This document shows, one piece after another, positions 1-64,000 of a stretch of DNA of 64,000 nt (position 1 is the first letter of the stretch; every line of letters begins with the position of its first letter). The position numbers were made by a program, and so were the translations under genes. A model generated the notes under the pieces. That model had not been told where the DNA came from, did no database searches, and was given only the letters and a program-made list of their open reading frames with translations. The stretch is from Bacteroides sp. (GTDB taxonomy: Bacteria > Bacteroidota > Bacteroidia > Bacteroidales > Muribaculaceae). Where the stretch lies: assembly GCA_014802045.1 (NCBI GenBank), contig JAAVDA010000013.1, forward strand, positions 1-64,000, written 5' to 3'.

Positions 1-963
1 AACCAGACCATCTGGGATGGAGGTGCATCAAAAGCACAAAGAGCGATAGAACGTGCATCGCTGGCCGAATCAAAAGCCGCGCTTGATGTCGAACTATATG
101 CCATCAGAAGCCAAGTGGAAAATATATACTTCGGGATACTTCTTATCCAGGAACAGATGAAACAGACCGAATCTACTATCGAACTGCTATTCGCCAATCT
201 GCAAAGACTTGAATCAATGGTTAGAAACGGCACTGCAATGCAAAGCGACGCTGATATGATAGAGGCTCAGTGGCTGACGCTAAAACAGTCTATGGCCGAT
301 GCCCGAAACGCAATGAAAGGTTACCGCGATGTCCTGTCGGTCTACATAGGAGAAGAACTCGGAGAGCAAATCCTGATCTGTCCCGAAGCAGAGATGCCAC
401 AATCCGCGGAATCGGAACGTCCGGAACTCATACTGTTTGACAAACGGGTAGAAAATAATATGGCCCATATGAAAGCAATTGACACTTCGGTCATGCCGCA
501 TATCGGCTTTTTCACACAGGCCTACTACGGATATCCGGGCTATAACTATTTCGAAAGCATGACTAACCGCAACCTCTCCTTCAACATCATGGCGGGCGTG
601 AGACTGAGCTGGAACGTGGAATCACTCTACACCAAAGACTCAAAACGCCGCAAACTGATGCTCAGTTCAGATATGATCAATGCAGACAAAGAAAAATTCC
701 TATTCAACAGCCGCATCCAGTGTGCCCGCGAGAACAGCGAGATTGAAGCCATTCGCGATGTGATCAAAGAAGATTCCCGCATTGTGGAACTACGACAGAA
801 TGTCAGACACAGCGCTGAGTCCCAACTCAAGAACGGTATTATTGACGCCACCGCACTGCTGTCGAAAATAAATGACGAGAATCAGGCAAAACTCAATTCT
901 GCCTACCATAATATACAACTTATACAGAACATCTATAAACTCAAAAACACCCTCAACCAATGA
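1..963 (+). CDS. TolC-family outer membrane efflux protein (5' end outside window)
   Basis: The reading frame is open from base 1 and ends at the TGA at 961-963, so the gene starts upstream of the window; the GTG at 115 is internal. The visible 320 residues are long amphipathic helices rich in Gln, Glu, Asn and Ala, with the periodic leucines of outer-membrane-factor hairpins. A more beta-like stretch around MPHIGFFTQAYYGYPGYNYF lies between them. In the family this protein forms the trimeric outer-membrane channel of tripartite exporters. The next gene, an HlyD adaptor, overlaps its stop (ATGA), followed by ABC ATPases and permeases, which fits a complete tripartite ABC exporter. No signal peptide can be judged because the N-terminus is missing. 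The substrate is unknown. Confidence 0.85.
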   Translation, partial: NQTIWDGGASKAQRAIERASLAESKAALDVELYAIRSQVENIYFGILLIQEQMKQTESTIELLFANLQRLESMVRNGTAMQSDADMIEAQWLTLKQSMADARNAMKGYRDVLSVYIGEELGEQILICPEAEMPQSAESERPELILFDKRVENNMAHMKAIDTSVMPHIGFFTQAYYGYPGYNYFESMTNRNLSFNIMAGVRLSWNVESLYTKDSKRRKLMLSSDMINADKEKFLFNSRIQCARENSEIEAIRDVIKEDSRIVELRQNVRHSAESQLKNGIIDATALLSKINDENQAKLNSAYHNIQLIQNIYKLKNTLNQ

Positions 964-1847
964 AGAAAACATATATTTTCCTTGTATCCGCCACGCTGCT
1001 TGCATCATGCTCATCGAAGCCTGACTATGATGCCACCGGTATCTTCGAAGCGACTACCGTGACCGTTTCAGCCGAGACCACCGGCAAGATTCTTTCGATC
1101 TCCGCAGAAGAGGGCGACAGTGTAATTGCTGAGTCGCAAGTGGCTCTAATCGACACCACTACCCTCGCCCTCCAGAGACTGCAGATCATGACCGAGCAAC
1201 AGGCCACTGAATCATCTTCGCCCGACATTATAGCACAAGTGGCAAGCCTGCGCACCCAGATAGCACACTGGCAGAACGAGACTGCACGACAGGAACGCCT
1301 TCTTGCCGACGGAGCAACAACCCGGAAACAACTCGATGATGCCCGGACACAACTGAGCACTTTGCGTGACCAACTCTCCGCTCAACTTTCCACCCTCGGC
1401 AAAAACCGTAGTTCGATCTCCGACAACGCCTTAGCACTGCAGTACCGCAGGGAGCAGGTGGAAGACCAGATCAACCGCAGCAAAATAATCTCGCCCATAA
1501 GCGGCACCGTGCTCATAAAATATGCCGAGCCCGGAGAATACGCCACTCCCGGCAAACCGCTTCTCAAACTTGCGGATCTCAACGACATCTATCTCCGCAG
1601 TTATTTCACAGCATCGCAACTCGCCGCCCTGAAAATAGGACAGAAAGTGACCGTGGTGGCAGACTTCGGAGGCAACGAAAAATACGACTATCCCGGCACG
1701 ATAACATGGATTGCAGAGGAAAGTGAATTTACTCCAAAGTCGATCCAGACTCCCGACAGCAGAGCCAATCTTGTCTACGCCGTGAAGATAGCAGTGAAAA
1801 ACGACGGCCGCCTCAAACTCGGCCAGTATGGAGAAGTCAGATTATGA
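960..1847 (+). CDS. HlyD-family periplasmic adaptor lipoprotein (YbhG-like)
   Basis: This 295-residue protein begins with a lipoprotein signal (hydrophobic run, lipobox LASC, Cys17), so it is probably anchored by lipid. Residues about 30-60 form the first half of a biotinyl-lipoyl-like barrel (GKILSISAEEGDSV). Residues about 70-165 are a coiled-coil hairpin rich in Gln/Arg/Leu. The second half-barrel follows (SPISGTVLIKYAEPGEY), then a beta-barrel domain. In the family it bridges the inner-membrane ABC transporter and TolC. Its ATG overlaps the TolC stop by 4 bases, and its own stop overlaps the start of the first ATPase. The order and sizes resemble E. coli YbhG in the YbhGFSR exporter; substrate not inferable. 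Confidence 0.9.
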   Translation: MKKTYIFLVSATLLASCSSKPDYDATGIFEATTVTVSAETTGKILSISAEEGDSVIAESQVALIDTTTLALQRLQIMTEQQATESSSPDIIAQVASLRTQIAHWQNETARQERLLADGATTRKQLDDARTQLSTLRDQLSAQLSTLGKNRSSISDNALALQYRREQVEDQINRSKIISPISGTVLIKYAEPGEYATPGKPLLKLADLNDIYLRSYFTASQLAALKIGQKVTVVADFGGNEKYDYPGTITWIAEESEFTPKSIQTPDSRANLVYAVKIAVKNDGRLKLGQYGEVRL

Positions 1848-2761
1848 GTCTCGTCGCAGAAATAAGGGATGTCAGCAAATCATACGGCAATATCCAAGCT
1901 CTCAGCGAAGTAAGTTTCTCAGTGGAAGAGGGCGAGATGTTCGGGCTTATTGGTCCGGACGGAGCCGGGAAAAGCACGCTCTACCGCCTGCTCGCCACGC
2001 TTCTGGTTCCGGACAGCGGCAGTCTCACCGTCATGGGACATGACACCGTGAAAGACTACCGACTACTGCGTAGACTGATAGGATACATGCCCGAGAGGTT
2101 TTCCCTCTATCCGGACCTTTCGATCTCAGAAAATCTAAACTTCTTCGCATCTCTCTTCGGAGTAACGATAAAAGACAACTACGAACTCATAGCCCCCATT
2201 TTCAGTCAACTTGCCAAATTTCCCGACCGCCCCGCCGGAAAACTATCCGGCGGCATGAAGCAGAAACTCGCATTGAGTTGCGCGCTGATACACAGGCCAC
2301 CTATCCTCCTGCTCGACGAACCGACCACGGGCGTAGACGCTGTGTCGCGCAGCGAATTCTGGGACATGCTCGCCAGTCTGCGCAAGCACGGGATCACAAT
2401 CCTTGTGTCGACATCATATATGGATGAGGCCACCCGATGTGACCGTATCGCCATGATAGACCATGGCAGGATATTGCGCACCGACACTCCCGAGCGGCTT
2501 GTAGCCGGACTTGACGAGAATCTATACAATGCTGTGGCTCCCGATATGTTCCGCCTTCTCTCGGGATTAAGGACACTGCCGGAAGTGATCGACTGCTATA
2601 CTTTCGGAGCCGCGCTCCACGTCGTGGGCACAAATGCCTTCAGCCCCGAAGATATAGTAAGGAAACTTGCCGGGATGGGTATAGAAGGTGTCAGCATATA
2701 TCCGGCAAAGGGAGTGATAGAGGATCTATTCATAAAACTCACACGAAATGACCAACAGTAA
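1844..2761 (+). CDS. ABC transporter ATP-binding protein, first of a pair (YbhF N-half-like)
   Basis: A 305-residue ABC ATPase. Walker A is GPDGAGKST at residues 37-45, the signature LSGGMKQ at 134-140 and Walker B ILLLDEP at 154-160. The Asp in Walker A (GPDG) is also seen in the N-terminal half of E. coli YbhF. The last 80 residues form a C-terminal extension after the nucleotide-binding domain, as in YhiH/YbhF-type ATPases of ABC-2 exporters. All catalytic motifs are intact. Its 3' end overlaps the next ATPase gene by 14 bases, suggesting translational coupling and a heterodimeric pair equivalent to a split YbhF. Inner membrane, cytoplasmic face. Confidence 0.92.
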   Translation: MSLVAEIRDVSKSYGNIQALSEVSFSVEEGEMFGLIGPDGAGKSTLYRLLATLLVPDSGSLTVMGHDTVKDYRLLRRLIGYMPERFSLYPDLSISENLNFFASLFGVTIKDNYELIAPIFSQLAKFPDRPAGKLSGGMKQKLALSCALIHRPPILLLDEPTTGVDAVSRSEFWDMLASLRKHGITILVSTSYMDEATRCDRIAMIDHGRILRTDTPERLVAGLDENLYNAVAPDMFRLLSGLRTLPEVIDCYTFGAALHVVGTNAFSPEDIVRKLAGMGIEGVSIYPAKGVIEDLFIKLTRNDQQ

Positions 2762-3494
2762 CATCGCCATATCGGTGAGAGACCTCACCAAATGCTTTGG
2801 CACCTTCACTGCCGTAGATCATATCAGTTTCGACGTAGGGAAAGGAGAGATATTCGGTTTTCTCGGTGCCAACGGCGCCGGAAAGACCACCGCCATGCGA
2901 ATGCTGTGCGGACTAAGTTATCCTACTTCGGGGAGCGGAACCGTAACAGGATTCAATGTCTGCACGGAAGGAGAGCAGATTAAGCGCCATATAGGCTATA
3001 TGAGCCAGAGGTTCTCGCTCTACGGCGACCTCACCGTAGCACAGAACCTGCGTCTGTTCTCGACCATTTATGGACTGACAGACGGTGAAATCAAAAGTCG
3101 CATGGACATTGTCATGAAAAGACTCGACATGGAGGGAATGGCCGACGCCCGGGTTAAATCCATTCCGGTAGGATGGCGTCAGAAACTCGCGTTTGCAGCC
3201 TCCACTATCCACACACCCGAGATCGTATTCCTCGACGAGCCCACGGGAGGAGTTGATCCGGTGACACGTAGAAAATTCTGGGAACTAATCTATCAGGCGT
3301 CTTCAGAGGGAATGACGGTATTCGTAACGACCCACTATCTCGATGAGGCAGAATACTGCAATAGGGTGTCGATCATGGTAGACGGGCGTATCGCCGCTCT
3401 CAACACTCCGGCGGCACTGAAAGCAAGGTATCATGCGGAGACAATGGACGAAGTATTCCGCACCGTAGCGAAAAACGCACAAAGGTCGGAATAA
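2748..3494 (+). CDS. ABC transporter ATP-binding protein, second of a pair (YbhF C-half-like)
   Basis: A 248-residue ABC ATPase with Walker A GANGAGKTT (40-48) and Walker B IVFLDEP (159-165), followed by the D-loop GGVD. The signature motif is degenerate: IPVGWRQ at 139-145 replaces LSGGQ. The C-terminal half of YbhF-type proteins shows the same kind of change, so this is probably ancestral and not decay. With the previous gene it would form an asymmetric ATPase dimer driving the two ABC-2 permeases downstream. It starts inside the 3' end of the preceding ATPase gene; 16 bases separate it from the first permease. Confidence 0.92.
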   Translation: MTNSNIAISVRDLTKCFGTFTAVDHISFDVGKGEIFGFLGANGAGKTTAMRMLCGLSYPTSGSGTVTGFNVCTEGEQIKRHIGYMSQRFSLYGDLTVAQNLRLFSTIYGLTDGEIKSRMDIVMKRLDMEGMADARVKSIPVGWRQKLAFAASTIHTPEIVFLDEPTGGVDPVTRRKFWELIYQASSEGMTVFVTTHYLDEAEYCNRVSIMVDGRIAALNTPAALKARYHAETMDEVFRTVAKNAQRSE

Positions 3495-3510
3495 CCAATC
3501 AAATAGAGAG

Positions 3511-4557
3511 ATGAATATTTTAGGATCATTGATAAAGAAAGAGGCAATCCACATCACCCGCGACAGACGGACGATGTTCATTACTCTTATCATGCCGCTG
3601 GTGCTTCTCCTGCTGTTCGGATTCGCCATTTCCACCGAGGTCAACGATGTGAAGGTAGCCGTCGCGGTAGACAAGCATACCGACACCACACGCGACATAA
3701 TACAGGCATTGGATGTGAATTCATATTTCACGTTCGAGGGAATAACCGAACCCTCCGAGGTGGAATTACTTCTGAGACAGGGAAAAATCGATGCCGCCCT
3801 CATATTGCGTACTGATGGCGGCGCAACGACATATCAGATAATAGTGGACGCTTCGAATCCTACTGTAGCCCAGGCTGCAGTGTCGTACATATCGGGAGTC
3901 GTGGAGCACCGGACAAGCAGTCCTGTCATCACGCGCACTCTCTACAACCCTCAGATGAAGAGCTCATACAACTTCGTGCCGGGCATAATGGGCATGATAT
4001 TTATCCTGATATGCGCGATAATGACCTCCGTCTCAATCGTCAGGGAAAAGGAGACTGGAACGATGGATCTTCTCCTTGTATCTCCGGTAAGACCCGTAAG
4101 CATACTTATCGGTAAACTCGTGCCTTATTTTATTCTATCGTGCATAATACTTGCCATAATGCTCACTATGGCCTACACTGTGCTCGGTCTGCCTACATCC
4201 GGATCCATTTTCTCAGTCATCGCAGTCTCACTTATCTATATCATTTTGTCGCTAAGCATCGGACTTCTTATATCGACAATGGTCGACAATCAGGTGTCGG
4301 CACTTATCGTGTCGGCCATGCTCTTCCTGGTGCCCGTGATAATGCTTTCGGGTATGATATTCCCTATCGACAATATGCCACTGCCTCTGCAGGGCGTATC
4401 GTGTATCATCCCTGCACGATGGTACATTGCGGCCATGCGCAAACTTATGATACAGCAAATCGGCCTTGAGGGGGTTATCACTGAAGTCCTTGTCATGACA
4501 GGCATGATCTTGGTGTTGTTGCTGGCCCAACTTGGAAAGTTCAATTCTAAAAAATGA
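3511..4557 (+). CDS. ABC-2 type permease (YbhS/YbhR-like)
   Basis: This 348-residue permease has one N-terminal membrane segment (about 22-42), a large extracytoplasmic domain (about 45-165) and five more hydrophobic segments between about 170 and 340. The amphipathic motif SIVREKETGTMDLLLVSPV just after the second membrane segment is the hallmark of ABC2_membrane_3 permeases. It pairs with the following homologous permease; together with the ATPase pair, the HlyD adaptor and TolC they form one exporter. The family includes YbhS/YbhR and YadH-like drug or lipid exporters. Substrate unknown. Confidence 0.9.
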   Translation: MNILGSLIKKEAIHITRDRRTMFITLIMPLVLLLLFGFAISTEVNDVKVAVAVDKHTDTTRDIIQALDVNSYFTFEGITEPSEVELLLRQGKIDAALILRTDGGATTYQIIVDASNPTVAQAAVSYISGVVEHRTSSPVITRTLYNPQMKSSYNFVPGIMGMIFILICAIMTSVSIVREKETGTMDLLLVSPVRPVSILIGKLVPYFILSCIILAIMLTMAYTVLGLPTSGSIFSVIAVSLIYIILSLSIGLLISTMVDNQVSALIVSAMLFLVPVIMLSGMIFPIDNMPLPLQGVSCIIPARWYIAAMRKLMIQQIGLEGVITEVLVMTGMILVLLLAQLGKFNSKK

Positions 4558-4564
4558 ATTCATT

Positions 4565-5659
4565 ATGAATCTTCGCATACTTGGCGCATTGCTGCGTAAA
4601 GAGATTGTCATGATGAGGCATAACCCAATCATTCCGAAAATGATTGTGGGTCTGCCCATACTGGCGCTCCTGATTATTCCTCTGGTAGCCACTTTTGATG
4701 TAAAGGATGTGGAAGTCGCTGTGATAGACAATGATCATAGTCTGCTTTCACGGCGGATCATATCCGATATGGATGCTTCCAAGGAACTCTCCGTCATGGC
4801 CGTAGTCAACACCCATGGAGAAGCAATGGATCTTATCGAAAAGGATAAGGCCGATGTCATCCTTTCGATTCCTCAGCATTTCTCACGCGATATATCTCAA
4901 CTCAATGTTGAGGCCAACGGCGTCAACGCCACAAAAGGAATGCTCGGAATGCAATATGTGGTAAGTTCAGTGTCATCTACCCTTCGGGATGCCAATATGG
5001 AAGAAGGCCGGAATGTGCCGGATTCGCTTGCAAGCGTGCTCTATAGGTTCAACCCCACTCTTAATTTCAAGCACTACATGATTCCGGCGCTTATGGTGTT
5101 TCTTATCATAATGATATGCGGATTCCTGCCGGCCCTGAATCTCGTGAGTGAAAAGGAGACCGGCACTATCGAAGCAATGAATGTGACCCCGGTGAGCCGA
5201 ACTGTATTTGTACTTTCAAAACTTATTCCTTTCTGGGTGACCGGTATACTTGTTATCACAGTCGGCATTCTCATCGGATTCTTCGTCTATGGAGTGGCTC
5301 CCGCAGGCAATATAGCCTGCATCTATCTCGCCGCAATCCTGCTGAGCCTTGTCATGTCAGGGCTTGGTGTGACCATTGCCAACAAGTCGGCCACAATGCT
5401 TCAGACAATATTCGTGATGTTCGCCTTCATTATAATCTTTCAACTTATGGGCGGACTCTTCACTCCTATCGGATCTATGCCAGAGTGGGCGCAATACATC
5501 ACTTATGCCGTGCCCCCGAGATTTTTCAACGAGATAATGCGTTCAATCTATCTGAAGGGAACCACTATCTTCGAACTGCGGAGCCAGTTTATATGGCTTA
5601 CCGCCTACGCAGTGCTGGCAATAACATGCGCCGCACTTACATATCGGAAGAGAACATAA
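4565..5659 (+). CDS. ABC-2 type permease, second subunit (YbhR-like)
   Basis: A 364-residue paralogue of the preceding permease with the same layout: N-terminal membrane segment, large periplasmic domain, five C-terminal membrane segments, and the motif LVSEKETGTIEAMNVTPVS after the second segment. I place the start at the ATG at 4565, eight bases after the previous stop; a longer frame from a TTG at 4532 would overlap the upstream gene and adds residues with no family resemblance. It is the last visible gene of the efflux operon. No clear terminator follows; the next 600 bases are non-coding or degenerate. Confidence 0.9.
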   Translation: MNLRILGALLRKEIVMMRHNPIIPKMIVGLPILALLIIPLVATFDVKDVEVAVIDNDHSLLSRRIISDMDASKELSVMAVVNTHGEAMDLIEKDKADVILSIPQHFSRDISQLNVEANGVNATKGMLGMQYVVSSVSSTLRDANMEEGRNVPDSLASVLYRFNPTLNFKHYMIPALMVFLIIMICGFLPALNLVSEKETGTIEAMNVTPVSRTVFVLSKLIPFWVTGILVITVGILIGFFVYGVAPAGNIACIYLAAILLSLVMSGLGVTIANKSATMLQTIFVMFAFIIIFQLMGGLFTPIGSMPEWAQYITYAVPPRFFNEIMRSIYLKGTTIFELRSQFIWLTAYAVLAITCAALTYRKRT

Positions 5660-5664
5660 TATGC

Positions 5665-6045
5665 ATGCAAGATGTCCGACAACGCACGCAACGGTTTCAA
5701 ATACGTCTCATCTCAGGTATGTCGTTTCTGCTGCATCAGTCGTGCGTGGCACGTAAATCTGGACTAAACATAAAGTTTTACTATATCACCGAGATTCTTA
5801 ACGGCGATGCAAAATATGCACCCATGAGCAAATAGGTCAATCACCTCAAACTCGTCGCTGAATTCATAGCCGATACCCTACATAGAGAGCAACGACCGTT
5901 AACTCTGGGCAGGACACACATGCGTCCTGACAAAGCAGCCTCCACTCTCCTGGAATGGGAAGATATGCGCGATTTTGCTTCCGCAATCAAGGAGCATTCA
6001 CTGTCCGCTATTTTACCGACACTCGTCCGAATTGTATTCGTATAA
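5665..6045 (+). pseudogene. Possible gene remnant with one in-frame stop
   Basis: One frame runs from the ATG at 5665 to the TAA at 6043-6045 with a single internal TAG at 5833-5835. The downstream half reads like a genuine soluble protein: balanced composition with helices such as VNHLKLVAEFIADTL. I do not recognise a family. It lies just after the efflux operon and before the tandem repeats and tmRNA, a typical place for debris of integrated elements. It could equally be chance open sequence, so confidence is low. The intact alternative would be two short unrelated ORFs. Confidence 0.22.
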
Positions 6046-6079
6046 CAAAATCTCTATCAAATTATTAGAGTAGTCATCA

Positions 6080-6137
6080 TTACTATTTCGTTACTATTTT
6101 GATTTTCAAAATTTCAGTAACGAGTTAGTAACGAATT
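6080..6137. repeat. Two pairs of 11-bp tandem repeats facing each other
   Basis: Bases 6080-6101 hold two 11-base copies of TTACTATTTYG in tandem. Bases 6116-6137 hold two 11-base copies of AGTAACGARTT in tandem. The cores are inverse complements (GTTACT against AGTAAC), so two direct pairs face each other across about 14 bases. They lie about 165 bases downstream of the tmRNA 3' end. Such iterons resemble integrase arm sites or repressor operators, but no integrase gene is visible nearby. Confidence 0.6.
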
Positions 6138-6196
6138 TCTGTCTGTTGCGGTCTTTTTTCGGTCTGATGTCGGTCCTTAATCGACACTTTAGGACA

Positions 6197-6233
6197 TTAA
6201 AAAACCGCAAAACTAATTGATAGTCTGCGGTTT
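6197..6233 (-). terminator. Rho-independent terminator of tmRNA
   Basis: On the minus strand an 8-bp stem (AAACCGCA / TGCGGTTT, 6226-6233 with 6202-6209) closes a 16-base loop. It is followed by a run of six T (6204 down to 6199). It lies about 70 bases after the tmRNA 3' end, in the right orientation to end that transcript. Confidence 0.75.
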
Positions 6234-6300
6234 CTTTGTAGTCAAAGCGCCTATAGGGCGATGAGACTTCTTTTGTCCGAAGAAGTTCGGTAGTACATAG

Positions 6301-6696
6301 TGGAGCTGGGGGGAGTCGAACCCCCGTCCAAACGCGGAGTTAATATGCTTTCTACATGCTTAGTTTCTGCTTGGTTTTCGAGCTGCGGCAGGCCGGAAAC
6401 CACCAACCTCAGCCTTAGCCTCTAAGATTTCGGACGCCTCGCGAGGCTCTCGGTGTCCTATTCCCGATTTACCTGCACCGCCTTGTCGATTAGTCTCGGG
6501 ACGACGACAATCGGGCGATGTCTTGTCTCTGCGACTGTCGCGGAGATTAAGCCGATTTACTGTGCTTCAATCAGGCAGCAAGAGCGTAGTTATTTTCGCC
6601 ATTTGAAATTTTGATGTCCCAGATTAAAGAGCGTAGCCATCATTGCTCTGCATGCTTACACACCACCTCTACACGCTGTCAAAACCGGTCAACCCC
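6301..6696 (-). ncRNA. ssrA: tmRNA (transfer-messenger RNA)
   Basis: The minus strand from 6696 begins GGGGTTG and ends CAGCTCCA at 6301; the two ends pair as the 7-bp acceptor stem, with A6301 as discriminator. CCA is not encoded (CTA follows in the DNA). The T-arm reads GGGGGTTCGACTCCCCC. The tag reading frame lies at 6571-6600 and encodes GENNYALAA followed by TGA, the known Bacteroides-type tag with the ALAA degron. The RNA is about 396 nt, pairs with SmpB, and rescues stalled ribosomes while marking the incomplete protein for proteolysis. tmRNA genes are common integration sites, and the flank at its 3' side carries repeats. Confidence 0.97.
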
Positions 6697-6724
6697 ATGA
6701 AGGGAGGAGATAGATGTGAGTTTG

Positions 6725-6755
6725 CAAATTTAGGCATCTTTCTTGAAATATTCAA
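6725..6755 (-). promoter_or_regulatory. Promoter of tmRNA
   Basis: On the minus strand a -7 box TAAATTTG (6732-6725) is preceded by TTG (6755-6753) at exactly 20 bases, the Bacteroidota sigma-ABfr arrangement. Initiation would fall about 20 bases before the mature tmRNA 5' end, leaving a short leader for RNase P to remove. Confidence 0.8.
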
Positions 6756-6915
6756 GAGTTTCTGAAAATTTAACACATAATCAATCTCACACAATCGTTA
6801 TTTAAGGGAAAGCGGACGGATTGTAGAATGGAAAAGGGTGGAGAGGAGGTTTGTTAAAAATATGTAGATAGATGCATAATATTACAAAAAACTATGCAGC
6901 CGGGAGAAAAATCAG

Positions 6916-6923
6916 TAATTTTG
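6916..6923 (+). promoter_or_regulatory. Promoter -7 box for the NhaC-type antiporter gene
   Basis: TAATTTTG matches TAnnTTTG and lies 31 bases before the ATG at 6955. No good TTG -33 element sits 19-21 bases upstream, so this rests on the -7 box alone. Confidence 0.5.
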
Positions 6924-6954
6924 CAGATGATTTGATTCAAGAGATTTCTGAAAG

Positions 6955-8412
6955 ATGACAAAACGAAATATGCCCGCAACTCTCCCTCCGGTGTGGATTT
7001 CAGCGCTTCCTGTAATAGCGCTTTTAGGGGTACTCATAACTATTATAGCTACCAAGGGAGCTGACTCGGTGCAGACCTACAGCTGCCACACTTTGCTTGG
7101 CGCCGCCACGCTGTGTGTGGTTCTCGCATGGATTTCCGGCCATATGAGGCTCAGGATGCTTGCTGCCGGCTTGAAGAAAAGTGCCCAGCAGATTCTTCCG
7201 GCGGTGCCTATCCTCGTGCTCATCGGCACTCTGAGCTCCACATGGATGCTAAGCGGAGTGGTGCCGGCTCTGATTGACTATGGCCTGGAGATTCTGAATC
7301 CGAAAGCATTTCTGGTGCTTACGTGTGCGGTTTGTGCGGTAGTGTCGGTTGTGACCGGCACCTCATGGACCACAATAGCCACCATCGGCGTGGCTTTCAT
7401 GGGCATAGGCACAGTGATGGGCTATGACCCGGCATGGGTGGCCGGCGCAGTGATTTCAGGAGCTTATTTCGGCGACAAGGTGTCGCCGCTGAGCGACACT
7501 ACCGTGCTGGCAGCCTCGTCGACAGGGGTGGAACTGTTCGCCCACATAAGGTTTCTTATGATTACGACTATTCCGGCCATGACTATCGCTCTGCTGGTGT
7601 ATGGCTTCATCGGACTCACCACCGACACCCTCTCCCACTCCCAAAGCGCCGAGATGGAGGAGGCTCTGAGAGCCGGCTTCAATCTCACTCCGTGGGTGCT
7701 TGTGATTCCGGCTCTCACAGGGATTATGATAGCGCTGCGTTTGCGTACAGACCTCACACTGGCTCTGAGCTCCCTCACTGGCCTGGCTGGAATATTTATT
7801 TTCCAACCTGCTATTGTGGAGAGTCTCGGCGGGGGCAGTCTGTGGGCCGATGTGATGCTGGCGGTCAATGTACTGGCCACTGAAACATCGGTCTCCACCG
7901 GCAATGCGCTGCTCGATTCGCTTGTGGGCACCGGAGGTGTGCAGGGAATGCTCCCGACCGTGTGGCTTGTGCTTAGCGCCATGGTGTTTGGCGGAGTGAT
8001 GCTCGGCACCGGTATGCTGCAGAGCCTCACCGGCTCTTTCACCCGGAAGCTGCACAATCCGCGCCGGCTGGTAGGAGCCACGGTGGCAAGCGGGCTCTTT
8101 CTTAATTCATGCACCGGCGACCAGTATCTGTCAATCATCATCGGAAGCAACATGTATAAAAGCTCCTACAAGCGATATGGGGTGAGGCCGCAGACTCTCA
8201 GCCGTTCGCTTGAAGATTCGGTGTCGGTCACATCGGTGCTCATACCGTGGAATTCTTGCGGAGTGACCCAGAGCACAGTGCTCGGAGTGGCCACCCTGGC
8301 CTATCTGCCCTGCTGCATATTCAACCTTATGAGTCCGGTTATGACTCTGATTGTGGCATGGGCAGGATGGAAAGTGAAAGTGGCTCCACGGCCGGTGGCT
8401 CCCGCGGCCTAA
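6955..8412 (+). CDS. nhaC: Na+/H+ antiporter, NhaC family
   Basis: A 485-residue polytopic protein with about eleven or twelve hydrophobic segments. Recognisable NhaC family stretches include GTSWTTIATIG (about residues 135-145), GAYFGDKVSPLSDTT (about 170-184, the conserved Asp-containing motif near the ion site) and NSCTGDQYLSIIIG. In the family it exchanges Na+ (or related substrates) for protons across the inner membrane. It stands alone after the tmRNA gene with its own -7 box. Its stop overlaps by a few bases the stop of a small gene on the opposite strand (convergent). Confidence 0.92.
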   Translation: MTKRNMPATLPPVWISALPVIALLGVLITIIATKGADSVQTYSCHTLLGAATLCVVLAWISGHMRLRMLAAGLKKSAQQILPAVPILVLIGTLSSTWMLSGVVPALIDYGLEILNPKAFLVLTCAVCAVVSVVTGTSWTTIATIGVAFMGIGTVMGYDPAWVAGAVISGAYFGDKVSPLSDTTVLAASSTGVELFAHIRFLMITTIPAMTIALLVYGFIGLTTDTLSHSQSAEMEEALRAGFNLTPWVLVIPALTGIMIALRLRTDLTLALSSLTGLAGIFIFQPAIVESLGGGSLWADVMLAVNVLATETSVSTGNALLDSLVGTGGVQGMLPTVWLVLSAMVFGGVMLGTGMLQSLTGSFTRKLHNPRRLVGATVASGLFLNSCTGDQYLSIIIGSNMYKSSYKRYGVRPQTLSRSLEDSVSVTSVLIPWNSCGVTQSTVLGVATLAYLPCCIFNLMSPVMTLIVAWAGWKVKVAPRPVAPAA

Positions 8413-8600
8413 CGGCGCCGGTTGCGCTCGCGGCGGCGCAGATTGAGATGGAGCAGGAATATGGCCAGCAGCGTGATAGCTATTATGCCGAAATAGTAGA
8501 GATAATGGCCGGCGGCAAGCTCACCGCGGCCTATATAGCTCATCACCCCGAGATATACAAGCAGGATGAGAGGAATCACAACAGAGCGTTTGATTTTCAT
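8409..8600 (-). CDS. Small two-TM membrane protein
   Basis: A 63-residue protein with two hydrophobic segments (about 7-25 and 34-52) and a very basic tail (RRRERNRRR). It starts with ATGA overlap to the exonuclease gene upstream, so it is probably translated with it. Its stop TAG overlaps the stop of the convergent NhaC gene. I do not recognise a named family; small proteins of this kind follow the 3'-5' exonuclease gene in Bacteroidales as far as I recall. Function unknown, inner-membrane location inferred. Confidence 0.7.
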   Translation of the reverse strand: MKIKRSVVIPLILLVYLGVMSYIGRGELAAGHYLYYFGIIAITLLAIFLLHLNLRRRERNRRR

Positions 8601-9238
8601 GGCTGTTCTTCAGGAGATTCGTCAGGGAGGACCACACGATAGGCCGATTCGGCGGGATTAAAACGCCCGTCGCAAAGATGACGCCAGATGCGCAGGCAAG
8701 CCCAGGCATCAATCGAGGCATAAATCTGTTGAGGCACAGTGAGCTCGGGAGCCTCCCAATTGGTGAGCCGCTGACTCTTCGAGATTCGTTCGCCGAATAT
8801 TATTGCATAGACTTTCTGCAGGCTCATATCGGCAATCTCATAGGAGCGCACAGCTTTCTGAAGATCGACAAACCCTGCGGGAGCAAACGGAGCAAGACGA
8901 TTGAGCACCATAAAATCATCTTTGAGCGACAATCCGACCTTCGTGAAAGAAGCATCCTGCATAAACTCCTGAAGGATGGGCATGAACCCAATTTTATTGA
9001 GCCTGAAAAGATAGCAATGAGCGCCGGTGGAAATCTGGATGAGCGACACCTTGTTGACCTGTCCTTTTCGAAACGAAGGCTTTGTCTCAGTGTCGAATCC
9101 CACCACATCATATCGGCGTATATCATCTAATGCCCTGACAGCATCGTCGGGAGTCTCGATGACCGATATCGTGCCGGGGTATTCCACCGGAGGCAGCTGT
9201 GACAACTGTTCTTTCGTGATTTTTATAACGGTATTCAC
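8597..9238 (-). CDS. 3'-5' exonuclease, DEDD superfamily (RNase D / WRN-like)
   Basis: A 213-residue stand-alone exonuclease domain. ExoI is VVGFDTETKP (first catalytic Asp/Glu), ExoII is KVGLSLKDD and ExoIII is QQIYASIDAWA, a DEDDy pattern with the Tyr four residues before the last Asp. No HRDC domain is present, so it is shorter than E. coli RNase D and closer to WRN-exonuclease-like proteins. It degrades nucleic acid 3' ends with two metal ions; the substrate (RNA or DNA) cannot be deduced. A TAATTTTG box on the minus strand (9277-9270) lies 31 bases upstream. It forms an operon with the small membrane protein. Confidence 0.88.
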   Translation of the reverse strand: MNTVIKITKEQLSQLPPVEYPGTISVIETPDDAVRALDDIRRYDVVGFDTETKPSFRKGQVNKVSLIQISTGAHCYLFRLNKIGFMPILQEFMQDASFTKVGLSLKDDFMVLNRLAPFAPAGFVDLQKAVRSYEIADMSLQKVYAIIFGERISKSQRLTNWEAPELTVPQQIYASIDAWACLRIWRHLCDGRFNPAESAYRVVLPDESPEEQP

Positions 9239-9355
9239 TACTATATGGACGAATCTTAAAAACCGAGTGCAAAATTATAACACATCTGGCTTATGGAGTA
9301 TCGCTCCGTCAAATCTATTCCAACTGCTTAACAACGTTTAACACCCCGGCGGCAG

Positions 9356-10459
9356 TTAGTTTTTGTCGGGCGTGCGGGTGGGTTTTACGCGCGGAGAGGA
9401 GATGTATTGCTCGTAGTAGCTCATTATGAGCGATGTGACCGGAAGAGCTATAATCATTCCGATTATACCGAGCAGGCTGCCCCACACCGACAGAGACAGC
9501 AGAATCACTGCGGGATTCAACCCCATCTCCTTGCCCATGATATGCGGAGTGAGGATATAGTCGCAGATGCTCTGGCTTATGACGTAGACCAGCAATGACT
9601 TGCCGAACAGCCCCATGAAGGTGGTTCCTCCGTCGAGAGAATAGATGCCGCATATCAGCGCCACCGGAATCAGAGTGACATATTGGAAATAGGGAATCAT
9701 GTAGAGAATACCGACTATGAGCCCCATGGGGATGGCAAGCGGGAGACCTATGATTGAAAAGCCGATGCAATAGAATATAGCTGCGCAGATTGCCACATAA
9801 CCCTGTCCGCGGAAATAATGATCCATGTTGGTCTGCACGTTGCGCACCACCACCATTGCGCTGTCGCGGTATTTATGGGGCACGATAAGCTTGAATCCCC
9901 TCACTATCTGAGGATAGTCTATAAGGATGAAAAGCACATAGACCAGGGTCAGAGCCCATTCTAGCACTTCCATAATCACGCTCAGCGACTCGTTGAGCAG
10001 TGATGTGCCTTTGCTTATCAGTGTGCCTATATGCAGCTCTGACAGCTGAGCTTTCAGTTCATTGGGGTTGATATGATGTTCGACCCAGTTGATCACATTC
10101 ACATATTCTTTTGGAAGTGAACGTTTGCCGGAGCTGACATTGTGGATTATAGCATTTAGGGTGTCGAGTTCGTTTACCACATGAGGCAGAAAAAAATAAA
10201 CTATGCCGGTGAGCACAATCGCCACTTCAAGAAGAGCGAGAATCGAGGAAATCACCCGTCCTTTTTCATGAATCATGCGCCGGTTGAGTCCCACAAGCGG
10301 CTGAAGAAGATAGGCAATGAAACATGCCACGAAAAAAGGGAGCAGCACATGGCTGAGATAGCCTATCAGCATTACAAGTGAGACAGTGAGAACAAGGCCT
10401 ATAATCAGTTTCATGATTCGGTCTGTATTCCAATAGGGGATATATTCAGGTGTGGGCAT
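9356..10459 (-). CDS. AI-2E family transporter (PerM/YdiK-like permease)
   Basis: A 367-residue membrane protein with paired hydrophobic segments at about 16-50 and 60-85, a soluble helical region (about 95-160), and about five more segments to residue 350. Family hallmarks include FFVACFIAYLLQPLV near the N-terminus and GLPLAIPMGLIVGILYMIPYF in the C-terminal half (read in pieces). The family name comes from an autoinducer-2 exporter, but most members have unknown substrates, some being Na+/H+ antiporters. It is transcribed from its own promoter at 10517-10547, whose -33 region lies in the loop of a strong inverted repeat. Confidence 0.88.
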   Translation of the reverse strand: MPTPEYIPYWNTDRIMKLIIGLVLTVSLVMLIGYLSHVLLPFFVACFIAYLLQPLVGLNRRMIHEKGRVISSILALLEVAIVLTGIVYFFLPHVVNELDTLNAIIHNVSSGKRSLPKEYVNVINWVEHHINPNELKAQLSELHIGTLISKGTSLLNESLSVIMEVLEWALTLVYVLFILIDYPQIVRGFKLIVPHKYRDSAMVVVRNVQTNMDHYFRGQGYVAICAAIFYCIGFSIIGLPLAIPMGLIVGILYMIPYFQYVTLIPVALICGIYSLDGGTTFMGLFGKSLLVYVISQSICDYILTPHIMGKEMGLNPAVILLSLSVWGSLLGIIGMIIALPVTSLIMSYYEQYISSPRVKPTRTPDKN

Positions 10460-10516
10460 AGTGTGATTGATTTTAACGTAGCCGCGGAGACTCTACCTCT
10501 TACGCGCTTTATGCCA

Positions 10517-10547
10517 CAAATATAACGCAAAATCGCGTGCATGCCAA
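10517..10547 (-). promoter_or_regulatory. Promoter of the AI-2E transporter gene
   Basis: On the minus strand TATATTTG (10524-10517) is preceded by TTG (10547-10545) with a 20-base spacer. The TTG lies in the loop of the inverted repeat at 10534-10566. Confidence 0.75.
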
Positions 10548-10566
10548 ATTTTCATGCATGCACGCG
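10534..10566. repeat. 10-bp perfect inverted repeat between M28 and AI-2E genes
   Basis: CGCGTGCATG (10534-10543) and CATGCACGCG (10557-10566) form a perfect stem with a 13-base loop. It lies after the M28 gene stop and on top of the -33 region of the next promoter. It may end the M28 transcript, though the T-run is weak, or act as an operator. Confidence 0.65.
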
Positions 10567-10624
10567 TGTGTGATAGCGGGGAAAGGGTGAGGGGTGAGCT
10601 ATAAGGGGCCTCTTGATGGGCTTT

Positions 10625-11638
10625 TCAGCGCGCTGAGGGCTTTTCGCGCATAATTACATTGAGAACCGTCTGGCCAACCGCTCTCAAGGGGTTGATGTCG
10701 ATGCATGCAAGGTCGTCGTGGAGAGTATGCCATGTGGGAGGGAAAGATCTGGTTATGGCATTGTTGCACTCCACGATGTCTATACACGGTATGCCTGCAC
10801 GGTCTATGAATATGTGGTCATCTACAATCGAGCCTCCGACTTCGTTGATGAAAGTCTGCGACAGGCCATTGCGTGCGGCTTCGCCCCACACTTTATCTAC
10901 TACGGAGCGGGCGGTCTTGTCTGAGAAAAATTCGCGGTGGAAGCGTGCGTTAGTCCCTGCAATCATATCGAGCACAATGCCATAGCGGGGACGGTTGGCG
11001 TCTGTATATGGCATATGCTCGGCCCAATACTGCGTGCCCAGACACCATGAGTCTTCGTGCATGCTGAATCCTCCGGAGTCGCCATAATCTTCCGCGTCTA
11101 CAAGAAGGATATCTACGCCGATTTCAGGCCGGTTCTCGCCGATTATGCGTGCGATTTCAAGGAGCGCTCCAACGCCACTGGCTCCGTCGTTGGCTCCGCT
11201 GATGGGTGTGTTGCGCTTGTTCTGATCGGCTTCATTGTCGGCCCAGGGGCGGGTGTCGTAGTGTGCGGCGAGTATCACCCGGTCTGTGGCCTTGGTGTTA
11301 TACATCGCCATTATGTTGGTAATGGGGAGTTCGTCGCCGGTGAAGGCCGACACCTGTGCATTCTGCACGATCAGACTGTCGGGTGAGGTAAGGGCAAGCA
11401 TTTCTGCGAGCCATTCCGCACAGCGGCGGTGGGAGTCTGTGCCGGGCACACGCGGCCCGAACTCCACCTGCTTCTTAATATACGAGTAGGCTGAGTCGGC
11501 GTTAAATGTGAGTTGATTTCTTGAGGCTTCGGCTGCTTCTGCGGGATTGGTTGCCGTGGTTGTTGCGTTGCCGGCCTGACGGCATCCGCAGAGTGATATG
11601 ATGGCGGATAGCGAGAGGGTTAGGAAGAAGTGTCGCAT
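10625..11638 (-). CDS. M28-family lipoprotein, glutaminyl-peptide cyclotransferase-like
   Basis: This 337-residue protein has a lipoprotein signal with lipobox LCGC (Cys19). The catalytic domain shows the M28 zinc-site pattern: AAHYDTRPWAD (first His/Asp), NDGASGVGALLEIAR (bridging Asp) and LLVDAEDYGD (acidic residues). Bacteroidota members of this size and motif set are often glutaminyl cyclases, which convert N-terminal Gln to pyroglutamate on exported proteins; aminopeptidase activity is the alternative. The likely location is the periplasm or outer membrane. A TAACTTTG box (11683-11676, minus) lies about 40 bases before the ATG. It is divergent from ligA. Confidence 0.82.
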   Translation of the reverse strand: MRHFFLTLSLSAIISLCGCRQAGNATTTATNPAEAAEASRNQLTFNADSAYSYIKKQVEFGPRVPGTDSHRRCAEWLAEMLALTSPDSLIVQNAQVSAFTGDELPITNIMAMYNTKATDRVILAAHYDTRPWADNEADQNKRNTPISGANDGASGVGALLEIARIIGENRPEIGVDILLVDAEDYGDSGGFSMHEDSWCLGTQYWAEHMPYTDANRPRYGIVLDMIAGTNARFHREFFSDKTARSVVDKVWGEAARNGLSQTFINEVGGSIVDDHIFIDRAGIPCIDIVECNNAITRSFPPTWHTLHDDLACIDINPLRAVGQTVLNVIMREKPSAR

Positions 11639-11769
11639 CTGTGTCAGTTAGTCATTGTGCGCTTAATTGCATCGGCAAAGTTACGAAATTGTTACGGATA
11701 TATTGCAATAAATCCCTATTTAACAGTCCGCCCACACTTAAATTTTGTTAACACACAACTACGGGTGGT

Positions 11770-11800
11770 TTGGACGGGCGAGTCTAATCTACTATCTTTG
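11770..11800 (+). promoter_or_regulatory. Promoter of ligA
   Basis: TTG (11770-11772), a 20-base spacer and TATCTTTG (11793-11800) match the Bacteroidota consensus. The leader to the ATG at 11825 is about 17 bases. Confidence 0.8.
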
Positions 11801-11803
11801 TAG

Positions 11804-13843
<2,040 letters not shown>

Positions 13844-14017
13844 GGTGCGAGAAAGACTGATGCAGAACAGGTCATGAAGATCAGTATGCACAATCCTGCG
13901 CGCCACACATTGCTCCGTCACTGCGCGAACACAGCTGCACAACGCTTGGCCGCCCGGTATTAACAAATATTGGGTAACGGGGCCTGATTTTCACGACTTA
14001 CTTACAAAAAATAGTGT

Positions 14018-14025
14018 TAACTTTG
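14018..14025 (+). promoter_or_regulatory. Promoter -7 box for the beta-barrel gene
   Basis: TAACTTTG matches TAnnTTTG and lies 25 bases before the ATG at 14051. No convincing -33 TTG is seen. Confidence 0.5.
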
Positions 14026-14050
14026 CCGCGAATACTAAAATAAACTAAAA

Positions 14051-14665
14051 ATGAAAACACTCAAAAGTATTATCGCCGTAGTTGTTGTGGCTGTTGCCGC
14101 TCTCGCAGCCCAGCCCGCGCACGCACAGTTCCGTTTCGGCCCGAAAGTGGGTCTCAACGTCAACAGACTTCATCTCAGTGATGCCTCGGCCAACCTCGAC
14201 GGTAACAACCGTGCCGGATTCAATGCCGGTGCGATGGTAGAATTTACCGCCCCGATTATCGGTGTGGGCGTGGATGTGTCGGCCATGTATGTGCGTCGCA
14301 CTGCCAAATTCATGCGTCAGAATAATCTCCAGTTTGACCGTCGCGACTACTTTGAGATTCCCGTAAATCTTAAGTGGAAGATGAACATTCCTGTGGTCAA
14401 CAACATCATCCGCCCCTATCTTGCCACCGGTCCCAGCTTTGCAGTGCTGACAAGCCGCAAGGCCATCAGCGATTTCCGCAACAAGAAGTGTGACGTGGCC
14501 TGGAACTTCGGCTTCGGCGTTGAACTCCTCAAGCATGTGCAGGTAGGCGCAAGCTACGGTCTTGGTCTCACCAAGGCATTTGAGACTGTGGGCACAGGGG
14601 TTCAGGCTGCCGGTATCGAAGGTAAGAACCGCTACTGGACTATCACTGCCGCCTATCTCTTCTGA
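14051..14665 (+). CDS. Small outer membrane beta-barrel protein (OMP_b-brl_2 / PorT-like)
   Basis: A 204-residue protein with a clear Sec signal peptide ending near AQPAHAQ (about residue 26). The mature part has alternating hydrophobic beta strands and typical family pieces: FGPKVGLNVNRL at the start, LKWKMNIPVVNNIIRPYLATG in the middle (short strands), and a terminal aromatic strand ending WTITAAYLF. This is the porin-family beta-barrel type common in Bacteroidota (PF13568-like), predicted eight strands. The function is unknown; PorT, one relative, takes part in type IX secretion. It is a single gene with its own promoter box and a strong terminator. Confidence 0.85.
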   Translation: MKTLKSIIAVVVVAVAALAAQPAHAQFRFGPKVGLNVNRLHLSDASANLDGNNRAGFNAGAMVEFTAPIIGVGVDVSAMYVRRTAKFMRQNNLQFDRRDYFEIPVNLKWKMNIPVVNNIIRPYLATGPSFAVLTSRKAISDFRNKKCDVAWNFGFGVELLKHVQVGASYGLGLTKAFETVGTGVQAAGIEGKNRYWTITAAYLF

Positions 14666-14695
14666 TAGACCCGGCTTGAAAAGACCGCGATACAG

Positions 14696-14743
14696 AATCG
14701 GCGGCATCACTCCCGGAGTGGGGTTGATGCCGCCGATTTATTT
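14696..14743 (+). terminator. Strong terminator between beta-barrel gene and bioD
   Basis: A perfect 14-bp stem (14696-14709 with 14725-14738; AATCGGCGGCATCA and its complement) closes a loop that itself holds ACTC/GAGT. It is followed by TATTTTT. It ends the beta-barrel gene transcript and may also serve the convergent bioD operon. Confidence 0.85.
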
Positions 14744-14766
14744 TTGCACGCGATTGAAAATCTGTG

Positions 14767-15408
14767 TCAGAGCGAGGGTATATCCACAATCCGCGTGGCG
14801 GGGAAATGTCGCTCCACATAGCGGGCTATGAAGTTGCGTGTGTCGGGAGCTATCACCGGGTCGTTGTCGAAGTGGTGGTTGTAGGCCACAGTGTCGATCC
14901 TCATCCCTCTCCTTTCAAGCGCTTCGAGCGAAAGGATGGTGTGATTGATACTTCCGAGGCGTCCGTTGGTCACGAGCACCACCCCGATGCCACGCTTCTG
15001 AGGATACTCGATGGTGAGCATCTCGTCGGTGAGCGGCACCATCAGACCTCCCGCTCCCTCTATCAGCACCATATCATAGCGCTCGGCCAGCAGCTCGGCG
15101 CAGCGGTCTATACGGTCAAAATCTATCTCGCGACCATCTATCCTGGTGGCGAGATGAGGCGAGGCCGGATAGCTGAAAATCTGAGGCGCAGTGATGAGCT
15201 CAGCGTCTTCGGGCAGCTCAGTGCCCATGATACGGCGATGGACGGCTATATCTTCAGAGCTGCCCTCATTGCCTGTCTGCACGAGCTTGAGAGTGGCCAC
15301 TCTCAGCCCTCTGTCCATCATCTGCCGTGCTATCCAGCCGGTGGCGTAGCTCTTACCGGCATCGGTGTCGATGCCGCTCACAAAGAGCATTTTGTCAGTA
15401 TGTTTCAT
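14767..15408 (-). CDS. bioD: Dethiobiotin synthetase BioD
   Basis: A 213-residue ATP-dependent ligase that closes the ureido ring of dethiobiotin from 7,8-diaminopelargonate and CO2 in biotin synthesis. The P-loop GIDTDAGKS (12-20) matches the BioD form GTDTxxGKT with the DAGKS variant seen in Bacteroides. The second-half motif LIEGAGGLMVPL (about 98-109) is the BioD Glu-Gly-Ala-Gly-Gly loop. The start overlaps the lgt stop by 4 bases, so it is translated with lgt. No other bio gene is visible in the window, which fits biotin genes being scattered in this order. Confidence 0.93.
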   Translation of the reverse strand: MKHTDKMLFVSGIDTDAGKSYATGWIARQMMDRGLRVATLKLVQTGNEGSSEDIAVHRRIMGTELPEDAELITAPQIFSYPASPHLATRIDGREIDFDRIDRCAELLAERYDMVLIEGAGGLMVPLTDEMLTIEYPQKRGIGVVLVTNGRLGSINHTILSLEALERRGMRIDTVAYNHHFDNDPVIAPDTRNFIARYVERHFPATRIVDIPSL

Positions 15409-16274
15409 CTTTTACCGGATGTTTGGGGAGTTTCGTCGGCAAACCGGTTGGGGAAACTGAGTTTCACCTTCGGGCGCGACATGGCGTAAATGACCAGCGC
15501 AACCCCTGCAAGAATAAACGGTATGCTTAGAAGCTGACCCATGTTGAGCACCATATCTGCCTCAAAATCCACCTGATCGTTCTTAATGAACTCTATCAGA
15601 AATCTCGGGAGGAAGATACCGATAAGAAACACTCCGAATATAAGCCCCGGACGCTCCTCGGCATTCTTGCGCCAGTACATCCACATCAGCAGAGCGAAGA
15701 GCGCGAAATAGCACAATGCCTCATATATCTGCGTCGGATGGCAGGCCTGACCCTCATAGAGCATATGCCATTCGCGCGAACGAAGAAACATAAAGCCCCA
15801 GGGAAGGGTGGTTGCGGTGCCGAATATCTCCGAATTCATCAGATTGCCGAGACGAATCATGCCGCCCACGAGGGCTATCGGGATGACAAGACGGTCGAAA
15901 GTCCAGATCGGATTGCGCCTGGTGGTGAATATCGAGAAGAGAATCACGGCAAGAATTATGGCGATAGTGCCACCATGACTTGCCAGTCCGCCTTCCCACA
16001 CATAAAGTATTTCCAGCGGGTGCTGACTGTAATAGCTCCACTCGTAGAAGAACACATGACCCAGACGGGCGCCTATGATAGTGGCTCCTACCACCCACAT
16101 CAGCAGTATGCCGAGCCATTTCTCGGGCGCACCCTCGTGGCGGAATATCCGCCCGAGGATATTATAGCCCAGCAGAAATCCGACGGCAAACATCATGCCA
16201 TACCATCTCACCGTGAGGGGACCGATGGAAAAAAGCTCGGGGCTGGCATTCCAGACTACAAAATCAGGCAGCAT
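15405..16274 (-). CDS. lgt: Prolipoprotein diacylglyceryl transferase
   Basis: A 289-residue inner-membrane enzyme with about seven membrane segments that transfers diacylglycerol from phosphatidylglycerol to the lipobox cysteine of prolipoproteins. It carries the Lgt signature GGMIRLGNLMNSE and the essential His in GGLASHGGTIA. I place the start at 16274 (MLPDFVVW), because a start at 16301 would overlap glyA by 11 bases and lengthen the N-terminus beyond the family. It lies between glyA and bioD in one minus-strand operon. Its substrates include the many lipoproteins of this window (HlyD, M28, ApbE, GH16, TamA). Confidence 0.95.
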   Translation of the reverse strand: MLPDFVVWNASPELFSIGPLTVRWYGMMFAVGFLLGYNILGRIFRHEGAPEKWLGILLMWVVGATIIGARLGHVFFYEWSYYSQHPLEILYVWEGGLASHGGTIAIILAVILFSIFTTRRNPIWTFDRLVIPIALVGGMIRLGNLMNSEIFGTATTLPWGFMFLRSREWHMLYEGQACHPTQIYEALCYFALFALLMWMYWRKNAEERPGLIFGVFLIGIFLPRFLIEFIKNDQVDFEADMVLNMGQLLSIPFILAGVALVIYAMSRPKVKLSFPNRFADETPQTSGKR

Positions 16275-16290
16275 CGCTAAGGCTTCCGGT

Positions 16291-17571
16291 TTAGTAGGCA
16301 AAGATGGGATAAGCGGCCATCATATCGTTGACCTTGGAGCGCACGTCGGCTATCACGGCCTGATCTTCAGGAGCGGAGAGCACACGGTCTATGAATTCCA
16401 CGATGGTGTTCATCTCAGCATCTTTCACGCCGCGGGTTGTGATAGCGGGAGTGCCGAGGCGTATGCCTGAGGTCTGGAAGGGTGAGCGGCTGTCGAAAGG
16501 CACCATGTTTTTATTGGCTGTGATGTCGGCTTCTACGAGCGCCTTTTCAGCCACCTTGCCGGTGAGTTCGGGGAATTTGGTGCGGAGGTCAACGAGCACA
16601 CAGTGATTGTCTGTGCCGCCCGACACTATGTTGTAGCCGCGTGCAATCAGTGCGTCGGCCATAGCAGCGGCGTTTTTCTTCACCTGCATCTGATATTCCT
16701 TGTATTCGGGCTTGAGAGCTTCGCCGAATGCCACAGCTTTGGCAGCTATCACGTGTTCGAGCGGGCCGCCCTGCACCCCGGGGAACACAGCCGAATCAAT
16801 CAGCTGCGACATCATCTTCACCTGTCCCTTGGGAGTCTTCTTGCCCCAGGGATTCTCGAAGTCTTCGCCGAGCAGGATGAGGCCGCCACGCGGACCGCGG
16901 AGGGTTTTGTGGGTTGTCGAGGTGACGATGTGGGCATATTTGAGAGGATTGTCGAGCAGACCTGCAGCGATGAGTCCGGCCGGATGGGCCATATCGATCA
17001 TCAGGAGAGCACCCACTTCGTCGGCAATCTTACGCATACGGGCATAGTCCCATTCGCGCGAATAGGCGCTGGCACCACCCACAATGAGTTTCGGACGTTC
17101 GCGACGAGCCACTTCCTCCATCTGGTCGTAGTCTACCAGACCTGTCTCTTTGTCTACATTATATTCCAGCGCCTGGAACATCAGGCCTGAGAAATTCACA
17201 GGGCTGCCGTGAGACAGATGGCCTCCGTGAGAGAGGTTGAGGCCGAGGAATTTGTCACCGGGATTGAGGGCGGTCATAAACACAGCCATATTGGCCTGCG
17301 CACCCGAATGGGGCTGCACATTGGCATAAGCGGCTCCGAAGAGCTTCTTCACACGGTCTATGGCTATCTGCTCCACCTCGTCGACCACCTGGCAGCCGCC
17401 ATAGTAGCGGTGGCCGGGATAGCCTTCGGCATATTTGTTGGTGAGGCACGAGCCCATGGCAGCCATCACTTCGTCGCTGACAAAGTTTTCACTGGCTATC
17501 AGCTCTATCCCTTTTTTCTGGCGCTGATGCTCGCGCTCGATGAGGTTGAAGATCTCGGTGTCTTTTTCCAT
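16291..17571 (-). CDS. glyA: Serine hydroxymethyltransferase
   Basis: A 426-residue PLP enzyme that interconverts serine and glycine with transfer of the one-carbon unit to tetrahydrofolate. The PLP lysine lies in [15 protein letters not shown]. Other family stretches are [10 protein letters not shown] near the start and YPGHRYYGG. The start is set at the ATG at 17571 ([12 protein letters not shown]), which matches family length; a longer frame to 17649 adds an Arg-rich tail without resemblance. A TAATTTTG box on the minus strand (17644-17637) is 65 bases upstream. It is the first gene of glyA-lgt-bioD. Confidence 0.97.
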
Positions 17572-17636
17572 TGTCGTTATCTTGTTTAATGTAATGCGGT
17601 TGGGGAGACGCCTGGTGCATCTCCGTTTTAGCGTTG

Positions 17637-17644
17637 CAAAATTA
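17637..17644 (-). promoter_or_regulatory. Promoter -7 box for glyA-lgt-bioD
   Basis: On the minus strand TAATTTTG lies 65 bases before the glyA ATG. The -33 position has no TTG at standard distance. Confidence 0.45.
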
Positions 17645-17687
17645 CGCAAAAAAATCGGGTTGACTTATCCCCGGCCGGGAGATGAGT

Positions 17688-18269
17688 TCATTTTTTCTTC
17701 TTCACAGACCATCCGAAGTGGCCCAGCTCGGCTCCCTGCGAGTAGTAGTGGCCGTGGGCATAGTTCATTAGTCCGGCTTCGGAGAGCATGAATCGCCCGG
17801 TCTCGGCATCCATAAGCCTGCCGTCAGGAAGCACTGCCAACACTTCAGCCAGAAACATGTGGTGACTTCCAAGCGCCATAATTTCTTTCACCCGGCATTC
17901 GATGGCCAGCGGCGACTCCTCTATATACGGGCACCCCACTGTCACACCCTTGGTCTTGTGCAGCCCGGCGGCGGTCCATTTGTCGGTATCACGGCCCGAC
18001 TTCACTCCGCAGAGGTCTGTGGCACGCGCCATATCGGCCGTTGTGAGGTTGACGGTAAATTCCATGCGTTCCTTTATGAGGCCGTAGCTGTAGCGCTCGG
18101 GGCGCACGGATATGTAGAGCATTGCCGGATCCGTACAAATTGTACCGGTCCAGGCCACAGTGATAAGGTTGGCATGGTCATAGTCACCGCAGCTCACTAT
18201 CACGGCCGGCACAGGATAGACCATCGTGCCGGGTTTCCATATCTCGCGAATCTTCTGATTTTGTTTCAT
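17688..18269 (-). CDS. Flavin reductase-like protein (FMN-binding split barrel)
   Basis: A 193-residue protein with the flavin-reductase fold pattern. MVYPVPAVIVSCGD is the first strand, NLITVAWTGTICTDPAML the FMN-binding region, SVRPERYSYGLI follows, then EFTVNLTTADMA. Family members use NAD(P)H to reduce flavin or bind FMN. I chose the ATG at 18269 (MKQNQKIREIW) because upstream residues are not conserved in kind and overlap the intergenic region. It follows pyrI by 101 bases on the same strand and could be read through from pyrBI, but a link in function is not evident. Confidence 0.82.
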   Translation of the reverse strand: MKQNQKIREIWKPGTMVYPVPAVIVSCGDYDHANLITVAWTGTICTDPAMLYISVRPERYSYGLIKERMEFTVNLTTADMARATDLCGVKSGRDTDKWTAAGLHKTKGVTVGCPYIEESPLAIECRVKEIMALGSHHMFLAEVLAVLPDGRLMDAETGRFMLSEAGLMNYAHGHYYSQGAELGHFGWSVKKKK

Positions 18270-18370
18270 TCCACGGCGATTTTCAGTGGTGAACTTCGAC
18301 TTCCTCAGCGTCAGCAAGAAATCATCTCCATGAGCTGAGGGAATTTAACATTAGCGCTGAAACAAGTTTA

Positions 18371-18832
18371 TCAGATAATCTGGGCGTCGGAACTCTTCAC
18401 AGCCTTGCCGCAATAGTGACAGCGCACGGTCACATCCTCGCGGTCGGTCACTTCAAAGCGGGTGCGCATAGGCTCGTTGTTGGTGATACATTTCGGATTG
18501 CCGCAGCGTATGATTCCGACAATGGTGTCGGCCAGCTCCACGGGCCGCTTTTCAACGACCTCAAAATCGCGGATAATGTTGATTTTCGCTCCGGGGGCAA
18601 TGATTGCGATGCGGTTGAGTATGGCTTCGGGGAAAAACACATCTGCCACCTTTATGATGCCCTTACTCCCCATGCGCTTGCTGTCGAGATTATTGCCGAT
18701 GGTCACATGGCTTGGCATCTGCTCTATGCCGAGCAGTTTCACCACCTTAAAGAGCACGTTGCTCGGTATATGGTCTATCACGGTGCCGTTGCGCAGAGCC
18801 GCCACGGCCAGTTCTTTCTTATCGTTGCTCAT
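18371..18832 (-). CDS. pyrI: Aspartate carbamoyltransferase regulatory subunit
   Basis: A 153-residue regulatory chain. The N-terminal nucleotide-binding domain starts [13 protein letters not shown], where the effectors CTP/ATP bind in the family. The C-terminal zinc domain has four Cys as C-x4-C ... C-x2-C (CGNPKC, CHYC), which hold the zinc that contacts PyrB. Its start overlaps the pyrB stop by 4 bases, consistent with stoichiometric assembly of the catalytic trimers and regulatory dimers. It gives feedback control of pyrimidine synthesis. Confidence 0.96.
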
Positions 18833-19761
18833 TTCTCCGGAAGTATTTCTGGTTCGATGCCGAGCGCGCGGCAGATTATGGCCTGGCGTGCAAAAAGTCC
18901 GTTGCGGGCCTGGTCGAAATAATATGCTTTGGGGTTGTCGTCCACATCCTGGTCTATCTCGGTGATGCGTGGCAGCGGGTGGAGCACTTTGAGATTGTCC
19001 TTGGCATTGGCCAGCATGGAATTGCGCAGAGTGTAGAGATTTTTCACCTTCTCATATTCCATTATGTCTGTGAACCGTTCGCGCTGCACACGGGTCATAT
19101 ACAGAATGTCTGACGAATTAATCACCTCGGGCGAGAACTCGGTGTGCTCATGATAGCGTATGCCGTGCTGATCGCAGAAATCCTTATATTCCTGAGGCAT
19201 CTTAAGCTCGTCGCAAGCCACGAAATTAAATGTGGGATTGAAATATCTCATGGCCATGAGCAGGGAGTGGACCGTGCGCCCGTATTTCAGGTCGCCCACC
19301 ATCGTAATGGTGAGATTTTCGAGAGTGCCCTGGGTCTTCTCTATCGAATAGAGGTCGAGCATAGTCTGCGAAGGATGCTGGTTGGCACCGTCGCCTGCGT
19401 TTATCACCGGCACATCGGTCACTTCTGTGGCATAGCGCGCAGCGCCCTCCAGATGATGACGCATCACGATGAGGTCTACATAGTTGCTCACCATCTTTAT
19501 GGTGTCTTTCAGAGTTTCCCCCTTGGCCGAGCTCGAAGTGCTTGCATCGGAAAATCCTATTACGCGGCCGCCGAGGCGGTTTACAGCGGTTTCAAAACTC
19601 AGGCGGGTGCGTGTGGACGGCTCGAAAAAAAGCGTGGCCACCACCTTGCCGTCGAGCACCTTGTGGTTGGGGTGCTCCTCAAAGTAGCGTGCACGCTTGA
19701 TAAGGTCGAGAATCTCGTCGCGGCTTATGTCGTCGATAGACACGAGGCTGTTCGTATTCAT
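18829..19761 (-). CDS. pyrB: Aspartate carbamoyltransferase catalytic subunit
   Basis: A 310-residue transcarbamylase that makes carbamoyl-aspartate from carbamoyl phosphate and aspartate, the committed step of pyrimidine synthesis. The carbamoyl-phosphate loop is [15 protein letters not shown], the 80s loop Ser/Lys region is SSSAKGETL, and HPLPR is near the C-terminus. All are intact. It leads the pyrBI operon, with a complete Bacteroidota promoter directly upstream (19786-19816). Confidence 0.97.
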
Positions 19762-19785
19762 AGCGATTCACATTTTTTTGTAGCG

Positions 19786-19816
19786 CAAAGATAATACATC
19801 CCCGCGCTTTTCCCAA
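19786..19816 (-). promoter_or_regulatory. Promoter of pyrBI
   Basis: On the minus strand TTG (19816-19814), a 20-base spacer and TATCTTTG (19793-19786) match the consensus; initiation falls about 18 bases before the pyrB ATG. Confidence 0.8.
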
Positions 19817-19821
19817 AAAAA

Positions 19822-20394
19822 TCATTCGCCCGATATCTCTTCCTCCAGTTCCTCCTTCATCTGCGCGAGCATGCGCCGCAATTTTCGCCAGCACAGATAC
19901 CCCATGGGCAACCCTACTGCAATTCCGGCACAACCACCCGCAAACATCGCCATATTGGTTTTGTAGAACACCACCATCATGCAGGCAAGCAGCGGGATAG
20001 CCATAATCCATCCACCCACCCGGTGGCGCAATATGCGCCTTTCGGCCTGATACACCCCCTCCAGAGCTTCCATCACTGTGAGCCGCGCCGGGTTTATGCG
20101 CCGCAGACTCCTCCTGATACTCTCCAGACTCAGCAATATCACAATAAAAAACACGAAGCTCGCCGCGCTCAGCCACCATGGCATATCAAGCCGGTGAAAC
20201 ATCAGCGAGGGCACAGCCACCGCCATTCCTGCAGCTGCTATCTCCATCCGCCCGAACCGGCTTATCAGAGCCATCCGTCCTCCCGAAGAGAGATGACCAT
20301 ACCGGCTTCGTGGTGCAGCCGGAGTCTCTATTCTGATATCGCGCCATGCCTTGCGCAAGTTGTCTATATTACAATCGTCATCCATATCCATCAT
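19822..20394 (-). CDS. Membrane protein downstream of ECF sigma factor (possible anti-sigma factor)
   Basis: A 190-residue protein with an acidic N-terminus (MMDMDDDCNIDNLRKAW), a basic linker and four hydrophobic segments (about 50-65, 70-90, 128-145, 148-165), ending in an acidic coiled tail. Its ATG overlaps the ECF sigma stop by 4 bases. In Bacteroidota the gene following an ECF sigma gene is often its membrane anti-sigma factor; the cytoplasmic N-terminus of about 45 residues could bind the sigma factor. I see no zinc motif or known anti-sigma domain, so the role is inferred from context only. Confidence 0.65.
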   Translation of the reverse strand: MMDMDDDCNIDNLRKAWRDIRIETPAAPRSRYGHLSSGGRMALISRFGRMEIAAAGMAVAVPSLMFHRLDMPWWLSAASFVFFIVILLSLESIRRSLRRINPARLTVMEALEGVYQAERRILRHRVGGWIMAIPLLACMMVVFYKTNMAMFAGGCAGIAVGLPMGYLCWRKLRRMLAQMKEELEEEISGE

Positions 20395-20882
20395 AGGTGT
20401 GCTTGTTTTGCCAATCGTTGACGGGCTCTGTGAAGCCGCGAGGCCACATTGCTCCTCGAAAGCCCGGTTATTTCTGCCATCTCGTCGTAGCTCTTTTCGT
20501 CGAGCCAGAGCAATATGAGAGCCTTGTCAATCTTGCCGAGGGTAGATATGAGCCGATACATCTCTCTGAGCTGTTCGGCACGCTCGCCATTGTCGGCCTC
20601 CACACAGGCGGCATTCTCAAGATCCACAGTTTCTACCCGGCGGACATTCTGGCGCCTGAAGTAAGACACACACGTGTTGAGCGCCACGCGATACACCCAC
20701 GTTGACTCCGCCGACTCGCCCCGGAAACTTTCATATCCCTGCCAGAGATTTGTGGCCACCTCCTGACAGAGGTCCTTGAAATGCTCCCCATCGGTGGCAT
20801 ACATATAGCACACCTTATTTATAAGCTGCCGGTTTCTCTCCAGCAACTCCATAAAAAGGTTGTCGCCACCGCGGGGCTGCAT
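20391..20882 (-). CDS. ECF-type RNA polymerase sigma factor
   Basis: A sigma-70 family protein of about 163 residues. Region 2 includes DLCQEVATNLWQGYESFRGES and STWVYRVALNTCVSYFRR (given in parts). Region 4 is IDKALILLWLDEKSYDEMAEITG followed by the recognition helix LSRSNVASRLHRAR. Three starts are possible: 20909 (preceded by GGAGG), 20882 and 20852. I prefer 20882, because a candidate ECF promoter would initiate near 20911, and the family usually has about ten residues before the first region 2 helix. It is co-transcribed with the membrane protein that follows. Confidence 0.9.
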   Translation of the reverse strand: MQPRGGDNLFMELLERNRQLINKVCYMYATDGEHFKDLCQEVATNLWQGYESFRGESAESTWVYRVALNTCVSYFRRQNVRRVETVDLENAACVEADNGERAEQLREMYRLISTLGKIDKALILLWLDEKSYDEMAEITGLSRSNVASRLHRARQRLAKQAHL

Positions 20883-20916
20883 ACTATGTCCGTCTTTTAG
20901 GGCTCTCATACCTCCG

Positions 20917-20945
20917 TTAGACGCATCACCCCTCAAAAAATTGCA
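20917..20945 (-). promoter_or_regulatory. Candidate autoregulatory ECF promoter
   Basis: On the minus strand TGCAAT (20945-20940) and CGTCTAA (20923-20917) are separated by 16 bases. This resembles ECF promoters (AAC-type -35, CGTC -10) and not the TAnnTTTG housekeeping type. It would let the sigma factor transcribe its own gene. Confidence 0.45.
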
Positions 20946-21054
20946 CCCCCTCACCGAAAAAAACATTTCCGTGAGGCTTCTTTCTCATCGGGTGGCCACG
21001 CAAATAATGGGCGCCCATTTTGCATTTTCATTTTTCTGTTCTCTTTTTATTAAC

Positions 21055-21062
21055 TAACTTTG
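21055..21062 (+). promoter_or_regulatory. Promoter -7 box for sufE
   Basis: TAACTTTG lies 17 bases before the ATG. The upstream 15-mer TTTGCATTTTCATTT (21019-21033) replaces a normal -33 box and recurs at the same distance before lptD. Confidence 0.6.
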
Positions 21063-21079
21063 CAGAAAACCGCTGAAAT

Positions 21080-21514
21080 ATGACTATCGACCAACGTCAA
21101 GACCGCATAATAGAAGACTTCGAAGGAATAGATGACTGGATGGACCGCTACGCTATGATTATAGATCTGGGCAATGCGCTCCCTCCCATCGAAGAGAAAT
21201 ATAAGACCCCGGCTCATCTCATCGAGGGGTGTCAGAGCCGTGTGTGGCTCAACGCCGAGCTCACTCCTGATGGGAAAGTCAGATATACCGCTGATTCCGA
21301 TGCCATAATCGTGAAAGGCATCATAGCATTGCTTATCGATGTGCTCAATGACTCCGCGCCTAAAGATATAATTGATGCGAAGCTATATTTCATAGACCGC
21401 ATCGGCCTGTCGGAAAACCTGTCGCCCACACGCTCCAACGGACTTCTGGCCATGGTGCGCCAGATGAAGATGTATGCTGTGGCATTTCAGGCTCAGCTTG
21501 ACGCAGAGAATTAA
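21080..21514 (+). CDS. sufE: SufE-family sulfur acceptor
   Basis: A 144-residue SufE protein. The sulfur-accepting cysteine is in EGCQSRVWL (about residue 51), and the family pattern DWMDRYAMIIDLG near the start and KGIIALLIDVLN later are present. In the family it accepts persulfide from the SufS cysteine desulfurase and passes it to SufBCD for Fe-S cluster assembly. No other suf gene is in the window. Thirty bases separate it from the peptide transporter gene, so the two may be co-transcribed. Confidence 0.92.
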   Translation: MTIDQRQDRIIEDFEGIDDWMDRYAMIIDLGNALPPIEEKYKTPAHLIEGCQSRVWLNAELTPDGKVRYTADSDAIIVKGIIALLIDVLNDSAPKDIIDAKLYFIDRIGLSENLSPTRSNGLLAMVRQMKMYAVAFQAQLDAEN

Positions 21515-21543
21515 CAACACTATCATAATAAACCAACCTTACC

Positions 21544-23244
21544 ATGTTCAAAAATCAACCGGCGGGGCTCTACGTGCTGTCGCTTGCCAATACCGGCGAG
21601 CGATTCGGCTACTACACCATGCTCGCCATCTTCCTGCTGTTCCTTCAGGCCAAATTCGGCTTTGACTCAACAGTCTCCGGCCAGATTTATGCCGGATTTC
21701 TCGCTCTTGTCTACTTCATGCCCCTTGTAGGCGGCTGGGTGGCAGACAAATGGAGCTTCTCAAAATGCGTAGTCACCGGTATCGCGGTGATGTTTATCGG
21801 CTATCTCGTAATGGCTATCCCGACCGATATCCGCTCCACATCATCGCTCGTGATTCTCTGTGCGGCTCTGGCTCTCATAGCTATTGGCACGGGTCTGTTC
21901 AAAGGCAACCTCCAGGTGATGGTGGGCGACCTCTACAACACTCCCCGCTATTCGGGCCAGCGCGACGCTGCATTCTCATTATTCTATATGGCCATCAACA
22001 TCGGCTCGATGTTTGCTCCCATGGCAGCCACCGCCATGTGTAACATGGCTCTCGAAAGCCAGGGCTTCTCTTATGTGGCCTCACTGCCTGCAGCATGCAA
22101 TGCTTTTCTTGACGGCAACACCACCGCCGAAGCTCTTGCCACGATTGCCGCTGAAGGAGGCATGACCTTCAGCAATGCCGCTGAATTTGCCTCACAGTAT
22201 ATCACCACCCTCACCACCGGCTACAGCTATGCCTTTGCAGTGGCCTGCGGTTCGCTCATCATCAGCTTCCTCATCTATTTTATCGGGCGCAAGACCTTTG
22301 CCCATATCATCACCGACAAAAAATCGGACGCAGCCAAGACCGCCCAAACCGCCGGTCCGGAACTCACTCCTGCCCAGACCAAACAACGCGTTGTGGCTCT
22401 GCTGCTGGTGTTTGCCGTAGTAATCTTCTTCTGGATGGTATTCCACCAGAACGGCGCCACCCTCACCGAATTTGCCAAGAGCTGCACCTCTCCCGAGGCC
22501 GGAGGCTGGACACGCATCGGATTCAACGTCTGGGCACTGCTCTCTATCGCCGTTGGCGTGTATGCGCTCTTCAATCTGTTTCAGTCTAAAGGCACCACAT
22601 CGCGTGTGGTTTCTGTGGTGATTCTCGCTGCAGTGGCCGGCGCACTCTGGTATTTCTACGGTGCTACAGAAAATCCGCTCACCGGCATCCAGCCCCAGCA
22701 GTATCAGCAGTTCAACCCCTTCTATGTGGTGGCTCTCACTCCGGTGTCGCTCGCCATATTCGGATGGCTCGCCAAGAAAAAGAAAGAGCCCTCCGCTCCC
22801 CGCAAGATTGGCTACGGTATGCTCATGGCCGCGGTGGCCTATGCGGTGATGATGATAGGGTCGTTTGCCATTGTGGGCACATCGGCCACCGTGTCGCCCA
22901 ACTGGCTTATCTCTACCTACCTGCTTCTCACTTTCGCCGAACTGCTTCTCTCGCCCATGGGCATCTCGTTTGTGAGCAAGGTTGCTCCTCCGAAACTCAA
23001 GGGTTCGATGATGGGCGGATGGTTTGCCGCCACTGCCATAGGCAACTATCTGGTGTCTATCCCGATGCTCCTCTGGGGCAAAATCAATGTGTGGGTGCTC
23101 TGGGCCATCCTCATCGGCATCTGCCTTGTGTCGGCTCTCTTCATTTTCTCAATCATGAAGAAACTTGAAGCTGCCACTGCCGACTCCCCCACCCCCGAAG
23201 CCGAAGCCAACGCTCTCGAAACTGTGGAAGACGACGCTATCTGA
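21544..23244 (+). CDS. Peptide:H+ symporter, POT/PTR family (DtpT-like)
   Basis: A 566-residue major-facilitator protein with about fourteen membrane segments. The POT signature appears as NTGERFGYYTM near residue 20 (ExxERFxYY class), followed by the first-loop motif LVGGWVADKW. FKGNLQVMVGDLY and the C-terminal SPMGISFVSKVAP are also family stretches. It imports di- and tripeptides with protons across the inner membrane. A segment of about 40 residues between segments five and six (SLPAACNAFLDGNTTAEALA) is longer than in most family members. A strong hairpin terminator follows. Confidence 0.93.
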   Translation: MFKNQPAGLYVLSLANTGERFGYYTMLAIFLLFLQAKFGFDSTVSGQIYAGFLALVYFMPLVGGWVADKWSFSKCVVTGIAVMFIGYLVMAIPTDIRSTSSLVILCAALALIAIGTGLFKGNLQVMVGDLYNTPRYSGQRDAAFSLFYMAINIGSMFAPMAATAMCNMALESQGFSYVASLPAACNAFLDGNTTAEALATIAAEGGMTFSNAAEFASQYITTLTTGYSYAFAVACGSLIISFLIYFIGRKTFAHIITDKKSDAAKTAQTAGPELTPAQTKQRVVALLLVFAVVIFFWMVFHQNGATLTEFAKSCTSPEAGGWTRIGFNVWALLSIAVGVYALFNLFQSKGTTSRVVSVVILAAVAGALWYFYGATENPLTGIQPQQYQQFNPFYVVALTPVSLAIFGWLAKKKKEPSAPRKIGYGMLMAAVAYAVMMIGSFAIVGTSATVSPNWLISTYLLLTFAELLLSPMGISFVSKVAPPKLKGSMMGGWFAATAIGNYLVSIPMLLWGKINVWVLWAILIGICLVSALFIFSIMKKLEAATADSPTPEAEANALETVEDDAI

Positions 23245-23284
23245 TAATCTGAAAGAAGCGAGTCAGAAAATATTCACTTTCCTG

Positions 23285-23330
23285 CCCCGGCCCGCGAACC
23301 ATAGCGGAGCCGGGGTTGTTTTCTTTACAA
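23285..23330 (+). terminator. Terminator after the POT transporter gene
   Basis: CCCCGGC (23285-23291) pairs with GCCGGGG (23309-23315), with an inner CCGC/GCGG stem, followed by TTGTTTTCTTT. Confidence 0.8.
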
Positions 23331-23354
23331 AACTAACAGAAAATCCACTTGAAG

Positions 23355-23537
23355 ATGTATCCCCCTCACGAACATGCATTTTACCTCTGGCTCATTATCA
23401 TCGGAGCCGTGTGTGTCACCACAATAATCGGGGCGGCTATAGACCGCTTTTTTCTCAACCGACGGCTCCGTGCGGTGAGGGCACGTCATGCCGAAGTGAT
23501 TTTATCGGCTCCTCAAATAAAAAAACGCCACAATTAG
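23355..23537 (+). CDS. Small single-TM membrane protein
   Basis: A 60-residue protein from the ATG at 23355 with one membrane segment (about 8-30) and a basic cytoplasmic tail (RRLRAVRARHAE). A TTG two codons earlier could also start it. Composition and codon use look like coding sequence, but I know no family. It sits between the transporter terminator and the tRNA gene, with no obvious partner. Confidence 0.5.
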   Translation: MYPPHEHAFYLWLIIIGAVCVTTIIGAAIDRFFLNRRLRAVRARHAEVILSAPQIKKRHN

Positions 23538-23560
23538 GATTATATTTCAAAAATAATTCT

Positions 23561-23568
23561 TACCTTTG
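23561..23568 (+). promoter_or_regulatory. Promoter -7 box for tRNA-Pro
   Basis: TACCTTTG matches TAnnTTTG and lies 22 bases before the mature tRNA 5' end. Confidence 0.55.
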
Positions 23569-23590
23569 TGCCCGCTAACACAAAGTTGCT

Positions 23591-23663
23591 CGGGGTGTAG
23601 CACAGTTGGCAGCGCGCCACGTTCGGGACGTGGAGGTCGGAAGTTCGAGTCTTCTCACCCCGA
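23591..23663 (+). tRNA. tRNA-Pro (anticodon CGG)
   Basis: A 73-base cloverleaf. Acceptor stem CGGGGTG / CACCCCG with discriminator A23663. The anticodon arm is CCACG-TTCGGGA-CGTGG, so the anticodon is CGG, reading CCG. The T-arm loop contains GTTCGAGTC. CCA is not encoded. A -7 box lies upstream and a terminator downstream, so it is a single-gene transcript. Confidence 0.97.
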
Positions 23664-23675
23664 CTCACACATTAG

Positions 23676-23716
23676 AGAGGCATAGGCCGGCAAGCTGGTC
23701 AAAGCCTCTTTTTTCT
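23676..23716 (+). terminator. Terminator of tRNA-Pro
   Basis: AGAGGC (23676-23681) pairs with GCCTCT (23704-23709), followed by a run of T. It begins 12 bases after the tRNA. Confidence 0.7.
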
Positions 23717-23736
23717 TTGAAACTACTTGACGTTAT

Positions 23737-24762
23737 ATGAACACTGAATTAGACTGGAGCAACCTTTCATTCGGGTATCTCCCTACTGATTACAACGTGC
23801 GCTGCCGGTATGCCGACGGCAAGTGGGGAGAAATTGAAGTGTCGCAGTCCGACACAATCAACATCCATATGGCCGCAACCGCCCTCCACTACGGCCAGGA
23901 AATTTTCGAAGGCCTCAAGGCTTTCCGCGGTAAAGACGGCAAAATCCGCATCTTCCGTCTGGAAGAAAACGCACGTCGCATCCGCTCTTCGGCCGAAGGC
24001 ATCAAGATGCAGCCGGTGCCGGAAGAACTCTTCCGTGAGATGGTAGAGAAAGTGGTGAAGCTCAACGCCCGTTTCGTGCCCCCCTACGGTAGCGGTGCTT
24101 CTCTCTACATCCGCCCCATTGAGCTGGGTATGAGCGCACAGATCGGTGTTCATCCGTCGTCGGAATATCTCTTCATGGTTATGGTGACCCCGGTTGGACC
24201 TTATTTCAAAGAGGGATTCCGCCCTACCAACATCTGCATCATGCGCGAATTTGACCGCGTGGCTCCCAAGGGCACAGGCCGCTGGAAAGTGGGTGGCAAC
24301 TATGCCGCCAGCCTCGAAGCCGGCGAAAGGGCTCACGAACTCGGATATAGCGCTGTGCTCTATCTCGATCCCAAGGAGAAGAAATATGTGGACGAATGCG
24401 GTCCGGCCAACTTCTTTGCTGTGAAAAACGGCACCTATATTACCCCCGCGTCAGAGTCTATCCTCCCCTCCATCACCAACAAGAGCCTCATGCAGCTCGC
24501 CCGCGATATGGGTATCCCCGTAGAGGAACGCCACATCCCCATCGAAGAGCTTGCCGAGATAGACGAAGCCGGCGCATGCGGCACAGCCGCCGTGGCTTCT
24601 CCCGTGGCCGAAATCCATGACATCGACACCGGTGTGAAATATATCGTTGCCAAAGACGGCGAACCCGGCCCCGTGACCACTGCCCTCTACAATAAGCTGC
24701 GTGCCATACAGCTCGGCGAGGAACCTGATGTGCACGGTTGGAACACAATAATCGAAGAATAA
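23737..24762 (+). CDS. ilvE: Branched-chain amino acid aminotransferase
   Basis: A 341-residue class IV PLP aminotransferase (type II BCAT length). The PLP lysine is in GRWKVGGNYAAS (about residue 189). Other family stretches are YGQEIFEGLKAFR, SLYIRPIELG and DECGPANFFAV. It carries out the last step of valine, leucine and isoleucine synthesis and the first of their breakdown. The HD-domain gene follows after 4 bases, suggesting one transcript. Confidence 0.95.
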   Translation: MNTELDWSNLSFGYLPTDYNVRCRYADGKWGEIEVSQSDTINIHMAATALHYGQEIFEGLKAFRGKDGKIRIFRLEENARRIRSSAEGIKMQPVPEELFREMVEKVVKLNARFVPPYGSGASLYIRPIELGMSAQIGVHPSSEYLFMVMVTPVGPYFKEGFRPTNICIMREFDRVAPKGTGRWKVGGNYAASLEAGERAHELGYSAVLYLDPKEKKYVDECGPANFFAVKNGTYITPASESILPSITNKSLMQLARDMGIPVEERHIPIEELAEIDEAGACGTAAVASPVAEIHDIDTGVKYIVAKDGEPGPVTTALYNKLRAIQLGEEPDVHGWNTIIEE

Positions 24763-24766
24763 TCAC

Positions 24767-25321
24767 ATGCGCACCACACAATGGCAGCGCATAGTCGACA
24801 AATACTATCCCGCAGACTCTGAGCTGCGGGATATTTATTTGCGCCATTGCAAGGCTGTGGCCACCCTCGCCGCAGATATTGCCGTAAGCCGCCACCTGCC
24901 GCTCGATGCCGCCGACATAGAGGATGCGGCTATGCTCCACGATATTGGCATATTTCTCACCTCCGCCCCCGGAATCTGCTGCCACGGCACCGAACCATAT
25001 ATATGCCACGGTCCTCTCGGCGCCGACCTTCTGCGCAGGGAGGGTGTGAGCGAAGAGATAGCCCGTGTGGCCGAACGTCACACCGGCTCCGGCATCTCGC
25101 CCGCAGAAATCGCACAGCAGGGGTTGCCGCTCCCTGAAGGGCGCGACTATATGCCCCGCACACTGCTCGAACGGTTGGTGTGCTACGCCGACAAATTTTA
25201 TTCCAAGAGCGGCGACATGAAGCGAAAGAGCGTTGAGCGTGCCCGCGCCTCGCTTGCCCGCATATCAGAAGCCTCGGCAGAGAGATTTGATGCTCTCCAC
25301 CATGAATTTTCAGAGAATTAG
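24767..25321 (+). CDS. HD-domain phosphohydrolase
   Basis: A 184-residue protein with an HD domain: H in YLRHCKAVA, HD in DAAMLHDIGIF, then GAD and a distal Asp in VCYADKFYSKS. This is the HDIG-type metal site of small hydrolases acting on nucleotides or other phosphate esters; the substrate cannot be named. It starts 4 bases after ilvE. Its last 12 bases overlap the 3' end of the GNAT gene on the opposite strand, so the two stops are convergent. Confidence 0.85.
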   Translation: MRTTQWQRIVDKYYPADSELRDIYLRHCKAVATLAADIAVSRHLPLDAADIEDAAMLHDIGIFLTSAPGICCHGTEPYICHGPLGADLLRREGVSEEIARVAERHTGSGISPAEIAQQGLPLPEGRDYMPRTLLERLVCYADKFYSKSGDMKRKSVERARASLARISEASAERFDALHHEFSEN

Positions 25322-25801
25322 CTCATAATCGGCCACATCAAGCCAACGGTCGAACTTACGGCCCACCTGCCTGAACTCAGACACTTTCTCAAAGCCAAGC
25401 TTCTCATGGAAGCGGCAACTGGCCTCATTGTCGGCAGTGATGCAGGCTATGAGCACATGAAGGCCGGCCTCGCGGCAGTCGGCAATCAGACGCTCCATGA
25501 GCATGAGCCCCACACCGCTGCGGTGGAATCCCTCGGCCACATAGACGGTGGTTTCGGCAGTGGTGTCGTAGGCCGCTTTCTCTTTCCATTTATGGGCGTA
25601 AGCGTATCCGGCGAGGCGTCCGGTGGCCTCATCCACACATACTATACATGGATAGCCTGACGCTATCGCTTCAAGACGCGCGCCCATCTCGGCAGGAGTC
25701 ACGTCTGCGGTCTCAAACGACACGGTTGTCTCTCTTACATGGTGATTGTAAATAGCGGCCACCTCCGGAGCATAGACCGCTTCATATTTCTTTATAGTCA
25801 T
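25310..25801 (-). CDS. GNAT N-acetyltransferase (phosphinothricin/methionine-sulfone acetyltransferase-like)
   Basis: A 163-residue acetyltransferase. ATTSTVY-type strands lead into motif A, EGFHRSGVGLMLMERL (acetyl-CoA pyrophosphate loop, Q/RxxGxG form), and LGFEKVSEFRQVGRKFDRW near the C-terminus is typical of the PAT/MnaT subgroup. Members acetylate amino groups of small molecules such as methionine sulfone or glutamine analogues. The start overlaps the apbE stop by 4 bases, so it is read from the apbE transcript. Confidence 0.88.
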   Translation of the reverse strand: MTIKKYEAVYAPEVAAIYNHHVRETTVSFETADVTPAEMGARLEAIASGYPCIVCVDEATGRLAGYAYAHKWKEKAAYDTTAETTVYVAEGFHRSGVGLMLMERLIADCREAGLHVLIACITADNEASCRFHEKLGFEKVSEFRQVGRKFDRWLDVADYELIL

Positions 25802-26781
25802 AGTTCGGGAAATCGTGATGTGACGCGCACCTGCATTCCTCCGAGAGAGTCGGCCACAACAATCATCGCTGCGGTGGCCTCCCGCCTCTCGATCATTTCC
25901 ATAGCCTTATCCACATCCATTGCCATGCAGGCGGTGGCAAGCGCATCGGCTGTCATAGCATCGGGGGCAGTGACAGTGGCGCTCAGAGTGCGTGATTTCA
26001 CAGGGTGGCATGTGAGGGGATTGATCGTATGGCCTATGCGTCCGCGGTCGGTGTCGCGATAATTGCGATAATTGCCCGATGTGGCTATACCGCAGTCGGT
26101 CAGAGCCACAACCGTCAAGCGCTCATGAACCACGGCAGAGTCGTTTTCCACCGGGGCATCGACCATAATGCGCCAGTTTTCACCATGACGGTTTGACCCT
26201 CGCAGAGCTATCTCGCCGCCAATCTCCACCATATAGTTTTTGCAGCCATTGCGCTCAAGCATCCGACCCACCTCGTCACACCCGAACCCCTTGGTTATGG
26301 CGCTGAAATCAAATTCTGTAGCAGGCGATTTCTTCACTATTCGCCCGCCAATCAGAGCACAATCGCCGATTCCCACCAGCGCGCGCACGCTATCTATCTC
26401 AGCATCCATCGGTTCGCGTCCGGAGTCTCTGTAGCCGAACCGCCATAAGTTGACAGCCGGAGCAACCGTGGGGTCAAACAATCCGCCGCTTGCTTCGGAG
26501 ATTTCTGAAGCCCGGCTAAACACGGTGGCAAGCATCGAATCGGCGACATCGGTCTCTCCGCGGTTGATTTTCGATATGAGCGATTCGTTCTCAAAGGGCG
26601 AAAGCGACTCTTCCACTCTCGCCATCACAGCAATTATTGAATCGTGAAGCTCGCGGTCGGCAAGATAGGTGATATGATAGGTGGTGGCCCACACTGCCCC
26701 GTCGGCAGAACGCCATGTGGATCGATTAGTGCATCCGGACAGAGCCAGCAGAGCCGTGCATAGAATCAGAAAATATCGCAT
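25798..26781 (-). CDS. apbE: FAD:protein FMN transferase ApbE (lipoprotein)
   Basis: A 327-residue enzyme with a lipoprotein signal (lipobox LSGC, Cys17). Family motifs are ATTYHITY, ESLSPFENESLISKIN, FDFSAITKGFGCDEV, YMVEIGGEIALRG, the GHTINPLT metal/flavin site, and DAMTADALATA. In the family it flavinylates threonine residues of exported or membrane subunits such as NqrB/NqrC and RnfG/RnfD in the periplasm. A TAATTTTG box (26806-26799, minus) is 18 bases upstream. It leads an operon with the GNAT gene and is divergent from the DJ-1 gene. Confidence 0.94.
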   Translation of the reverse strand: MRYFLILCTALLALSGCTNRSTWRSADGAVWATTYHITYLADRELHDSIIAVMARVEESLSPFENESLISKINRGETDVADSMLATVFSRASEISEASGGLFDPTVAPAVNLWRFGYRDSGREPMDAEIDSVRALVGIGDCALIGGRIVKKSPATEFDFSAITKGFGCDEVGRMLERNGCKNYMVEIGGEIALRGSNRHGENWRIMVDAPVENDSAVVHERLTVVALTDCGIATSGNYRNYRDTDRGRIGHTINPLTCHPVKSRTLSATVTAPDAMTADALATACMAMDVDKAMEMIERREATAAMIVVADSLGGMQVRVTSRFPEL

Positions 26782-26798
26782 CCTCTCATTTTTTCGGC

Positions 26799-26837
26799 CA
26801 AAATTACTGACTTTTCGGCGGAAATGAGCTATTTTTG
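26799..26837. promoter_or_regulatory. Divergent -7 boxes for apbE (minus) and DJ-1 gene (plus)
   Basis: Minus strand TAATTTTG at 26806-26799 faces apbE; plus strand TATTTTTG at 26830-26837 faces the DJ-1 gene. The two start sites are only about 50 bases apart. Confidence 0.55.
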
Positions 26838-26857
26838 TAGAAAATCAAACTATAATT

Positions 26858-27415
26858 ATGAATAAATCTTACCTTTTTCTTGCTCCCGGCTTCGAAGAAA
26901 TCGAAGCTCTGGCCACAATCGATGTGATGCGCCGCGCCGGAATGGATGTAACCACAGTAGCCATAACCACCGACGACAGTCAGACCGTGACAGGCGCCCA
27001 TGGTGTGACAGTCAAGGCCGATATAATGCCCGGAGATGAGGATATGAGCGTGGCCGAATGGCTCATCTGCCCCGGGGGAATGCCGGGTGCGTCAAATCTC
27101 GCGGCGAGCAGCGAAGTCACCGCCCTCCTCAAGGCTCAGGCGGCGCGCGGAGGGAAAATAGCCGCAATCTGCGCCTCGCCGGCCCTCGTGCTCGAACCCC
27201 TCGGCATACTCGACGGTCGCGATGCCACCTGCTATCCGGGCATGGAACCGAAAAATTCAAAAGCTAATATGACCGGAGAGCGTGTGGTGGCTCTCGACAC
27301 CATAATCACCGGCAACGGCCCGGCCTCTACATGTCCCTTCGCGCTCGCTATCGTGAGCAATTCCTGCGGCAAGGTGGCGGCCGATAAGGTGGCGGCCGGC
27401 ATGCTCTTCTGCTGA
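26858..27415 (+). CDS. DJ-1/PfpI family protein (YajL-like)
   Basis: A 185-residue protein with the DJ-1 fold signature: FLAPGFEEIEALATIDV at the start with the conserved Glu, WLICPGGMPGASNL, and the nucleophile elbow AAICASPALVL with Cys about 106. Family members include YajL and DJ-1, with chaperone-like, glyoxalase or deglycase activities that are debated. A -7 box TATTTTTG is 20 bases upstream. It is divergent from apbE. Confidence 0.9.
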   Translation: MNKSYLFLAPGFEEIEALATIDVMRRAGMDVTTVAITTDDSQTVTGAHGVTVKADIMPGDEDMSVAEWLICPGGMPGASNLAASSEVTALLKAQAARGGKIAAICASPALVLEPLGILDGRDATCYPGMEPKNSKANMTGERVVALDTIITGNGPASTCPFALAIVSNSCGKVAADKVAAGMLFC

Positions 27416-27515
27416 CCGCAATAAGAGCCGGGCAAAACCGTGCAGAACAATCGGACCGCGAGGGGCGTTTAGACAAAAAAGGAAACAGATATAGGTGAGT
27501 TTGAATAACTTTTCC

Positions 27516-27523
27516 TAATTTTG
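27516..27523 (+). promoter_or_regulatory. Promoter -7 box for topA
   Basis: TAATTTTG, 29 bases before the ATG at 27553. No TTG at the usual -33 distance. Confidence 0.5.
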
Positions 27524-27552
27524 TCGCTCCAAATCATGAAACCACCTTTACA

Positions 27553-29886
27553 ATGATTAAAAATCTCGTCATCGTAGAGTCGCCTGCCAAGGCGAAAACC
27601 ATAGGCAAATTTCTCGGCAACGACTACACTGTCATGTCGAGCTACGGTCATATACGCGATCTCCGGAAGAAAGATTTCAGCATAGAGAAAGATAATGATT
27701 TCACACCGGTCTATGAGGTGCCGGAAGACAAGAAGAAACTTGTGGGCGAACTCCGGAAAGCCGCTTCCGAAGCCGAGACCGTGTGGCTGGCTTCCGATGA
27801 AGACCGCGAAGGAGAAGCCATAGCGTGGCACCTTTATGAAGAGCTGGGGCTGAAGCCTGAGAATACGAAGCGAATCGTGTTTCACGAGATTACGAAAGAT
27901 GCAATCCTCAATGCCATCGCCAATCCGCGGAGCATAGACCTCAATCTGGTCGATGCCCAGCAGGCGCGCCGAGTGCTCGACCGCATAGTAGGCTTTGAGC
28001 TTTCGCCCGTGCTGTGGAAGAAAATAAAGCCTTCGCTCTCCGCCGGGCGAGTGCAGAGTGTGGCCGTGAGATTGATAGTGGAGCGTGAGGAGGAAATCAG
28101 AGATTTCAAAGCCGAGCCCTATTTCCGTGTGACCGGCAATTTCCGCACGGCAGCCAATGCCGAAATCAAAGCCGAATTATCCCGCCGTCTCACCGACGAG
28201 GCTTCAGCCAAAGAGTTTGTGGAAGCTTGTGCTGATGCGCAATTCACCGTGGGCGAAGTGACCGTGAAAGAGGCCATGAGGTCGCCGGCTCCGCCGTTCA
28301 CCACCTCAACCCTCCAGCAGGAAGCCTCACGCAAACTCGGATTCACAGTGTCGCAGACCATGATGGTGGCCCAGCGCCTATATGAGGCCGGACACATCAC
28401 CTATATGCGTACTGACTCTCTGAATCTCTCTACTCTGGCTCTCAATGCCATTTCAAAAGAAATCACCGATAAGCTCGGCGCCCGCTATCTGAAGCGCCGC
28501 AAATACCACACTTCGTCAAAGGGCGCTCAGGAGGCTCACGAAGCTATCCGCCCCACATATGCCGACAAACGCACTATTGACGGCACCGCGCAAGAGAAAC
28601 GTCTCTACGACCTTATATGGAAGCGCACCATGGCTTCGCAGATGGCCGATGCGGAGATTGAGAAAACCACTGTTGAAATCAAACCCTCCACACGCAAGGA
28701 GCATTTCACTGCCAACGGCGAAGTGATAAAATTTGATGGCTTTCTGAGAGTATATATCGAGAGCACTGATGATGCGCAGGAGGGTGGCGACACTCTTTCC
28801 GGCATCCTCCCTCAGGTGGCCGAGGGTGAGAAACTCACTGCCGAGACAATTATGGCTATGGAACGCTTCACCCAGCATCCCCCACGCTACACCGAGGCTT
28901 CACTGGTGAAAAAGATGGAGGAGCTCGGCATCGGGCGTCCGTCTACCTATGCCCCGACCATCTCTACCATCCAGCAGCGTGGCTATGTGGAGAAAGGCGA
29001 CCGCCCCGGCGAGAAACACTCGCTGCTCACCCTCGCCCTCACAGACGGCAAGGTCACAAGCTCGCGCCGCTCGGAAACCACAGGAGCCGACAAGGGCAAA
29101 CTTCTCCCCACCGATACCGGCATGGTGGTCAATGAATTTCTGACCGAATATTTCCCGAATGTGCTTGATTATAACTTCACCGCATCTGTAGAGGAACGCT
29201 TTGACCAGATTGCAGAGGGAAATGCCAACTGGAACAACGAAATCGGAGAGTTCTACGGAGTGTTCCACCCCGAAGTGACCAAAGCCAACGAGATGAGACT
29301 TGAGCACAAGGTGGGCGAACGTATGCTCGGCATCGACCCTGAAAGCGGCAAACCGGTTTCGGTGAAAATCGGCCGTTTCGGTCCTGTGGTGCAGATTGGC
29401 GACAGCGCCGACACAGAGAAACCCCGGTTTGCGTCCCTGCGCAAGGAGCAGTCGGTGTTTGATCTCACTCTCGAAGAGGCTCTGAAACTTTTCGACCTGC
29501 CGAGAAATCTGGGAGAGTTCGAAGGCTCTGAAGTGAGCGTAGGTGTGGGTCGTTTCGGCCCCTATGTGCGCCACGCCGGTAAATTCGTGTCAATACCCAA
29601 AGATTTGAGCCCCACGGAAATTTCACTCGAAGAAGCCATAGAACTGATAGCCGCCAAGCGCGACTCAGACAGCAAAAAGGTGGTGAAGAGTTTTGAAGAA
29701 GACCCTGACCTCCAGATACTCAACGGCCGCTACGGAGTGTATATCTCCTACAAGAAAGCTAACTATAAGATACCCAAAACCGTGGCCGACCCCGCAGCTC
29801 TCACTCTCGAAGAGTGCATGAAGATAATCGACGAACAACCCGAGGCAGCCAAAAAGTCAACCCGACGCAAAGCTGCGAAAAAATAA
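27553..29886 (+). CDS. topA: DNA topoisomerase I
   Basis: A 777-residue type IA topoisomerase that relaxes negative supercoils. The TOPRIM domain starts LVIVESPAKAKTIGKFLG and holds the acidic triad around DEDREGEAIAWH. The active-site Tyr is Y284 in HITYMRTDSLN. The C-terminus carries three TopoC-type repeats (IGRFGPVVQIG, VGRFGPYVRHAGKF, NGRYGVYISYKKANY) and a basic tail (KSTRRKAAKK). I see no Cys zinc fingers, in contrast to the E. coli enzyme; repeats without zinc are common in this phylum. The RluA-family gene follows after 10 bases. Confidence 0.96.
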   Translation: MIKNLVIVESPAKAKTIGKFLGNDYTVMSSYGHIRDLRKKDFSIEKDNDFTPVYEVPEDKKKLVGELRKAASEAETVWLASDEDREGEAIAWHLYEELGLKPENTKRIVFHEITKDAILNAIANPRSIDLNLVDAQQARRVLDRIVGFELSPVLWKKIKPSLSAGRVQSVAVRLIVEREEEIRDFKAEPYFRVTGNFRTAANAEIKAELSRRLTDEASAKEFVEACADAQFTVGEVTVKEAMRSPAPPFTTSTLQQEASRKLGFTVSQTMMVAQRLYEAGHITYMRTDSLNLSTLALNAISKEITDKLGARYLKRRKYHTSSKGAQEAHEAIRPTYADKRTIDGTAQEKRLYDLIWKRTMASQMADAEIEKTTVEIKPSTRKEHFTANGEVIKFDGFLRVYIESTDDAQEGGDTLSGILPQVAEGEKLTAETIMAMERFTQHPPRYTEASLVKKMEELGIGRPSTYAPTISTIQQRGYVEKGDRPGEKHSLLTLALTDGKVTSSRRSETTGADKGKLLPTDTGMVVNEFLTEYFPNVLDYNFTASVEERFDQIAEGNANWNNEIGEFYGVFHPEVTKANEMRLEHKVGERMLGIDPESGKPVSVKIGRFGPVVQIGDSADTEKPRFASLRKEQSVFDLTLEEALKLFDLPRNLGEFEGSEVSVGVGRFGPYVRHAGKFVSIPKDLSPTEISLEEAIELIAAKRDSDSKKVVKSFEEDPDLQILNGRYGVYISYKKANYKIPKTVADPAALTLEECMKIIDEQPEAAKKSTRRKAAKK

Positions 29887-29896
29887 GACAGTTGAA

Positions 29897-30817
29897 ATGA
29901 AGCGTCCCAACCATAAACCAGGAGCCGAACGTCAGGCTTTCAAGCCCGATGTAATAGAAAAATACAGCGTGACCGCTCCCTCCACCTTGCTGGAATATCT
30001 GCTGCAAGTGATGCCCCAGCGCAAGCGTACGAACGTGAAAGAGCTGCTCAAGCATAATCAGGTGGCAGTCAACGGCATGCCCGTGACACAGTTTGATGCT
30101 CCCCTGGCCGAGGGCGACGAGGTGAAGGTCAACCTTACCCGCGAGTTCAAGGTGTTCTATCACCGCCGGCTCAAAATTGTGTATGAAGATGACGATATCA
30201 TCGTTGTCAACAAAGGTTACGGTCTCCTGTCGATGGGCAATGACAAGGTGAAAGACGGCACAGCCTATTCGATACTGCGGGATTATGTGAAATGGGGCGA
30301 CCCGCGAAACAAAATATTCATAGTCCACCGTCTGGACCGCGACACATCCGGGCTTATGGTGTTTGCTAAAAACGAGGAGGCCAAAGAGAAACTGCAGCAC
30401 AACTGGAACAATATGGTGCTCGAAAGAAAGTATCTGGCTGTGGTGGAAGGCACTCCCGAGCCCCCGCAGGGCACAGTCAAGAGCTATCTGACCGAAAATT
30501 CTCAATTTGAGGTCTACAGCACCAACGACCCCACCCAGGGCAAGCTCGCAGTGACCCGCTATTCGACCCTGAAATCGCGCGGCAAATATGCACTCCTCGA
30601 AGTGGAGCTCGACACCGGCCGCAAGAATCAGATAAGAGTGCATATGAAAGATCTGGGCCACCCCATAGCCGGCGACAGAAAATATGGAGCGGATTCAAGC
30701 CCCATCCACAGGCTCGCGCTTCATGCCCGCACCCTCCGGTTTGTCCATCCTATAAGCCGTAAGGAGATGAGCTTCACCACCCCTATTCCGGCATCGTTTG
30801 CCTCGATGGTCAAGTGA
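29897..30817 (+). CDS. RluA-family pseudouridine synthase
   Basis: A 306-residue synthase with an N-terminal S4 RNA-binding domain (NVKELLKHNQVAVNG, about 48-62) and the RluA catalytic motif VHRLDRDTSGLMVFAKN (Asp in HRLDRDTSG, about residue 146). C-terminal motifs are TGRKNQIRVHM and HPIAGDRKYG. It isomerises uridine to pseudouridine in rRNA or tRNA; the target site cannot be assigned (RluC/RluD-like layout). It is probably co-transcribed with topA. Confidence 0.92.
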   Translation: MKRPNHKPGAERQAFKPDVIEKYSVTAPSTLLEYLLQVMPQRKRTNVKELLKHNQVAVNGMPVTQFDAPLAEGDEVKVNLTREFKVFYHRRLKIVYEDDDIIVVNKGYGLLSMGNDKVKDGTAYSILRDYVKWGDPRNKIFIVHRLDRDTSGLMVFAKNEEAKEKLQHNWNNMVLERKYLAVVEGTPEPPQGTVKSYLTENSQFEVYSTNDPTQGKLAVTRYSTLKSRGKYALLEVELDTGRKNQIRVHMKDLGHPIAGDRKYGADSSPIHRLALHARTLRFVHPISRKEMSFTTPIPASFASMVK

Positions 30818-30871
30818 CGGCGGCTACAGGAGCCCGGATTCAGCTCCCAAAACCTTGCGATGAAAGGGTAA

Positions 30872-30915
30872 TTTGCATTTTCATTTCTCACTTTTGATTT
30901 TTCTGGTTATCTTTG
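30872..30915 (+). promoter_or_regulatory. Promoter region of lptD-like gene
   Basis: A -7 box TATCTTTG (30908-30915) is preceded by the 15-mer TTTGCATTTTCATTT (30872-30886), found at exactly the same distance before sufE. A 7-bp inverted repeat ATTTGAG/CTCAAAT (30940-30958) lies over the proposed TTG start. Confidence 0.6.
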
Positions 30916-30941
30916 CAGGGTAAACCATTACGAAGTCACAT

Positions 30942-33767
30942 TTGAGGCATTCTCAAATCTATATAATCCTACTGATGGCCCTCCTTTGGGTCGCGACAGC
31001 CACCGCCGGCTCACGGGCTTATATGCCCGGCGAAGAGGCAGGGCTGATGCGTCGTGCGGTGGACGAGCCGGACAGTGTTGCAGGAGTTAATCTTGCGGCA
31101 GACAGCATCATGCCCGACACGATATCTCGTGCAGACTCTACCCAACCCCACCTCACCCCCTCCCAGATGCGCCGCCGCAGGCTTCCGGCAGACACCACTG
31201 CTGCCACCAATCAGGCAGTGAAGCCGCGAATCTCACGCGTGAAAACCGACATAAACAACGCCGTGGATATCTCTGCGGCCGACTCCATGGTGATAATGGG
31301 TCGCAACAACGCGTTTCTCTACGGCACAGGAAGTGTGGTCTACGGCAACCAGCAGATAGATGCCGACGAAATTCATCTCGACATGGCCACCAACACGGTC
31401 TATGCCGTGGGCCGACCCGACTCTACGGGCGAAGTGCAGGGCAATCCGGTGTTTCAGGACGGCGGAGCCTCCTATACAGCCAAGACCATGGAATATAACT
31501 TCCGCTCGGAGAAAGGCATAATCACCGACATAATCACCGAGCAGGGAGAGGGATATCTCACCGGCGGACGCGCAAAGAAAGTGGAAGAAAACACATTCTA
31601 TCTGCAAGACGGACGCTACACCACCTGCGACCATCACGACAACCCCCACTTCTGGTTTCAGCTGACCAAAGCCAAGGTGAAACCTCAGAAAGATATCGTG
31701 TTCGGACCCACCTACCTCGTGCTCGCAGGCCTCCCGCTGCCTCTCGCTGTGCCGTTCGGCTATTTTCCCTTTTCCGATAAATACTCCTCCGGCATCATCT
31801 TTCCCACATTCGGCGACGATTACAACCGCGGATTCTATCTGAGCAACGGCGGATATTACTTTGCCATTTCCGACAATATCGACCTTGCCCTGACCGGAGA
31901 AATCTACACCAAAGGCTCGTGGGGATTGCAGGCGCGGTCGGCCTACGTGCGCCGCTACAAATATTCCGGCTCGTTCAATCTCAGCTATCTTAAAACCATA
32001 ACCGGCGACAAGGGTGCTCCCGACTATTCGGCCATGACCAACTTCCAGGTGCTATGGAGCCACTCGCAGGATTCTAAAGCCAATCCGGCGCTCAACTTCT
32101 CTGCATCGGTCAACTTCACCACCTCCGGCTACTCGCGCAACGACCTCAACAGCTACTATTCCAACTCGTTTACTGAAAACACCAAGAGCTCGTCAATCAA
32201 CCTCACCTACCGCAAGCCGGGTTCGAAATGGTCTGTGTCGACCAACGCAAGCATAGCGCAGCGCACACAAGACTCCACCCTGTCGGTGTCGCTTCCCAAC
32301 GTCACCGTCACCCTCTCGCAAATCGCCCCGTTCAAGCGCAAGGTGGCTGTGGGATCAGAAAAATGGTATGAGAAGATAAAATTATCATACTCCGGTGTGT
32401 TTAACAACTCTCTCACCGCCCAGCAAAACCAGTTTTTCAAGAAGAGCCTGATTAAAGACTGGCGCAACGGTATGCGTCACTCCATACCGATTTCAGCCAC
32501 ATTCAATGCCTTCAACTACATCAACATCACCCCCTCGATTTCGCTGACCGACAGGATGTATACCACCAAAATCAAGCGTCAGTGGGATCCTAACGCCGCT
32601 GTAGAGGTGTGCGACACCAGCTACAGTCTCTACAACGTGTGGGATTTCTCGGCCTCGATGTCGTTCAGCACCAAAGTCTACGGTTTCTTCCAGCCCCTGC
32701 CGTTCTTAGGCAACAAAGTGAAGATGATACGCCACGTGCTCACCCCCACTGTGTCGCTGAGCGCTTCGCCCGACTTCGGCTCCCCCTTCTTCGGCTACTA
32801 TGGCAACTATCAGTATCCCGACGCTCAGGGAGTGATGCAGACCCGCACCTATTCCCTCTTCCCCAACAGCCTTTTCGGTGTGCCCGGACAAGGCAAATCG
32901 GGCACAGTGTCATATTCGCTCGCCAACAATCTGGAGATGAAGGTGCGCGACGACAACGATTCAATCGGAGAGCGGAAAATCTCTCTCATAGAGAACTTTG
33001 CCGTGAGCCAGAGCTATAACTTCGCTGCCGACTCGCTCAACTGGAGCAACATCAACACTACCCTGCTGCTGAAACTGATGAAGAATTTCAATCTCAATCT
33101 GTCGGCAGTGTGGGATGTCTACACCTATCAGCTCAATTCGGCCGGCAATCCGGTGAGAGTCAATGTGCCGCGCTGGAAAGCCGGCAAAGGCCTGGCTAAA
33201 CTGTCGAGCACCGGCACATCATTCTCCTACACGCTCAACAACGACACATTCAAACGGAAAAAGAAGAACACCGACACCCCCACACCCACCGGCCCCGACT
33301 CCAGAGACCCGAATGACCCTCTTGCCAATGCCCCTAATGCCGACGACGATTCAAGAGGCAATGTGGAAAACAATACCGATATAGGCACAGACGGGTATAT
33401 GAAATGGGATGTGCCATGGAGCCTGAGCATAAACTACTCCATCGGTTATGCCTACGGCACATTCAACAAAGAGAAGATGGACTATAACGGAAAAGTCACA
33501 CAAAATCTGAGCTTCTCGGGCAATATACGTCCTACTGCCAACTGGAACTTCAGTTTCAGCGCGAGCTATAATTTCGACACCCACAAGATAGCCTATATGA
33601 ACTGTAATATCTCACGCGACCTCCACTGCTTCACCATGCGTGCGAGCTTTGTGCCCGTGGGACCCTACAAAAGCTATAATTTCCATATATCGGTCAACTC
33701 CTCGCTGCTGTCGGATGTGAAGTATGACAAGCGTTCGTCCTCCAGCAACGGCGTGACATGGTATTGA
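30942..33767 (+). CDS. lptD: LPS-assembly protein LptD (Bacteroidota type)
   Basis: A 941-residue outer-membrane protein. A short hydrophobic signal (IYIILLMALLWVATATA) is followed by a low-complexity Asp/Ser/Thr region, then an OstA/LptA-like jellyroll (about 115-215; GTGSVVYGNQQIDADEIHLD is its first part), and a long C-terminal beta-barrel with many Tyr/Asn/Ser-rich strands. In the family it forms, with LptE, the channel that inserts LPS into the outer leaflet. The start is uncertain: TTG at 30942 gives the better signal peptide, while the first ATG is at 30975. An internal acidic/Pro-rich linker lies around residues 770-810. It is upstream of tamB/tamA, making an envelope-biogenesis cluster. 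Confidence 0.85.
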   Translation: MRHSQIYIILLMALLWVATATAGSRAYMPGEEAGLMRRAVDEPDSVAGVNLAADSIMPDTISRADSTQPHLTPSQMRRRRLPADTTAATNQAVKPRISRVKTDINNAVDISAADSMVIMGRNNAFLYGTGSVVYGNQQIDADEIHLDMATNTVYAVGRPDSTGEVQGNPVFQDGGASYTAKTMEYNFRSEKGIITDIITEQGEGYLTGGRAKKVEENTFYLQDGRYTTCDHHDNPHFWFQLTKAKVKPQKDIVFGPTYLVLAGLPLPLAVPFGYFPFSDKYSSGIIFPTFGDDYNRGFYLSNGGYYFAISDNIDLALTGEIYTKGSWGLQARSAYVRRYKYSGSFNLSYLKTITGDKGAPDYSAMTNFQVLWSHSQDSKANPALNFSASVNFTTSGYSRNDLNSYYSNSFTENTKSSSINLTYRKPGSKWSVSTNASIAQRTQDSTLSVSLPNVTVTLSQIAPFKRKVAVGSEKWYEKIKLSYSGVFNNSLTAQQNQFFKKSLIKDWRNGMRHSIPISATFNAFNYINITPSISLTDRMYTTKIKRQWDPNAAVEVCDTSYSLYNVWDFSASMSFSTKVYGFFQPLPFLGNKVKMIRHVLTPTVSLSASPDFGSPFFGYYGNYQYPDAQGVMQTRTYSLFPNSLFGVPGQGKSGTVSYSLANNLEMKVRDDNDSIGERKISLIENFAVSQSYNFAADSLNWSNINTTLLLKLMKNFNLNLSAVWDVYTYQLNSAGNPVRVNVPRWKAGKGLAKLSSTGTSFSYTLNNDTFKRKKKNTDTPTPTGPDSRDPNDPLANAPNADDDSRGNVENNTDIGTDGYMKWDVPWSLSINYSIGYAYGTFNKEKMDYNGKVTQNLSFSGNIRPTANWNFSFSASYNFDTHKIAYMNCNISRDLHCFTMRASFVPVGPYKSYNFHISVNSSLLSDVKYDKRSSSSNGVTWY

Positions 33768-33878
33768 ACCGCTAAACAAAACAGCCCCGGCAGGGGTTGT
33801 AATATGGAGTAGCCGGCAGAAAGTAGGGCTATATCACATTTCACCCCCCTATATATCCCCTCACGGAGGGATTACATT

Positions 33879-36800
33879 ATGCTTAGAAAAATCGGTAAGA
33901 TAATACTATGGGTGCTGATTTCCGCTGTGGTTCTTGTCATAGCGGCAGCCGTGGCACTATATATACCCGCCGTACAGAATTTTGCAAAAGATATAGCCAT
34001 CCGCGAAGTCAGCAAGTCGACCGGCATGAATATATCGCTCGACAGACTGCGGCTTAACTTCCCGCTTAATGTGGCACTGGAAGGGGTGACGGTGATAGAA
34101 GCCACCGGCGACACTATGGTTACGGCCTCATCTATTGCTGTAGACGTAAAGTTTCTTCCACTGCTCAAAGGAGAGATAGATGTTGCATCGGCAAATCTGC
34201 GCCACGCTTTCTATCAGATGGGCACCCCCGATTCGGCAATGTGGCTCAGAGCGAGAGTAGACCGGCTCGATGCCGACGGAGTGTCGCTAAATCTCAAGAG
34301 CGGAGATATTGATCTTGACCGCGCAAAGCTCAACGGCGCAAAGGTGAGACTCATCATGAACGATTCGATAGCCGTGCCGACCGACACGGCTTCGGCCACC
34401 ACTCCAATGAAAATAAGAGCCAACGAGATAGAGCTCCGTAATGTGGACTATACGATGAGCATGCTCCCTATTATCGACTCCCTCTCGGCAACAGTGCCAT
34501 TGGCCCGCCTGACCAAAGGATTCATTGACACCGGGCGGAGACTTATTGATGCCGAATCGCTGAGCGTAGACTCCGTGTCGGCACTCTATCTGTTGCCCAC
34601 AGCCGACTACACAGCTACTCATCCGGCCCCTACCGACACAGTAGCCCCTACACCCGACTCACTGATGTGGGACATAACCGCCCGGAAGATAGAACTCACT
34701 GGCCGAACGGCCACCTATGCCGTGAGAGGCGCCGAACCGCTCCCGGGATTAGACCTGAACTATCTTCAGGCCAAGGATATAGCCATACGGGTAGATTCGT
34801 TCTATAACCGTGGCACCCAAATCAGAGTGCCTCTCACACAGCTGAGTGCAACCGAAAGAAGCGGCATAAAGCTCAATGCCACCGGTCTCTTCACGATGGA
34901 TTCGGTAATGCATGCCCGCAATTTCAATATCTCCACCGCATTCTCCACCATGCAGCTCAATGCAGCCATGGGTATGGGCGACCTCACCACCGACAGCTCG
35001 CTCCCCTTGACACTCGATGCCATAGCCTCTATCGGGCTGGCCGATATAGAGCTTGCATATCCGTCGCTCGGCCCGAACCTCCGGCCGCTCCCCCGCTCTT
35101 CCGACCTGTCGCTCAAAGCCGATATTGACGGCACAGCCGGACTGATAAACATCCGTGAACTTTCGGCGTCGCTGCCCGGCTTCATGGATTTCAAGGCAAG
35201 AGGCGAAATTGCTGATGCAATGGACTTCAACAAGATGAGCGGACAGGTGGACCTCAACGGCACATTCACCGGACTCAACCGGCTCAAGCCCACTCTGCTC
35301 GAAGCAAAAGTGGCCCATATGGTGAATATCCCGGCCATGACCCTCAAAGGACGTGTGGACTATAAACCCGGAGAGATAGACGGCCGGATGGCGCTCACCG
35401 CCGCCGGCGGACATATGGCACTCGGCGGAGGATGGAAACAGCGTAGCGAAGGCTACACTGCCGATCTGATGCTCGACCGTTTCCCGGTCAATCAGTTCCT
35501 GCCTGAAATGGGCATAGGAGAAATAACCCTCACCGCAACCGCTTCCGGCCACGGATATGATCCGATGTCGGCCCGCACAGCCATGCATGTGAACATCGAG
35601 GTAGACGAAGCATTTTACATGAACGAACGCTACAGCGACGTGACCGCCGACCTCACTCTCGCCGACGGACACGCCGAGGGTTCTATCGTGTCTAACAACC
35701 CTTCGGCCGAAATAGACGTGGATCTCACAGCCAACCTCGGCAGAGAGGGATATGAATGGGACATAGAGGGCGACATACATCATCTCGACCTCATGGCTAT
35801 GAAACTTTCGCCCACACCAAATTCCGGCTCGCTGTCTATTGCCACCACCGGTACCATGAGCGCTGATGCCCGCAATATAGACGCAAGCATGACAGTGAGA
35901 CATGTAGACTGGAGTCTCGGCGAGAAGAAACTCATCATCCCCGAACTGAAGGCCGATCTGAACGCCAGCGACAGCATAGTCGGTGCCCAAATAGCCTCCG
36001 GCGACATAAACGGTCAGGTGGCTGCATTCTGCCCGCTCGACACCCTGCTCGGGAAATTGTCGGGAATTTCGGCTGTGCTCGACTCGGCCATAGCCAACAA
36101 AACAGCCGATATCAGAGCTCTGCAAAGAGCCATACCTCCGATGGAGATGGCGCTCACTGCCGGACAATCCAACTTCCTGACCGAATATCTGGAGCAGTCT
36201 AAGATGGGATTCAAGAGTGTGGCGGTCAACTTCCATAACGACACCCTGATGTCGTTCAACACATCGGTGGTGCGTTTCGTGACCGGCGACACCAAACTCG
36301 ACACCATTACATTCGGAGCCGTGCAGCAGGGAAAATATCTCGCATTCAAGGGTGCGCTCAACAACCGCCCGGGCACACTCGATCAGTTTGCCCACGTGAA
36401 TCTCACCGGCTTTCTTTCCGACGACAAACTCGGGTTGCTTCTGCGTCAGCGCGATATCGAAGACAAGCAGGGATTCTTCCTCGGCATGAGCCTCACCATG
36501 AACGATTCGCTTGCCACACTTCGCTTCGTGCCCTACACCCCCACCGTGGGCTACAAGAAGTGGACCCTCAATTCCGACAACTTCATATCCTATAGCTTCC
36601 CCGACCGCCATATCGACGCCAATCTGGCCATGCAGTCAGACAAGAGCTACATCAAAGTGTTTACCCAGCATAATCCTGCCGACACTCTCCACCACCATCA
36701 GGAAGACCTGATAGTGCAGCTCTCGGATATACATCTGTCTGACTGGCTCTCCATCTCGCCGTTTGCCCCACCGGTGAAAGGCGATCTCGGAGCCGATCTG

Positions 36801-38699
36801 CGCATCCATTGGGAAGAAGGCCAGCTCACCGGCGACGGCACAGTGAGCCTCAACGATCTTTTCTATGGACGCGACCGTGTGGGCTCGTTCGATATCGGTC
36901 TTGATGTGTCGGCCGACCGCTCCGGACTGCTCCGTGCAGACGCCTCGCTGATGGTGGACAGCTTCAAGGTGATTACCGCCACCGGTGTGCTCAACGACAC
37001 CACTTCGGCCAACCCCTTCATGCTCGACTTCTCCATGATTCACTTCCCGCTTCATATCGTAAATCCGTTCCTGCCTAAGGATATGGCACAGATGAGCGGT
37101 ATGCTCAACGGCAAGATGGATATCACCGGCTCGCTCACCCAACCGCGCTTTGACGGATATCTCGACTTCGATTCGACAGCTGTGAAAGTGGGCATGCTGG
37201 GCACCTCGTTCAGCTTCTCCGAAGATAAGATACCGGTTGACAGCAGTGTGGTCCGCTTCAACAACTTCGCCATAAAAGGCACTAATGACAATCCGCTGAG
37301 AGTGGACGGTAATGTGGATCTGCGCAACCTCGCCGACATAAATATGGATCTCACCCTATCGGCTTCGGATATGCAGATTGTCAACTCCTCACGTCCGCGC
37401 GGAGCCGACGTCTATGGCAAAGCTTTCATCGATGTAGACGCCACAGTGAAAGGCCGCATGAGCCTGCTGTTTGTCGACGCCAACCTGGCTGTGCTTCCCG
37501 GCACGAATGTGACCTATATAGTGAGTGAGGCCGAATCTGTCATAGCCTCGCAGAGCACCGGAGAGATGGTGAAGTTCGTGCAATTCTCCGACTCCGCCGC
37601 AGTGGCAGCAGCCGACAGCGTTACCCCGCCATCAATGGCAATGGTGCTCAACGCACAGCTCGACATCAGGCAGGGCTCTACTATCAATGTAGACCTCTCG
37701 GCCGACGGCAAAAACCGCGCTACTATCCAGGGACAGGGCAATCTTGAATATTCAATGAACCCGATGAACGACGGCCGTCTCACCGGACGATTCAATATCA
37801 ACTCCGGATTCGTGCGTTATACTCCCCCGATGATGTCGGAAAAGAAATTTAACTTCGAAGAGGGCAGCTATGTGGCCTTCAACGGCGATATGCTCAATCC
37901 GATTCTCAATATCCATGCCGTAGACCGCATGAAAGCCAATGTGACCCAGAGCGGACAGAATTCGCGTCTGATAGACTTCGACGTGAGCGTGGGCATAACA
38001 AACACGCTTGAAAATATGAATGTGGCTTTCGACCTCTCTACCGACGATGACATAACCGTGCAGAACGAGCTGGCATCCATGAGCCCCGAGCAGCGTGCCA
38101 ACCAGGCCATGAACCTGCTCCTCTACAATACCTATACCGGCCCCGGCACCCATGCAAGCTCAAGCCTTTCGGGCAATCCGCTCTACTCTTTCCTTGCCTC
38201 CCAGCTCAATTCGTGGGCGGCAAACAATATCAAAGGCGTTGATATCTCGTTTGGCATAGACCAATATGACAAGACCACCGATGGCTACACCTCATCGACC
38301 ACGAGCTATAGCTACAGAGTGTCTAAGTCGCTCTTCAACGACCGCTTCAAGATAATAGTCGGAGGCAATTATTCAACCGATGCCGATGCCGACGAGAATT
38401 TCTCGCAAAATCTCATCAATGATATTGCATTCGAATACATGCTCAACCGCAGCGGCTCGATGTATGTGAGAATATTCCGTCACACCGGGTTTGAGAGCAT
38501 TCTTGAGGGCGAAATCACACAGACCGGCGTAGGCTTCGTGCTACGAAGAAAAATCAACTCACTCAAAGACCTCTTCCGCTGGGCCGGACGAATGAAGCGA
38601 TCCATCTTCAAGCCTAAAACCACCGAGGCCGAAACCGATACCCCGGCCGCTCCCGATAAAACACCAACAACCGCCACAACTCCTGCCACAAATAAATGA
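33879..38699 (+). CDS. tamB: TamB-like translocation and assembly module protein
   Basis: A 1606-residue protein with one N-terminal membrane anchor (IILWVLISAVVLVIAAAVALYI), an AsmA-like start (SLDRLRLNFPLNVALEGVTV), and a very long repetitive beta-helical body. The C-terminal DUF490/TamB domain follows: FNINSGFVRYTPPMM, FNFEEGSYVAFNGDMLNP and a final amphipathic region, then a Thr/Pro/Ala-rich tail. In the family it spans the periplasm as a hydrophobic groove, working with TamA in outer-membrane protein insertion or phospholipid transport. Its stop overlaps the TamA-like start by 4 bases. Confidence 0.9.
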   Translation: MLRKIGKIILWVLISAVVLVIAAAVALYIPAVQNFAKDIAIREVSKSTGMNISLDRLRLNFPLNVALEGVTVIEATGDTMVTASSIAVDVKFLPLLKGEIDVASANLRHAFYQMGTPDSAMWLRARVDRLDADGVSLNLKSGDIDLDRAKLNGAKVRLIMNDSIAVPTDTASATTPMKIRANEIELRNVDYTMSMLPIIDSLSATVPLARLTKGFIDTGRRLIDAESLSVDSVSALYLLPTADYTATHPAPTDTVAPTPDSLMWDITARKIELTGRTATYAVRGAEPLPGLDLNYLQAKDIAIRVDSFYNRGTQIRVPLTQLSATERSGIKLNATGLFTMDSVMHARNFNISTAFSTMQLNAAMGMGDLTTDSSLPLTLDAIASIGLADIELAYPSLGPNLRPLPRSSDLSLKADIDGTAGLINIRELSASLPGFMDFKARGEIADAMDFNKMSGQVDLNGTFTGLNRLKPTLLEAKVAHMVNIPAMTLKGRVDYKPGEIDGRMALTAAGGHMALGGGWKQRSEGYTADLMLDRFPVNQFLPEMGIGEITLTATASGHGYDPMSARTAMHVNIEVDEAFYMNERYSDVTADLTLADGHAEGSIVSNNPSAEIDVDLTANLGREGYEWDIEGDIHHLDLMAMKLSPTPNSGSLSIATTGTMSADARNIDASMTVRHVDWSLGEKKLIIPELKADLNASDSIVGAQIASGDINGQVAAFCPLDTLLGKLSGISAVLDSAIANKTADIRALQRAIPPMEMALTAGQSNFLTEYLEQSKMGFKSVAVNFHNDTLMSFNTSVVRFVTGDTKLDTITFGAVQQGKYLAFKGALNNRPGTLDQFAHVNLTGFLSDDKLGLLLRQRDIEDKQGFFLGMSLTMNDSLATLRFVPYTPTVGYKKWTLNSDNFISYSFPDRHIDANLAMQSDKSYIKVFTQHNPADTLHHHQEDLIVQLSDIHLSDWLSISPFAPPVKGDLGADLRIHWEEGQLTGDGTVSLNDLFYGRDRVGSFDIGLDVSADRSGLLRADASLMVDSFKVITATGVLNDTTSANPFMLDFSMIHFPLHIVNPFLPKDMAQMSGMLNGKMDITGSLTQPRFDGYLDFDSTAVKVGMLGTSFSFSEDKIPVDSSVVRFNNFAIKGTNDNPLRVDGNVDLRNLADINMDLTLSASDMQIVNSSRPRGADVYGKAFIDVDATVKGRMSLLFVDANLAVLPGTNVTYIVSEAESVIASQSTGEMVKFVQFSDSAAVAAADSVTPPSMAMVLNAQLDIRQGSTINVDLSADGKNRATIQGQGNLEYSMNPMNDGRLTGRFNINSGFVRYTPPMMSEKKFNFEEGSYVAFNGDMLNPILNIHAVDRMKANVTQSGQNSRLIDFDVSVGITNTLENMNVAFDLSTDDDITVQNELASMSPEQRANQAMNLLLYNTYTGPGTHASSSLSGNPLYSFLASQLNSWAANNIKGVDISFGIDQYDKTTDGYTSSTTSYSYRVSKSLFNDRFKIIVGGNYSTDADADENFSQNLINDIAFEYMLNRSGSMYVRIFRHTGFESILEGEITQTGVGFVLRRKINSLKDLFRWAGRMKRSIFKPKTTEAETDTPAAPDKTPTTATTPATNK

Positions 38700-40999
38700 G
38701 ACCGACCACTGATATGCTCCGCCTTATGCTGCGCTCACTGGCCATACTGCTGGCCGTTATTACCGTCAGCTCCTGCTCCACGACCCGCCGTCTGGGTCCG
38801 GACGATGTGCTCTATACCGGAGTGAAGAAAATCGACATCACAACCTACGAGAAAGAACCGATGGCTCCCGGGCTGCAAAGCAGTGTGAAAAACGCAGTCA
38901 ACGTGGCTCCCAACAACTGCCTCATCTCCCCCTATCTCCGCTATCCTTTTCCCCTCGGCTTGTGGGTCTACAACAACTGGAGCAATCCGCCAAAGGGATT
39001 CAAACACTGGCTCTATGAGAAGCTGGTGAGAGAACCGGTGCTCATCAGCGATGTGAGACCCGAAGTGCGCACCGAGATGATAGACCAGATTCTTGACAAT
39101 AACGGCTATTTCAGAGGGCATGCCACCTATGAGCTTCTCAAGGGCAAGAATCCGAAGAAAGCAAAGATACTCTACAAAGTGTCTACCGGACCGGCATATC
39201 CCATAGACACCGTAGAGATGCTCCCCGACACCACACAGCTCTATCATCTCATAGACTCCATAGCCCTGAAAGGCACCTATCTCCATGCAGGCAGCAGATA
39301 TTGCACCGACTCACTGAGCGCCGAAAGGGTGAGGATTGCCAACGCGCTGCGCAATAAGGGCTACTATTTCTTCAGACCTGAATATGTGGAATATCTTGCC
39401 GACAGCACCATCACCCCAGGCAAGATTGCATTGCGCATGACCGTAGGAACCAATCTCCCTAAACTCGCCCTCGTGCCCTACAAGACCGGCACCATCACCA
39501 CCCGCATAAACCGCAACCGTGGCGGAGGCACACCCGACACTACCATGACACGCCGCGGCATGCTCATTCAGATGATGCCATCGAGACTGCGCAAGAATCT
39601 TATTCCGCAATGCATCGGCTTCAGAGAGGGACGCACACTCACCGTGCGCGAGATGGACCGCACTCAGACCCGCCTCTCGCGCCTCGGCATTTTCAACAGT
39701 ATTGAAATAAATGTGTTTCCCGACACCACGGCCGAACGCACCCTCAATGTGGATATAGACTGCACGTTCGACGCTCCTCTCGAAGCATCTCTTGAGGTGA
39801 ACGTAACGTCCAAGTCAAACAGCTATCTCGGCCCGGGCCTCATGTTTGGAGTGACAAACCGCAACCTCTTCGGCGGAGGCGAACAGCTGAGTGTGAATCT
39901 CACCGGAAGCTACGAATGGCAGACCGGACGCGACCGCGGCAAGTCGATATTCAACTCCTACGAAGTGGGGCTCACCACCTCCCTGTCATTCCCACGACTG
40001 CTGGCGCCCAGATTCATTCCACGCTCACGCCGTGAAATCAACTGGACCCGCATATCGCTCAATGTGGATGTGCTCAACCGCCCCCACTATTTCAAGATGG
40101 CGCAGTTCAACACAGGCCTCAGCTACGACTGGCGCGTGAACCGCTATGTGAGCAACACACTCACACCTTTCAAGCTCACCTACACCAAACTCATCAATTC
40201 AACCCATGAGTTTGATTCGATAATGAACGAAAACAAAGCCATTGCCGAGAGCTTCAAGAGCCAGTTTATACCTCAGCTCTCCTACAGCTTTGTCTACGAC
40301 CGCAATATTGACCGCGACAACAATATCAACTGGCAATTCTCTGTGCAGGAAGCCGGCAACATCTTCTGGGGCATCTACGAACTCTGCGGCAAGAAAGGAG
40401 AGAAAAAACTCTTTGGCACACCATTCTCACAGTTTGTAAAAGGCCAGACACAGCTCGTGTATGGGCGCAGGCTGTCTGGCGACAACTGGATTGTGACCCG
40501 TGCGGCTGTAGGAGCAGCCCACGCCTATGGCAACGCCACCACAGTGCCATATAGCGAACAGTTCTATGTGGGAGGTGCCAACTCCATCCGTGCATTTACG
40601 GTGCGCAGTGTTGGTCCGGGCAGCTATAAGGTGCCCCAAAATCTCATAAACGGCTATTTTGATCAGACCGGCACATTCAAATTCGAATTTAATGTAGAAT
40701 ACCGTTTCCCGATTTTCGGACCGCTCCACGGTGCGCTGTTCTTCGACTCGGGCAACGTGTGGCTGCTCAAGGAAGACCCGTTGCGCCCGGGTGGAAAACT
40801 GCGCGGCAAGACATTCCTTCGCGACCTCGCCACCGGCACCGGCGCAGGACTGCGCCTGGATATCGGTATGCTCGTGGTGCGCGGCGACCTCGGTGTAGGC
40901 ATTCACCTGCCCTACGACACCGGCAAACGAGGCTACTACAACATGACCTCATTCAAAAACTCCCTCGCTTTCCACCTCGCCATCGGCTATCCCTTCTGA
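38696..40999 (+). CDS. tamA: TamA/BamA-family outer membrane assembly protein (lipoprotein)
   Basis: A 767-residue Omp85-family protein. A lipoprotein signal with lipobox VSSC (Cys27) is followed by POTRA-like repeats (about 35-370; for example MLPDTTQLYHLIDS), then a 16-strand-type barrel. The barrel carries FYVGGANSIRAFTVRSVGPG, the Omp85 strand/loop-6 motif (V/I-R-G-F form, here IRAF), and ends in the aromatic strand LAFHLAIGYPF. A lipidated TamA is usual in Bacteroidota. It is translationally coupled to tamB (ATGA). A strong hairpin follows the stop. Confidence 0.9.
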   Translation: MRPTTDMLRLMLRSLAILLAVITVSSCSTTRRLGPDDVLYTGVKKIDITTYEKEPMAPGLQSSVKNAVNVAPNNCLISPYLRYPFPLGLWVYNNWSNPPKGFKHWLYEKLVREPVLISDVRPEVRTEMIDQILDNNGYFRGHATYELLKGKNPKKAKILYKVSTGPAYPIDTVEMLPDTTQLYHLIDSIALKGTYLHAGSRYCTDSLSAERVRIANALRNKGYYFFRPEYVEYLADSTITPGKIALRMTVGTNLPKLALVPYKTGTITTRINRNRGGGTPDTTMTRRGMLIQMMPSRLRKNLIPQCIGFREGRTLTVREMDRTQTRLSRLGIFNSIEINVFPDTTAERTLNVDIDCTFDAPLEASLEVNVTSKSNSYLGPGLMFGVTNRNLFGGGEQLSVNLTGSYEWQTGRDRGKSIFNSYEVGLTTSLSFPRLLAPRFIPRSRREINWTRISLNVDVLNRPHYFKMAQFNTGLSYDWRVNRYVSNTLTPFKLTYTKLINSTHEFDSIMNENKAIAESFKSQFIPQLSYSFVYDRNIDRDNNINWQFSVQEAGNIFWGIYELCGKKGEKKLFGTPFSQFVKGQTQLVYGRRLSGDNWIVTRAAVGAAHAYGNATTVPYSEQFYVGGANSIRAFTVRSVGPGSYKVPQNLINGYFDQTGTFKFEFNVEYRFPIFGPLHGALFFDSGNVWLLKEDPLRPGGKLRGKTFLRDLATGTGAGLRLDIGMLVVRGDLGVGIHLPYDTGKRGYYNMTSFKNSLAFHLAIGYPF

Positions 41000-41022
41000 C
41001 TCACCGTAAGGAATAATAATAT

Positions 41023-41050
41023 GGGCGGCCTCCTTTTCGGGAGGCCGCCC
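41023..41050. terminator. Bidirectional hairpin between tamA and S9 peptidase genes
   Basis: An 11-bp perfect GC-rich stem (41023-41033 with 41040-41050; GGGCGGCCTCC and complement) with a 6-base loop. It lies between two convergent genes. The following T-run is weak on both sides. Confidence 0.75.
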
Positions 41051-41077
41051 CTGCTTTATCTATAAATCAGAAAGCTA

Positions 41078-43534
41078 TCAGAGAGACACCGGGGGATAGA
41101 GCTTGTCCCACCATGTGGGGTCATCTTTCAAATATTTTGCAAACCATGCATAGATGGTGTCCTGCCACTTGATGCGCTTGTCGTAGTCGAGGATATGATG
41201 GTCTTGATCGGCCACTGCCACAAAAGCAGTCTCGCGGCCGAGGAGCTTGAGAGCCGTAAACATCTGGATGCTCTCGCCCACCGGCACATTATTGTCTTTA
41301 TCGCCATGGAGAAACAGGAGCGGAGTGTGAATCTTGTGGGCGTTGTAGAGCGGACTCTGCTTCACGTAGAGCTCCGTGTCGCTCCAGGGATATTTATCGC
41401 CCATAGACACCTCACTATATGAATAGCCCCAGTAGCCTTCACCCCAGTAGCTTGTGTGGTCGCTGATACCGGCATGAGATATTGCAGCTGCAAAAATATC
41501 GGTCACAGTCTGGAGATACTGGGTCATGAACCCACCATAAGAAGCTCCGATACACCCTATCTTGGAGGCATCCACATAAGGATGCTCTTCGCAGAAACGC
41601 TTGGTGCCTTCGATTATATCGTCGGCCACACCCTGCCCGGCAGTTGCCACATGGCGCGATGAAAACTCCTGACCGAAACCGGTGGCACCGCTCGGCTCTA
41701 TCACATAGACCACATAGCCCTGAGCAGCATAAGCGTGGTGAGGATAGCGGCTCTCGAAATTGCGCGAAGTGGGGCTGCATCCGCCGTAATAATTCACAAT
41801 CAGGGGATATTTCCTGGATGGATCGAAGCCGGGGGGAAGATAGAAGCGTCCGTGTATGCTGTCGCCGCGCGAATTCACGAAGCTCCAGCCATCCACTGTG
41901 CCGAAGTCCACATCGGCGAGCATATCTTTCTGCGGCTCCTCTATCATTGCGGAGCGGAGCGTGCGGGTGTTGAGGGTGTAGAGACGGTCTGGATTAGCCG
42001 CACTCTGCCCGAACCACACCGCCGATGTGCCGCTGCGGGGCATGGAGAAGCCTTTCACGAGGTCTTCGCCTGCCGGAATCATCACTATGTGGCCTGTGCG
42101 CGGGTCAAGCTGATAGAAGCTTATGCAGTCGCGGTTTTCAGCCGTGAAATATACCTTGCCGTCTGCACGGCTCCATTCGAAAGCTTCCACACTGGGGTCG
42201 AAATTGCGGGTGAGAGGTTTGACCGATGATCCATCGAGCGAGCAGAGAAAAAGCTGATTGTCCACCATGCTCGGTATGCGGTCGGCCGGCAGATTACGGC
42301 CAATACCGCCGAATGCCTCGGGCGAACCGCTCACAAGCACGGAAGATGCATCGGGAGAATATATAGCGGCTCCCACAAAACCATCGCCGGCCACAATTGT
42401 GTCGGCTTTCATTGTCTCAAGATCAATGGAAAGAATGGTGGTGAGGGTGGTGGGGCGCTTCTCCAGACGGCTCTCACGCACCCCCACAAGAGCATGGCGA
42501 GAATCATCGGCCACATCAAGCAGACTCAGACCGCGATATCCGTGGGTGACAGGGCGGAGAATCCCGCTGGCAAGGTCATAGACCGAGAGAATCGAACGGT
42601 TTCGCCACCCCGGCTGACGGTCTTCCGGCTCAAGGATGCGATAGACAGCCGGATCCTCTTTCGGCCCTTCCTGAGTGGAGACTACAAGCAGAGCGCTTTC
42701 AGAAGGCAAGACAGAAAAATACCCGTCGGGCACACGTGAGGTCAGCACAGTCTCGTTGCCTGTGGCCGGGTCAACAGCCACCAGACTGCGGCCGTCCACC
42801 TCCTTGCGGGTCACATAATAGCGGTCGGTGGAGGGCATCCATCGGAGAGGTTCGGTCGACACGGTGAGAGTGCGGCCGTCGGCAAGAGAGCGCACCGCCC
42901 ACCGACGGCTCACTGCTCCCCCACGCGAAGTGACGGTGTAGGAAGTAATCATATATTTCCCGCCGGGCGACACTGATGTGCCTGCTATCCTCTCGCCATG
43001 AAGCACATCATCGAGACCATAAAGGCGTTTGCCATCGGCACGGAGAGCAATCCCTTCGGCTCCTTCGAGAGCCACTCTCACTGAGTCGGTCTTACCCGGC
43101 TCGGAAAGATATTTTATGACCACACGATGAGTGGCCGGCTTGAGGCTGAGAGACGATTGAGATTCAACGCCGTCTACAGTCACTTTGTAATTATCAAGCC
43201 CCTCCACCGAGAGAGTGGGAGTGGCAAATGAAGTGTTTTCCACAGAGAAGGCCAGCATATGGAGAGCCGGAGCCGAATCATGGCCGGGAGCCACAGCCGA
43301 CGCATGGCGCACACCCGACGGGCGGGTGGCTCTCGACTCAACCGGCTGGGAAAGCAGCGAAGCCGGGTCAAACGGACGCGAATTGACATCCACGCTGTCT
43401 ACCATAAGAGGAAGCGGCACCGCAAACGGGCCGTAGTAGTCGAACTCAGTGACCTCTATACGAGGCTCCTGAGCCTGGGCAGCCAAGCCGAGCAGAAGAG
43501 CCGGCATTAAAGCATATCTCAGATTCATAAGCAT
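41078..43534 (-). CDS. S9-family peptidase (prolyl oligopeptidase / DPP-like), secreted
   Basis: An 818-residue protein with a signal peptide (NLRYALMPALLLGLAAQAQ), an N-terminal beta-propeller region (about 150-560) and a C-terminal alpha/beta-hydrolase domain. The nucleophile is Ser665 in GASYGGFMTQ; the likely acid is Asp745 or Asp747 in HGDKDNNVP and the base His779/780 in DQDHHILDY. It would cut short peptides, often after Pro or Ala, in the periplasm; the exact specificity is open (DPP IV/V, acylaminoacyl peptidase). The ATG at 43534 has a second ATG two codons on. A complete promoter lies at 43598-43628. Confidence 0.9.
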   Translation of the reverse strand: MLMNLRYALMPALLLGLAAQAQEPRIEVTEFDYYGPFAVPLPLMVDSVDVNSRPFDPASLLSQPVESRATRPSGVRHASAVAPGHDSAPALHMLAFSVENTSFATPTLSVEGLDNYKVTVDGVESQSSLSLKPATHRVVIKYLSEPGKTDSVRVALEGAEGIALRADGKRLYGLDDVLHGERIAGTSVSPGGKYMITSYTVTSRGGAVSRRWAVRSLADGRTLTVSTEPLRWMPSTDRYYVTRKEVDGRSLVAVDPATGNETVLTSRVPDGYFSVLPSESALLVVSTQEGPKEDPAVYRILEPEDRQPGWRNRSILSVYDLASGILRPVTHGYRGLSLLDVADDSRHALVGVRESRLEKRPTTLTTILSIDLETMKADTIVAGDGFVGAAIYSPDASSVLVSGSPEAFGGIGRNLPADRIPSMVDNQLFLCSLDGSSVKPLTRNFDPSVEAFEWSRADGKVYFTAENRDCISFYQLDPRTGHIVMIPAGEDLVKGFSMPRSGTSAVWFGQSAANPDRLYTLNTRTLRSAMIEEPQKDMLADVDFGTVDGWSFVNSRGDSIHGRFYLPPGFDPSRKYPLIVNYYGGCSPTSRNFESRYPHHAYAAQGYVVYVIEPSGATGFGQEFSSRHVATAGQGVADDIIEGTKRFCEEHPYVDASKIGCIGASYGGFMTQYLQTVTDIFAAAISHAGISDHTSYWGEGYWGYSYSEVSMGDKYPWSDTELYVKQSPLYNAHKIHTPLLFLHGDKDNNVPVGESIQMFTALKLLGRETAFVAVADQDHHILDYDKRIKWQDTIYAWFAKYLKDDPTWWDKLYPPVSL

Positions 43535-43597
43535 ATATAAGTAAGAAGTAATGATTTTATTCGGTGAAAGCTGATTGGTCTACACCTGTTGGTGTGT

Positions 43598-43628
43598 CAA
43601 ATTTACAAATATTTCGGCAAAAGAACAA
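43598..43628 (-). promoter_or_regulatory. Promoter of the S9 peptidase gene
   Basis: On the minus strand TTG (43628-43626), a 20-base spacer and TAAATTTG (43605-43598). The leader to the ATG is about 55 bases. Confidence 0.75.
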
Positions 43629-43816
43629 TAACCGCCCCTCAGGCCGTCTGAGAGATGGAAGATAATGTCCGGCCTTCATAAGCGGTGAAACCTTTTGAAA
43701 CACAGCCTCCCGATTCCTTTGATGAAATCAAAAATGACACATTGAATTCACACCGATTTAGAACAATGGTTGCCGTAAAGTCGTTGAAAATTTATAAAAC
43801 CAATTGAATCATCATT

Positions 43817-44563
43817 ATGGATACCGTTTCAACTACTCCAACAGCAGCCGCTCCGTCACCGAAACCACGACACAACGCGAAGATAAAACATTATGTGACC
43901 AGTATCATGAATTTCATCATCCTGGTGCTCTCCATATTGCTTATAGTCTGGATTTCAATAGACACTTTCGAACAGGTTGATTTTCTTGAGAACCATGCCT
44001 ATATGCAGTTTCAGTTCTGGGCATGTATGTTTTTCATCCTCGACTTCTTCGTAGGGCTTTGGTATGCCGATGACCGGTGGAGATTTTTCCGCCACCGCCT
44101 GGTATTCCTGCTATTGTCCATCCCATATCTCAACATAATCAACCTGATGAACATCCATCTGAGCCCCGACGCGCTCTATTTCGTGAGATTCATTCCTCTG
44201 GCGCGGGGTGCTCTGGCTGTGTCTATAGTGATAGGCTACCTGTCGAGCAATGCCATCAACAGTCTGTTTTCATCCTATCTCGTGATTATGTTAATGATGG
44301 TCTACTTCTGTTCGCTTATATTCTTCCAGCGCGAACATGGTGTGAATCCGCAGGTCAACACCTATTGGACAGCGCTATGGTGGTCGGCAATGAACATGTC
44401 GACAGTGGGATGCAATATATCTCCTGTCACTATAGCAGGAAAAATCGTGGCCGTGATTCTTCCGGTGGCCGGTATGGTTATCTTCCCGCTGTTCACGGTC
44501 TACCTCACCAACTATGTGACAACCGCAATGAAAAAAAACAAGGAGCAGAAAGAGAATCTCTGA
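43817..44563 (+). CDS. Ion channel, two-pore-helix/voltage-gated-like superfamily with altered filter
   Basis: A 248-residue membrane protein with a soluble Pro/Ala-rich N-terminus (1-25) and hydrophobic segments at about 29-48, 65-82, 92-111, 125-142 and 150-169. A re-entrant pore region (TYWTALWWSAMNMSTVGCN, 182-200) and a last helix (208-234) follow. This is the six-segment layout of bacterial K+ channels. The filter reads TVGCN at 196-200 in place of TVGYG, and the S4-like helix has few Arg. Ion selectivity is therefore uncertain: K+, a mixed cation, or no conduction. It is convergent with the AraC gene. Confidence 0.8.
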   Translation: MDTVSTTPTAAAPSPKPRHNAKIKHYVTSIMNFIILVLSILLIVWISIDTFEQVDFLENHAYMQFQFWACMFFILDFFVGLWYADDRWRFFRHRLVFLLLSIPYLNIINLMNIHLSPDALYFVRFIPLARGALAVSIVIGYLSSNAINSLFSSYLVIMLMMVYFCSLIFFQREHGVNPQVNTYWTALWWSAMNMSTVGCNISPVTIAGKIVAVILPVAGMVIFPLFTVYLTNYVTTAMKKNKEQKENL

Positions 44564-44594
44564 TTTCGCAAAATTCGGTTGCGGATCGGCCGGC

Positions 44595-45488
44595 TCAGTT
44601 GAGCTCCACGCGGTAGCGGCTGGGCGACACTCCGGTGACTCTCTTGAACATCCGCGAGAAATGGGCGGGATAATCAAAGCCCAGAGCATAGGCTATCTCG
44701 CTCACATCATCGCCCGTTGTGGCGAGGCGTTGCTTAGCAAGGCTCACTATATGAAGGGTTATCAGGTCTTTGGGCGACGATCCGGTCTCTTTCTTTATAA
44801 GGTCGCCGAAATAGCCGGGAGAAAGATTGAGACGGTGGGCAAAATAGGCCACCCCAGGCATAGTCACAGCTCCCGGACGGGAATAATAATCCCGAAGTTC
44901 CTGCTCGAAACGGCACACCACCTCTGAATTCACTCTATGACGGGTGATAAACTGGCGGTCGTAGAATCTGTCGAGATATTCCAGCAACACCTGAATATTG
45001 GCAGAAATCACAGAGGCCGAATGGTGGTCTACCGGATGATTGAGCTCGCTATCTATCTTCTTGAGGCAATCAAGAAATATATCTCGCTCGCTGTCCGACA
45101 GATGCAGGGCTTCCATCTGCGAATAGCCGAAGAAGCCATACGACATTATTTTGCTCCCCAACGGTGTGCCGTAAATCAAGTCGGGATGAAACATCAGCCC
45201 TACCACATCGGGGGCTATCTCAAGCTCAGGTCTGGAAAATTCAACCACCTGCCCCGGAGCGAAACTCACCACCGTGCCCTCCTGATAGTCATAGCTTCGA
45301 CGGCCGTAGTTGAGCGAGCACTGCGTGCCCTTCTTTAGAAAAAGGGCATAGACACCATAGGTGATTCTCACATTGTTGAGACCACGGGTGGACTGCTTTA
45401 AGTCTATCACATTCACGAGCGGATGGCGCGTAGTGAGTCCGTAGCGGCTGTTATAACCCTCGATAGAATTGAAGCTGATTTCTTCCAT
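44595..45488 (-). CDS. AraC-family transcriptional regulator
   Basis: A 297-residue regulator with an N-terminal cupin-like sensor (about 30-150, EGTVVSFAPGQVVEFSRPE) and two C-terminal helix-turn-helix motifs. The first is YFAHRLNLSPGYFGDLIKKE, the second VSEIAYALGFDYPAHFSRMF, followed by the typical KRVTGVSPSRYR. Its effector is unknown. It follows the BNR glycosidase gene by 88 bases on the same strand but has its own TAATTTTG box (45524-45517), so it may be independent or control its neighbour. Confidence 0.92.
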   Translation of the reverse strand: MEEISFNSIEGYNSRYGLTTRHPLVNVIDLKQSTRGLNNVRITYGVYALFLKKGTQCSLNYGRRSYDYQEGTVVSFAPGQVVEFSRPELEIAPDVVGLMFHPDLIYGTPLGSKIMSYGFFGYSQMEALHLSDSERDIFLDCLKKIDSELNHPVDHHSASVISANIQVLLEYLDRFYDRQFITRHRVNSEVVCRFEQELRDYYSRPGAVTMPGVAYFAHRLNLSPGYFGDLIKKETGSSPKDLITLHIVSLAKQRLATTGDDVSEIAYALGFDYPAHFSRMFKRVTGVSPSRYRVELN

Positions 45489-45576
45489 TTTTTCCTGAGC
45501 AATGATATTTACGCTGCAAAATTATCCTATCTCCGCCAATATTCCTCCTCCACATGCAATAATGGTAAGAGATATT

Positions 45577-47331
45577 CTATCGTGGCTGCCGTTCTTTAGC
45601 CGCCACACGCTCAATAAACAGCGGTGCGGGCAATGAATCATTCTCTCCCGGCTCGGCAAGAAAATGCACGTAGCTTATGCCATCGGCAGTAGGGTTGCTC
45701 ATCGGTAGCTTGATTTTGCGCCTGCGACCATCCACTCTCACTATCGCTTTGTCTGACGGACGGTCCACATCCCACTCCACCGTCAGAGTGTGCCAGCGGT
45801 CATCTTTTATTCCGAGTTCCTTACGCGAAAGAGGAAGTATGTAGATACCCTCATAGCGTGCAACGGTGTCGCAAGGATTCATCCAACGGTCGTTGAGCAC
45901 CATCGTATGCCCTTCCGCTCCCTCCGGCAACCGGATTGAAGCTGTGAACTCTCCCTGCCTCAAAGCCGGAAAATTCCACACAGCTCCACGGATATCGCTC
46001 ACCAGACTATCGGCTTTATCATAGCGCAGCGAGAGCACATTTTGCCCCTTACGGTCGGGGTGAGCCTTCAGTTCCACACCATTTATCCGATTGTAGGAGC
46101 AGTGTCCCTTTATACCTTTTATATAGTTGAAGGTCGTCCAGTTGCGAAGACTGTCAGAGAAATCATCCGTGCGCTCTGTCTCATAGAGCCAGTCTGTGTC
46201 AAACGCCACTATCGCACGATGGAGAGGATGCTGACCGATGGCCGCCACAATCTTCCCCGGTTCCGGCTCTACAAACTGCGCCTGATGCATGCCGCGGTCT
46301 ATCCCACCGCCTCGCAGGGCATAGTCGCTCTCATTTCTCATAGGGTCAAGCATCAGTTCCCGAAATCCTCTCCATGTCTTTCCGTCGTCATCAGATATGG
46401 CCACATGGGTCACATCGCGGTTGGTAAACACATCGTCCCACACCCCGTTGGCCGTGGGAAGCTCCGGCAGAGGGGTGGTATTACACCAGAAGAATATCAA
46501 CCGCCCGTCCTTTAGCCGTCCGATGGTAGGCATCGTTATTGTGCCGTAGAACCGCGACTGGCGAGGCTCGCTCCATGTCAAGCCGCCATCCTCTGAAAAG
46601 GCCTCATAATGTTTGTCGTGAGGAGTGCGCATAAGCATCCAGAGCCGTCCGTCGGTAAGTTCTACCACGGTTGGTTCGACCGCACCATGATTCCAACGGA
46701 TACCCTTATGGAAGCCTCCCCCCGTGTGGGGAGGAGTCACAACAGTGTTCGAGCGCTGCCATGTGAGGCCGTCGTCATCCGACACATAAGTGTAGCACCC
46801 CTTTTCACCTCCGTGGGCGGCCACTATCATAAGCTTTCCGTCGCGGGCAAATACCGGAGGCTTTATCATGATAGACCCTATGCTGTCTACTTTCGTCACC
46901 GTACGGTTGCCTTTCGGACCACCCTGTGTGCGGATGCAATACACTCCATCGGCCCCCATATTCACCAGGCGCACATACTCTCCGCTTACCCGACTCGCCA
47001 CATCGGCCTGCGGCATATCGCGGGGAGAGCTCACTTTTCGCCATGTGAGGCCGTGATCACGGCTTGAAAGATAAAAGCTGCCGGCATCTGCCTGCTCGCC
47101 GTAATTATAGTGGCGCAACTCGCCGTCTGGCATCATCGACAGTCCTATATAAGCATCAGAAGGACCTGTTGCCACTTTTACCGGAGCATGAATCGAATCA
47201 AGAAAACCTCCCTGACGGGGCAAAGGATTGCGGGCTATTCCGGATGCGGCCGCAGAGGAAACGGACATGAGACCACACATTCCTCCGAATATTGTCATTA
47301 CGGTGCGTAAAAAGTAAACACTGATTTTCAT
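45577..47331 (-). CDS. BNR/Asp-box glycosidase, sialidase superfamily, with C-terminal lectin-like domain
   Basis: A 584-residue secreted protein with a signal peptide (about 1-30, ending near SSAAASG). Four Asp-boxes are visible: SSRDHGLTWR, SDDDGLTWQ, SEDGGLTWS and SDDDGKTWR, which mark a six-bladed sialidase-type propeller (about 45-385). The remaining 190 residues look like a concanavalin-like beta-sandwich (WHTLTVEWDVDRPSDKAIVR). I do not see the classic FRIP arginine motif near the N-terminus, so the exact substrate, sialic acid or another sugar, is open. Complete promoter at 47359-47390. Confidence 0.8.
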   Translation of the reverse strand: MKISVYFLRTVMTIFGGMCGLMSVSSAAASGIARNPLPRQGGFLDSIHAPVKVATGPSDAYIGLSMMPDGELRHYNYGEQADAGSFYLSSRDHGLTWRKVSSPRDMPQADVASRVSGEYVRLVNMGADGVYCIRTQGGPKGNRTVTKVDSIGSIMIKPPVFARDGKLMIVAAHGGEKGCYTYVSDDDGLTWQRSNTVVTPPHTGGGFHKGIRWNHGAVEPTVVELTDGRLWMLMRTPHDKHYEAFSEDGGLTWSEPRQSRFYGTITMPTIGRLKDGRLIFFWCNTTPLPELPTANGVWDDVFTNRDVTHVAISDDDGKTWRGFRELMLDPMRNESDYALRGGGIDRGMHQAQFVEPEPGKIVAAIGQHPLHRAIVAFDTDWLYETERTDDFSDSLRNWTTFNYIKGIKGHCSYNRINGVELKAHPDRKGQNVLSLRYDKADSLVSDIRGAVWNFPALRQGEFTASIRLPEGAEGHTMVLNDRWMNPCDTVARYEGIYILPLSRKELGIKDDRWHTLTVEWDVDRPSDKAIVRVDGRRRKIKLPMSNPTADGISYVHFLAEPGENDSLPAPLFIERVAAKERQPR

Positions 47332-47358
47332 GGTTTGCTTGTCTATATGAGTTTACCG

Positions 47359-47390
47359 CAAAGATACTCAATTCCAACCGATAATCACAA
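47359..47390 (-). promoter_or_regulatory. Promoter of the BNR glycosidase gene
   Basis: On the minus strand TTG (47390-47388), a 21-base spacer and TATCTTTG (47366-47359). Confidence 0.7.
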
Positions 47391-47403
47391 CCGTAGCACA
47401 AGA

Positions 47404-47438
47404 AAAGAGGAAAAATGGCGTGAAAAAAAATTGCCATT
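47404..47438 (-). terminator. Weak terminator after the thioredoxin/VKOR genes
   Basis: On the minus strand AATGGC and GCCATT (47438-47433 with 47419-47414) form a 6-bp stem followed by TTTCCTCTTTTC. It lies 30 bases after the small peptide gene. Confidence 0.4.
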
Positions 47439-47470
47439 CTCCCTCTTTTGATTCTTTTCTTGCATAAAAG

Positions 47471-47629
47471 TCACTCTGCAGCAGCCGCGGCTATTCTGGC
47501 CAGACGCTCAGGAGTGAGAAGCGTGCGCTTTTCGCTGATACGGATTTTATTGAGCTCGGAGGCCGAGAGCACTCTCCCGCTTTTGAGTTCCGGACGCGCT
47601 ATGCGTTTGGGGGCGTTATTCCTGTTCAT
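47471..47629 (-). CDS. 52-residue basic peptide overlapping the VKOR gene end
   Basis: An ATG at 47629 inside the last codons of the VKOR-like gene opens a 52-residue frame ending with TGA at 47473-47471. The peptide is Lys/Arg-rich, has no Cys and no membrane segment; the middle reads GRVLSASELNKIRISEKRT and it ends in an Ala run with Glu. The 14-base overlap and uniform codon use suggest real, coupled translation. It resembles in a general way the leader part of Bacteroidota peptide precursors (LS..E..KI), but lacks the double glycine. Function unknown. Confidence 0.5.
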   Translation of the reverse strand: MNRNNAPKRIARPELKSGRVLSASELNKIRISEKRTLLTPERLARIAAAAAE

Positions 47630-48632
47630 CTTTTTCAAATTTTGGAAGAATACGGTTCAGGATAAGAAGCACGGTGACATATGTGGCGCCAAGCACAAAG
47701 AAGCCTATGCCGAGAGGCCAGCCGAGCTCTATCCATCCACCACCGAGATAGCAGAAGAAAAGGAGCCACAATGTGCATTGCACGCTCACACACAGAGTAC
47801 ACCACACTTTAGCGCGGAATTTCTGATACCAGATGCTCCATGCCGTAAAGGGCAGACAGCAGAGATTGCACACAGCCAGCCAGCCCACCGATTGAGGAAA
47901 CATGAGCAGAGCCAGCAGACTCACCGAAAAATAAGCGAATCCAACCTCGCTCCAGCCGAATATGCCGAAAAATTTCGATGCTTTCATCTCTAGCACGCTG
48001 TCGCAACCGCCGGCCTGAAGCACTCCACACACACGGTCGGCAGCCGGATTGCTTATTTTCAGAGATTTCTGCACGAGCATATAAGTGAGCCAGAGACCGG
48101 CAAGATCAAGCAGAACTATCAGAATCGTCGACAAGTGGCGCCACATACCGCTTTCGGCCACAAGATAACCGAACAAAGCCACCAAAAGCAGCGGGAGCAA
48201 CCCCCGCTTCACCTTGGCCGCCACATCTTCGATATGGTGCTCGGTATAGTCGGGCTCGCAGGCATCTTCATGCGGAAATCCGAGGAGCACCCTGCCGTCC
48301 CACACCTTGTCAAATTCAGCCACATCCATGCTCTCGGCCACACCCTGAGTGAGATAGTCCACACGCTCCTTCCCCATTCCGGTCACTATCACGATGCCAC
48401 CGGGGGTGGAGGCCAGAAATGGCGGCGTAAGCAGCGAAAGCTCTCCCCGGTCGGCCACCTCCAGCCCCTGAGTGTCCACTCCGTAGCTCTGCAGCAGTTT
48501 CCCCAGACCGAAGAGCGAGCGGAAATTCATATTCCGCATCGCCATTTCGGTAGCCTTAGAAGTGTGGCGCACACCGAGCTCAGTCAGGAAGTCGGCCAGC
48601 AGATTGCCGTCATATTGCTTATCGGTTGCCAT
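47616..48632 (-). CDS. C39-like domain fused to vitamin K epoxide reductase (VKOR) family membrane protein
   Basis: A 338-residue protein. Residues 1-120 look like a peptidase C39-type domain of the kind found before bacteriocin ABC exporters (LLADFLTELGVRHTSKA, PPFLASTPGGIVIVTGM), but without an evident catalytic Cys. Residues 140-325 hold five hydrophobic segments of VKOR type, with the Cys pairs CGVLQAGGC (loop) and WCTLC (CxxC redox centre), plus CNLCC. VKOR proteins pass electrons from thioredoxin-like proteins to quinone, forming disulfides in exported proteins. The thioredoxin gene directly upstream (11 bases) fits this. Confidence 0.8.
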   Translation of the reverse strand: MATDKQYDGNLLADFLTELGVRHTSKATEMAMRNMNFRSLFGLGKLLQSYGVDTQGLEVADRGELSLLTPPFLASTPGGIVIVTGMGKERVDYLTQGVAESMDVAEFDKVWDGRVLLGFPHEDACEPDYTEHHIEDVAAKVKRGLLPLLLVALFGYLVAESGMWRHLSTILIVLLDLAGLWLTYMLVQKSLKISNPAADRVCGVLQAGGCDSVLEMKASKFFGIFGWSEVGFAYFSVSLLALLMFPQSVGWLAVCNLCCLPFTAWSIWYQKFRAKVWCTLCVSVQCTLWLLFFCYLGGGWIELGWPLGIGFFVLGATYVTVLLILNRILPKFEKDEQE

Positions 48633-48643
48633 GGCTCAGAAAA

Positions 48644-48937
48644 TCACACGTAGCCTTCCACCTTGCTCAGAAGCACCTCGCCCTCTATCTCGCCGCTATG
48701 ACGCCAGCGCTCTTCGCCGCCGGCATAGACAATGAATGTAGGCACCGATTCCACTCCGGCTGCATTGGCCGCCGAATCATTCTGATCAATATCAAGCTGC
48801 ACCACTTCGGCACGGTCTGACAAGAGTTCCTTCACCTCCTCGACCACCGGCATCATGCGGCGGCAATGAGGACACCATGTAGCGTAAAATTCCACGAGCA
48901 CCACGGGTGCCGACTGAGTAATCTGTGAGTAAGTCAT
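48644..48937 (-). CDS. Thioredoxin-family protein
   Basis: A 97-residue single thioredoxin domain with the active site WCPHC (ATWCPHCRR, about residues 22-26) and the cis-Pro region VESVPTFIVY. The active site PH in place of GP is closer to DsbA-like oxidants than to typical reductive thioredoxin. There is no signal peptide, so it is predicted cytoplasmic unless exported otherwise. It precedes the VKOR fusion by 11 bases; the two are probably a redox pair. Confidence 0.9.
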   Translation of the reverse strand: MTYSQITQSAPVVLVEFYATWCPHCRRMMPVVEEVKELLSDRAEVVQLDIDQNDSAANAAGVESVPTFIVYAGGEERWRHSGEIEGEVLLSKVEGYV

Positions 48938-49034
48938 AATAGTATATGTGTTTTAATTTAGCTTTCCAATCCTACGATTTATATAAGCGAATTGCTGTAA
49001 CTCACCTATAAAACAATCCAAATACATAAAAATG

Positions 49035-49065
49035 TTGACCCGACACGAAATATTCAGTAATTTTG
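49035..49065 (+). promoter_or_regulatory. Promoter of the GH16 gene
   Basis: TTG (49035-49037), a 20-base spacer and TAATTTTG (49058-49065). Because it lies after the ATG at 49032, the true start must be the ATG at 49092. Confidence 0.8.
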
Positions 49066-49091
49066 CATCTCATCAAAATATCCCCACCCCA

Positions 49092-49937
49092 ATGCGCAAC
49101 ATCTTACTCCCTACGTTAATATCTTCTGCCGTAGCCTTTTTCGCCGGGTGCTCACACTCCGCCTCGCCGGCCGGTGATATCCCCGAAGGATGGACCCTCG
49201 AATGGGAAGAAAACTTCGACTCTCCCACAATAGACACCACGGTCTGGAGCCGGATTGACAGAGGCACCGCCGACTGGAACAACTATATGTCTAAAGCCGA
49301 CACCTGCTACGACCTCCGCGACGGCAACCTCCTGCTCCGCGGCATAGCAGCCTATGAAGGTTGCGGCGACTCTGTGCCATATCTCACCGGCGGCCTCTAT
49401 ACCAAGGGCAAAAAAGCATTTCTCTACGGACGGCTCGACATCCGGGCCCGTATCAAGGGCGTGCAAGGATCGTGGCCGGCCATCTGGCTGCTCCCGGACC
49501 CCGCATTTGCCGACTCGGCTACAGACTGCGCATGGCCCAACGGTGGAGAAATAGACATCATGGAGCGTCTGAGCTTCGACACCATAGCCTATCAGACCGT
49601 TCACTCCTACTACACCCTCACCCTCAACCGTCCTGACAACCCGCCCCACGGCTCAACCGGACCCATCGACCCCGACGGCTACAACACCTACTCCGTCGAG
49701 ATGTATCCCGACTCTCTCCGCTTCCTCATCAACGACATCCACACCTTCACCTATCCCCGCATCGACACAGAGTTCGAAGGACAATTCCCCTTCTCCACCC
49801 CCTACTATCTGCTGATTGACATGCAGCTCGGAGGCGGCTGGGTAGGCGAAGTAAAGCCCGACGGACTACCCGCCGAAATGTTTGTAGACAGAGTGCGCTT
49901 CTACCGCCGCAGCGACTCCGTGGAAAAATCTAATTGA
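49092..49937 (+). CDS. Glycoside hydrolase family 16 lipoprotein (beta-glucanase-like)
   Basis: A 281-residue protein with a lipoprotein signal (lipobox FAGC, Cys20). The GH16 catalytic motif is NGGEIDIMER (E-x-D-x-x-E), preceded by GSWPAIWLLPD, both diagnostic. It would hydrolyse beta-1,3 or mixed-linkage beta-glucans, or related galactans, by the retaining mechanism. Start chosen at 49092 because the promoter sits just upstream and the signal peptide begins there; a frame from 49032 would add 20 residues. It stands apart from SusC/SusD genes; none is in the window. YccF follows after 24 bases. Confidence 0.9.
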   Translation: MRNILLPTLISSAVAFFAGCSHSASPAGDIPEGWTLEWEENFDSPTIDTTVWSRIDRGTADWNNYMSKADTCYDLRDGNLLLRGIAAYEGCGDSVPYLTGGLYTKGKKAFLYGRLDIRARIKGVQGSWPAIWLLPDPAFADSATDCAWPNGGEIDIMERLSFDTIAYQTVHSYYTLTLNRPDNPPHGSTGPIDPDGYNTYSVEMYPDSLRFLINDIHTFTYPRIDTEFEGQFPFSTPYYLLIDMQLGGGWVGEVKPDGLPAEMFVDRVRFYRRSDSVEKSN

Positions 49938-49961
49938 CAACCCACTTATCACCCCACACCT

Positions 49962-50333
49962 ATGAATCTGCTTCTCAATATTATCTGGGTCGTGTTCGGA
50001 GGCCTGATGATAGCCATCGAATATATTATCTCAAGCCTGCTCATGATGCTCACCATCGTGGGCATACCATTCGGACTCCAGACCATCAAACTCGCCTCAG
50101 TGGCCCTCTGGCCATTCGGCCGTCAGGTAGTGAAGTCACAAGCGTCCATGCCGGGATGCCTTAATGCGGTGATGGACATCGTGTGGTGGATAGTGGGCGG
50201 CGTGCCCATAGCCCTCACCCACCTCGGATGGGGATTGCTATTCTGCATCACCATTGTGGGAATCCCATTCGGAATCCAGCACTTCAAACTCATGGCTCTC
50301 GCCCTCTTCCCGTTTGGAAAAACCGTGATATAA
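49962..50333 (+). CDS. yccF: YccF-family membrane protein
   Basis: A 123-residue protein of two similar halves: VGIPFGLQTIKLASVALWPFG and, 55 residues later, VGIPFGIQHFKLMALALFPFG. Each half has a hydrophobic hairpin. The family is widespread and of unknown function; it is an inner-membrane protein. Its TAA overlaps the ATG of the glutaminase gene (TAATG), so the two are coupled. Confidence 0.9.
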   Translation: MNLLLNIIWVVFGGLMIAIEYIISSLLMMLTIVGIPFGLQTIKLASVALWPFGRQVVKSQASMPGCLNAVMDIVWWIVGGVPIALTHLGWGLLFCITIVGIPFGIQHFKLMALALFPFGKTVI

Positions 50334-51256
50334 TGCTGATGGACAAATATAAGAAAATCATCTCCAGAATCTACGACAGCGTATCGGCTATCCCTCCCCG
50401 GGGAAAAATCGCCGACTATATCCCCGCACTTGCCCAAGTAGCCCCCGGCAGCTATGGCATAGCCATTGCCCTGCCCGACGGGCGCACCGACGGCGTGGGC
50501 CACTGGCACACAAAATTCTCCATCCAGAGCATCTCAAAAGTGTTCACCCTCGCAATGGTGATGCGCCACATGGGCAGCTCCCTGTGGCAATACGTCGGGA
50601 GAGAACCCTCCGGCTCACCATTCAATTCGCTCGTGCAGCTCGAACACGAGCACGGCATACCCCGCAACCCCTTCATCAACGCCGGCGCCCTCGTGGTCAC
50701 CGACCGCCTCATAGGCCTCTACGACCGCCCGAAAGAGGCCATACTCTCCTTCGTGCGCTCAGTGGCCGGCAGCGACGACATCTATTTCGACAAGACCGTG
50801 GCACGCTCCGAATACGAACACGCAAGCCGCAACCTCGCCCTGGCCCATTTCATGAAAAGCTTCGGCAATATCAACGGAAGCGTCGACACCCTCATCGACG
50901 TCTACTGCAACCAATGCTCCATAGCCATGAGCTGCGAAGAGCTCGCCCGGTCATTTCTGTTTCTCACCGACCGCGGCATAAATCCCTTCGACGGCGAGAG
51001 AATCCTCAGCGTGAGCCGCGCCAAGCGCCTCAGTGCCCTGATGCTCACCTGCGGATTCTACGACGAATCGGGCGACTTCGCCTTCCGCGTCGGTCTCCCC
51101 GGCAAGAGCGGAGTGGGCGGAGGCATCGTAGCCTTCATTCCCGGCCGCCTCAGCATAGCAGTATGGAGCCCCGAACTCAACGAATACGGCAACTCCGTGC
51201 GAGGCATCGACACCCTCGAACGCTTCACCACCGACCTCGGCATCTCCATCTTCTGA
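50333..51256 (+). CDS. glsA: Glutaminase
   Basis: A 307-residue serine-dependent beta-lactamase-like glutaminase (L-glutamine to glutamate and ammonia). The catalytic pair is SIQSISKVF (Ser and Lys of SxxK). Other family stretches are NPFINAGALVVTD, YEHASRNLALAHFM and GKSGVGGGI. The start at 50333 (MLMDKYKK) is coupled to the yccF stop; the ATG at 50339 is an alternative. A longer frame reaching back to 50183 lies over yccF and is not real. It ends the GH16-yccF-glsA run. Confidence 0.93.
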   Translation: MLMDKYKKIISRIYDSVSAIPPRGKIADYIPALAQVAPGSYGIAIALPDGRTDGVGHWHTKFSIQSISKVFTLAMVMRHMGSSLWQYVGREPSGSPFNSLVQLEHEHGIPRNPFINAGALVVTDRLIGLYDRPKEAILSFVRSVAGSDDIYFDKTVARSEYEHASRNLALAHFMKSFGNINGSVDTLIDVYCNQCSIAMSCEELARSFLFLTDRGINPFDGERILSVSRAKRLSALMLTCGFYDESGDFAFRVGLPGKSGVGGGIVAFIPGRLSIAVWSPELNEYGNSVRGIDTLERFTTDLGISIF

Positions 51257-51286
51257 CCCCCTCACCAAAAAAACGTCAAAAAAAAT

Positions 51287-51316
51287 TTGCCCGTTTGAAT
51301 CTATATATTAACTTTG
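51287..51316 (+). promoter_or_regulatory. Orphan promoter
   Basis: TTG (51287-51289), a 19-base spacer and TAACTTTG (51309-51316) give a full consensus, but no ORF begins within 600 bases downstream. It may drive a non-coding RNA, a long leader, or be left from an interrupted gene. Confidence 0.6.
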
Positions 51317-51626
51317 CAACCATAAGCATAAGGCTATAGGTCTTGTGTCTTCATAAAGCCCTGCGCCGTAAGCCGGCCGAAAACGCCTCAGGAGTGAGGC
51401 TTGTTATCCGGAGGATGGGCGGGTTTTATAATGCCATATTTCGTTATAGGCGATTATGGCAGCGACATATAAAAAAAGCGTTATTGACGCTTGGTTTCTG
51501 ACTATTCGAAACTTCGCAACTTTCAGGTCAATCAGAACCATGCAACGATGATGCTCATGGGTATGTAATATCCGTGCGTTCCGAGATGGAATGCATTGCG
51601 TGTATATACATACGGCGTGGGGTCTC

Positions 51627-51682
51627 GTTGCTCGTTCGATTGACAGGGCAATGCGAAGGCCTCGAATAGTGGAGCGAGCAAC
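51627..51682 (+). ncRNA. Nested hairpin, candidate structured RNA
   Basis: GTTGCTCG (51627-51634) pairs with CGAGCAAC (51675-51682) and, inside it, TTCGA (51635-51639) with TCGAA (51662-51666). It is about 290 bases before the first gene of the cluster and downstream of the orphan promoter. Confidence 0.3.
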
Positions 51683-51973
51683 AATCGGCTTCACGCTTCT
51701 GTTTTTTCATTTCAGGACAGTTTCAGTATCAACGCCCTTTCCGGAGCCACAGGGCAATAAAAGATCAGTGCATTATTAATACTCCAATCTCCCATCAAAA
51801 ATCATTGTTAAGAATATCTCGCTCGTGTAGTGAGCCGCAATATCCACGACTAAGATATTGATAATCATATTATTCATTCCCAAATAAATGGATCGTAAAA
51901 TTTGACAGATGCCAGATTTGGAGAATCCTGTGATTATCATTATACACAATCATAAATAACACAAATAAATATT

Positions 51974-53386
51974 ATGGCAGATTATGTAAGGGTCAGTACA
52001 GGTCAAGAATACCGTATCAAACGTGACCAGAAATGGATCGAATGTGATGACCACCAAAACAAAACGCCGTTTTGGCGCGATGTTGCTGTTGCTCCGCACG
52101 GACGCACAATAGTCGACATCCGCGAAAACCGATTTAAAAATGACTTCGAATGCCAATGCGATGATGGGCGTTGGTATGAAAGAAACCGTTTGGGCGGCCT
52201 CTCTCTCACTCAGGATGAACAAGCGAATGATTATCGCAAACAAAAAGAAGAGCGTGCCGCAAAAAAGAAATCCAGAAAAGAGCTACAAGCTGCTGCGAAG
52301 GCTTCTGCTACCGAGCAGAAAAAACTTGAACAAGAGCAAGTGCACGCTGCTTGGCTTGAGGGGCTTGAGACTATAGAAGCTGATTATGCTGAGGAAACCG
52401 CGTTAAAAGAAGCTCTTTTCGGAGCTGATTACGAAACCGTGCCCTATCCGGAAAAGATCTCTCGTTTCATACGGGTTATGATTCAAAATAAAAAGGGATC
52501 TGACAACTATAGGAAGGGCTACCATGAGCTATATAATGCTATCGAGGGCGATATTTTTGAAGTCGCATTCGATGATTGGGTGGATGGCATAGAAGTAGAA
52601 AAGACAAGTCCTTCGGAGAGTGAACAATTTGTTACTCCTGACGAAATGGTACTTGTATCCAGACTAAGCGCAGACTTTGTGACAAAATTCCCTACATTCG
52701 ATGGGAAATATCCTGAGCTTTGTGAAGAGCGAATTGATGCAATTTTTGCAATGCCCCAGATTGACAATAAGAAGCCCCCATTTTATGATATATTAGGCAA
52801 GAGAAAACATAAAATGATTGCACAGGTAGAGGACGAACTGACTTCTGCGATAACAGAGCTTCGTTGGAATATCAACAACTTGAGAACTTATTTAGTGATT
52901 GCAGAGCGTGAATCTCGCAGAATGCTACGAACCACCTACGACTATAAACTCATGGTGAAGAACGGCACGGGTAGCAAGCTAAATTTCTGGGGGAATGAGA
53001 AGAGCTCATCGCCTCTTTCAATCGCTAAGCATCAGATGGAGAGCACATATGAACGGATTGCAGACACCTTGGTCAATATCTCAAAAAAGTATGACAGTGT
53101 GGTAAATGAATATAAAACTGTCTCAAAATTATATACTAAACTTTACAAGTTGACAAAGGATCCTAACCATGCATCTGCACTGTCCTTTGACATGATTAAA
53201 GGCGATGGACTGGCTATTGCCGAAGCTATTCATATGAAAGGTCGGCGTGCATTTAAGAATAACTCACTAAACCTGGGACTGCAGGCATTCAGTGGAATTG
53301 ATAAACGCGAGCGATATCTTGCCAATATCACTGATGAAGAATTAAAGAAACTATTCAGTATCAGATTCGACCTCACCATTGACTAA
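51974..53386 (+). CDS. Large soluble coiled-coil protein, first gene of the type VII-like cluster
   Basis: A 470-residue protein with no signal or membrane segment. Residues 1-85 are beta-rich with aromatic and charged residues (a small N-terminal domain). Residues 85-135 are an Ala/Lys/Glu coiled coil (KKKSRKELQAAAKASATEQK). A helical region follows, with a second coil around 290-400 (KHQMESTYERIADTLVNISK). I do not recognise any family. GC is lower (about 42 percent) than the flanking core genes, a sign of a different origin. The next gene lies 44 bases on in the same direction. A scaffold or substrate-handling role is possible but only a guess. Confidence 0.75.
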   Translation: MADYVRVSTGQEYRIKRDQKWIECDDHQNKTPFWRDVAVAPHGRTIVDIRENRFKNDFECQCDDGRWYERNRLGGLSLTQDEQANDYRKQKEERAAKKKSRKELQAAAKASATEQKKLEQEQVHAAWLEGLETIEADYAEETALKEALFGADYETVPYPEKISRFIRVMIQNKKGSDNYRKGYHELYNAIEGDIFEVAFDDWVDGIEVEKTSPSESEQFVTPDEMVLVSRLSADFVTKFPTFDGKYPELCEERIDAIFAMPQIDNKKPPFYDILGKRKHKMIAQVEDELTSAITELRWNINNLRTYLVIAERESRRMLRTTYDYKLMVKNGTGSKLNFWGNEKSSSPLSIAKHQMESTYERIADTLVNISKKYDSVVNEYKTVSKLYTKLYKLTKDPNHASALSFDMIKGDGLAIAEAIHMKGRRAFKNNSLNLGLQAFSGIDKRERYLANITDEELKKLFSIRFDLTID

Positions 53387-53430
53387 ATATCATCACAACT
53401 AAATCACGATAACGACTAAACATCTTTGCA

Positions 53431-53961
53431 ATGAACACAAGTTTCAAAATTATGCTTGGTGCCTCGTTCTTGGTGCTGATGTCATGCAGCAAGAGCTCGC
53501 AGACCGAAACCAATCCTAACACTGATAGCACAGTAGTGACTGAAGAGACGGCTATAGCTACCGTGGCTGAAGAGACCGTCAACGCGGATTTCGGTCAGAT
53601 GGAATCTACCGCACGCCAGGTGTTTGCCCTGGTGTTCCCTCCGGGCGAGAAGGCAGACGACTTTGAGGGTATAGTAATATCGAAATGCACTCCATCATTT
53701 GTCGACGCCCTCAAGCGTGCCAATGATTTCGACGACGGCAGTCTTGCCTGGTGGGCTCTCCGCACCATGGAGCAGGAAGGTCCGGAAGAAGAAAGCTCTG
53801 TCATTTCCATTACCTCTGACGGTGATGATGCAGTGCTCGTGGAGTACTCCGACATGGGGCATAAAGCCACAACCCGTCTGGAGTTTGTAAAAGATGGTGA
53901 TGACTGCAAAGTCAACGCGGCCACCATATCTTTCAATGGAGAAAGAAGAACCGTAAAATAA
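53431..53961 (+). CDS. Lipoprotein with NTF2-like fold, in type VII-like cluster
   Basis: A 176-residue lipoprotein (lipobox LMSC, Cys19) with a Thr/Glu/Ser-rich linker (about 20-50) and a C-terminal domain of about 115 residues. Strands ISITSDGDDAVLVEYSD and TRLEFVKDGDDCKVNAATIS suggest an NTF2-like or DUF4878-like cone fold. Such lipoproteins are common in Bacteroidales and of unknown function. It may be periplasmic, facing the extracytoplasmic part of the TerB-like membrane protein encoded 13 bases later. Confidence 0.75.
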   Translation: MNTSFKIMLGASFLVLMSCSKSSQTETNPNTDSTVVTEETAIATVAEETVNADFGQMESTARQVFALVFPPGEKADDFEGIVISKCTPSFVDALKRANDFDDGSLAWWALRTMEQEGPEEESSVISITSDGDDAVLVEYSDMGHKATTRLEFVKDGDDCKVNAATISFNGERRTVK

Positions 53962-53974
53962 AAAGCTGAAATCA

Positions 53975-55045
53975 ATGTACGACCAGTCATTAGAACAACT
54001 AATTGATGCCGTAATTGCCGACGGGGTAATTACCGACCAAGAGCGCAGAGTGGTCTTAAAAAAGGCTGCATCGCTCGGCATCGATCAAGATGAGATAGAA
54101 GTCTATCTCGAAGGGCGCCTTGATGCCCTCAAAAAGAGCTATATGCCTAAATCAGGCAAACATGGCGTGGTGAAGACCTGTCCCAACTGCGGTGCTACCG
54201 TTGAATCCGGGGCTGCAAAATGCAAGGAATGTGGCTTCGCCTTCACAGGCATAGAGGCCAATTCCAGCGCAAAACTTCTTGACGAACGTCTTCGCGCCAT
54301 AAGAGGGACCGAAGATGAGGATAATGAGAAAAGAGCCAATATTATCAGCTCATTCCCAATCCCTACAACACGTGAGGATTTGATTGAGTTTATGGCGGCT
54401 CTCGAACCAAAGGCCTTATCAGGTATACCGTTCAAAAAGAACAAAATAGATAAAGCATATTACGAGAAGTATGTGGAATGTATAAATAAAGCTGAACTCG
54501 CGTTGCCTGATGAAAAAGTAGGTCAAATTCATTCATCTCGCTTAAAAGGCTATAACAGAAAATACCATGTACTTTATACTGTCGTTATTTTAGCGATCAT
54601 ATTGATTGTAGGTGGAGTAATCTACACTTCTAATGAAGTCATGCAAGCCCGTGAAGAAAAAGCTGCATCACTCCATGCCGAATATGAAGAATGGAAAAAA
54701 GAATCTATGGTGGAAATAGAAGAATATGCCGAGCAGTTAAATGAACAACTTGACGCTATACCAACCCCCACCGCTAGAAATTGGGAAACATGTGGAGCAA
54801 TGTGGAACAAAGTTTCCTGGTCAAAAAAATGGGACAACAAAAAATATCGTAGTCTTTTAAAAGAGGAAGGCTATTACGATGACGGTTTGGATAAAGATGC
54901 ATTTAAAGCTTTCGCTAGAAAAAAGAATTCTATCGGCGAGCAAATTAAGATGGCGCATCAGCAAGCCCTACGTAACTCAGGAATGTCTAAGACTGATGCG
55001 CACAACACTACTGTTAATGAGTTCTATGATTCAGAATATAGATAG
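53975..55045 (+). CDS. TerB-like / zinc-ribbon / single-TM protein
   Basis: A 356-residue protein with clear layout. Residues 1-55 are TerB-like (AVIADGVITDQERRVVLKKA, the acidic-helix pattern of TerB). Residues 69-86 are a zinc ribbon CPNCG ... CKECG (C69, C72, C83, C86). A helical linker follows, then one membrane segment at about 199-219 (VVILAIILIVGGVIYTS), then a charged helical region and a C-terminal domain with many Trp/Lys. The cytoplasmic-N, single-TM topology resembles EssB/YukC of type VII systems, but I see no sequence match; that is inference. GC falls to under 40 percent in the 3' half. Confidence 0.75.
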   Translation: MYDQSLEQLIDAVIADGVITDQERRVVLKKAASLGIDQDEIEVYLEGRLDALKKSYMPKSGKHGVVKTCPNCGATVESGAAKCKECGFAFTGIEANSSAKLLDERLRAIRGTEDEDNEKRANIISSFPIPTTREDLIEFMAALEPKALSGIPFKKNKIDKAYYEKYVECINKAELALPDEKVGQIHSSRLKGYNRKYHVLYTVVILAIILIVGGVIYTSNEVMQAREEKAASLHAEYEEWKKESMVEIEEYAEQLNEQLDAIPTPTARNWETCGAMWNKVSWSKKWDNKKYRSLLKEEGYYDDGLDKDAFKAFARKKNSIGEQIKMAHQQALRNSGMSKTDAHNTTVNEFYDSEYR

Positions 55046-55097
55046 AATTCAAAATAGTATAATTTTTAGTATTTAGCAAAAGTAACCATTTATTGTT

Positions 55098-55433
55098 ATG
55101 TCTGCTGAAGCCATTAGAAATATAATGCTATGGAAAGTATTTCCGGATGCCTCACAAGAGGTGAACATAGAAAACCTCATCAATACATCAAGTATTATAC
55201 AAGAGATCTTGAAACAAGTGGAGGATTATCATCCATGGATACCTAAGATTCAGGTAGGTGGATTAGATCCAAAGTTAGTCTCTTGTATAAGGGAACTCAA
55301 GGCTAGCACTGACACAAATAGAGATGACCTTTCAAGATTGATTGCTACACTTGAAGATTCAAAAGTAAGTTTGGATAAAATAACCGGTTGTGTTAACAGA
55401 TTATTAGAAGGACTAAGAAATGGGACTATTTGA
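55098..55433 (+). CDS. Small helical protein of unknown function
   Basis: A 111-residue soluble protein, all-helical in appearance (VNIENLINTSSIIQEILKQV at about 22-41; LSRLIATLEDSKVSLDKITG near the end). No known motif. GC is about 37 percent, the lowest in the window. Its 3' end overlaps the SPFH gene start by 14 bases, which suggests coupled translation. The C-terminal heptads may form a coiled coil with a partner in the cluster. Confidence 0.65.
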   Translation: MSAEAIRNIMLWKVFPDASQEVNIENLINTSSIIQEILKQVEDYHPWIPKIQVGGLDPKLVSCIRELKASTDTNRDDLSRLIATLEDSKVSLDKITGCVNRLLEGLRNGTI

Positions 55434-56307
55434 CGCATTCAAAAAGAAAAAAGAGGAACCGGCACCTCACAACAACCCGAACAGCGTCTTTACGCTGCGG
55501 TTTACGATTCCGTTTTTCTCGGTTTTTGACAAAACCAATCCCAAGCTCCGTGCTTTTCCGGTGAAGCTGTCGTGTGCAGGCAGTGTGCAATATCGTATTG
55601 CAGACCCCACACTCTGCTTCGACAACATTCCTCTGGCAAGCATGTCGGCAGGTCAGTTGGAGGAGCATGTGAAAGACTCGCTCCATGCGGCTGTAAAACA
55701 CTTCATCAACTCAATTGACTATATGCCGATATTGCAGTTTGAGACCGAACTGATGCGCATAAACGATGCTGCGAAGCAGTATCTCGTGCCTCAGTTTGCC
55801 GATGAATATGGCATCAATCTCCGCACATTCAACCTCACCGCCATAAGATATGATGAAGAGGATGCCAACTATCAGCGGCTCTATGCCCAGAGTGCCGCTA
55901 CAGCCGACAAACTTGGCAATCATGAGATTGAGAATCTCGAAATGGACCACGAAGATGACCTCTATGAGCGCGAACATCGCCGCCGGTTGCGTAATCTCCG
56001 CGACAATGAAGATCTGGTGGACCGCGAGAATAATCTGAGACTCCGCCAACAGGCCGGCGAACATGCGTTGCGCCGCAATGAGTCTCAACTTAATCGTGAA
56101 GATGATAGCGCCAACATAGACATTGAGCGCAAACGCCGTGAGATGGAGGAAGATATGTATGCCCGCCGTAAGGCCACTGATTCAGGAGCCCGATTGGCCG
56201 ACTCTCTTGGCAAGCGTGAGATGCCGGGTCTTGGAAACCGTCCCGCTCCCGGTCTGGGCAAAGAGAAGCCCTCATCTGCCGACGGTCTTGATCTGGGATC
56301 TCTCTAA
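55420..56307 (+). CDS. SPFH-domain (band 7-like) protein with coiled coil
   Basis: A 295-residue protein. After a basic start (GLFDAFKKKKEEP), residues about 20-150 carry an SPFH-like domain (SVFTLRFTIPFFSVFDKTN, KLSCAGSVQYRIADPTLCFD, ISS-type helix DSLHAAVKHFINSIDY). It is closest in style to the YdjI/virion-core-like SPFH group. Residues 155-255 are a long Arg/Glu coiled coil. The tail is Gly/Pro-rich (MPGLGNRPAPGLGKEKP). There is no hydrophobic membrane hairpin. In that group SPFH proteins usually come with zinc-ribbon partners; here the ribbon is in the TerB-like protein two genes upstream. It may form a membrane-associated ring. Confidence 0.8.
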   Translation: MGLFDAFKKKKEEPAPHNNPNSVFTLRFTIPFFSVFDKTNPKLRAFPVKLSCAGSVQYRIADPTLCFDNIPLASMSAGQLEEHVKDSLHAAVKHFINSIDYMPILQFETELMRINDAAKQYLVPQFADEYGINLRTFNLTAIRYDEEDANYQRLYAQSAATADKLGNHEIENLEMDHEDDLYEREHRRRLRNLRDNEDLVDRENNLRLRQQAGEHALRRNESQLNREDDSANIDIERKRREMEEDMYARRKATDSGARLADSLGKREMPGLGNRPAPGLGKEKPSSADGLDLGSL

Positions 56308-56333
56308 TACGAAATAAAACACTCTTGAAAAGT

Positions 56334-56410
56334 ATGTTGCAGAAGTGATGTCCTCTTTAGCTTCCTGACCGGACAATATCAGTTCTGCAACATCTATTTT
56401 TTTACCTTTT
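56334..56410 (+). terminator. Attenuator-like inverted repeat between SPFH and ATPase genes
   Basis: ATGTTGCAGAA (56334-56344) and its perfect complement TTCTGCAACAT (56383-56393) form an 11-bp stem, with GTCC/GGAC inside, followed by CTATTTTTTTACC. It looks like a terminator but sits inside the gene cluster, 10-85 bases before the ATPase start. Confidence 0.6.
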
Positions 56411-56419
56411 TTGAGCGCC

Positions 56420-59400
56420 ATGACTGAAGAAGAACTTGACCATGCAAGAGAAAGTGCTCGCTCGGGCAATCCTCGCGGTGAATATAATCTGGCTATGCTC
56501 TATGCCGGCGATTATTTGAAATACAGAGCCATCTACACTTTGCGTGCACTCTATCAGGGAATACTGCGCATTTATGAGGCGGCTGTCAACGGTAATTGCC
56601 CCGAGGTAAAGCCGAATGTAGCGGAATATCTGGACGCGTTTAAGGCTCATCCCTCAACAGGGAGGCTTAACGAACTTATCGTAGCCACCTTTCAAACTGC
56701 AACAGCACTCAATCCCATTGCCCTGGGACAGTTGACCACTGCTATTACCGGCGGAATCGCCTCATTGGCAGAAGCCCTTCCGCAGATACTCTGCCGACAT
56801 TATCCTGAGTGGAGAAAGTTTGACGACATTGACAGTTGTGTCAGTCGCTTGGTCACATCTCCCTCAAGCGAGTCGCTCTATGACCTTCTCGATACGATTT
56901 CAACATCCGCTTCAAGAAAAGGGGATAAGACTCTTATAGAAAAACTGCTTGCCGATGCGTTGCTCAAGGGTTTCGAGGCGGCTATAAAACCGCTGGCAAA
57001 ACTCAACGGATATCAAACCAGAGGAGTGTTTCTGCATGGCAACTTTATTATTCCGGTCTATGACGCGAAAGATAATTTAGCCTATCCTTCGATAAATCTT
57101 GGATATATCGCCCATAGAGTGAAGCTTGATGAGAAAAGAAGTGTTTCATTAATGGGTATGCTTGATTTTTTCACTCCCGATGTTTCGAACTTCAATCACT
57201 ATATATCGGTTGTCTACAACATCCACGATAAGCTGAGTCGGCAAGCCGGGTATGCTGTGATGCAGGCGGCTATGGCATCGGCTATGGCTTGGATGGGTCC
57301 ACAGAGATTTACACTCGATGTTGTTGACTATGAGCATACGGGGATAGGCTCCTATCCGGCTCGCTTTCTTCCTGAAAGACAGGTGAGGATAATATCACGC
57401 GACGAAGAGTGGTCAGCCGAACTTGACTCTATTGAAAAGATGATAGAGAAACGGTCGCGCGAAATGCAGTCTATTTTTGAGTATAACCGTATCAATTCCG
57501 ATATGCCCGAACAATACAAACTGATTGTTGTTCAAGATTATAACGGTCAGCTCATCACTGCTCATCCACCCGTTGGCGACCACCCGGACCAAAAAGAAAA
57601 AGATCGGTATGAACTTCAGTTGAAAAATGCGCGAAGGTTTCTGCATCTGCTTGAGCGTGGATATCGCTTCGGCTTGATTTTCATTGTTGGCTCAGGTAAA
57701 AATATCTACAACCCCTCTCGCCCGGCAATTGATTGCACAAAATCAATCAGTTTTCCAGGTCAGCCTTACTTGACCATCCGTGTTGAAGGTATCGATTCGG
57801 ATGGAGATGACTGGCTTATGAGATGGCTTGGGGGCGGTGAAGAAATCCAGCGCAAGCGCAAACAGGCCAGGGACGGTGATCAACAGGACGGTGCAGACGG
57901 AATCCTCACGACAGAGATTGCCGACGACGGCACTGATATTGAATTCAGGATGGATACCGTGAGCCACACCCACGCCTTTGTCATCGGTAAGACCGGCTCT
58001 GGAAAATCTGTATTGCTCCACAATATCATAACCGGACTCGTAAATGCCTATAGTCCCGACGACCTCGAATTATATCTGCTTGACTTGAAGATGGGTGGTG
58101 TGGAGTTTAACCGCTACCGTCGGTTGCCCCATCTCCGTTCGCTGCTTGTGGATAACAGCGACATACAGATTGTGCTCGAAATCATGCGCGACATCGATAT
58201 GATGATGCGCGAACGTGGCAAAGTGTTTCGCAATGCGGCGGTTAGCAACATCAAGGAATATAACCGCGCCCATCCCGACAAAAAGATGCCACAGGTTATC
58301 GTGGTGATTGACGAATGTCATGCCATTTTCTCTATGGGAGGCGGACGTGGAGCTGCAAAAGAACAAAGAGAAATCACCGAGCGCCTTGTAAAGATTGCAA
58401 AAGAGGGGCGCAGTCAGGGTATCCATCTCATTTTTGCCACCCAGACTCTGTCGGGTTCGGAAATTCCACCAGATATCCAGAAAAATATCACCGATTATTA
58501 TCTGCTTAAATGTGCGCCAAGCGATTCTGAAAGCCTTGTGCGTGGAAGCAGTTCAAGAACCGAAGCTCTACCGGTAGGTAAGGTCTACTATTATCATGCT
58601 GATCGCCAAGCATTATTTCAGGGTATATATAACGATAATAATGCTTGTGAGCAGCTTATCTCCGAGGCTTTGCAAAGATATTCAGGCAATAACAGTCACG
58701 GACAGTTCTATTTCAACGGGGCGCAGACATTTGAGCTTAATGCCGGAATTGTCAGCTATCTAAAGGCAGAGGAGGGCAAGACCGTTACCGGCTCACCTGG
58801 ACGCATGATTAACTTGCAGCAGACTCCGGTTATAATTAACCTGCGCAAGGATTACAGTGAAAACGTAATCTGCACAGGTATCAACAGCGACGAACAGTTA
58901 TCTCGCACCACAATTGCCCTTATGGCCTCACAGATATTGGCCGCCAGAGCTTCCGGTATGAAGCTAAAAGTGAATGTGATCAACTGTCTTGATTCTGAAT
59001 CGCCTGCATCAGTTCTACTCAATGAAATGGCAAGCTGTGAACTTATCTCTCTATATCGCCCTACCGACAGCGAGAGCTTGTTGAAACGTATGTGCAACAT
59101 GGTGAGCAAAAAAAACATTACCGACACAACTGTACTCTACATCCTGGGGCAGGAACGGTTTGGTGAGTTGAAACGCGATCAGAAATTCACAGCTGACCCA
59201 GACAATGATAATCTGAATTCGGGTGGCTTACCCGACATTTTTCAAGGCATCAGCTTCTCGACAACATCAACAAATGACTCATCGGCTTACGATTCATATA
59301 AAAAAGCTATTATCTATCTGCTGGAAAACGGACCGACTGTAGGATTACACACGGTAATTCAGATAGATAAGCCGGATAAACTTCTTTATGAAGATTTCAT

Positions 59401-59620
59401 TTCGGCCAAAACAATCAGCGCCCGATTCAAACATATCATAATATTGCGAAGCGATCCTCGGGCAGCAATTACCCTCGGACTAAGCGATGATATCAATCTC
59501 GAATCACTTTCGGCTGACCCCGAACGCCTACGTGCTTACTATTATTGCGATGAAGACGGCGTGGCGCGATTGTTCTCACCATTTGACACTATTTTAATTC
59601 AGACATTAGCAACCATTTGA
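56420..59620 (+). CDS. FtsK/SpoIIIE-type ATPase of a type VII-like secretion system
   Basis: A 1066-residue protein. The start is a Sel1/TPR-like helical segment (GNPRGEYNLAMLYAGDYLKY). A helical middle follows, with no clear membrane segment and no FHA domain. The FtsK-type ATPase comes next: Walker A GKTGSGKS at about 523-530, LYLLDLKMGGVEF after it, Walker B VIVVIDECHAIF (Asp631, Glu632) and a sensor segment IHLIFATQTL. A second FtsK-like domain in the last 270 residues has lost Walker A (ENVICTGINSDEQ around residue 814), as the later domains of EccC/EssC often do. It lacks the two N-terminal TM helices of EssC. I start at the ATG at 56420, not a TTG at 56411. Twelve bases separate it from the first WXG100-like gene. 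Confidence 0.88.
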   Translation: MTEEELDHARESARSGNPRGEYNLAMLYAGDYLKYRAIYTLRALYQGILRIYEAAVNGNCPEVKPNVAEYLDAFKAHPSTGRLNELIVATFQTATALNPIALGQLTTAITGGIASLAEALPQILCRHYPEWRKFDDIDSCVSRLVTSPSSESLYDLLDTISTSASRKGDKTLIEKLLADALLKGFEAAIKPLAKLNGYQTRGVFLHGNFIIPVYDAKDNLAYPSINLGYIAHRVKLDEKRSVSLMGMLDFFTPDVSNFNHYISVVYNIHDKLSRQAGYAVMQAAMASAMAWMGPQRFTLDVVDYEHTGIGSYPARFLPERQVRIISRDEEWSAELDSIEKMIEKRSREMQSIFEYNRINSDMPEQYKLIVVQDYNGQLITAHPPVGDHPDQKEKDRYELQLKNARRFLHLLERGYRFGLIFIVGSGKNIYNPSRPAIDCTKSISFPGQPYLTIRVEGIDSDGDDWLMRWLGGGEEIQRKRKQARDGDQQDGADGILTTEIADDGTDIEFRMDTVSHTHAFVIGKTGSGKSVLLHNIITGLVNAYSPDDLELYLLDLKMGGVEFNRYRRLPHLRSLLVDNSDIQIVLEIMRDIDMMMRERGKVFRNAAVSNIKEYNRAHPDKKMPQVIVVIDECHAIFSMGGGRGAAKEQREITERLVKIAKEGRSQGIHLIFATQTLSGSEIPPDIQKNITDYYLLKCAPSDSESLVRGSSSRTEALPVGKVYYYHADRQALFQGIYNDNNACEQLISEALQRYSGNNSHGQFYFNGAQTFELNAGIVSYLKAEEGKTVTGSPGRMINLQQTPVIINLRKDYSENVICTGINSDEQLSRTTIALMASQILAARASGMKLKVNVINCLDSESPASVLLNEMASCELISLYRPTDSESLLKRMCNMVSKKNITDTTVLYILGQERFGELKRDQKFTADPDNDNLNSGGLPDIFQGISFSTTSTNDSSAYDSYKKAIIYLLENGPTVGLHTVIQIDKPDKLLYEDFISAKTISARFKHIIILRSDPRAAITLGLSDDINLESLSADPERLRAYYYCDEDGVARLFSPFDTILIQTLATI

Positions 59621-59632
59621 CCAACGAAAATT

Positions 59633-59911
59633 ATGGCATCAGATGCAAGTGTGAAAAACGTAGACCAGCTACGTCAGTTCGGCTCCAATCTTAGGATTGC
59701 CGGTGATAATCTTACAACTCTCTTCCAGCGATTGAGTGTGCAGATGCACCAGGTGTGCGAAGGGTGGAATGACTCCAAAAACCAGGCTTTTATGGCAGAT
59801 TTCGAGGAGAAGTGCCGCACAATAACGCAGCTCTCGGAAGAGATGCAGCAGTATTCGCAGTATATCGCCCGTACCTGCGATATTCTCGACCAATACAGAA
59901 CGGCGCGCTGA
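59633..59911 (+). CDS. WXG100-like small helical protein (W-N-D form)
   Basis: A 92-residue protein of two helices with a turn at EGWNDSKNQAF: Trp45, Asn46, Asp47, then Phe53 eight residues after the Trp. The family rule is W-x-G with an aromatic residue nearby; here Asp replaces Gly. Size, helix-hairpin pattern and the position next to an FtsK-type ATPase match ESAT-6/CFP-10 proteins, which are the substrates and adaptors of type VII secretion. Its TGA shares a base with the next ATG (TGATG). No signal peptide, as expected. Confidence 0.85.
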   Translation: MASDASVKNVDQLRQFGSNLRIAGDNLTTLFQRLSVQMHQVCEGWNDSKNQAFMADFEEKCRTITQLSEEMQQYSQYIARTCDILDQYRTAR

Positions 59912-60384
59912 TGGCTGCTGATGTGAAAGTCGACTCCCTTGACTTGCTTAAGCAGTATCAGGGACACTTCCGGAACTTCGCCGATTGCGTGGAGGCCGGA
60001 GTTGTGATGTATCGTGACCGGCTGAAAAAACAGAAGGAAGAGGCTCAGCGCATGAAAAATGACGTTGAAAACCACGCCTCAAACGCACTCGAAAAGATTG
60101 ACTATCGTATAAATCGGCTTGAAGAGCTTAAATACCGGTTTGATTTTGCGAGTGAAGACACCGCGCGGATAGACATAGAAATAGAGAAGTTTCGGGCACG
60201 GCGAGAGGCTATAACATCTAAGATTGAATCTATAAAGGAGAAACTTGAGCGGCAGATAGGTATTCTTGACGACATATATAATCTGACCTATAGTTATGGC
60301 AACAAGACCCGTGAAATGGCCAACAGTGCCAACGGCTCTTTAACCGGAATTATAGGAACCCTCTCAAATTATAAACCAAAATGA
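59911..60384 (+). CDS. Coiled-coil helical protein, LXG-like N-terminus
   Basis: A 157-residue all-helical protein starting MAADVKVDSLDLLKQYQGHF, rich in Lys/Glu/Arg with a long central coil (RLKKQKEEAQRMKNDVENH, then YRINRLEELKYRF). There is no Trp. Its length and start recall the N-terminal part of LXG proteins or an EsxC/EsaC-like partner of WXG proteins, but I cannot assign it. It is coupled on both sides (TGATG with the gene before, ATGA with the gene after), so the three small genes are probably translated as a set. Confidence 0.72.
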   Translation: MAADVKVDSLDLLKQYQGHFRNFADCVEAGVVMYRDRLKKQKEEAQRMKNDVENHASNALEKIDYRINRLEELKYRFDFASEDTARIDIEIEKFRARREAITSKIESIKEKLERQIGILDDIYNLTYSYGNKTREMANSANGSLTGIIGTLSNYKPK

Positions 60385-60833
60385 GCGCATTGCAGACTCT
60401 TGAAGAGCTTTTCGTGAAATATCAGCGTCTCAACCAGATATTGAAAGATAACTGGAACGACGGCACACAGGAGACTTTTGACGGCAATTATCTCTCTCCG
60501 ATAGCTACAGAATGGAGCCAATATCATAGTGCAGTATCCGATATGATCGCACGGGTGCAATCTACCGTTCGCGAAATAGATGCAGACCTCGAAGATCTTA
60601 AACGTGAAGTCAGCGCAATGAATGGGCCATCAGGGTGCTCCCTGAACGGAGATGCGATATATGGAATCTCACTGAAACGTGATGTCATGAGCATGGTTCG
60701 TCACTTTATAGTCCCACAGTCAGAACTTAATTTCGCTGATGATTCATCACTGTGCATGATGGCTATGAAGCGTTTCCAGACATATGATGAGTATGACTCA
60801 CCCCACCTGGTTGAACCAATCTCAATATATTAA
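60381..60833 (+). CDS. WXG100-like protein with C-terminal extension (W-N-D form)
   Basis: A 150-residue protein. Residues 1-75 repeat the WXG100 plan: helix, turn LKDNWNDGTQETF (Trp25, Asn26, Asp27, Phe33, the same Trp-Phe spacing as the gene two positions upstream), helix. Residues 80-150 are an added domain (SLNGDAIYGISLKRDV) with Ser/Asp-rich strands. It is the last gene of the cluster; 40 bases later a convergent ABC exporter gene ends. The duplicated W-N-D pattern suggests a heterodimer such as EsxA/EsxB, with this as the longer partner. Confidence 0.82.
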   Translation: MSALQTLEELFVKYQRLNQILKDNWNDGTQETFDGNYLSPIATEWSQYHSAVSDMIARVQSTVREIDADLEDLKREVSAMNGPSGCSLNGDAIYGISLKRDVMSMVRHFIVPQSELNFADDSSLCMMAMKRFQTYDEYDSPHLVEPISIY

Positions 60834-60873
60834 CCAAACAATTACCCGGATTATCCGGATATAGCTGGAGGGG

Positions 60874-62712
60874 TCAGTTGACAGACTGCATTTCTACCAG
60901 ACGGGTGTAGTAGCCTCCGCGGGCCAGAAGGTCGTCGTGGGTGCCGCGCTCCACTATCCTGCCTTCGTGCATCACGCATATCTCCGTGGCATTGCGGATG
61001 GTCGACAGACGGTGGGCTATCACAAGGGTGGTGCGGTTTTTCATCAGTCGCTCCAGGGCCTGCTGCACCAGGAGTTCGCTCTCGCTGTCGAGCGCAGAGG
61101 TGGCTTCGTCGAGTATGAGAATACGGGGATTTTTGAGAATGGCGCGGGCTATCGATATGCGCTGACGCTGGCCGCCCGACAGACGGCACCCTCTGTCGCC
61201 GATATTGGTGTCATAGCCATGCTCTGTGGCCATGATGAAATCGTGGGCGTTGGCTATCCGCGCGGCTTCCTCCACCTGCTCACGGGTGGCCTCCGGCACA
61301 CCGAACGCTATATTATTGAAGATGGTGTCGTTGAATAGTATCGCCTCCTGATTCACGTTGCCCATCAGTCCGCGCAGGTCGGCCACACGCATGGAGCGCA
61401 CATCCACACCGTCTACCTTCACGCTCCCCTGCTGCACATCGTAAAATCTCGGCAGAAGGTCGGCCAGGGTCGATTTGCCGCTGCCGCTCTGTCCCACCAG
61501 AGCCACTGTCTGGCCGGCACGGATATGGAGGTTCACATCCTTCACCACCGGGTGCAACGGATCATAGCCGAAAGTCACCCCCTCATATGTCACCTCACCC
61601 TCACCTGAGGGTTTCTGAGGATTGGAGGGAGAGGTGATGGGATTGCGTGCGGAGAGAATCTTGTCGATACGCTCCATCGAGGCCATGCCTTTCTGCACGG
61701 CATACATCGCCTTAGACAATTCCTTGGCCGGATTGATGATGCTGTAGAATATCACCAGATAATAGATGAACATCGGAGCGTCGATGCCCGCACGTCCGCT
61801 GATAATCAGTGAGCCGCCAAACCACAGAACTATGGCTATAGTGATTGTGCCGAGAAACTCACTCATCGGGTGGGCCAGGCTCTGACGGCGAGCCACACGG
61901 TTTGACAGCCGGTAGAACCGCTCCGTGCCCTCATGAAACCGCCGCTCCACCTTGCGCTCCGCACAAAACGCCTTGACAATTCTCAGGCCCCCGATGGTCT
62001 CTTCGATATTGCTCAGCAGTGAGCCCCACTGATTCTGCAGTTCGAGCGAAGTGCGCTTCAGGCTCTTGCCGATCTTGCCCATGGCCACACCCGCTATGGG
62101 GAGAAGCACGAGCACAAACAGAGTTAGCTGCCAGCTTATCACTATCATCATGGCCAGACACACCACTATCATCACCGGATTCTTGAAAAGCATGTCGAGC
62201 GAAGCCATGATAGAATTTTCCACTTCGGCCACATCGCCGCTCATGCGGGCTATAACGTCACCCTTCCGCTCGTTGGTGAAGAATCCTATGGGGAGAGACA
62301 CAACCTTGTCATACATAGTGTTGCGTATGTCTCTCACTATCCCGGACCGTAACGGGATGATGAAATAGGAGCCCAGATAAGTCACCCCTGTCTTAAGAGC
62401 CGTCATAATCACCAGAAGGCCTCCGAGAAGAGCCAGAGTGGCTCCTGCACCCCAACGATGGATGGCCTCCTGAGTCACGTAATAGAAATCATTGACAGCC
62501 GTGTCGGCCAGATCGCGGATGCCCACACCCGAGAGAGGCACATAGCTATAGTCCATGCTTTTCAGTCCGAAAAGCATCTCAAGAATCGGCATTATCACAG
62601 CAAAAGAGAAGAGAGTGAGCACAGCCGCAAGCAGATTGCTCACCATGCTCAATATAAGATATTTCTTATATGGAGGCACAAACCTCCTCAGCATTTTCCA
62701 AAAATCATTCAT
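60874..62712 (-). CDS. MsbA-like lipid/drug exporter (ABC half-transporter)
   Basis: A 612-residue fused membrane and ATPase protein. Six membrane segments lie in residues 15-330, with FFTNERKGDVIARMSGDV as the coupling region. In the ATPase, Walker A is GQSGSGKST, the signature LSGGQRQRI, and Walker B RILILDEATSALD with the H-loop in LVIAHRLSTI. It is probably a lipid A or lipid flippase working as a homodimer; a multidrug role is possible. A TAATTTTG box (62724-62717) is only 4 bases before the ATG, so the message may be leaderless or start at a second ATG (62694). Confidence 0.9.
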   Translation of the reverse strand: MNDFWKMLRRFVPPYKKYLILSMVSNLLAAVLTLFSFAVIMPILEMLFGLKSMDYSYVPLSGVGIRDLADTAVNDFYYVTQEAIHRWGAGATLALLGGLLVIMTALKTGVTYLGSYFIIPLRSGIVRDIRNTMYDKVVSLPIGFFTNERKGDVIARMSGDVAEVENSIMASLDMLFKNPVMIVVCLAMMIVISWQLTLFVLVLLPIAGVAMGKIGKSLKRTSLELQNQWGSLLSNIEETIGGLRIVKAFCAERKVERRFHEGTERFYRLSNRVARRQSLAHPMSEFLGTITIAIVLWFGGSLIISGRAGIDAPMFIYYLVIFYSIINPAKELSKAMYAVQKGMASMERIDKILSARNPITSPSNPQKPSGEGEVTYEGVTFGYDPLHPVVKDVNLHIRAGQTVALVGQSGSGKSTLADLLPRFYDVQQGSVKVDGVDVRSMRVADLRGLMGNVNQEAILFNDTIFNNIAFGVPEATREQVEEAARIANAHDFIMATEHGYDTNIGDRGCRLSGGQRQRISIARAILKNPRILILDEATSALDSESELLVQQALERLMKNRTTLVIAHRLSTIRNATEICVMHEGRIVERGTHDDLLARGGYYTRLVEMQSVN

Positions 62713-62839
62713 GTTGCAAAATTACTCATTTTTTTGATTATCCGCCACGTCTGCTCAACGCCCGCTTCCGCAGAGAGATATTTTGCATAGTTGCGGCCAC
62801 TCGCCCTACTCCTGCGCTGCGGCGATAAGAAGCATGAAT

Positions 62840-62870
62840 TTGCATGACTGGCTTATAATTCGTATCTTTG
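62840..62870 (+). promoter_or_regulatory. Promoter of the GH95 gene
   Basis: TTG (62840-62842), a 20-base spacer and TATCTTTG (62863-62870). The leader to the ATG at 62900 is about 25 bases. Confidence 0.75.
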
Positions 62871-62899
62871 AAAAAAATATATCCAACACACCCCACATT

Positions 62900-64000
62900 A
62901 TGCCACACATCCTTACCGCTCTCGCTCTCGCCGGAGCTTTGTCGGCTCCGGTAGCAGACAGCCTTGTGCTCCACTATGACCGCCCGGCCAGATTTTTTGA
63001 GGAAGCACTCGTGATAGGCAACGGCAATATCGGAGCCGTGGTCTATGGTTCTCCCGATGGCGAACGCCTGTCGCTCAACGACCTAACTCTCTGGACCGGC
63101 GAACCGGAAACTTCTGTCACCACCCCCGATGCCTACCTTGCCATACCCGAGATTCGCGCAGCCCTCGATCGTGGCGACTATCGCGCGGCCGACTCCCTGC
63201 AGCTTAAGGTGCAAGGTCATTACACCGACAATTATCAGCCTCTGGGCACTCTCACCATCGATTATCTCAACCCTAAGAACGCCGGTGCCTACACCCGGCG
63301 CCTCGACATAAGCCGTGCGGTGGCTTCGGCCAACTTCACCGCCGGAGGCTACCCCATAGAGACACAATATTTCGTCTCGGCGCCCGACTCTGTGATTGTG
63401 GTGAGAATCTCTACCGCCGACCCCGCCGGTATCGATGCCGTGGTGAAGCTCGATTCACAGCTGCCCCACTCCACTGTGGCCTCCGGAGATGAAATCGTCT
63501 CTACAGGCTATGCCGCCTATAAATCATATCCCATCTACACCGCTTTCGAACAGAAACATTTCTACGACCCAGACAGAGGCACACGATTCCAGACCATCGT
63601 CAGAGCCATAACCAACGGGGGCACTGTCAGACCCGCAGAATCAGGAGAACTTAAAGTGACCGGAGCGCGCACGCTCACTCTCTTTGTCACCAATGTGACC
63701 AGCTTCAACGGATTCAACCGCAATCCGGCCACCCAAGGACGCGATTACAAAACCCTCGCACGCCGACGCATCGACTCTGCCGCTTCGAAAGGGTTTGATG
63801 CAATCCTTGCCGACCATGAAGCCGACTACCGCCGCCTCTTCGACCGCGTGAGCATAGACTTCGGCTCTACAGCGCCTGAAATCGCCGCCCTCCCCACAGA
63901 TGTGCAGCTCAAGCTCTACACCGACTCTGCCCAGACCAACCCCGACCTCGAAGAACTCTACTTCCAGTTCGGCCGCTATCTGCTCATTTCATCGTCGCGC
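62900..64000 (+). CDS. Glycoside hydrolase family 95 (alpha-L-fucosidase-like), 3' end outside window
   Basis: The frame opens at the ATG at 62900 and is still open at the window end (367 codons). A signal peptide (ILTALALAGALSAPVAD) is followed by the GH95 N-terminal beta-sandwich: FEEALVIGNGNIGAVVYGSP, LSLNDLTLWTGEPE, LGTLTIDYL. At the end comes LYFQFGRYLLISSSR, the start of the (alpha/alpha)6 catalytic barrel. Members remove alpha-1,2-fucose or alpha-L-galactose from host and plant glycans in the periplasm. Catalytic residues lie beyond the window. Complete promoter upstream. It is divergent from the MsbA-like gene. Confidence 0.9.
   Translation, partial: MPHILTALALAGALSAPVADSLVLHYDRPARFFEEALVIGNGNIGAVVYGSPDGERLSLNDLTLWTGEPETSVTTPDAYLAIPEIRAALDRGDYRAADSLQLKVQGHYTDNYQPLGTLTIDYLNPKNAGAYTRRLDISRAVASANFTAGGYPIETQYFVSAPDSVIVVRISTADPAGIDAVVKLDSQLPHSTVASGDEIVSTGYAAYKSYPIYTAFEQKHFYDPDRGTRFQTIVRAITNGGTVRPAESGELKVTGARTLTLFVTNVTSFNGFNRNPATQGRDYKTLARRRIDSAASKGFDAILADHEADYRRLFDRVSIDFGSTAPEIAALPTDVQLKLYTDSAQTNPDLEELYFQFGRYLLISSSR

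Follow-up and report, generated by a model that had tools for sequence, protein, structure and literature searches.

Nine genes at 51974-60833 of the window, the 64,000-nucleotide stretch of Bacteroidales DNA analysed here, form a real cluster, and the last four of them (g6-g9, 56420-60833) are a recurring cassette made of an ATPase, a W-x-D hairpin, a coiled-coil protein and a second W-x-D protein. We regard it as very likely a type VII-related cassette of the WXG100/three-domain FtsK class. Cassettes of this class are already in print, since WXG100/three-domain FtsK sets are described in passages of PMC3482391 and PMC11090510, and our locus is therefore a variant of a published kind; the first-pass annotation, which held that no named system has this gene set, went too far on this point. 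As it had described, all nine open reading frames (g1-g9) lie on the + strand with short gaps or overlaps (-14 to 112 nt).

A three-domain ATPase with hairpin and coil partners

Judged by profile, fold and tree, g6 (56420..59620, +, 1066 aa) is an ATPase of the EccC/EssC type. It matches the FtsK_SpoIIIE profile at 1.3e-29 and, among type VII profiles, EccCa at 5.3e-28 and EssC at 2.6e-24, both under the curated (NCBIfam equivalog) cut-offs. Of its three FtsK-like domains in tandem, only the middle one, D1, bears a Walker A motif (within residues 521-536), together with a Walker B at 631-632; D0 is degenerate and homologous to D1, while D2, also degenerate, has no sequence match to D1 (4.9%) and fits EssC D3 in structure. 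A hydropathy scan finds no TM helix in g6, and hence no N-terminal TM anchor of the kind by which a T7SS ATPase is recognized. In the ATPase tree, which includes 8 of 79 viral loci and 23 FtsK leaves, a group of 102 leaves, four of them viral, has a support of 0.999, and the grouping of all leaves except the 23 FtsK ones has only 0.251. Could the motor instead be a DNA pump that serves conjugation, phage defence or the like, with the hairpins as accessories? We consider this very improbable indeed: the structural fits in its favour cover one domain, whereas those extending over 450 residues are to EccC/EssC, the profiles rank g6 nearer EccC than FtsK, and the Pfam matches of the nine proteins include neither a relaxase nor a pilus family.

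Downstream, g7 (59633..59911, +, 92 aa) has, according to its structure model, the WXG100 fold, with W-x-D replacing W-x-G at the turn. Its profile match (8.8e-6, 26.3 bits, narrowly under the cut-off of 27.3) is the only one to WXG100 that the source genome, which measures 2.22 Mb and is 75.7%-complete, yields at E <= 0.01; the predicted structure is a hairpin of two helices (pLDDT 90.7) whose first 35 matches in the PDB are all WXG100 proteins. The coiled-coil protein g8 (59911..60384, +, 157 aa) contains no toxin domain. The second W-x-D protein, g9 (60381..60833, +, 150 aa), matches WXG100 in part (0.002) and is not matched by a WXG model trained on close cassette members, so that a second hairpin is only likely from its sequence. 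Hence, where an FtsK-type ATPase and two WXG100 hairpins had been claimed, the ATPase and g7 stand on profile and fold, and g9 is reduced to a likely case.

Recurrence and spread of the cassette

Relatives of the ATPase were found with an alignment query, of which we kept the best 80 of 231 in genome contigs and the best 80 of 180 in viral contigs; single-sequence scans of both collections had confirmed no relative. The initial interpretation stood to fall if ATPase homologues occurred mostly without WXG100-like neighbours, and most of them have one. A WXG100-like gene adjoins the ATPase in 21/21 close loci, window included, a count that holds partly by construction because 17 of the 20 distinct close loci besides the window trained the WXG model. 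A blastp search with g7, independent of that model, was positive for 17 of 19 loci (L038-L056, all but L052 and L053). Among distant loci, a WXG model built from close members only marks a same-strand gene at <=5 kb from the ATPase in 55 of 72, and 81 of its 82 matches there are on the same strand and within 5 kb of the ATPase. No match was obtained in 330 ORFs of 24 control loci (flanks of about 1.5 kb per side at most) that we assumed, without annotation, to encode chromosomal FtsK, nor among the 5561 ORFs of the viral loci, of which 79 out of 80 were used. The viral locus left out, L173, is an IMG/VR contig in which the match covers ATPase residues 521-1056 and is accompanied by four WXG-like matches and a coil match.

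Loci positive for WXG include Bacteroidales, Pseudomonas, Helicobacter, Rhodobacteraceae, Verrucomicrobia, Planctomycetes and Clostridia. The remaining 17 of the 72 distant loci, some of them cut by contig ends, are L033, L058, L059, L065, L068, L073, L075, L082, L087, L089, L095, L097, L098, L102, L110, L117 and L213. Duplicates were dropped (L045 = L031, L069 = L032, L208 = L046), and the close set of 21 contained L208 and not the window in the WXG-model count, the reverse in the gene-set count. In the latter, a g8-like coil is present in 10 close loci and a g9-like gene in 8. The iterated WXG and coil models included in their training some of the loci on which they were then tested, and the one for the coil may drift.

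Few genomes have the close ATPase. Its profile, at E <= 1e-40, matches 2 of 395 genomes of the phylum and 9 of 297 of the family, the source genome included in each; three of these nine matches are near-full-length (G000, G949, G1061), and six are partial, to sister-type ATPases of about 1090 aa or shorter. No full-length relative appeared in plasmid and phage records. The locus was probably acquired horizontally: presence of the cassette is patchy across phylum and family genomes, the GC content of the locus is 45.2% against 49.7-54.9% in equal-size windows from the upstream part, and one relative, L031, sits by eye in a mobile-element context. Beside the ABC exporter that flanks the locus, the corresponding regions of 8 congeners hold, of six flank proteins, only the exporter, and no empty site could thus be seen for the window. 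Elsewhere in the window (6300-6696, minus strand) there is a tmRNA gene with the tag GENNYALAA.

Several relatives have gene contents of their own. Three loci from the window's family (L210, L211, L212) represent a sister system with an ATPase of about 1085 aa, two W-x-D hairpins, a coil and a third W-x-D gene; L211, the one scanned, also has JAB (5.1e-9) and ThiF/E1-like (2.5e-24) genes, and a 225-aa neighbour in the sister system looks E2-like by eye with no Pfam match. In another Bacteroidales locus (L074:8267-11545), the ATPase starts with an N-terminal FHA domain, as in EssC (FhaB model, 1.8e-14, below cut-off), and a coil gene and two WXG-like genes lie behind it. Record MT836827.1 (L036), labelled 'Bacteriophage sp.' and which may be cellular DNA, encodes a ThiF-like protein, a large ATPase resembling EssC and a WXG-like protein whose C-terminal region, by eye, is of the HExxH kind; ParB-like and HExxH features were noted, by eye only, in L032, L036, L060, L062, L063 and L076. 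WG-repeat proteins lie near the cassette in L039 (1.2e-12), L041 (2.1e-26) and, by eye, L038.

The upstream genes and the SPFH/TerB module

Profile searches of the nine proteins, the check proposed from the outset, returned FtsK_SpoIIIE, WXG100, Band_7 and TerB matches. Those of g5 and g3 agree with the SPFH and TerB/zinc-ribbon labels initially given to them, with all matches below cut-offs. The SPFH-like g5 (55420..56307, +, 295 aa, no TM helix) matches Band_7 at 2.3e-4, and its relative in L049 matches Band_7_1 above cut-off (1.5e-6). For g3 (53975..55045, +, 356 aa), the matches are to a zinc ribbon (3.7e-5), with four invariant Cys, and to TerB (5.9e-4); its TM helix near residue 199 is the only clear one among the nine proteins. 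The g3 homologue in L049 has no TerB match at E <= 0.01, and profile A4 compared with the PDB gives mostly zinc-ribbon matches, with no TerB entry among those listed. By its lipobox, identified by eye, g2 (53431..53961, +, 176 aa) is a likely lipoprotein; blastp finds homologues in L038 and L039, where the g2-like region is part of zinc-ribbon proteins, and its profile matches 5 of the 21 close loci, although zinc ribbons may account for the matches in L040 and L042. Neither g1 (51974..53386, +, 470 aa) nor g4 (55098..55433, +, 111 aa) has an assigned family, and at E <= 1e-3 the search of related loci gave no homologue of either one; g1 may for that reason lie outside the system.

How tightly are these genes tied to the cassette? 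SPFH genes are found in 8 of the 21 close loci (nine matches, that in L044 being a GYF-type stretch only) and TerB/zinc-ribbon genes in 7, against 0 of 72 distant loci for both, and the two accompany the cassette in two separate branches of the tree. This distribution speaks against a membrane-stress SPFH/TerB operon that has the WXG cassette as a chance neighbour, a reading that we find quite improbable, even if the kinship of the loci weakens the point; for the same reason, and because the L044 match is GYF-only, the Fisher values of 3e-7 (g5) and 1e-5 (g3) are not usable as probabilities. Of the 21 close loci, the window alone combines the SPFH/TerB set with the coil/g9 set.

In favour of chance neighbourhood are the SPFH/TerB loci of family genomes that have no ATPase. 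Among 297 such genomes, the SPFH profile matched 31 at E <= 1e-15 (21 matches cover the SPFH part, 10 only the C-terminal GYF-type part) and the TerB/zinc-ribbon profile 24 at E <= 1e-12; a close ATPase is missing from 18 of the 21 SPFH-covering genomes and from 21 of the 24 with TerB/zinc ribbon. Five SPFH/TerB loci lacking a close ATPase were examined, one of them (L272) by profile scan only, and none showed a WXG or ATPase-domain match. The other four bring together a TerB/zinc-ribbon protein, an SPFH-GYF protein, a small protein of GYF-like type and one with four TM helices, where the GYF and TM assignments come from inspection by eye and from hydropathy. Since these genes mostly occur without the ATPase and are grouped in loci of their own, we conclude that SPFH/TerB/zinc-ribbon is an independent module that was recruited to the cassette in two lineages, that of the window and one further clade; there it is a candidate membrane dock. 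The same counts speak against the initial idea that the SPFH protein, the TerB/zinc-ribbon protein and the lipoprotein replace EccB/D/E and other type VII parts, and SPFH/TerB as substitutes for such parts are rejected as stated.

A second element fits chance neighbourhood. The 112-nt gap between g5 and g6 holds an RNA hairpin followed by a T-run (56334..56402, +; -29.9 kcal/mol for 56310-56419, z -4.1), a possible terminator or attenuator, and g1-g5 and g6-g9 may therefore be transcribed separately. Together with the SPFH/TerB loci devoid of ATPase, it warns against reading the nine genes as one machine.

Known relatives, mechanism and meaning

Two published descriptions come closest. In footnote 6 to their Table 1, Zhang et al. 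(2012; PMC3482391) mention 'mobile versions of T7SS', with Bacteroidetes among the named carriers, that share with our locus solo WXG domains and a YueA-like ATPase with three HerA/FtsK domains of which only the middle one is active; the passages concerned name no partner genes. In its passages on the Type III-A extension of CoCoNuT, PMC11090510 describes an ATPase of three domains with only the centre active and no TM, a coiled-coil protein and two WXG100 proteins, one of them without WxG, all features shared with the window. There, however, VWA genes belonging to a restriction system flank the set on both sides and its coil has a nuclease, whereas our cassette stands alone, with SPFH and TerB/zinc-ribbon genes upstream, and Pfam finds no core restriction or VWA genes of CoCoNuT among the nine proteins. 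For stand-alone forms, the same source cites Anantharaman et al. (2012). The passages concerned in PMC3482391 and PMC11090510 are silent on partners of the SPFH or TerB/zinc-ribbon kind, and no paper came up when we searched the literature for WXG100 combined with FtsK and SPFH; judged by title and opening lines of the abstract, no paper listed in our searches presented the present gene set. Further away, T7SSa and T7SSb (ESX, Ess/Yuk) also encode an EccC/EssC-type ATPase together with a WXG100-fold protein, but the window differs in an ATPase without TM and with one Walker A (EssC has two active ATPase domains; PMC11090510), in its two-membrane host and in that EssB and EsaA were not found, either among the nine proteins or in their 75.7%-complete genome, while the Bacillus subtilis control matched; the EccD search matched no control genome. 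We also count Helicobacter pylori HP0062 (PDB 3fx7, 2gts) among the closest known systems.

EccC and EssC bind Esx proteins. By analogy, the g6 assembly would bind the g7/g9 hairpins and would drive either these or a cargo linked to the coil module through the inner membrane. The recruited g3 (TerB/zinc-ribbon/TM) and g5 (SPFH) would dock the motor at this membrane, and the lipoprotein g2 would lie outside it. This account of an acquired stand-alone cassette seems to us evenly poised between right and wrong, and export itself is plausible, with about as much to be said for it as against. We think it rather unlikely that the locus encodes a type VII-like exporter for a two-membrane cell whose soluble motor, of EccC/EssC type, sits on an inner-membrane SPFH/TerB/zinc-ribbon platform replacing EccB/D/E or EsaA/EssB.

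In distant relatives, the cargo would be coil-borne toxins. The Pfam scan of ten relatives' proteins gave three clear matches, the other seven being weak or absent: a g8-related coil carries ADPrib_exo_Tox, an ADP-ribosyltransferase, in L080; a coil carries WHH/Colicin-DNase in L078 (Helicobacter), and next to it lies a SUKH-1 immunity gene. These suit delivery to other cells, and WXG100 proteins are export substrates in known T7SS (as also stated in PMC11090510). Both points weigh against the main competitor of export, an intracellular conflict or stress module in which the ATPase, W-x-D and coil proteins would work within the cell and export nothing, for instance by sensing invaders or membrane stress, which we hold to be a real possibility, albeit the lesser one. 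Consistent with such a module are the missing TM helix of the ATPase, from which PMC11090510 deduces, in the part concerned, a probable mechanism other than that of EssC while still favouring secretion as likely, and the existence of SPFH and TerB/zinc ribbon as a stand-alone module. The SspH defence profile, which matches D1 at 7.9e-28, also points in this direction. Its PADLOC scan gave further domain-level matches on g6 (mad8 at 5.4e-19, HerA models) and weak ones elsewhere, and assigned none of the nine proteins to a defence system. Finally, L115, which like L112 is proteobacterial and, by eye, surrounded by VWA-, phosphatase- and kinase-like genes, encodes downstream of the ATPase an MkoA-like protein (2.8e-90) as well as a CARF-PDDEXK protein (7.6e-288).

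We found no known channel part beside the cassette. Type VII secretion has been studied in Gram-positive bacteria and mycobacteria, and here its motor class and the WXG100 fold are brought together in a compact cassette of Bacteroidales and other two-membrane bacteria. With this cassette, some of whose relatives carry toxin and immunity genes, one can test whether a motor of this class functions when the known channel is missing, whether it can serve an envelope of two membranes, and whether W-x-D proteins act as cargo or as adaptors.
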